The position numbers were made by a program, and so were the translations under genes. The notes below the pieces were generated by a model that saw only the letters and a program-made list of their open reading frames with translations, searched no databases and was not told the origin of the DNA. A DNA stretch of 20,820 nt, from positions 1-20,820 of IMG/VR virus record IMGVR_UViG_3300030329_005900, one strand, 5' to 3'. This document shows, in pieces, positions 1 through 20,820 of this stretch (its first letter is position 1; each line of letters starts with the position of its first letter). Source of the DNA: a virus.

Positions 1-311
1 TGGAAGGACAGCTTAGTATCTCCAGCCAGCACAAGTTCATCAGCCGATTCGTCCCATAGCATATACTGGCCTGATGTAGCGCCAAAAAACTTTACGTCAT
101 GGCCGGTATCGTCTACTCCCACAGTCAATGTGTTGGTATGAGTGGCAGCCCCAGACCAGCTATGGGCTCCCGTCCATGCGTAAGCGTCCGTTAAATCAAT
201 ATGATCTGCCGTAGCAGTAGATATGGCATTAATAACACTGTTGAACTCTGCATTGAGATCGGCAGCCGTGAGCGTTTCGTTGGAAACCCAGGTTTTCGTA
301 CGGGAGACCAT
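1..311 (-). CDS. Tail fibre-like protein, N-terminal part (cut by window edge)
   Basis: This is the beginning of a gene that runs off the left edge; about 103 residues are visible. The start is the ATG at 309-311, with AGGAAG about six bases upstream (318-323), which supports it. The protein begins MVSRTKTWVSNETLTAADLN, an opening common to appendage proteins of marine and environmental phages. Further on it carries the motif DTGHDVKFFGATSGQYMLWD (about residues 68-87), a beta-structured repeat often found in phage tail fibres and other virion appendages. Its place at the end of the structural operon fits a tail fibre or tailspike that attaches to the adaptor and nozzle complex. The receptor-binding end is outside the window, so specificity cannot be judged. 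The identification rests on motif recognition, not on a search. Confidence 0.82.
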   Translation of the reverse strand, partial: MVSRTKTWVSNETLTAADLNAEFNSVINAISTATADHIDLTDAYAWTGAHSWSGAATHTNTLTVGVDDTGHDVKFFGATSGQYMLWDESADELVLAGDTKLSF

Positions 312-365
312 AATTATCTTCCTAATTGTCTGATGGTAAAGCTATGGCAGTTCAGGAGGACCCTC

Positions 366-2531
366 TTAATCTATATCCCCAGATGTAACTTTTTTGCTGG
401 GGGGCTTCCCCTTGATGGGCAGAGCCTTCCCCTCTCCGTTCGTATTCGCGCCGAAGAGAGCGGGACCAATTTTTTTGTCTGCAAAACTGACGACTCTGTC
501 CTTCAGTGCCCCCAATGACCCAAGTATGTCTGGACGCCTTGCTTCTACCGAAAGACTATCGGCTTCAACCCCACCCCGCTCTCTCATTTCATCTACCCGG
601 CCGAGCATTTGCCCCAGGGTCATATTCTGTGTGTTTACCCCCATTTCCTGCAGCTTTCTTGCCGTATGTGCTACCGCATCCTGAAATTTCTTTATCTGCC
701 CCTCGTTCCACCCTATAAAAGACAGCACACGGCCTGCGCTTTTTGGCACGACTGCAGCCGCAGTAAAGGCGGCGATCGGCAACGCAGCGACCAACGGTAA
801 TCCATATGCGGCTGCGCCCCCCACTCCGACTACGGCACCAGCTCGGACGAGCTGCATAAACTCACGCCTCCCAACTATCGAATTCGGCTGAAGCTCTGTG
901 AAGCCCATCCCTGATGCCCTGGACCGGATGTTTAGGTTCGGCAGCAGTTCATCCAGGGTGTCTATGGCTTCCATTAGATCGGGGCGCGTTGGGCCCGCGT
1001 CGAAAGCCTGCTCCAGCCTTCTTGCTTGGTCAAACTCATTAACCTCTCGCAGAGATAGGCCCCAATCACTCCTCCCCAAACGATCAGATAACATCTTCTG
1101 TATCTCTCTAAAATCGGCTATAGGACGTATGGCCTCATTGTAGGTTACGGTAACGGTGGGAGCGCCTGCAATCCTCGTTTCTTGCCCTGGCATACGCTGT
1201 ACCCTATCCGATAAAACTTTGACTTCGGGGGCCTGCAGGAGGCTCCTTACAGCCCCGCTCTCGACTGTAACGGGGCCAAGAAGAGCCCTAACCTGTGCCC
1301 TGATATTTTTTATTACCCTTGCCGCCTTTGGGGTGCGGCCTGCAGTAGGAATATTGTCTAATCCCATTTTAATCTCGTCCAAATCACGAACGGAAATTCT
1401 GTCTGAGGAGTTTAGGATATCCTCTACTGCGGTGGCGAATGCACCTTTGTCTCCCTCTGTAAATGACGCCGGAGCACGGATCTCGATCCGGCCCGGAGAA
1501 GTTGGGGAATCGGGCAGGCGTTCGGCGCTTATCCTCATTTCTCCGAGCGGCCCTTCGGGGAGCATCAACTCGCGCTTAAGGGCAGATATATCAACCGTTA
1601 AATTTTGTTCGTCCGCAGCTTCCAGAAAAGCGCCTTTAATCTCTCCAAATGATTTTCGCCTTGCATCCAGTTCGACCGCCACATCTGCGCCAAGCGAAGC
1701 CGGTGTTGTCTCTGCCCTAAGTGATTGTCTAAAATCTTTTCCCTCACCAGCCCTGCCAGCCCTGCCAGCCTCCGCTGCCCTCGGGCCACCGACCCCTGAA
1801 GTAAGGCCAGTTATTTGTTCGACCGCAGAACGGCCGCCCTTGGCCGCTTTACGCAGGCCCCTCCCAGTAAATTCTGCACCCTTAGTTATAGCATGGACTG
1901 GATCTAACATTCTGGCAGCCGCCGCAGCTTTACTGGCGCTTGATCCTGGGACCGGGGCCGCAAGGAGGGAGGGGCCAAATAGCGGGTCCTTAGCAAACTC
2001 ATCCGGGTCGGTTATTTTTTTACCAGCAACATCCATAACCTGCCGAAATTCCTCTTGATCCGGGGATGTGGTTTTTTGAACAGGAAACGAAATCGCATCA
2101 CCGAAGTCAGATAGGCCGCCCAATCCCATTCGGGCAAGCGACGTAAGCATTTCCCCGCTTTCTCTTGTAGGATAGGCCACATTTTTGGCAAATGTGCCAA
2201 GCCCAGATAGGGCTTCAAGGATCGAGTTCATCGGGTCCAAGCGGGCTCTGCCCTCTTCGCTTTTCAACGTCTCTACGATAGCCCCCGGGAAGCCCTCCTG
2301 AATCCCCAAATCTTTCAGGGAAGGACGTCCTGCCCCTTCGGGATAATAGGCACTCTTTAGGTCATCTGACGTTTTGTATGACGTGTCGGCGTCCGCAGAA
2401 GCGCCGCCGCCCTTTTCGCGCAACTCGGCCAGCGTACGCTCCCTCGTACGGATGTACGTATCCAGTTCTTCTTCCGTCATGTCGCGAAGTAGGGCTTCGC
2501 GTTCTTCCCTTAAAGGATTCGCATCAGCCAT
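366..2531 (-). CDS. Large putative internal virion or DNA-ejection protein (721 aa)
   Basis: This 721-residue protein of unknown exact function sits between the 546-residue protein and the tail fibre. Its ATG overlaps the stop of the preceding gene by one base (TAATG at 2529-2533), so translation is probably coupled. The N-terminus is charged and helical (LREEREALLRDMTEEELDTY). The middle (about residues 290-450) is rich in helix-forming residues and resembles helical repeats seen in other phage virion proteins. Near residues 564-595 there is one long hydrophobic alanine/glycine/valine stretch containing GVGGAAAYGLPLVAALPIAA. It is followed by an amphipathic helix and a basic C-terminus. In short-tailed phages the proteins encoded here are often carried inside the head and ejected to form a channel for DNA. 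That role is inferred from position, size and the hydrophobic segment. No enzymatic motif such as a lysozyme or transglycosylase site was seen. Confidence 0.78.
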   Translation of the reverse strand: MADANPLREEREALLRDMTEEELDTYIRTRERTLAELREKGGGASADADTSYKTSDDLKSAYYPEGAGRPSLKDLGIQEGFPGAIVETLKSEEGRARLDPMNSILEALSGLGTFAKNVAYPTRESGEMLTSLARMGLGGLSDFGDAISFPVQKTTSPDQEEFRQVMDVAGKKITDPDEFAKDPLFGPSLLAAPVPGSSASKAAAAARMLDPVHAITKGAEFTGRGLRKAAKGGRSAVEQITGLTSGVGGPRAAEAGRAGRAGEGKDFRQSLRAETTPASLGADVAVELDARRKSFGEIKGAFLEAADEQNLTVDISALKRELMLPEGPLGEMRISAERLPDSPTSPGRIEIRAPASFTEGDKGAFATAVEDILNSSDRISVRDLDEIKMGLDNIPTAGRTPKAARVIKNIRAQVRALLGPVTVESGAVRSLLQAPEVKVLSDRVQRMPGQETRIAGAPTVTVTYNEAIRPIADFREIQKMLSDRLGRSDWGLSLREVNEFDQARRLEQAFDAGPTRPDLMEAIDTLDELLPNLNIRSRASGMGFTELQPNSIVGRREFMQLVRAGAVVGVGGAAAYGLPLVAALPIAAFTAAAVVPKSAGRVLSFIGWNEGQIKKFQDAVAHTARKLQEMGVNTQNMTLGQMLGRVDEMRERGGVEADSLSVEARRPDILGSLGALKDRVVSFADKKIGPALFGANTNGEGKALPIKGKPPSKKVTSGDID

Positions 2532-4165
2532 TACTCATCTCCCTGCTCCTGCTCCTGCTTTTCCTTTCTTCGAGCTTCGAAGAGCAGACGGTCAAGTTCC
2601 AAGGCCCTTTCCACTCTATCAGTATTTTCGGCCCCGTTCACTTTATCAGGATTTCCCCCATCAATCGTGGGTTCTACGGCCCCCCACGGATCTTTAGATG
2701 CTTTCAAAAGGCCAACCTGAAGACCGCGCAGGCTGTAATCCAACGTTTTCAGCTGTTCGGTAAGAATCTCTGGCCCCGATATTAGGCCGCTAACGAACTC
2801 GGTCTGAAATCTCACGAATTCAGTGTGGGGGGCCGCAGCGCCGGTAAAGGTTCTGAGTAACAGCTCTCGGGTAAAGCCAAGTTCAGTCATGACCGACTTG
2901 ACTTCTGGGTCAAGTGTTCTCCCCAGCGTCCCTTTAAAAAGAGACGCGGCCTTGAGGTGGTCTATATTCGCTTTAAGAAACTCAAGATGCTCCGCAAATG
3001 CTGGATCGCTTATCCTTTTAACGATGCGGGATATTCCAGAGCGCAAGGCGACCATACGGCCAAAACTTCTTCTGGCCTCGTCCCTGAGTTCAACATCTTG
3101 TTCTGACATCTCAAAGTTCGCGGCTACCCGTTCGCCAACTTCTTGCGAGATGGGAATTCCGAGAACTGCCACTTGGGTTTGGAAGCTATCCAAGAGCCCT
3201 TCTGGGGATACTTTAGATTTATTTTTTGATACTTCGCTTAGTATTTCACTCAGCTTTTCCCGCTGTGCGACTTGAATTTTATCATGAGCATCCGTGACGT
3301 AGGCTGCATATTGCGGCATGTGAAAATTAATCTCTTCAGGACTAAGATTAGGAAAGGCATTTCTTATTGCCTCTTTCACCCTATCTTGATCCAACATATC
3401 ATAGGGGCTATCATACAATTTTGTGGCCAAGGGGCTAAGGGTTCTCTCTATATCTGAGCTGATCCCGTATTCGTATTCTGGACCGCCTCCGGCATCTTCC
3501 ATCTCAGCCCGGGCTTTTAGTCGAGCGGTATCTCGATCAAATCTTTGCCCCCGTGCTTCTTCCAAAGACATCTCGTTTGTAAATCGAGACTGCTCTCCAG
3601 CCGCTTCTGCCTCTCGTCCCTCACGAATCGCCCTTGCACCGCCTCCAAGACCCCGGGCCAATGTGGCCAGTATTCCAGACTTGGGCCTTCGTGGGGATAC
3701 AGAAGCCGTCTGTCGTCCTCGCAGGGTGTTAATCAGGTTGGCCCGGGCCTGAGCCTGTGCGGTGGCTTTGTTGGCCTTCCCGATTGCCCGGCTGTCCATA
3801 ATAGACCCGCCGACATTGCCAAGCAGCTCCAGAATTCGCAGGGGCGTCTGCCTGCCAACTTGTTCCGGGGCCTCTGGCAGCGGGCTAAGGCCGGAATATT
3901 GGTCCCGCCGGTCCTCTGCTCTTTTAAGCTCTTCCGCCTCTATCGATTTGCCGGGCACCCCGAGCGAAAGAGCATCCCCACCTGCGCTTATATCACTGGG
4001 AACCCGGTTCCTACTGGCGTCTTCCCTGGCGTCAACAATCGCAATGGCCTCTTCTTCGGACATTCCCTGAGCGACCAGTTCTGTAATTGCGTCGAGGCGG
4101 GTCTTTTCTCTTTTGCTCGCTGGAGAAGCACTGATTGGATAATTTGATGTCGATGGTCCCAACAT
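2531..4165 (-). CDS. Putative internal virion protein with GAAAP motif (about 544 aa)
   Basis: This is a helical, charged protein of unknown exact role. The reading frame can be extended to a TTG at 4171, but the ATG at 4163-4165 is the better start because AGGAA lies seven bases before it, whereas that site is too close to the TTG. Near the N-terminus is a short helical segment, LDAITELVAQGMSEEEAIAI, that resembles a UBA-like three-helix pattern, but this is weak. Close to the C-terminus, LLRTFTGAAAPHTEFVRF matches a GAAAP-type motif that I associate with phage ejection or internal virion proteins. The last 20 residues are strongly charged (RRKEKQEQEQGDE). It overlaps the next gene by one base. 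Position and composition suggest a minor virion protein ejected with the genome; this is inference. Confidence 0.77.
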   Translation of the reverse strand: MLGPSTSNYPISASPASKREKTRLDAITELVAQGMSEEEAIAIVDAREDASRNRVPSDISAGGDALSLGVPGKSIEAEELKRAEDRRDQYSGLSPLPEAPEQVGRQTPLRILELLGNVGGSIMDSRAIGKANKATAQAQARANLINTLRGRQTASVSPRRPKSGILATLARGLGGGARAIREGREAEAAGEQSRFTNEMSLEEARGQRFDRDTARLKARAEMEDAGGGPEYEYGISSDIERTLSPLATKLYDSPYDMLDQDRVKEAIRNAFPNLSPEEINFHMPQYAAYVTDAHDKIQVAQREKLSEILSEVSKNKSKVSPEGLLDSFQTQVAVLGIPISQEVGERVAANFEMSEQDVELRDEARRSFGRMVALRSGISRIVKRISDPAFAEHLEFLKANIDHLKAASLFKGTLGRTLDPEVKSVMTELGFTRELLLRTFTGAAAPHTEFVRFQTEFVSGLISGPEILTEQLKTLDYSLRGLQVGLLKASKDPWGAVEPTIDGGNPDKVNGAENTDRVERALELDRLLFEARRKEKQEQEQGDE

Positions 4166-4232
4166 AGCCAAGTTCCTGTAAAAACCTTAAGGGCGAGGGG
4201 TAATTGTCCTACGAAGGATGTATAATATTTGC

Positions 4233-4568
4233 TCACAGAGGAGGCGTATAAGGGGGGACTTTCCGAGCAGGCTGCTTGCCTGGCTTTTCTTCTTCTTCGC
4301 CGGTCAGTCCTCCCAGTTTCTGGGACAGAAGATCGCGTACAAGGGGGTCTCTCATAATAGTCTGGAGCGGAGAGGGCACTGACTGCTGGCTTTCCCGTGG
4401 CGGGCTTTGAATTGCAGGCTTGTCCGACAACTTGCTGATGAGCTGTCTCATGGCCTCTGCTCGATTTTGCTTTTCTTCCATTTGCTTCTGCGCCCTGCCG
4501 CCAAGATATCGGTCGGCCATCGATAGGCCGACGCTGGCAGCTATTTGGGCTAAAGTGGGAATTGGCAT
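4233..4568 (-). CDS. Small virion-associated hypothetical protein (111 aa)
   Basis: The ATG at 4566-4568 directly follows the TAA of the 1160-residue gene (TAAATG), so it is probably translated by ribosomes finishing that gene. The first 20 residues are mildly hydrophobic (MPIPTLAQIAASVGLSMADR). A helical charged stretch follows, then a proline/glutamine linker, then a tail EEEEKPGKQPARKVPPYTPP. I do not recognise the family. Small proteins of this kind between large ejection-type proteins are common in podovirus late operons and are often minor internal components, which is the likeliest role here. A gap of 67 bases without a clear terminator separates it from the next gene. A 198-residue frame overlapping on the same strand (3988-4584) is considered a shadow. 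Confidence 0.7.
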   Translation of the reverse strand: MPIPTLAQIAASVGLSMADRYLGGRAQKQMEEKQNRAEAMRQLISKLSDKPAIQSPPRESQQSVPSPLQTIMRDPLVRDLLSQKLGGLTGEEEEKPGKQPARKVPPYTPPL

Positions 4569-7500
4569 TTAAATTCGCTCCCATTTGTTATTTTCCAGAC
4601 TCCATCTGGCGATTAATCTTCCGTCTACATTATAAAACTTCCCATCATCTATATAATAACTGCCATGTCCCAGAATTTCGGGGTTTTCGGCTGCAAAGTG
4701 CTCTATGGCCCGGTTGAGATTCTCGTCGTTTCCTCCGATTACTTTGCCATCGTGACTAATCTGAATTTTTTGATTCGTGGGCCCACCTTCAATCTCTGGA
4801 ATGTCAGCATCTGATCCTGATCCAGTTCCACCAGAAGTCCCGCCCTCATCGTCTACTCTAAACGGGTCAATGCCAAACGCATCTCTCCACTGGACTTGTG
4901 TTGCTTCATCCCAGCCACTGGTTTCAAGTATACTTCTTGCCAGCTTTGATCTGGTAGCCCCTGCCCCAAGTTCAAGATCTGGATCAAGAATCGCAGTTAT
5001 CGCGGCAATCACGTCCAGATCTGCCTGCCGTCCTCCAAGGGTTTTATCGCCAGTTACTGTGCGTCCAATTAACTCGGCAATAGCCTGCTCATTGCCTGCC
5101 GCAACACCAGCCAAATCTACGCCTCTGCCAAGACCGGTTTCTCTGTCGGCCCTGGCCCTCTCTGCGGCCCTGCTAAGGATGTCATACTCTGCTCTCGTGG
5201 CCCCTTCAGACAGGTCAACCATCCGATCTATGGCGTCCCCTGAACTGAGGGCACCAAATCTCTGCAGCTGGGCAATTCTTCGAGCTTCTTCTTCTCCCGT
5301 TTCTTTCCTCAGATCTGACAAAAGTGCTGCCGTAATGGGATCTCCACGAAGAGTCCCCTCTGGGGCCTTATATATAGGATCATCTTCACCAAACTCATCC
5401 TTCCTGAGCAATAGATCCTTATCGTATTCTCCAACGGCCATAGGATCAGTTTCAGCAAGATCCATTAAGATTTTCTGCAATTTTTGGATTTGGGAAGTCG
5501 CATCTGTTCCCGTTACACCCTCGCCTGCGGCACCTCCAGTACCTCCAGTACCTCCAGTACCTGCGGTAGCTTTGCCTGCCTGAGAGGTAAGCCCCAACCC
5601 GGCTAAAATGGCCTCCTGCCCTGGCAGATCCAGATCGGCAACACCAATGTCAGGGAACAGTCCAAGTAAATTCTCCATTGCTCCTGGGCCCCTCAAGCCC
5701 ATTTCTGTCAAAATACCTTCCAGCCCAGGGAGGCCGAGGTCGCCAGCGCCAATGTCAGGGAACAGTCCAAGTAGCTGCTCCTGAGTAAAGTCATCAGGAG
5801 GAGTGATGTCCGTCAGCATCTTTTCAACGCCTTTGGCCCTTGTTCCAATATCATCGATCAACGCGGACAGCCCACCTAATTCTGGCGTTTCGACATTGCC
5901 AAGCAGCTTAGAAATACTTTCTGCTTGACTAAGAGGTGTGGAAAAGTCAGGAACAAGACCCGACATTTCCTTGCCAAGCTGATCGATTTGGGCTCGGCCC
6001 CTATCGAGAATCGGAGGCTTCAACGCGCTCAAGAGCTGTTCAAGCTCAGTCAATTGCGTTTTGCCTCGGCCGAGCACATCGGGTCCTGCAAATTGATCAA
6101 CTCGGTCCGATAGGGCCTCCAGCTGCCCGGTCCCTCTTTGAAGTATATCTGGGCCCCTAAAGGCAGTCACTAAATCTTTCAATTGGCCTAACTCCCCTAC
6201 GCCTTCTCGAAGAAGATCCGGCCCCTGAAATTGGGAAACCCGATTCGCAAGTTCCTCAAGTTGAGCCGTGCCCCTATTAAGGATATCATGACCGGCAAAC
6301 CTATTCGACAAATCCACTAAGTTTTCCAACTTAGCCAGCTGGTCTTCGGTTGGAATGAAGTCCTCAAATTCAAACGCGCCCGGCTGTCGAAGCCCAAGCT
6401 CATCTGTAAGATCTTCTGCGGTTGGAAGGAAGTCCCCAGCCTCCCACGCATCCGGCCTTCGCATCCCGAGCTGCTGTTCAAACTGCGACCCGGCCGGAAG
6501 GAAGTCCCCAGCCTCCCAAGCATCCGGCCTCCGCATCCTGAGCTGCTGTTCAAACTGCGATCCGCTCGGAAGGAAGTCCCCAACCCCAAAAGCATCCGGC
6601 CTTCGCATCCCGAGCTGCTGTTCAAACTGCGATCCGCTCGGAAGGAACTTATCAACCCCCCACGCATCCGGCCTCCGCATCCTGAGCGCATCTGCAAACT
6701 CTTGATCGCTCGGGAGGAAATCATCAACGCTAACGCCTTCGCCCAATCCTTGAATTAGCCCCTGCGCACCTCTGATCTGGTCCAAAATGCCCTGTAGCCC
6801 TTCGGGCTGGGGGCCTTGTCCGAGGCCGCGTATTCGATCTTGGGCCCCACCGATCAAAGCTTGGATCTCCTCAAGCCCCTTCGGCATATCAACGCCGAGT
6901 CTGCCGATCCTGCCCTCCATATTGCCAATTTGTTCGCCCAGAGCTTCAAGCTGTTGTCGGCCGGGGTCCAGAAATGAAGGCTTGGTTTCGTCAACCATTT
7001 TACGCAATTGGTCCAGCTGGGCCCCACCTCCCCTTTCGCCTCCTATAAGATCCAGGCCAAAATTCCCTCGGCGGGCCAAGTCTTCCTGAAGGCGATCAAG
7101 CTGCGCCATTCCTTGCCCGGCAAGATCTGGAATTTCAAGCCCAGCGACCCTGTCATATAAGCTGTCGGGACCCCGGGCCGCCAAAAGAGCATTGATCCTG
7201 TCCAGCTCGCCCCCTGCACCGAAAGATCCTTCCCTCAATGCCTCCAATGCCCCTCCCGTTTCAGTTAAGGCATTGAAACCACGAATAAACTCTTGTCCCG
7301 TTCCAAGATCGCCTAAGAAGTCTGAGCTAAATCCCAGCGACGGAACCGTGTCCACGAGCGCCTGCGCTTGGTCAAGATTGCTTTGAAAAGTCGGACTGAA
7401 TTCAGTTTGACCTATAGGGGGAAGCCTCTGGCCGCCTGGATCGCCGGGAGTTCCGTAGCCCAAGGTGGAATCATAAGCGCCCAAGCCAGAATCCAAGCCA

Positions 7501-8051
7501 GAATCCATCGCAGGGCCAAGGGTTCCATAGGCTCCATAGGCTCCATAACCGCTTGAGCTCAAGCCAGCGGGGCGGTTGGGCCAATACTGATAGATAGGGT
7601 GACTTTCGATCCAAGAACCTAATCCATCCCTGGGGTCAGGGGCACCAGCACCCATTGTTTTATAATAACTGGTTTCATGTGCACCAGCCTGATCATAAGG
7701 CCCGGGATATCTTGTCTTCCATTGTTCAGCGGTCAACATGGGAGCATATTTATTATATGCACCCATATAATTTGTATAATCATCGTAAGTGGTTCCGAAG
7801 AATTCAGGTCTATAGTCTGCAGCCAGATCCCCCTGACGCTCTTCGCCCCATCCAGTAATGTTGATGCCCGCCCGATCTCGGCGGTTTCTTTGCGCGGCAC
7901 GCTCCGCATCTAAGGCTTGTTGTTTTTTGCGCCGTTGGTCCTCCTGAAATCCCGCTGCATAGTCTTGGGCTTGGCTCTTCTGCGCATTGCGACTTTGATT
8001 AGTATATAAATCCCCTGCGCCCGTGCTAAATGACCCTTTTGTCCAAGACAT
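4569..8051 (-). CDS. Giant repeat-containing virion protein (1160 aa)
   Basis: This is the largest gene in the window, with an ATG overlapping the nozzle gene's stop (TAATG at 8049-8053). The N-terminal 70 residues are rich in glutamine, arginine and lysine (FQEDQRRKKQQALDAERAAQ). Next comes a glycine/tyrosine-rich stretch with GYGAYGAYG. The central part is modular: units resembling LDxGRxQLEAL, then about five 24-residue repeats with core FLPSGSQFEQQLGMRRPDA, then about five 23-residue repeats with core GPDILxRGxxQLEEL, then two 35-residue repeats starting LLGLFPDIG. A Gly/Thr linker (TGGTGGTGG) separates this from a C-terminal part of about 330 residues that is less repetitive. I recognise no enzyme domain. 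Position suggests an internal, ejection or tail-associated structural protein. A classical tape measure is unlikely because no long-tail genes are present. Confidence 0.82.
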   Translation of the reverse strand: MSWTKGSFSTGAGDLYTNQSRNAQKSQAQDYAAGFQEDQRRKKQQALDAERAAQRNRRDRAGINITGWGEERQGDLAADYRPEFFGTTYDDYTNYMGAYNKYAPMLTAEQWKTRYPGPYDQAGAHETSYYKTMGAGAPDPRDGLGSWIESHPIYQYWPNRPAGLSSSGYGAYGAYGTLGPAMDSGLDSGLGAYDSTLGYGTPGDPGGQRLPPIGQTEFSPTFQSNLDQAQALVDTVPSLGFSSDFLGDLGTGQEFIRGFNALTETGGALEALREGSFGAGGELDRINALLAARGPDSLYDRVAGLEIPDLAGQGMAQLDRLQEDLARRGNFGLDLIGGERGGGAQLDQLRKMVDETKPSFLDPGRQQLEALGEQIGNMEGRIGRLGVDMPKGLEEIQALIGGAQDRIRGLGQGPQPEGLQGILDQIRGAQGLIQGLGEGVSVDDFLPSDQEFADALRMRRPDAWGVDKFLPSGSQFEQQLGMRRPDAFGVGDFLPSGSQFEQQLRMRRPDAWEAGDFLPAGSQFEQQLGMRRPDAWEAGDFLPTAEDLTDELGLRQPGAFEFEDFIPTEDQLAKLENLVDLSNRFAGHDILNRGTAQLEELANRVSQFQGPDLLREGVGELGQLKDLVTAFRGPDILQRGTGQLEALSDRVDQFAGPDVLGRGKTQLTELEQLLSALKPPILDRGRAQIDQLGKEMSGLVPDFSTPLSQAESISKLLGNVETPELGGLSALIDDIGTRAKGVEKMLTDITPPDDFTQEQLLGLFPDIGAGDLGLPGLEGILTEMGLRGPGAMENLLGLFPDIGVADLDLPGQEAILAGLGLTSQAGKATAGTGGTGGTGGAAGEGVTGTDATSQIQKLQKILMDLAETDPMAVGEYDKDLLLRKDEFGEDDPIYKAPEGTLRGDPITAALLSDLRKETGEEEARRIAQLQRFGALSSGDAIDRMVDLSEGATRAEYDILSRAAERARADRETGLGRGVDLAGVAAGNEQAIAELIGRTVTGDKTLGGRQADLDVIAAITAILDPDLELGAGATRSKLARSILETSGWDEATQVQWRDAFGIDPFRVDDEGGTSGGTGSGSDADIPEIEGGPTNQKIQISHDGKVIGGNDENLNRAIEHFAAENPEILGHGSYYIDDGKFYNVDGRLIARWSLENNKWERI
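5644..5773 (-). repeat. Direct repeat pair encoding 35-residue units (LLGLFPDIG)
   Basis: A 25-base stretch beginning CCAATGTCAGGGAACAGTCC on the plus strand is present identically at 5644-5668 and 5749-5773, a spacing of 105 bases (35 codons). The two encoded units share LLGLFPDIG, then DLxLPG and a glycine-rich turn. They lie C-terminal to the other repeat families of the 1160-residue protein and point to an internal duplication. Confidence 0.8.
5960..6330 (-). repeat. About five degenerate 23-codon repeats (GPDxLxRG)
   Basis: The translated units follow the pattern (V/L)xxFxGPDxLxRGxxQLxxL, with period 23 residues in three successive copies and 22-24 in the flanking ones. The DNA has diverged much more than in the neighbouring 24-codon array, so this array looks older. 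The pattern suggests alternating amphipathic helices and short turns. Related single units (LDPGRQQLEAL) occur earlier in the same protein. Confidence 0.75.
6343..6730 (-). repeat. 72-bp in-frame tandem repeats, about five copies
   Basis: The marker GCATCCGGCC (plus strand) recurs at 6448, 6520, 6592 and 6664, exactly 72 bases apart, with a further diverged unit on the left side. Each unit encodes 24 residues with core DFLPSGSQFEQQL and MRRPDAW. The inner copies are nearly identical at DNA level and the outer ones more diverged, as expected if copy number changes by recombination or slippage without breaking the frame. Confidence 0.88.
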
Positions 8052-9595
8052 TACTCCACTCCTGCCTGTCGTTTACGTTTATATCCAATAGGGGTGTAGA
8101 CGAGGTGGGTTCGGCGAATACGAAAGAATTGACCGAGTGTGCTATTGGAAAACTTTAAACTCGTATGAGGATCATACTCAACCAATTCGGTGTCCTGAGA
8201 TAACATGCGAACAGCCCCCAGGATTCCGCTATCTGTCTTATCGGAATCAAGTGCAAACCCACCATTGGTCTGCAAAACTTCGCTGGTCCCAGTAACCCCA
8301 GAGGATTCCTGATCTACCTGCACTTTGTAATTTCCTAATGAATCATAGTACGTCCTTGCATATCGCCAGCGAACCCTACGTGCAGAGCTATCCGGTGCAG
8401 GGGCAGCGGTGCGAAAGTAATGCTCGATAGGTGTGCCGTCTGAAGAATTGTCGTCATCGACATAAACAGTGGACGGGTCGTGATCTTCCAGTTTGCCGCC
8501 AATGCTTCCAGAATCGTTGTATGTTCCAGCGTGAGGCTTTTTGTCGATCAGGGCAGAGCAATTACGATCGAAATAATCTCCGGTACCCGTATAAGGGCCA
8601 AACCATTTCTCATGCCGGTCAGAGTAAATCATAATCTCTGAATTTCTGTCATCACTATCTTTTGGCAGCCAAAACCATGTTTCAGACCGGGCGGGATAGG
8701 GGCAAGCATGGGAGTAAGGCAGTCTTGTAGTGTTTACATTAGGCCAATATCCCAAATCCAGGCTATGGGAAATCTTTTCGGCAGCTTCGCCTCCGTCCCA
8801 CAAATAGATGCCATCATTGCGAGGAAAGATTTGGTCGTCGTTTGGCAGGCTTATAATGCTTCTGCCCGAAACCGATGCCCGAGAGGTCATCTGAACTTGC
8901 TGGTATGGGATGTCCACGTTCCCTGTAGGTCTTAGGGTGTGGATTCCGTCCTTGCAGTGAACGGCCAAAAAGTCCTTCGATGCCTTAAGCCCAGTAATTG
9001 CAGAACCAAAATTCCTGAAAGACGTAGAACCTATGGTGTCGTGACTTCCCGTGTCCGTATACCATACTCTGTCATAAGTAGTATCGGCGTTGCCGTACCA
9101 TACGCGGTTGTCCCAGAAGGCTATGTGCTCAGCGTCGGAAAAGCGACTGCTTATCCCGGCAGCGGCAGCGTTACCCGTGCCAGTCCACTTAAACGGAACA
9201 TCCTCACCGTTTATTGCATAGATGGTGCCGTTGGCATCGCACCACTCAAAGGTATGATCATCGCCAGCCGTCAACGTAAGACTGCCCTTAATGCTGCTCC
9301 ATCCAGAACTGTATTTATAAAGCTCAGCACCAGCAGCAATTACAACATGATCTGTATTTGGGTTAGCCGTAAATTGGGCGCATAATGTCAGGGTAGGATT
9401 GCCAGAGATGGCACTCTGGGCCTTATAGCTTGCTGTTCCGGTGCGAGTTTCGGCTGCGCCAGCGGCAGATATATGGACGTTATCCATAGAAGCTATCTCT
9501 GTAGAGAGCATGTCCTCGGCCGGGAGGTCATATCGAACGCCTCCGTCCTCCCCCCACGGCCCCATCTGAATATCTTCCGCTTCGCGGATAGCCAT
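8051..9595 (-). CDS. Tail nozzle or hub protein (beta-propeller-like, 514 aa)
   Basis: This protein probably forms the tail nozzle below the adaptor ring, like P22 gp10 or the tubular tail protein B group. Short beta strands with repeated aromatic and glycine turns run throughout (FKWTGTG, IAFWDNRVWYGNAD, DGIYLWDGG). Phrases such as FGSAITGLKASKDFLAVHCK and DGIHTLRPTG match the pattern of phage nozzle proteins in which a propeller blade reads 'GITGLxxFxDxLxVFxxDGIxxL'. Its place directly after the adaptor supports the assignment. The ATG overlaps the adaptor stop by one base (TAATG at 9593-9597), with no strong ribosome-binding site, which points to translational coupling. The family was recognised by pattern, without a search. 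Confidence 0.78.
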   Translation of the reverse strand: MAIREAEDIQMGPWGEDGGVRYDLPAEDMLSTEIASMDNVHISAAGAAETRTGTASYKAQSAISGNPTLTLCAQFTANPNTDHVVIAAGAELYKYSSGWSSIKGSLTLTAGDDHTFEWCDANGTIYAINGEDVPFKWTGTGNAAAAGISSRFSDAEHIAFWDNRVWYGNADTTYDRVWYTDTGSHDTIGSTSFRNFGSAITGLKASKDFLAVHCKDGIHTLRPTGNVDIPYQQVQMTSRASVSGRSIISLPNDDQIFPRNDGIYLWDGGEAAEKISHSLDLGYWPNVNTTRLPYSHACPYPARSETWFWLPKDSDDRNSEIMIYSDRHEKWFGPYTGTGDYFDRNCSALIDKKPHAGTYNDSGSIGGKLEDHDPSTVYVDDDNSSDGTPIEHYFRTAAPAPDSSARRVRWRYARTYYDSLGNYKVQVDQESSGVTGTSEVLQTNGGFALDSDKTDSGILGAVRMLSQDTELVEYDPHTSLKFSNSTLGQFFRIRRTHLVYTPIGYKRKRQAGVE

Positions 9596-10506
9596 TATGC
9601 GCTCAGGCTGCCTTCCTGAACGAAGAACTCAAAACCTTCGGGGCCAACATTCTCGTCACCCTTTCTTCTCCATGTTCGATTGCCCCAGACTCTCAGGTTG
9701 GTTTTTAGGCCAACGTCGATTATAGCATCATACTCACTCCGATTATCTCCTGCCCCTTCAGAATCTCCCTTCTCCTGCATATAGAGTTCAGCCGCTCCGA
9801 AATACAAGGCGGGCTGGAGAAGTTGGGGCATGTAGATGTCTAAATCGTCGTCATCGTTAGCGTCGGTCCAATCAGGGATATACGACAAATACCTGTAGCG
9901 AATAGTCTCGTTGGTTGTATTATGCAGAGGGAACATTGCCACAGTAATATATCCAGTCCCTGCAGCAAGGCCCTCGACGGTTACAACCTCGGCATTCCCG
10001 GTGTTATCTCGATCCGGGTCCCGGGCATCGAGATAATCCCACCCCTTAAACAAAATCGAGCAGCCGTTAGTCTCGTCAGTAAACGAGTATGGCACCTGCA
10101 CATCGGAGGCGAGCTGGTACTGGCGGGTCACGGCGTCGGATACCGTTAAGGCCGTCGCCCCGCCGCTTTCTGACAGGGCACCACTGAAATCACCGGTCGT
10201 AGTGGGCGAGTGGTAGAAAACCAGGGTTGGCGCATTGGTCGCATCGTAAGACGCGGCCACAGTGCCAGTCTTAGTGCCATCGCTGATGGTGTTGCCCGCA
10301 GTGATGGTGCCGGAGATAGATGTAACCGTAAGGGTATGCGTGGTAGTCAGAGTTGCGGTTTTATGAAGCCACCACCACTCGGCTCTGCCGACAATACGAT
10401 TGGCAATAGTATTAAGATAATTTCTCGCCTGTGTTTTATAGTCGGTATTAGTGATGGACATCCCGGTGCGCCGCAGGGTCATATCAATGGCGTCGGATAG
10501 CTTCAT
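9595..10506 (-). CDS. Head-tail adaptor (neck) protein with inserted beta domain (303 aa)
   Basis: This is likely the ring protein that docks on the portal and connects it to the nozzle, like P22 gp4, T7 gp11 or the SU10-type adaptors. The first 50 residues (MKLSDAIDMTLRRTG, ARNYLNTIANRIVG, EWWWLHKTATL) show the typical helical start of this family. The second half (YLDARDPDRDN, DLDIYMPQLLQPALYFGAAE) also fits. Between about residues 57 and 125 a threonine/serine/glycine-rich beta segment (GTITAGNTISDGTKTGTVAA) interrupts the expected order; it looks like an inserted domain. The ATG is preceded by GGAG seven bases upstream, overlapping the end of the 79-residue gene. The C-terminus overlaps the nozzle gene by one base. 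Confidence 0.78.
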   Translation of the reverse strand: MKLSDAIDMTLRRTGMSITNTDYKTQARNYLNTIANRIVGRAEWWWLHKTATLTTTHTLTVTSISGTITAGNTISDGTKTGTVAASYDATNAPTLVFYHSPTTTGDFSGALSESGGATALTVSDAVTRQYQLASDVQVPYSFTDETNGCSILFKGWDYLDARDPDRDNTGNAEVVTVEGLAAGTGYITVAMFPLHNTTNETIRYRYLSYIPDWTDANDDDDLDIYMPQLLQPALYFGAAELYMQEKGDSEGAGDNRSEYDAIIDVGLKTNLRVWGNRTWRRKGDENVGPEGFEFFVQEGSLSA

Positions 10507-10508
10507 CG

Positions 10509-10748
10509 CTATGCTCCAAGGTTAACCCAAGAACTATCCTGGTATCCCTGGATAGTAGAAGTGGTGCTATTATAGATTATCATACCGTGGGCTGCGGTCA
10601 GGGCGTCTCTCTGCGTTGTTGTCATAGTCGGAACAGTTAAAGTCCCCGTGGTTCCATTTAAATCGAGGCTATTCGCCTCGACGTGCCCAAATAGACCCAC
10701 TTCACCGTAGAATGCAGCCGCCTTAAGTTGTCTATTTGGCTGCGCCAA
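10509..10748 (-). CDS. Small fibre-tip-like protein (79 aa, TTG start)
   Basis: The frame opens with TTG at 10746-10748, two bases after the upstream stop codon; no good ribosome-binding site or ATG alternative is seen, so re-initiation after the upstream gene is likely. The C-terminal half (TMTTTQRDALTAAHGMIIYN, followed by GYQDSSWVNLGA) matches a motif common at the ends of phage and bacterial tail fibre or surface proteins, where it forms a small beta structure before the tip. Here it is a stand-alone gene between a hypothetical protein and the adaptor, not the end of a long fibre. It may be a capsid or neck whisker, or a small head fibre. The exact start is uncertain. Confidence 0.7.
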   Translation of the reverse strand: MAQPNRQLKAAAFYGEVGLFGHVEANSLDLNGTTGTLTVPTMTTTQRDALTAAHGMIIYNSTTSTIQGYQDSSWVNLGA

Positions 10749-10750
10749 AA

Positions 10751-11263
10751 TTAGGTATCGATCCCAACGTATCCTACGTCAGAAAGAGCCTCGGGATTGA
10801 TCTCAAACTCCTCCTGTGCAATCATCGCCAGATCGTCTGGGTCCAGGCTGTCCAGGCCAAATCTTTGCTCTGCCTCCCTCGCAGTCATAGTAGTCGTAGC
10901 ACCATCTCGATTCTGATTTTTCAGGTAAGAATTTCTTGCTACCGCCCGGGCCTTCTCTTCGCCGAGGCTGGCGACAAGGGCCTCTGAGGGCTCGGGATAC
11001 CACGGGGTCCCATCTGGATTATCAGGATGCTGAACCTGACCATAAGCCAATACGTGATTGCGGGACTGGGTATTGGAGCCCCTCTTTTTTTTAGGACGAT
11101 CTACAACTCCTCCTACACCAAGGGAATGCTGAATCTGCCGTTTCTGCTCTGGTGTTCCAGTCTCCAAAGCCGCCATGATGAGCTTTAGCGCCTCTGCCTT
11201 GCGGTCAGGGGCAACAGATTCAGTGACCTCAGTGGCTTCGGTGACTTCCGTAAATTCAGTCAT
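10751..11263 (-). CDS. Hypothetical protein with acidic repeat N-terminus (170 aa)
   Basis: The frame is open up to 11308, but the ATG at 11261-11263 is preferred: it has AAAGGGATGG just upstream, and the extension would run into the strong hairpin at 11292-11329. The N-terminus is a short low-complexity repeat of TEVTE units, followed by a helix (RKAEALKLIMAALETGTPEQ), a basic patch RPKKKRG, and a region with WYPEPSEALVASLGEEKARA. The C-terminus is acidic (SLDPDDLAMIAQEEFEINPE). I do not recognise the family. It lies between the decoration protein and the neck genes, so it may be a minor head protein or an assembly factor. The hairpin before it suggests it is transcribed at a lower level than the capsid genes. 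Confidence 0.75.
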   Translation of the reverse strand: MTEFTEVTEATEVTESVAPDRKAEALKLIMAALETGTPEQKRQIQHSLGVGGVVDRPKKKRGSNTQSRNHVLAYGQVQHPDNPDGTPWYPEPSEALVASLGEEKARAVARNSYLKNQNRDGATTTMTAREAEQRFGLDSLDPDDLAMIAQEEFEINPEALSDVGYVGIDT

Positions 11264-11291
11264 AATCCATCCCTTTCGTTTTTGAATTATA

Positions 11292-11329
11292 AATTGGGAG
11301 AGGACCAATAAAGCAACCCTCTCCCAATT
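11292..11329. terminator. Strong hairpin after the decoration gene (terminator-like)
   Basis: AATTGGGAGAGG (11292-11303) and CCTCTCCCAATT (11318-11329) form a 12-bp perfect stem with a 14-base loop, starting four bases after the stop codon of the decoration protein. On the minus strand the stem is followed by TATAATTC, and on the plus strand by ATTATTA; both tails are AU-rich but not clean U-runs. It most likely ends or weakens transcription after the capsid genes, or protects the 3' end of the capsid mRNA. TATAAT on the minus strand at 11286-11291 could also be a -10 box, but no good -35 box accompanies it. Confidence 0.7.
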
Positions 11330-11333
11330 ATTA

Positions 11334-12155
11334 TTACACAGGCAAATTCAAATAAACAGCAGCCTGCTGATCGTCTACAACATCACCGTATGCCAACGTA
11401 CCAATCTGATACGACAGATCGTTAGCTGTGCCTTCTCCTGCAGCTTGTGAAGGCTGCACTGAACCAGCATGATTTACAGAGGGCACTACGGGCCTTCCGG
11501 CATGAACGTCAGTTGCCGTTAGGCCATTTATATCATAGCGAACAGAAGCAATGCCACCAGTTTGTATCCACCCGTAGTATCCAGAAGACAGACCCAAGAA
11601 ACTTACACCAACAGGCATAGTGTCAGAATTGGCATCAGTGGTGGTAGCACACAATACTACCTGACGGAAGGCTGGCGCAATAATTTGAAAGTCAGTCGTT
11701 CCAGAAGCTACTGCTGTAACCAATGGATCATACAGAGTGAATTCAACAGCATTGCTCGATTCGACACCATGCGATTTAATCTTGTAGCTGTAGTATTCAC
11801 CTGTACCATCTACTGTCATCAAATAACTACCTGCCAACTCGTTTGCATCATCCACACCCGAAAGAGCAGAAGCAGTAATCGTGATGACCGTCGATCCGGC
11901 AGCTACTGGCGAGATTGTCGCATCGTCAAATTCGACAATATTGCCAGCGTCAAAGTCCTGAGCAACCAGACGTCCTGCGGTAATCGCTGCGCCAGCTTTG
12001 GTATAGCGAAATACCCGGCCATCAGAAAACTCCATCTTTTCACCCAGGGCAAACTTTGGAGTTGAGGACTCAGCAAATAGTCCCTGGCCAAATTTACTGC
12101 CTATGCCAGTGCCCCCAATGCGATTAGTTGTAAAACTATGATTTTGAACAGTCAC
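11334..12155 (-). CDS. Putative capsid decoration protein (273 aa, GTG start)
   Basis: The start codon is GTG at 12153-12155 with AGGGAA six bases upstream. The protein is almost all beta-prone, rich in threonine, serine, alanine and glycine. The N-terminal FALGEKMEFSDGRVFRYTKA and the later GVSFLGLSSGYYGWIQTGGI resemble phage head proteins of the DUF2190-like decoration or stabilisation type, in which a 'YGWVQxGG' phrase is typical. Lying immediately downstream of the major capsid gene and sharing its transcript up to the strong hairpin, it is probably made in large amounts and binds the outside of the capsid shell. The family assignment is by pattern and position. Confidence 0.75.
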   Translation of the reverse strand: MTVQNHSFTTNRIGGTGIGSKFGQGLFAESSTPKFALGEKMEFSDGRVFRYTKAGAAITAGRLVAQDFDAGNIVEFDDATISPVAAGSTVITITASALSGVDDANELAGSYLMTVDGTGEYYSYKIKSHGVESSNAVEFTLYDPLVTAVASGTTDFQIIAPAFRQVVLCATTTDANSDTMPVGVSFLGLSSGYYGWIQTGGIASVRYDINGLTATDVHAGRPVVPSVNHAGSVQPSQAAGEGTANDLSYQIGTLAYGDVVDDQQAAVYLNLPV

Positions 12156-12188
12156 AATAGTTCCCTTCCCCTATGAGCAGGGTATGAA

Positions 12189-12206
12189 CCCCCATTGGCT
12201 TGGGGG
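12189..12206 (-). promoter_or_regulatory. Hairpin between capsid and decoration genes
   Basis: CCCCCA (12189-12194) pairs with TGGGGG (12201-12206) around a six-base loop in the 82-base gap after the major capsid stop codon. No U-run follows in the direction of transcription, so it is not a good intrinsic terminator. It could pause transcription, act as a processing site, or protect the capsid message from 3' degradation. Confidence 0.5.
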
Positions 12207-12237
12207 CAAGAAATGGAAAAACAAAACCAAACTGCTT

Positions 12238-13221
12238 CTACGTGATGTTGTACAGCAGGCCCTGACGGCGACGGTTGTTCGTAACCAGCTGAATACCGAC
12301 AACGATGAATCCGACCTTGGCCATCTGGTTCGCGGGCTCCTTGAACGGAGTTTTGGCGAAGTTCAAACCGGCCTGGATCTTCAACTTCAGATATTTGGTA
12401 TTGAGCAGGTACATGCTGTCGCTCACGCAGTCCCTGTCACCGATAACAGGAGCGCCACGGAACGTGATGTCTCCTTCGGCTCCAAGGCCAGCATTCGGGC
12501 CAGCCCTCTTCCCGCTGCTTGTAAACCGGGTGTAGCCAGTGCCTTCAAAAAGCGACTCGTACTGCCCGTAATACGTCATCGAGGTAATGATAAGATTGGT
12601 CTTATCATTGGCCTCTGAGCAGCTGTTCCACAAAACCCCCATGTCCTGGGGGCCAAGGTAGATGTCGTTGGACTGGCTATCAAAATCACCGCCATCTCTG
12701 CGCTGATTGTCCCACCACGAGTTGCTGGCAACGCTTATACCACCGAGGGTGGTAGCAGTACCTTCGGCCACAATATCCTGTAGGCCCAACATGGACTTAC
12801 CGGACTGCGCTCCATGGATGGCCGCATTGATGGTGTCGAAAGATTTGGTCATTGCCTGCTGAGTTTTGGCAGTAAGCAACTTGACGGCGGAGTCCGACTT
12901 CCGGCTCTCCTTTTCTTCCGTCATTGAAATGACAATTGGAGTAGCGTTGTAGGTAAAACTGTAGAATGCCGCCGTGATTCCATCGGTGGCATCGGTTGAC
13001 AAAACATCGAAGCCGTCAAACCACTCCGAGGTGCCCAGAGCATACATGAGATCTTCCTGTATCTCTTTCCCGCCGGTCTCGGTTTCCATAATTCCGGCCT
13101 TGCGGAAACGGTCAACAGTCGGATAGGCATCCGAGATATTGTCCGTCAGGCGCTTTTTCTTGGCCCGCATGGTCAAAGTCCATGCAGCATCCCAAGTTTC
13201 AGTTGAAGACGTAGCTGCCAT
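12238..13221 (-). CDS. Major capsid protein (HK97-fold type, 327 aa)
   Basis: This protein builds the icosahedral head. Position directly after the scaffold and a length of 327 residues fit. Visible features include an N-terminal arm rich in charged residues (WTLTMRAKKKRLTDNISDAY), a spine-helix candidate (SAVKLLTAKTQQAMTKSFDT), and a C-terminal part with FRGAPVIGDRDCVSDSMYLL followed by LKLKIQAGLNF, a pattern typical of the P/A-domain end of podovirus capsid proteins. The ATG has AGAGGAA eight to nine bases upstream. A CATTATAGAAGAG sequence overlaps the scaffold stop codon just upstream and may be a promoter. The assignment is from order and pattern. Confidence 0.85.
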   Translation of the reverse strand: MAATSSTETWDAAWTLTMRAKKKRLTDNISDAYPTVDRFRKAGIMETETGGKEIQEDLMYALGTSEWFDGFDVLSTDATDGITAAFYSFTYNATPIVISMTEEKESRKSDSAVKLLTAKTQQAMTKSFDTINAAIHGAQSGKSMLGLQDIVAEGTATTLGGISVASNSWWDNQRRDGGDFDSQSNDIYLGPQDMGVLWNSCSEANDKTNLIITSMTYYGQYESLFEGTGYTRFTSSGKRAGPNAGLGAEGDITFRGAPVIGDRDCVSDSMYLLNTKYLKLKIQAGLNFAKTPFKEPANQMAKVGFIVVGIQLVTNNRRRQGLLYNIT

Positions 13222-13230
13222 TTGTAAATT

Positions 13231-13250
13231 CCTCTTCTATAATGCTATGC
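13231..13250 (-). promoter_or_regulatory. Possible phage-RNA-polymerase-like promoter before the capsid gene
   Basis: Read on the minus strand, this stretch contains GCATTATAGAAGAGG. It differs by one base from the core CACTATAGAAGNG of SP6-type promoters. It sits immediately before the most highly needed gene. No single-subunit RNA polymerase is visible in the window, the upstream part of the SP6 consensus is missing, and the stretch includes the scaffold stop codon and the capsid ribosome-binding site, so the match may be chance. Confidence 0.25.
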
Positions 13251-14099
13251 AGATGGCCCGAATCCGAGACTCTGCATAGCGGCTGAAAGTTCACTGTCAT
13301 TGATTGCCGCGCCATCGGCAGCAGCTATCACATTCGCAGGCCGTTGCACATTGGGTTGGCGTCGGGCCTTTTGGTCTTGCTGGTCCAGTTGTTTGGATTC
13401 AGCAGCGGCCAGTCCGGTTAGCGTCCTATAAGCCTCCGCCCGAGTATATCGTTGTCCGGTAGCGGGGTTTTCGACACCCATAAGGGCGTCTGTCTGGGGC
13501 TTAAACCGGTCGATATCAGGATACTGTTGTCGAAGGTCATCTGCTTCAGCTTGAGCTTGCTGTCCCATCTGGCTCAGGTTCATTTTAACAAGACGATGAA
13601 TAATCTGAGTCATCTGGTCGAACTTCTTGGACGTCTCTTCACGAAACTGTCCGTTACGGGCCTGATCGATCTGATCGATCACGTCTATCGCTCGGGACTC
13701 CTCCTCGTTCAGTCGAGACCTAAGATCACTCAGCGGATCTGAGTTCTGAGGTTGTTCGCCTTTTGCAAGAAGGTCTACTCGTTCATTGAGACGTTGCTCC
13801 AACTGATCGAGGCGGGCTGTCCGTTCATTGGCGGCCTGTGCATCGGCTTGCCGTTTGCGGGTATAGTCTGCCTGCAGTTGCTTGGCCAGCGATTGATGCT
13901 CTTCAGGAAGAGTTGAGGGATCGAGTGTATCCAGGTCGATCTCTTGTGTCGGACTGGGTCCATTTTCCGGGGCCGAGGGTTCCTCTGGAGAGTCTACCGA
14001 TCCATCGGTTTCAATCAGGTCAGCGGCCAGATCAAAACCATCGGGGGCAGCTACGTCGGCATCAGCTTGTCCGTCTTGGCTATCCAGTACTTCACTCAT
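13245..14099 (-). CDS. Capsid scaffolding protein (284 aa)
   Basis: Scaffolding proteins guide capsid assembly and leave or are degraded before DNA packaging. The first 65 residues are very acidic (DGFDLAADLIETDGSVDSPE). Then comes LPEEHQSLAKQLQADYTRKR, the signature 'LPEE...LQxDYTRK' pattern of podovirus scaffolds. A long glutamine- and arginine-rich coiled coil follows (RTARLDQLEQRLNERVDLLA). The C-terminal helix probably contacts the capsid protein. The ATG has AGGAGA six to seven bases upstream, overlapping the stop codon of the zinc ribbon gene. No protease gene lies next to it, so how the scaffold is removed is not shown. Confidence 0.85.
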   Translation of the reverse strand: MSEVLDSQDGQADADVAAPDGFDLAADLIETDGSVDSPEEPSAPENGPSPTQEIDLDTLDPSTLPEEHQSLAKQLQADYTRKRQADAQAANERTARLDQLEQRLNERVDLLAKGEQPQNSDPLSDLRSRLNEEESRAIDVIDQIDQARNGQFREETSKKFDQMTQIIHRLVKMNLSQMGQQAQAEADDLRQQYPDIDRFKPQTDALMGVENPATGQRYTRAEAYRTLTGLAAAESKQLDQQDQKARRQPNVQRPANVIAAADGAAINDSELSAAMQSLGFGPSA

Positions 14100-14109
14100 G
14101 GTATTTCTC

Positions 14110-14532
14110 CTAAAATGTTATGTCAAAGTCCCCACGAGATGCCCGATCGGTTGCCTCTTGTTGTGCTTTAGCGAGATCCGATTCGTTCATCCATGTAGAG
14201 TTGTTTTGACTCATCTTTGGGGGTTCTTCCTTCTGGTGACAGCGCGAGCCTTTAACGGGATCAGATGCCTCCATGACGCCCATATCCCGCATCAGCTTTT
14301 GCTTGTGACCATAACTATCTACAACACACCCAAGTCCTGGTTCATAGCGTCCATATAGGCTGCTATGAGTGGTATGGATGCCGTTCGTCTTTCTGGTAGC
14401 CCACCCCAGTCCACTCGATCTGCATTTTTTGCACTCGATTGCAGAAGGAATGCGCTCACCGTCAAAAACCTGATCGTTATGCTTAGTCCCACATTTAGGA
14501 CAGTCCTCAAAGTCCCACGTTCGTATCGTCAT
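14110..14532 (-). CDS. Zinc ribbon protein between portal and scaffold (140 aa)
   Basis: The frame is open further upstream, but the ATG at 14530-14532, one base after the portal stop, gives the best start because the extension would overlap the portal gene. The N-terminal part carries two cysteine pairs, CPKC (residues 11-14) and CKKC (34-37), which form a zinc ribbon like that of FmdB-type regulatory proteins. The middle contains YGRYEPGLGCVVDSYGHKQK followed by LMRDMGV, a pattern found in small head-module proteins that I have seen annotated as FmdB-like or hypothetical. The C-terminus is polar (SDLAKAQQEATDRASRGD). A role in head assembly, nucleic acid binding or regulation is possible; which one cannot be decided. 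Confidence 0.75.
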   Translation of the reverse strand: MTIRTWDFEDCPKCGTKHNDQVFDGERIPSAIECKKCRSSGLGWATRKTNGIHTTHSSLYGRYEPGLGCVVDSYGHKQKLMRDMGVMEASDPVKGSRCHQKEEPPKMSQNNSTWMNESDLAKAQQEATDRASRGDFDITF

Positions 14533-14533
14533 T

Positions 14534-16621
14534 TCAATTCTGTCCCCTGTCTGCCAAAACGGTAGGCTGAGACATAACCTGGGCATTGCTCCTCACGGCA
14601 GAATCAACCTTGCCTACAATCTCCTCTGGAGAGCCGCTGGCGGCCCTGGAGCCAGTAGAATTAATATTGCCCGTCTTTGCCCCAGGGGCAGCAGCTGCCT
14701 GCTGTAGCATCTGCTGATGTTCCTGCATATGCGCCTGATTAAGCTGGGCGGCCTGCTGTTTCTGTATATCGCTTAAAACCTGAAATCCTTGGAACTGGCT
14801 AAACTGCTGCATATCGTGTGCCTGCATGTGGCCCTGGTGATCGTCTTGCGGATGCGCCTTAATTGGAGTTGGCTGACCCGCTTGGACAGAGAAAATTATA
14901 AGCTGATTCTCTGACATAGCCGCTCGCATTGCGTCAAAACGAACCGTAGATCCGATAAACCGTTCAATATTTGGAACACGGAAAGTTTTCAGCACATGCT
15001 TAATCGACTCTGCCCTGGGTATTTCAGGGAACTGCAGCATATAATTACCCAGAGCAAGGGCATCTTCTTTCTCTAATTCCTCAAACATCGGCTTCATAGA
15101 GCCAACTTCGATATGGACCTTGAAGCGCACTCCCATCAAATCCGCCCGGACGGCCTCGAATATCGGCTCGTTTTCGTCCCTGGCAACGTTGATCAAGAAG
15201 TTCTCCGGCGTATAGCGCCTATCGCTCATAATTCTCAGAAAATTGGTGACCATTTGCTCGTAAAGGTCGCCCACCTTCGACTGCATCCATTCTCGATTAA
15301 GCTGGCCAAAGGACGCCATTAGAGATGCCTCAGTTGCCGTTCTTCGAGGCCCTCCTCCCGCCTGGAGCTGACTCACAGACAATGTCTGCTCCTCGTATTG
15401 CCGCATATCGGACTCGTACCCCATCTGATCTGGGGGCGGATTCCCCTGCTGCAGCTCCGAAAAAGCGTTATGAACGTCGTTGACCCAGGCTATAGAAAGG
15501 TCTTTGCCTTCCTCAATATCCTCGCCCAGATTGATATTCTCCTGCCGCTCCGCCTTGTTCCCCAGAATAACCCGGGTGCCCCTCTTCAGTAGGCCCCTGC
15601 GCCTTGCAAGCGACTCGACAATCCCTTTCTGGGAGTCTTCTGCGTATCCCATCATAGGAATGCCATAAAGCTCGTCGTGGGACAGATCGAACGTCAGGGC
15701 CCCGTATGGGAAGCCTCCCTCAACCAGATATCCGCCGGTAGGGGTAAATTCACCAGTCAGTTTCTGCTCGCCAGTCAGGGGGTCGGGACGCTCCTCCAAA
15801 ATTCCGGCCAAAAATGGATGAGGTCGCTCCTCTATGGGCTCATCGATTCCCTGGGCAAAGGTGTAAAGCTGCTTGTGGGTGCGATCGTGGACTTCCCTTA
15901 GAAGGACATAATTGCCTTCCATCTGGGAGTCTCTCCAAGCGGCTTCGGATTCATCCCCATCAAACGCCCCTTCTTGTGCGTTTTCCAGCATCCCCTCGTC
16001 AACTTCTTCTTTGGAGATGGGCTTCAGCTTGGAAACCAGACTTTGCTTATATCTCTTATCCTTTTTCACGAACTCCAGAGGCACCAGCATCTTTTCCCAG
16101 ATAAAACGAGCATGGGATATATCGTGGGGAGCACACTGGGGATCGGGATAGACATTGAAAGGCGATACCCGCTGAACGAATACCATGCCGTTCTGCAAGG
16201 TGTCATTGGCTACATAGGGAGCTATGACATCATCATCTTTTTTGGGGTTAACGCCATATTTGATCCATCCATAATAGCAATAAAGCGCATCGAATCCGGC
16301 CTGCTGAACTTCTTGCTTGGATTTGGTCAGCTCCAGCGTTTGATTTCCCACCCTCTGCAGTATTTCCGTAGTTAACTCATCCGCCTCCTGCTCGACCCGC
16401 ATCAATACTTTTGGAGTATTGAACATCGTGCTGGTCAAAATCATTCTGGTCAGCGGATAAAACCTGGAAATTTTGGGGACCCGGGCCTTTTTCATGCCGT
16501 GGATCTGGTATTCCATCTTGTACTGCTTGATCAACCTTCTCCACAGCTTGTGCTTGGGAGCCATAAATTGCTCACAGCTCTTAAAGGTCTTTTTCCAGAA
16601 CTGTATATGATCAGGTTTCAT
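14534..16621 (-). CDS. Portal protein (695 aa)
   Basis: The portal forms the twelve-subunit ring at the unique capsid vertex through which DNA enters and leaves. Length, order directly after the large terminase, and sequence pattern agree: an N-terminal helical part (QFWKKTFKSCEQFMAPKHKL), then ILTSTMFNTPKVLMRVE, then RVSPFNVYPDPQCAPHDISH, the 'PFxVYPDP' phrase typical of P22-like portals, and an ATEASLMASF segment in the stem region. The C-terminus is a glutamine/histidine/methionine-rich helix (about residues 575-640), like the barrel of P22-type portals. The ATG is preceded only by a weak TAGG site. Fifteen bases separate it from the terminase stop codon. Confidence 0.9.
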   Translation of the reverse strand: MKPDHIQFWKKTFKSCEQFMAPKHKLWRRLIKQYKMEYQIHGMKKARVPKISRFYPLTRMILTSTMFNTPKVLMRVEQEADELTTEILQRVGNQTLELTKSKQEVQQAGFDALYCYYGWIKYGVNPKKDDDVIAPYVANDTLQNGMVFVQRVSPFNVYPDPQCAPHDISHARFIWEKMLVPLEFVKKDKRYKQSLVSKLKPISKEEVDEGMLENAQEGAFDGDESEAAWRDSQMEGNYVLLREVHDRTHKQLYTFAQGIDEPIEERPHPFLAGILEERPDPLTGEQKLTGEFTPTGGYLVEGGFPYGALTFDLSHDELYGIPMMGYAEDSQKGIVESLARRRGLLKRGTRVILGNKAERQENINLGEDIEEGKDLSIAWVNDVHNAFSELQQGNPPPDQMGYESDMRQYEEQTLSVSQLQAGGGPRRTATEASLMASFGQLNREWMQSKVGDLYEQMVTNFLRIMSDRRYTPENFLINVARDENEPIFEAVRADLMGVRFKVHIEVGSMKPMFEELEKEDALALGNYMLQFPEIPRAESIKHVLKTFRVPNIERFIGSTVRFDAMRAAMSENQLIIFSVQAGQPTPIKAHPQDDHQGHMQAHDMQQFSQFQGFQVLSDIQKQQAAQLNQAHMQEHQQMLQQAAAAPGAKTGNINSTGSRAASGSPEEIVGKVDSAVRSNAQVMSQPTVLADRGQN

Positions 16622-16636
16622 GCGCCTACCCGGGAA

Positions 16637-18049
16637 TTATACATACATCAGCTCCTCGTGAGCTGTGCGCAGCTCTTTAATCAGATTTTTGCCCTGGAAA
16701 GGATCTTGGTACGGTATTTCTGGGGCCTGAGACGGACTAAAGCAGTGCATTAATAGATATCTCATCCGATCAGCGTCATGATCGTTGGCCTTCGTATCCA
16801 CATCTTCAGGATTGCTCTTGGACCTTGGCAATGCAGGTATGGTGTTGGCCGCAGAATCATTCCATCCGTCAAAAAGGAACAATTTTCCCCTTGCAATATA
16901 ATCATTCATCACTCTCCAGCCATTTACCCTGTCATTATTGGCTTTTTGGAGATGCAGCCCATGCTGGGCGAATATATCTGTAGGAGATTGTGCTATATGC
17001 TCATGTAGATGACGTTTTACCCACATACTGGGGTCCGCAACCACTGGAGTTGGGGGCCGACCACCGGTAAATGGGCAGGATTCGATCAGTTTGGCTATTT
17101 CGTAGGCATGAGTAGAGGCCGAAGCCCCGGCTCGGGTGTATTCGCAAATCCCATAGACATTGCCGTCAAAATCAACAGTGGCGAGGCCAAAACTTGTCGG
17201 GGCCGCTTCTCCGTAATCCAGGCAGCCAAAAAGTGGCCAATCTGAAGGGATCTCGAAGGAAGGGATAAGAATCTTTCGAGAATCCCAATTAGAAAAGTAT
17301 TGCCCGACAAAAGCATCCCAATCGCCTTCCAGCCAAGCCTTAACTAACTGATCGTCGCCAATAGACTTCAATCGATCAATATAGTCAGGGTCCGCATCGA
17401 GCAGAATCTTGTTATCCTGAACCCTGGACTTGATAAACATCCTCGGCATTTTTGACTGGTCATCATTGATGACCTCCTTGCCTTTGGGGGCAGGATCAAT
17501 GAAATACTGCTTCACAGCAGTATGTCCGACGCCGCCAGGATTACCGGTTGCACGGATGCGCAGGTTTTTGACCCCTGCCGCCGATCTCAGACAAGCCTTC
17601 AGCTTGTGATAAGGCTTGAGAGTCGGCCAGTTGGTCAATTCATCAAAGCCGATCCACTGATACTGATGGCCCATGTAATGATCGGCGTCTGAATCGGTCT
17701 CCATGTGCCTGAGCCTGAGAATGGAGCCATTCGGTATACGAAATTCATAGCTCCCAACCTTATACTCAGTGCCCGGAAAGGCAGAAAACAGCACCTTTTT
17801 GCCTTCAGTAACGAGCTCGTCCAGCTCAGGATAGGTCTTTCTGAAGATAATACCACGCCAATCTGCCCCATACTTTTGGACATCCGCAGCAAAATCGCCC
17901 ATCAAAAAAGCCGACTTGCCGCCACCTCTCGCTCCGCCAAAAAACAGCTCAGGAATAAAAGCCGCCCTCAAAGCCGCTTCCTGCGGGCCGGATTGCGGCT
18001 TCCACAGTTTTGGCTCATCAGCGAAATCAGAGGCTGGAGACCAGGGCAC
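16637..18049 (-). CDS. terL: Terminase large subunit (470 aa)
   Basis: This is the ATPase and nuclease motor that packages phage DNA. The visible motifs are complete: Walker A GGARGGGKS (residues 38-46), Walker B IGFDE (133-137), the coupling motif TGNPGG (168-173), and nuclease acidic positions at LDYG (D278), ADPS (D339) and DHDAD (D423-D427). WLEGDWDAF (239-247) is the usual link between the ATPase and nuclease domains. The start codon is GTG at 18047-18049, directly after the TAA of the preceding gene, so coupled translation is likely. Length and motif spacing are normal, so the enzyme should be active. It works with the small subunit encoded three genes upstream and docks on the portal encoded downstream. 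Confidence 0.95.
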   Translation of the reverse strand: MPWSPASDFADEPKLWKPQSGPQEAALRAAFIPELFFGGARGGGKSAFLMGDFAADVQKYGADWRGIIFRKTYPELDELVTEGKKVLFSAFPGTEYKVGSYEFRIPNGSILRLRHMETDSDADHYMGHQYQWIGFDELTNWPTLKPYHKLKACLRSAAGVKNLRIRATGNPGGVGHTAVKQYFIDPAPKGKEVINDDQSKMPRMFIKSRVQDNKILLDADPDYIDRLKSIGDDQLVKAWLEGDWDAFVGQYFSNWDSRKILIPSFEIPSDWPLFGCLDYGEAAPTSFGLATVDFDGNVYGICEYTRAGASASTHAYEIAKLIESCPFTGGRPPTPVVADPSMWVKRHLHEHIAQSPTDIFAQHGLHLQKANNDRVNGWRVMNDYIARGKLFLFDGWNDSAANTIPALPRSKSNPEDVDTKANDHDADRMRYLLMHCFSPSQAPEIPYQDPFQGKNLIKELRTAHEELMYV

Positions 18050-18319
18050 TTAGCTGTCCACTATCTGACTCAGGCGGGCTTCAATGACCTCATAATCCGA
18101 GGCGCTCAAAATCCGCAACACGGTTCCTCCAAACCCAATTGAAGGAGAGGCCACCGACAATGAATCAAGAGCCTCCTGTGCCAACTCTTGGACCGTTCCC
18201 GCAACCTCTGCCATTTCCTCAACAAACTGACCAGCAGGGATGCCGATAGGAGCGATGGTCTTCTTCTTGGCCTTAGCCTTCTTGGCCGACTTTTTCACTT
18301 TTTTACTGGCCTTCGCCAT
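18050..18319 (-). CDS. Lysine-rich small protein between terminase genes (89 aa)
   Basis: The first 21 residues are almost all lysine, alanine and serine (MAKASKKVKKSAKKAKAKKK), like a histone H1 tail or bacterial HU tail. The rest is a moderately acidic helical domain (FVEEMAEVAGTVQELAQEAL) ending in DYEVIEARLSQIVDS. The basic tail would bind DNA without sequence preference. The ATG overlaps the preceding stop (TAATG) and its own stop abuts the GTG of the large terminase. It may assist DNA packaging or compact the DNA. I do not recognise the family, and the role is inferred from composition and place. Confidence 0.75.
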   Translation of the reverse strand: MAKASKKVKKSAKKAKAKKKTIAPIGIPAGQFVEEMAEVAGTVQELAQEALDSLSVASPSIGFGGTVLRILSASDYEVIEARLSQIVDS

Positions 18320-18906
18320 TATCTGAACGATTTCGTTTTTCCAAAAAGGCGCTTTACAAGTCCCTCCAGCGACAAATCCGAGTTCGCCTCATCCGTAACT
18401 TCGGCGGGACCCACCTCATCTGAGAGGGAGGGAACGTTGTGGTCATGACCAGCTACCCCTGCAGCTTCCATTTCTCTCTGAAGGGCCGCTCGCCTCAACA
18501 AAGGATCAAGCCCATGCGGGGCAACATCCTGCTCCGGGCTCGATGCCCGAATATCGGACCAAGGATGCCGTTGATCCTCTATTGGAGGTCTGGATGATGG
18601 AGATCCGGCAGCACTATTGCCCAAGATCGACTCCAAAATATATGGAAGAAAATCCAACGGATAGGGATGACCGGCCTGCTCCGCCGTCGCCATTTCTTGC
18701 TTCAAATCCGACCAAGTTTGCCACATTTGAGGATCTTGCTGAAACAAGCTGTCCAGATTGCCAATGTTGGTAGAATTTATCTCTTGGAGTCGTTTATCCG
18801 CATTGGGCGTCATGCCGCGCCCCAAAACACCGGAAGCACGGCCCGTGGCATCCGCAGATCCAGAAAGATTGCCGTTCGCTTTGTCGTACGTTCCTTCGCC
18901 AGGCAT
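18319..18906 (-). CDS. Hypothetical protein in packaging module (195 aa)
   Basis: I do not recognise this protein. The N-terminus is glycine/serine/asparagine-rich (GEGTYDKANGNLSGSADATG). A helical part (LFQQDPQMWQTWSDLKQEMA) follows, then a proline-rich linker, then a polar C-terminus ending in a basic segment GLVKRLFGKTKSFR. The ATG at 18904-18906 has AGGA eight bases upstream. It lies between the small terminase and the lysine-rich protein and is translationally coupled to the latter. It could be a packaging accessory or a minor head protein. Confidence 0.72.
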   Translation of the reverse strand: MPGEGTYDKANGNLSGSADATGRASGVLGRGMTPNADKRLQEINSTNIGNLDSLFQQDPQMWQTWSDLKQEMATAEQAGHPYPLDFLPYILESILGNSAAGSPSSRPPIEDQRHPWSDIRASSPEQDVAPHGLDPLLRRAALQREMEAAGVAGHDHNVPSLSDEVGPAEVTDEANSDLSLEGLVKRLFGKTKSFR

Positions 18907-18930
18907 GGGGAAATCCTTTAGCTGTTAAAT

Positions 18931-19398
18931 TTAGCTTCCGCTTTCCGAAAATTGAGCCTCAATCGGCATATTCGATGCCATTACCTCATTCTGCTTAACC
19001 CACTCCTCATAACTCTCAGCCCTGGGAGGAGCCGAAATCCCCACATTACCCGTGTGCTGAACCTCCAATACCTGCTTGTCGTCACCAACCTCCTGACGAA
19101 TAGCCTGCAATATCTTCACCTTCATCCCAGTCTGAGCCTCACCCAATTCCTGAAATAAACCGTCCAAAGCCTTAACCCGCTCCTTACGGTCCGCCAAAGG
19201 GACATCATCAAAATTAGCCCGATATAACTTCAGCTGACGATCAAACTCCTCCTTAAACGCCTCGTCCGCCCTCCACTTCGTCAACGTCTGCCGAGTAACA
19301 CCAGCCCTCTTCGCTATCTCATTACCGCTGTCCCTGCGTAATCCACGATCCAGAATCAGCAGGTGGATAATCCTCTTGTGCTTGTCAGTCAGATTCAT
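18931..19398 (-). CDS. terS: Putative terminase small subunit (155 aa)
   Basis: The small terminase recognises phage DNA and hands it to the large subunit. The N-terminal part contains a helix-turn-helix (NEIAKRAGVTRQTLTKWRAD, residues 26-45) preceded by a basic helix (DKHKRIIHLLILDRGLRR), as in many small terminases, including the phBC6A51-like group. The remainder is helical (ADRKERVKALDGLFQELGEA), consistent with the oligomerisation core, and the C-terminus is acidic. A TTG codon at 19401 also starts the frame, but the ATG at 19396-19398 overlapping the previous stop (TGATG) is preferred. It precedes the large terminase by two genes. A transcription regulator is an alternative, but position favours terminase. 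Confidence 0.78.
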   Translation of the reverse strand: MNLTDKHKRIIHLLILDRGLRRDSGNEIAKRAGVTRQTLTKWRADEAFKEEFDRQLKLYRANFDDVPLADRKERVKALDGLFQELGEAQTGMKVKILQAIRQEVGDDKQVLEVQHTGNVGISAPPRAESYEEWVKQNEVMASNMPIEAQFSESGS

Positions 19399-19898
19399 CA
19401 ACGAAACAACCTCGAAACCTTATCCTGTAAGGCAGAATCCTGACGAGACCTTTCAGAAATATGCGTAGGCCCCAACTCAACCTGTCGTTTTGGCAAATTC
19501 CACTCGTATAGCTTTTTGCCACCGGCCATATCAGAAAGCCTATCTCCAAAGTCGGTTGCCTCAACGTCGGAATCAAATTCCAGAAAATCGCCCTGATCGA
19601 TTGCCTGTCCAATAGCCTCACGAAGAGGAAACTCTACAAATACAGTTCCGTCTTTGGCTATTCTTTCAAATTCTTTTGGATAATCCCCTATAACCTCATC
19701 GCGCCTTCTAATCGTAGGAAAAAAAATCTCCCTGCCATCGACCTTGCTCGACTTCGATTTTATCGATGCCCCACTACCGTCAGCCTGTGTTATCCACGGA
19801 GAATCGGGATCTAAAGCCCTCCTCATCCATCGAGGGGCCGCCCCAGGAGACAGGCCAAGCTCGACTAACATCCGATCAATAATCGATTGCTCAGGCAT
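19398..19898 (-). CDS. First gene of the operon, unknown virion-type domain (166 aa)
   Basis: The likely start is the ATG at 19896-19898; no strong ribosome-binding site precedes it. From about residue 50 the protein carries KVDGREIFFPTIRRR, then EAIGQAIDQGDFLEFDS, then EATDFGDRLSDMAGG. This matches a small domain I know from phage proteins with the pattern 'DGREVLIPTV ... GxFLxFDSxEEAxxFAxRL'. In other phages that domain is attached to larger virion or ejection proteins; here it stands alone before the small terminase. Its function is unknown. The stop overlaps the small terminase start by one base. It is the first gene after the leader with the terminator-like hairpin. Confidence 0.72.
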   Translation of the reverse strand: MPEQSIIDRMLVELGLSPGAAPRWMRRALDPDSPWITQADGSGASIKSKSSKVDGREIFFPTIRRRDEVIGDYPKEFERIAKDGTVFVEFPLREAIGQAIDQGDFLEFDSDVEATDFGDRLSDMAGGKKLYEWNLPKRQVELGPTHISERSRQDSALQDKVSRLFR

Positions 19899-19920
19899 AT
19901 TGATCTACCCGTGGGATGAT

Positions 19921-19982
19921 AAAAAAGGGACCAGCCCCCCCTGCCACTCCATCCCCGGCAAAAGCAGGAAAACCAGTCCCTT
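19921..19982 (-). terminator. Leader terminator-like hairpin before the first gene
   Basis: On the minus strand AAGGGAC pairs with GTCCCTT (19976-19982 with 19925-19931), an outer stem of 7 bp. Inside it, CCTGC/GCAGG (19964-19968 with 19940-19944) makes a second 5-bp stem. The outer stem runs into six U residues (19921-19926 read on minus). This is the layout of an intrinsic terminator, located between the predicted promoter and the first gene start at 19898. It could end transcripts from the leader unless an antitermination factor or condition overrides it. Confidence 0.58.
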
Positions 19983-20031
19983 ATCGTTGCACAAGAACCC
20001 GTCATCTCTCCCCAAGATAAACAGGCTCCCT

Positions 20032-20048
20032 GACGGGAATCCCCCGTC
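20032..20048 (-). promoter_or_regulatory. 5' hairpin at the predicted transcript start
   Basis: GACGGG (20032-20037) pairs with CCCGTC (20043-20048) around a 5-base loop. The transcript predicted from the promoter at 20056-20084 would begin within a few bases of this stem. Such 5' hairpins usually protect a message from degradation; it may also help load an antitermination factor. Confidence 0.55.
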
Positions 20049-20055
20049 CTTAGCG

Positions 20056-20084
20056 ACTTTAAAAAATACTCAAGAAATTGTCAA
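20056..20084 (-). promoter_or_regulatory. Sigma-70-type promoter for the late operon
   Basis: Read on the minus strand, a perfect -35 box TTGACA (20079-20084) is followed by exactly 17 bases and TAAAGT (20056-20061), which matches four of six bases of the -10 consensus. The surroundings are AT-rich. It points toward the operon and is the best promoter seen in the window, so the host polymerase probably starts the structural operon here. Transcription would begin near 20049. Confidence 0.65.
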
Positions 20085-20138
20085 CTAAAAATAATATAAC
20101 AGACCCAACCATAAAGGGGTAGGGGTTGGCCGATTACA

Positions 20139-20154
20139 TGTTCCACGTGAAACA
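20139..20154. promoter_or_regulatory. parS: parS site (chromosomal ParB/Spo0J binding site)
   Basis: TGTTCCACGTGAAACA matches the consensus TGTTNCACGTGAAACA at all 15 defined positions. The site is a near-perfect palindrome centred on CACGTG. By chance about 4 in 100,000 windows of this size would hold such a match, assuming equal base use and counting both strands. Chromosomal parS sites are bound by ParB, which loads here and spreads along the DNA. No parB gene is visible in the window, so the ligand would be a host ParB or one encoded elsewhere in the element. Confidence 0.72.
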
Positions 20155-20190
20155 CTTACCGCGAATAGAAGACTCTGAGACTCACAGTAT

Positions 20191-20223
20191 GAACCGACTG
20201 AACGGCTTCCGCCCCAGCGGTTC
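20191..20223. other. Composite hairpin near parS
   Basis: GAACCG (20191-20196) pairs with CGGTTC (20218-20223). After a single bulged A, CTG pairs with CAG (20198-20200 with 20215-20217), and further in GGC pairs with GCC (20204-20206 with 20211-20213) around a TTCC loop. The three nested stems make one extended hairpin. No U-run follows on either strand, so it is more likely a structured RNA or a DNA recognition element than a terminator. Confidence 0.55.
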
Positions 20224-20410
20224 GGCGTGTCGGGTTCACCTTTATAATGAAACTATAGAGCAAGGGTGCCAAAACTATTTCAAAAAAGCAGGAACATTTG
20301 GCTTTCCCAGTAGTCCAACAGGGTTTTGGTGGATCGTCAAAAGAGATATGGCATACTATGGTAGTCCGATAATTTTTGGCATAGGTGTCGCCCAATCAAG
20401 GTTATCTCCA

Positions 20411-20440
20411 GCCATACCCCCCCCTATAGTAAACCAGTAC
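20411..20440 (-). promoter_or_regulatory. Possible phage-type promoter core ACTATAGGGG
   Basis: Read on the minus strand, GGTTTACTATAGGGGGGGG resembles the initiation core of T7-family promoters (CACTATAGGG). A second ACTATAGAG occurs on the plus strand near 20252-20260. The upstream half of known consensus sequences is not recognisable and no RNA polymerase gene is in view, so this is tentative. Confidence 0.22.
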
Positions 20441-20447
20441 TTGTACT
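20436..20447. repeat. 12-bp perfect palindrome AGTACTTGTACT-type inverted repeat
   Basis: AGTAC and GTACT flank a 2-base centre at 20436-20447, forming an inverted repeat typical in size for a dimeric repressor. It lies next to the ACTATAG core and 16 bases from the 14-bp tandem repeat, so the three together look like an operator region. Confidence 0.5.
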
Positions 20448-20463
20448 CTCTCGGCGCGTACCT

Positions 20464-20491
20464 GTATACCTATATCAGTATACCTATATCA
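20464..20491. repeat. Two perfect tandem copies of a 14-bp AT-rich repeat
   Basis: GTATACCTATATCA occurs at 20464-20477 and again at 20478-20491 without spacing, followed by more AT-rich sequence (ATTATAAGGGATATAAAG). Direct repeats of this size may be protein-binding sites, such as repressor operators or short iterons. Confidence 0.7.
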
Positions 20492-20532
20492 TTATAAGGG
20501 ATATAAAGTATATGTGCCTTTTGGCCTACTCG

Positions 20533-20591
20533 AATTTCAGGTTTCTACCTTTTTTCTCTCTCCAAATTGAACTTTTTTTCTTTTTTTTCCA
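20533..20591. other. Purine/pyrimidine-biased tract
   Basis: The plus strand is strongly pyrimidine-rich here, including TTTTTTTCTTTTTTTTCC at about 20574-20591. Such tracts can unwind easily, form triple helices or bend DNA. No stable hairpin precedes the T-runs, so a plus-strand terminator is not well supported. Confidence 0.45.
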
Positions 20592-20692
20592 AAAAGCTGG
20601 AACCTCCCTGCCAGTCGAAGCGTTCAACCCACGTAGCCAGGATGGAACGGCCACAACGAGATCTTTGAAAATCGAATAGGGGCACAGCGAAC

Positions 20693-20761
20693 GGCAAGGG
20701 CAAAAGCTCTCAACCCCTTGGCCAACTACCTGACTCTGGCGACCTACTGTAACCCAGTAGG
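20693..20761 (+). other. Two neighbouring hairpins, possible structured RNA
   Basis: GGCAAGGG (20693-20700) pairs with CCCTTG(G)CC (20715-20723), with one bulged G, as an 8-bp stem. CCTACTG (20743-20749) pairs with CAGTAGG (20755-20761) around the 5-base loop TAACC. An alternative helix joins GCTC (20706-20709) with GAGC (20762-20765) and would enclose the second hairpin. The area is GC-rich and purine-biased on the plus strand, unlike the flanking AT-rich part. It may belong to a structured RNA continuing past the right edge. Confidence 0.4.
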
Positions 20762-20820
20762 GAGCGGGTACCGGAGCAGACAAAGAGGCCAAGCAAGGCG
20801 GGGGCGAAAAAGCCCGGAAG

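Follow-up and report, generated by a model that had tools for sequence, protein, structure and literature searches.

A repeat-bearing protein of 1160 residues, P0001, is encoded by a 20,820-base virus contig (the window, meaning the whole of this stretch of DNA), and it represents a real family of probable virion proteins that is nameless in the libraries tried and that varies in an unusual way. P0001 shows both traits of this unnamed L084-L135 family, namely a C-terminal module and a gene adjacent to that of the tail nozzle, and tandem repeats are themselves a family trait. With a probability of roughly 0.5, P0001 serves as a structural component of a short-tailed phage's DNA-ejection module, combining a C-terminal anchor with a repeat-built spacer of variable length; its location in the virion, its ejection and the importance of spacer length are all things that we infer.

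The gene layout of the window is that of a short-tailed phage. Read on the minus strand, the genes run in the order terminase, portal, presumed scaffold, capsid, adaptor-like, nozzle-like, P0001, three genes of 111, 546 and 721 aa, and the start of a fibre-like gene, with the scaffold and fibre labels assigned from position and appearance. From the adaptor onward, these are:

9595..10506, minus strand: adaptor-like gene (PF24175 SU10_adaptor, E 1.7e-4, under the curated cut-off)
8051..9595, minus strand: nozzle-like tail protein gene (phrog_3287, E 1.9e-10; the label "nozzle" comes from position)
4569..8051, minus strand: P0001 gene, 1160 aa with repeats (ORF and translation), starting where the nozzle gene ends
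4233..4568, minus strand: small gene of 111 aa, in position and size like gp14-type ejection proteins
2531..4171, minus strand: gene of 546 aa, presumed ejection protein, without cysteine
366..2531, minus strand: gene of 721 aa, presumed ejection protein, without cysteine
3..311, minus strand: start of a fibre-like gene, truncated by the contig end (ORF open at the window edge)

The nozzle-like protein is 36-71% identical in 20/20 loci compared, and the closest cultured capsids, which are Mx8-like, share about 26-28% identity with the window capsid. The adaptor gene is longer in two relatives (L008:7925-9055 and L107:2932-4062), at 376 aa as opposed to 303, and a tandem repeat lies within it (score 103). 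The P0001 gene lies within the block between the nozzle and the fibre/spike genes, as in ejection-protein blocks, and the trio downstream of it is laid out small-medium-large, like an ejection-protein cluster and, specifically, like the gp14/gp15/gp16 operon as described in section 4 of PMC8954989. Homologues of the 111-aa gene occur in L086, L092, L093 and L094 (E 9e-5 to 2e-3); weak matches link the 546-aa gene to the same-slot gene of L084 (local, E 0.004) and the 721-aa gene to the same-slot gene of L091 (E 0.002), and neither of these two larger neighbours had a relative in the viral contigs searched. In L093, the second gene downstream of the family gene (741 aa; 6920-9145, minus strand) matches phrog_873 (endolysin, head and packaging) at E 5.6e-10; its counterpart in the window, the 546-aa gene, had no match of this kind. 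Finally, the N-terminus of the ORF at 3..311 is similar, by eye, to the relatives' last late gene, the presumed fibre, and two presumed fibre ORFs of relatives also carry tandem arrays (L098:6246-8216, score 294; L097:11269-14355, score 203).

An ungapped self-comparison of P0001 identified three arrays of differing period within residues 442-821, judged against a shuffle maximum of 53 (40 shuffles) and a cut-off of 60:

6735..6884, minus strand: weak 26-aa pair, residues 390-439, score 59 (above the shuffle maximum, below the cut-off)
6336..6728, minus strand: 24-aa (72-bp) array, residues 442-572, about 5.5 copies, score 379
6012..6335, minus strand: 23-aa (69-bp) array, residues 573-680, about 4.7 copies, score 164
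5589..5831, minus strand: 35-aa repeat, residues 741-821, about 2.3 copies, score 110

These scores bear out the first-pass annotation, which had described 24-, 23- and 35-residue repeats side by side in the 1160-residue protein, although the span that it gave, 5644-6730, covers the 24- and 23-aa arrays and stops short of including the whole 35-aa repeat, whose end is lost. With Tandem Repeats Finder, only the 72-bp array (row 6424-6728) and some short ones were reported. The inner 72-bp copies had been called nearly identical, which overstates the case: inner copies 2-4 share 83-90% DNA identity, the outer ones 59-76% and a sixth in-register unit 37-45%, and at the protein level the inner copies are 75-87% identical to one another. 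The 69-bp array had been called much more diverged, a contrast that is real but smaller than claimed, its first four units being 40-62% identical in DNA and the fifth in-register unit being no recognisable copy. The two aligned units of the 35-aa repeat are 60% identical in DNA, and differences between adjacent repeat units are mostly amino-acid-changing.

On either side of the arrays, three segments can be delimited:

7647..8018, minus strand: N-terminal segment, residues 12-135, 36% identical to the L095 N-terminus (E 5e-18)
4959..5351, minus strand: conserved C-terminal helical module, residues 901-1031
4572..4766, minus strand: C-terminal alpha/beta tail, residues 1096-1160, with predicted strands and helix (pLDDT mostly 58-84)

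The helical module matches L084, L085 and L086 by BLAST at E 3e-14 to 2e-16, and the C-terminal tail was recognised in two relatives, L087 and L129, whose tails both went into building the profile. AlphaFold2 modelled the whole of P0001 at a mean pLDDT of 47.9; the C-terminal piece modelled alone reached 68.7, with up to 90 in the helical hairpin. When this piece was compared with the PDB by Foldseek and VIA-align, only generic helical bundles were returned and no solved fold stood out, the best matches having a Foldseek E of 2.0 and a Z of 8.1, which is below the level meaningful for helical models. As for the repeats, the 23-aa array was modelled as helices, mostly at pLDDT 50-70, and the 24-aa array at pLDDT 26-38, without a confident fold. 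Of the "fibrous or helical virion part" that had been suggested, "helical" is consequently apt for the 23-aa array, "fibrous" finds no support, and "virion part" is supported by gene position and composition only.

The family itself comprises genes of uncultured phages. A profile of the C-terminal module matched 39 uncultured viral loci and gave no match in bacterial genome contigs. Relatives have also been reached through the nozzle gene: in 13 stretches downstream of nozzle matches, the first ORF after the match encodes a long protein in 13/13 cases (three of these ORFs are read from a stretch edge, and two, in L095 and L096, end at the contig end), and arrays are present in 12/12 of those scanned, L086 having been scanned via its duplicate L100. 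In 14/14 loci checked, the nozzle match ends and the family gene begins within 0-8 bases of it, and at 60% identity the family collapses to seventeen clusters. Two BFVD entries, A0A1B1IR09 (1256 aa) and A0A516LE70 (866 aa), are also members of the P0001 family, with 32-34% identity over about 178 C-terminal alignment columns and a Foldseek probability of 1.00; neither has a name or function in the tables consulted. No relative of P0001 was found in Pfam, PHROG, NCBIfam or the PDB sequences (PDB hits were taken as chance, or there were none), nor among cultured phages, where L091 and part of L132 likewise had none; its own peptides found no relative in the viral contigs searched, and no paper on such a family was found in the open-licence literature. 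The earlier remark that no matching family came to mind stands for Pfam, PHROGs, NCBIfam and PDB sequences, but an unnamed family does exist in uncultured phages. A match of L084 to two records of one Corynebacterium phage covered only 6% of the query and was taken as chance, and Pfam and PHROG hits within the relatives' repeats were scattered over unrelated families and not used. Two further loci are worth recording. The family gene of L101 (L101:3707-7452) is broken up into ORFs of 827 and 416 aa by either a natural or a sequencing frameshift, and the 51-kb G002 (the L050 contig) has two nozzle genes (9124-10611 and 43774-45258) with a family gene after each, perhaps representing a chimeric assembly or two phages.

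Tandem arrays have been found in 31/34 distinct complete family ORFs (at least 250 aa), as opposed to 19/399 other ORFs of the same loci; five of these 19 are derived from family genes, being antisense shadows or a fragment. Counting all scanned members, 46/49 carry an array, the exceptions being L097, L098 and L101 (the last two partial), and arrays are kept in 16/17 clusters with top periods ranging from 11 to 58 aa. In cluster-to-cluster matching, the strongest array of each cluster was matched in 21/256 pairs versus 221/256 for the C-terminal module. The 24-aa array of P0001 resembles that of L113 at about 31-32% identity (E 8.5e-12 and 2.2e-13 in the two directions), a likeness that rests on equal period and a two-way match, since BLAST on repeats inflates significance; profiles of the two 24-aa repeats score each other weakly (E 0.004-0.006), far below the array-versus-protein blastp. 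Because the inner P0001 copies are 75-87% identical to one another and only some 31-32% identical to L113, the 24-aa unit type appears to be older than the split between the two, and its copies would have been homogenised or re-expanded since. The nozzle proteins of the P0001 and L113 phages are 58% identical, so the shared unit tracks nozzle relatedness, and a simple story of repeat swapping has been toned down accordingly. A weak match joins the 35-aa repeat of P0001 to an array of L105 (E 8e-4), an expected match between P0001 and the L095 repeat of 27 aa was not supported (L095 ends at the contig end, and other arrays may lie further on), and a profile of the L084/L085 23-aa repeat had no match to P0001.

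Change in length by whole units is clearly seen in one pair of close relatives. L084 and L085 are 95.4% identical in protein and 94.1% in DNA, and L085 differs by exactly two additional 23-aa units and one fewer 10-aa unit, plus small indels near the N-terminus. The extra L085 units share 72% and 81% DNA identity with their nearest neighbour unit and are therefore not fresh duplicates; the difference may reflect losses in L084. Likewise, L109 and L113 (79.9% identical) differ in length mainly within the 24-aa region. The protein had been predicted to be length-variable, and in its relatives this is what is found: copy number differs between them, and the constancy across all relatives that would have spoken against the prediction is not observed. 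Among the phages and viral contigs searched, no relative was close enough for a unit-by-unit comparison with the window's own arrays.

In composition, the family is acidic (pI 4.05-4.90) and nearly devoid of cysteine, with two cysteines in 44,941 residues (46 distinct sequences), both at residues 2 and 5 of L089, an ORF read from the stretch edge (contig-edge extension). The neighbours g2-g4 also have none (23 sequences), compared with 0.59% in other ORFs. Cysteine counts are zero for T7 gp15 and gp16 and for P22 gp7, gp20 and gp16, and one for T7 gp14; cysteine is equally absent from scaffolds and P22 gp26, and fibre-like genes have little. The absence of cysteine is consistent with ejection proteins and is no proof. 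The presumed scaffolds (window 13245-14099 and relatives) lack cysteine in 38/38 ORFs. One clade has proline- and glycine-rich repeats; runs of 7-13 prolines occur in L087, L088, L117, L121, L126, L132 and others of that clade, beside proline-rich repeats of the N-terminal half.

In T7 and P22, most genes lying between that of the nozzle and that of the fibre or spike encode internal, ejection, needle or morphogenesis proteins. P0001 resembles T7 gp14-gp16 and P22 gp7, gp20 and gp16 in being encoded in the post-nozzle block, in being large and helical or disordered, and in lacking cysteine, as most of them do. According to section 4 of PMC8954989, length differs widely among gp15- and gp16-like proteins (gp15-like ones span 431-982 aa), and ejection-protein groups are often equated by synteny alone. 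Unlike the T7 and P22 ejection proteins, P0001 is encoded ahead of the trio-like genes and outside them; since those three downstream genes seem to make up the canonical trio, P0001 would be a fourth, non-canonical component. A tandem-repeat middle with unit-wise length change characterises the P0001 family and is not described for ejection proteins in the sections of PMC8954989 consulted.

Profile comparisons with known ejection proteins were all non-significant and were counted against the ejection reading: searching 40 proteins, known ejection proteins among them, with the module profile (hmmsearch) gave a best E of 0.06 and no homology, and hhalign of the core with T7 gp15 gave a probability of 0.09%. 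Among distant cultured relatives, the slot corresponding to that of P0001 is occupied by phrog_6121 proteins (Mx8 p54, MW202489 14492-15403, BUCT555, ppBjS10J-1), which measure 282-451 aa versus 1160 aa for P0001. In MW202489, BUCT555 and ppBjS10J-1, this phrog_6121 "virion structural protein" follows the nozzle gene and an acetyltransferase gene; after it come, in BUCT555, one gene with a match to endolysin/transglycosylase families and one with a match to "DNA ejection protein" families, and in MW202489 two genes that have no PHROG match. Membership of the P0001 module in phrog_6121 was not supported, with profile-profile probabilities of 0.2-0.3% and no PHROG hit for P0001. It had been expected because two phrog_6121 proteins took the top two places among 16 in one scan, but the order changed among 40, none being significant.

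Counted in favour of an ejection protein are the gene order, the nozzle adjacency, the BUCT555 slot, the phrog_873 match in L093, the absence of cysteine, the 39 loci, the arrays and their unit-wise change. Counted against it, P22 has its tail needle gene in this slot, and scaffolds and P22 gp26 are also cysteine-free. P22-type tail needles are trimeric coiled-coil rods. P0001 could close the nozzle or project from it, as a tail plug, a needle or a central tail fibre with a reach set by the repeats. P22 gene 26 directly follows gene 10, as P0001 follows its nozzle gene, gp26 likewise lacks cysteine, and in cultured phages the matching slot sometimes holds phrog_6121 structural proteins with a peptidase S74 (fibre-type) annotation. 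P22 gp26 differs in having 233 aa, and the best profile hit on it is non-significant (E 3.2). We regard a needle or fibre as unlikely: the model of P0001 shows no long rigid rod in the repeat region, where the 24-aa array is of low confidence (a monomer prediction being a poor test of a trimeric fibre), the proline/glycine-rich repeats and proline runs of one clade are unlike a coiled-coil needle, and a separate fibre-like gene lies further downstream.

The slot can also be read by analogy with T7, where gene 13 sits between gene 12 and gene 14, and P0001 shares its acidity and lack of cysteine with the presumed scaffolds of this group; an assembly factor of scaffold or core type, active in building the particle and no working part of the finished virion, would fit both facts. 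T7 gp13, at 138 aa with three cysteines, is annotated as an internal virion protein, and the size and repeats of P0001 have no parallel in it, which makes this explanation very unlikely. A different doubt concerns the repeats themselves, as P0001 might be an ordinary virion protein whose repeats arise by slippage or recombination and are tolerated in a disordered linker where their number is irrelevant. The difference in repeat types between clusters, the low model confidence of the 24-aa array and the mostly amino-acid-changing differences between adjacent units all suit such a neutral linker, whereas the retention of arrays in nearly every cluster, their rarity in other ORFs of the same loci and the 24-aa motif still recognisable between P0001 and L113 argue against it, and we consider it unlikely.

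If P0001 is an ejection-module protein, the C-terminal helical hairpin (residues about 901-1031) would be the part that functions as an anchor, docking with partners in the virion or in ejection such as the portal, tail or ejection complex, and the N-terminal part, above all the middle (about 330-830), would be a flexible-to-helical spacer made of tandem repeats. Whole units may be gained or lost by unequal recombination or slippage, such that spacer length would drift or be tuned in each lineage while the ends remain fixed, and the protein would exit the virion together with the other ejection proteins. A bolder version, in which the ejected protein acts as a DNA-delivery "ruler" whose spacer changes unit by unit, with the repeat type replaced over longer times, and so tunes reach or valency to the host envelope, seems quite unlikely.

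The C-terminal signature of the family could be used to name, in uncultured phages, a gene for which the libraries tried offer no label. L084 and L085 form a natural pair for asking whether length matters. Finally, the family suggests a concrete source for the length variation of ejection proteins, namely that entire repeat units are added or removed while the two ends stay fixed.
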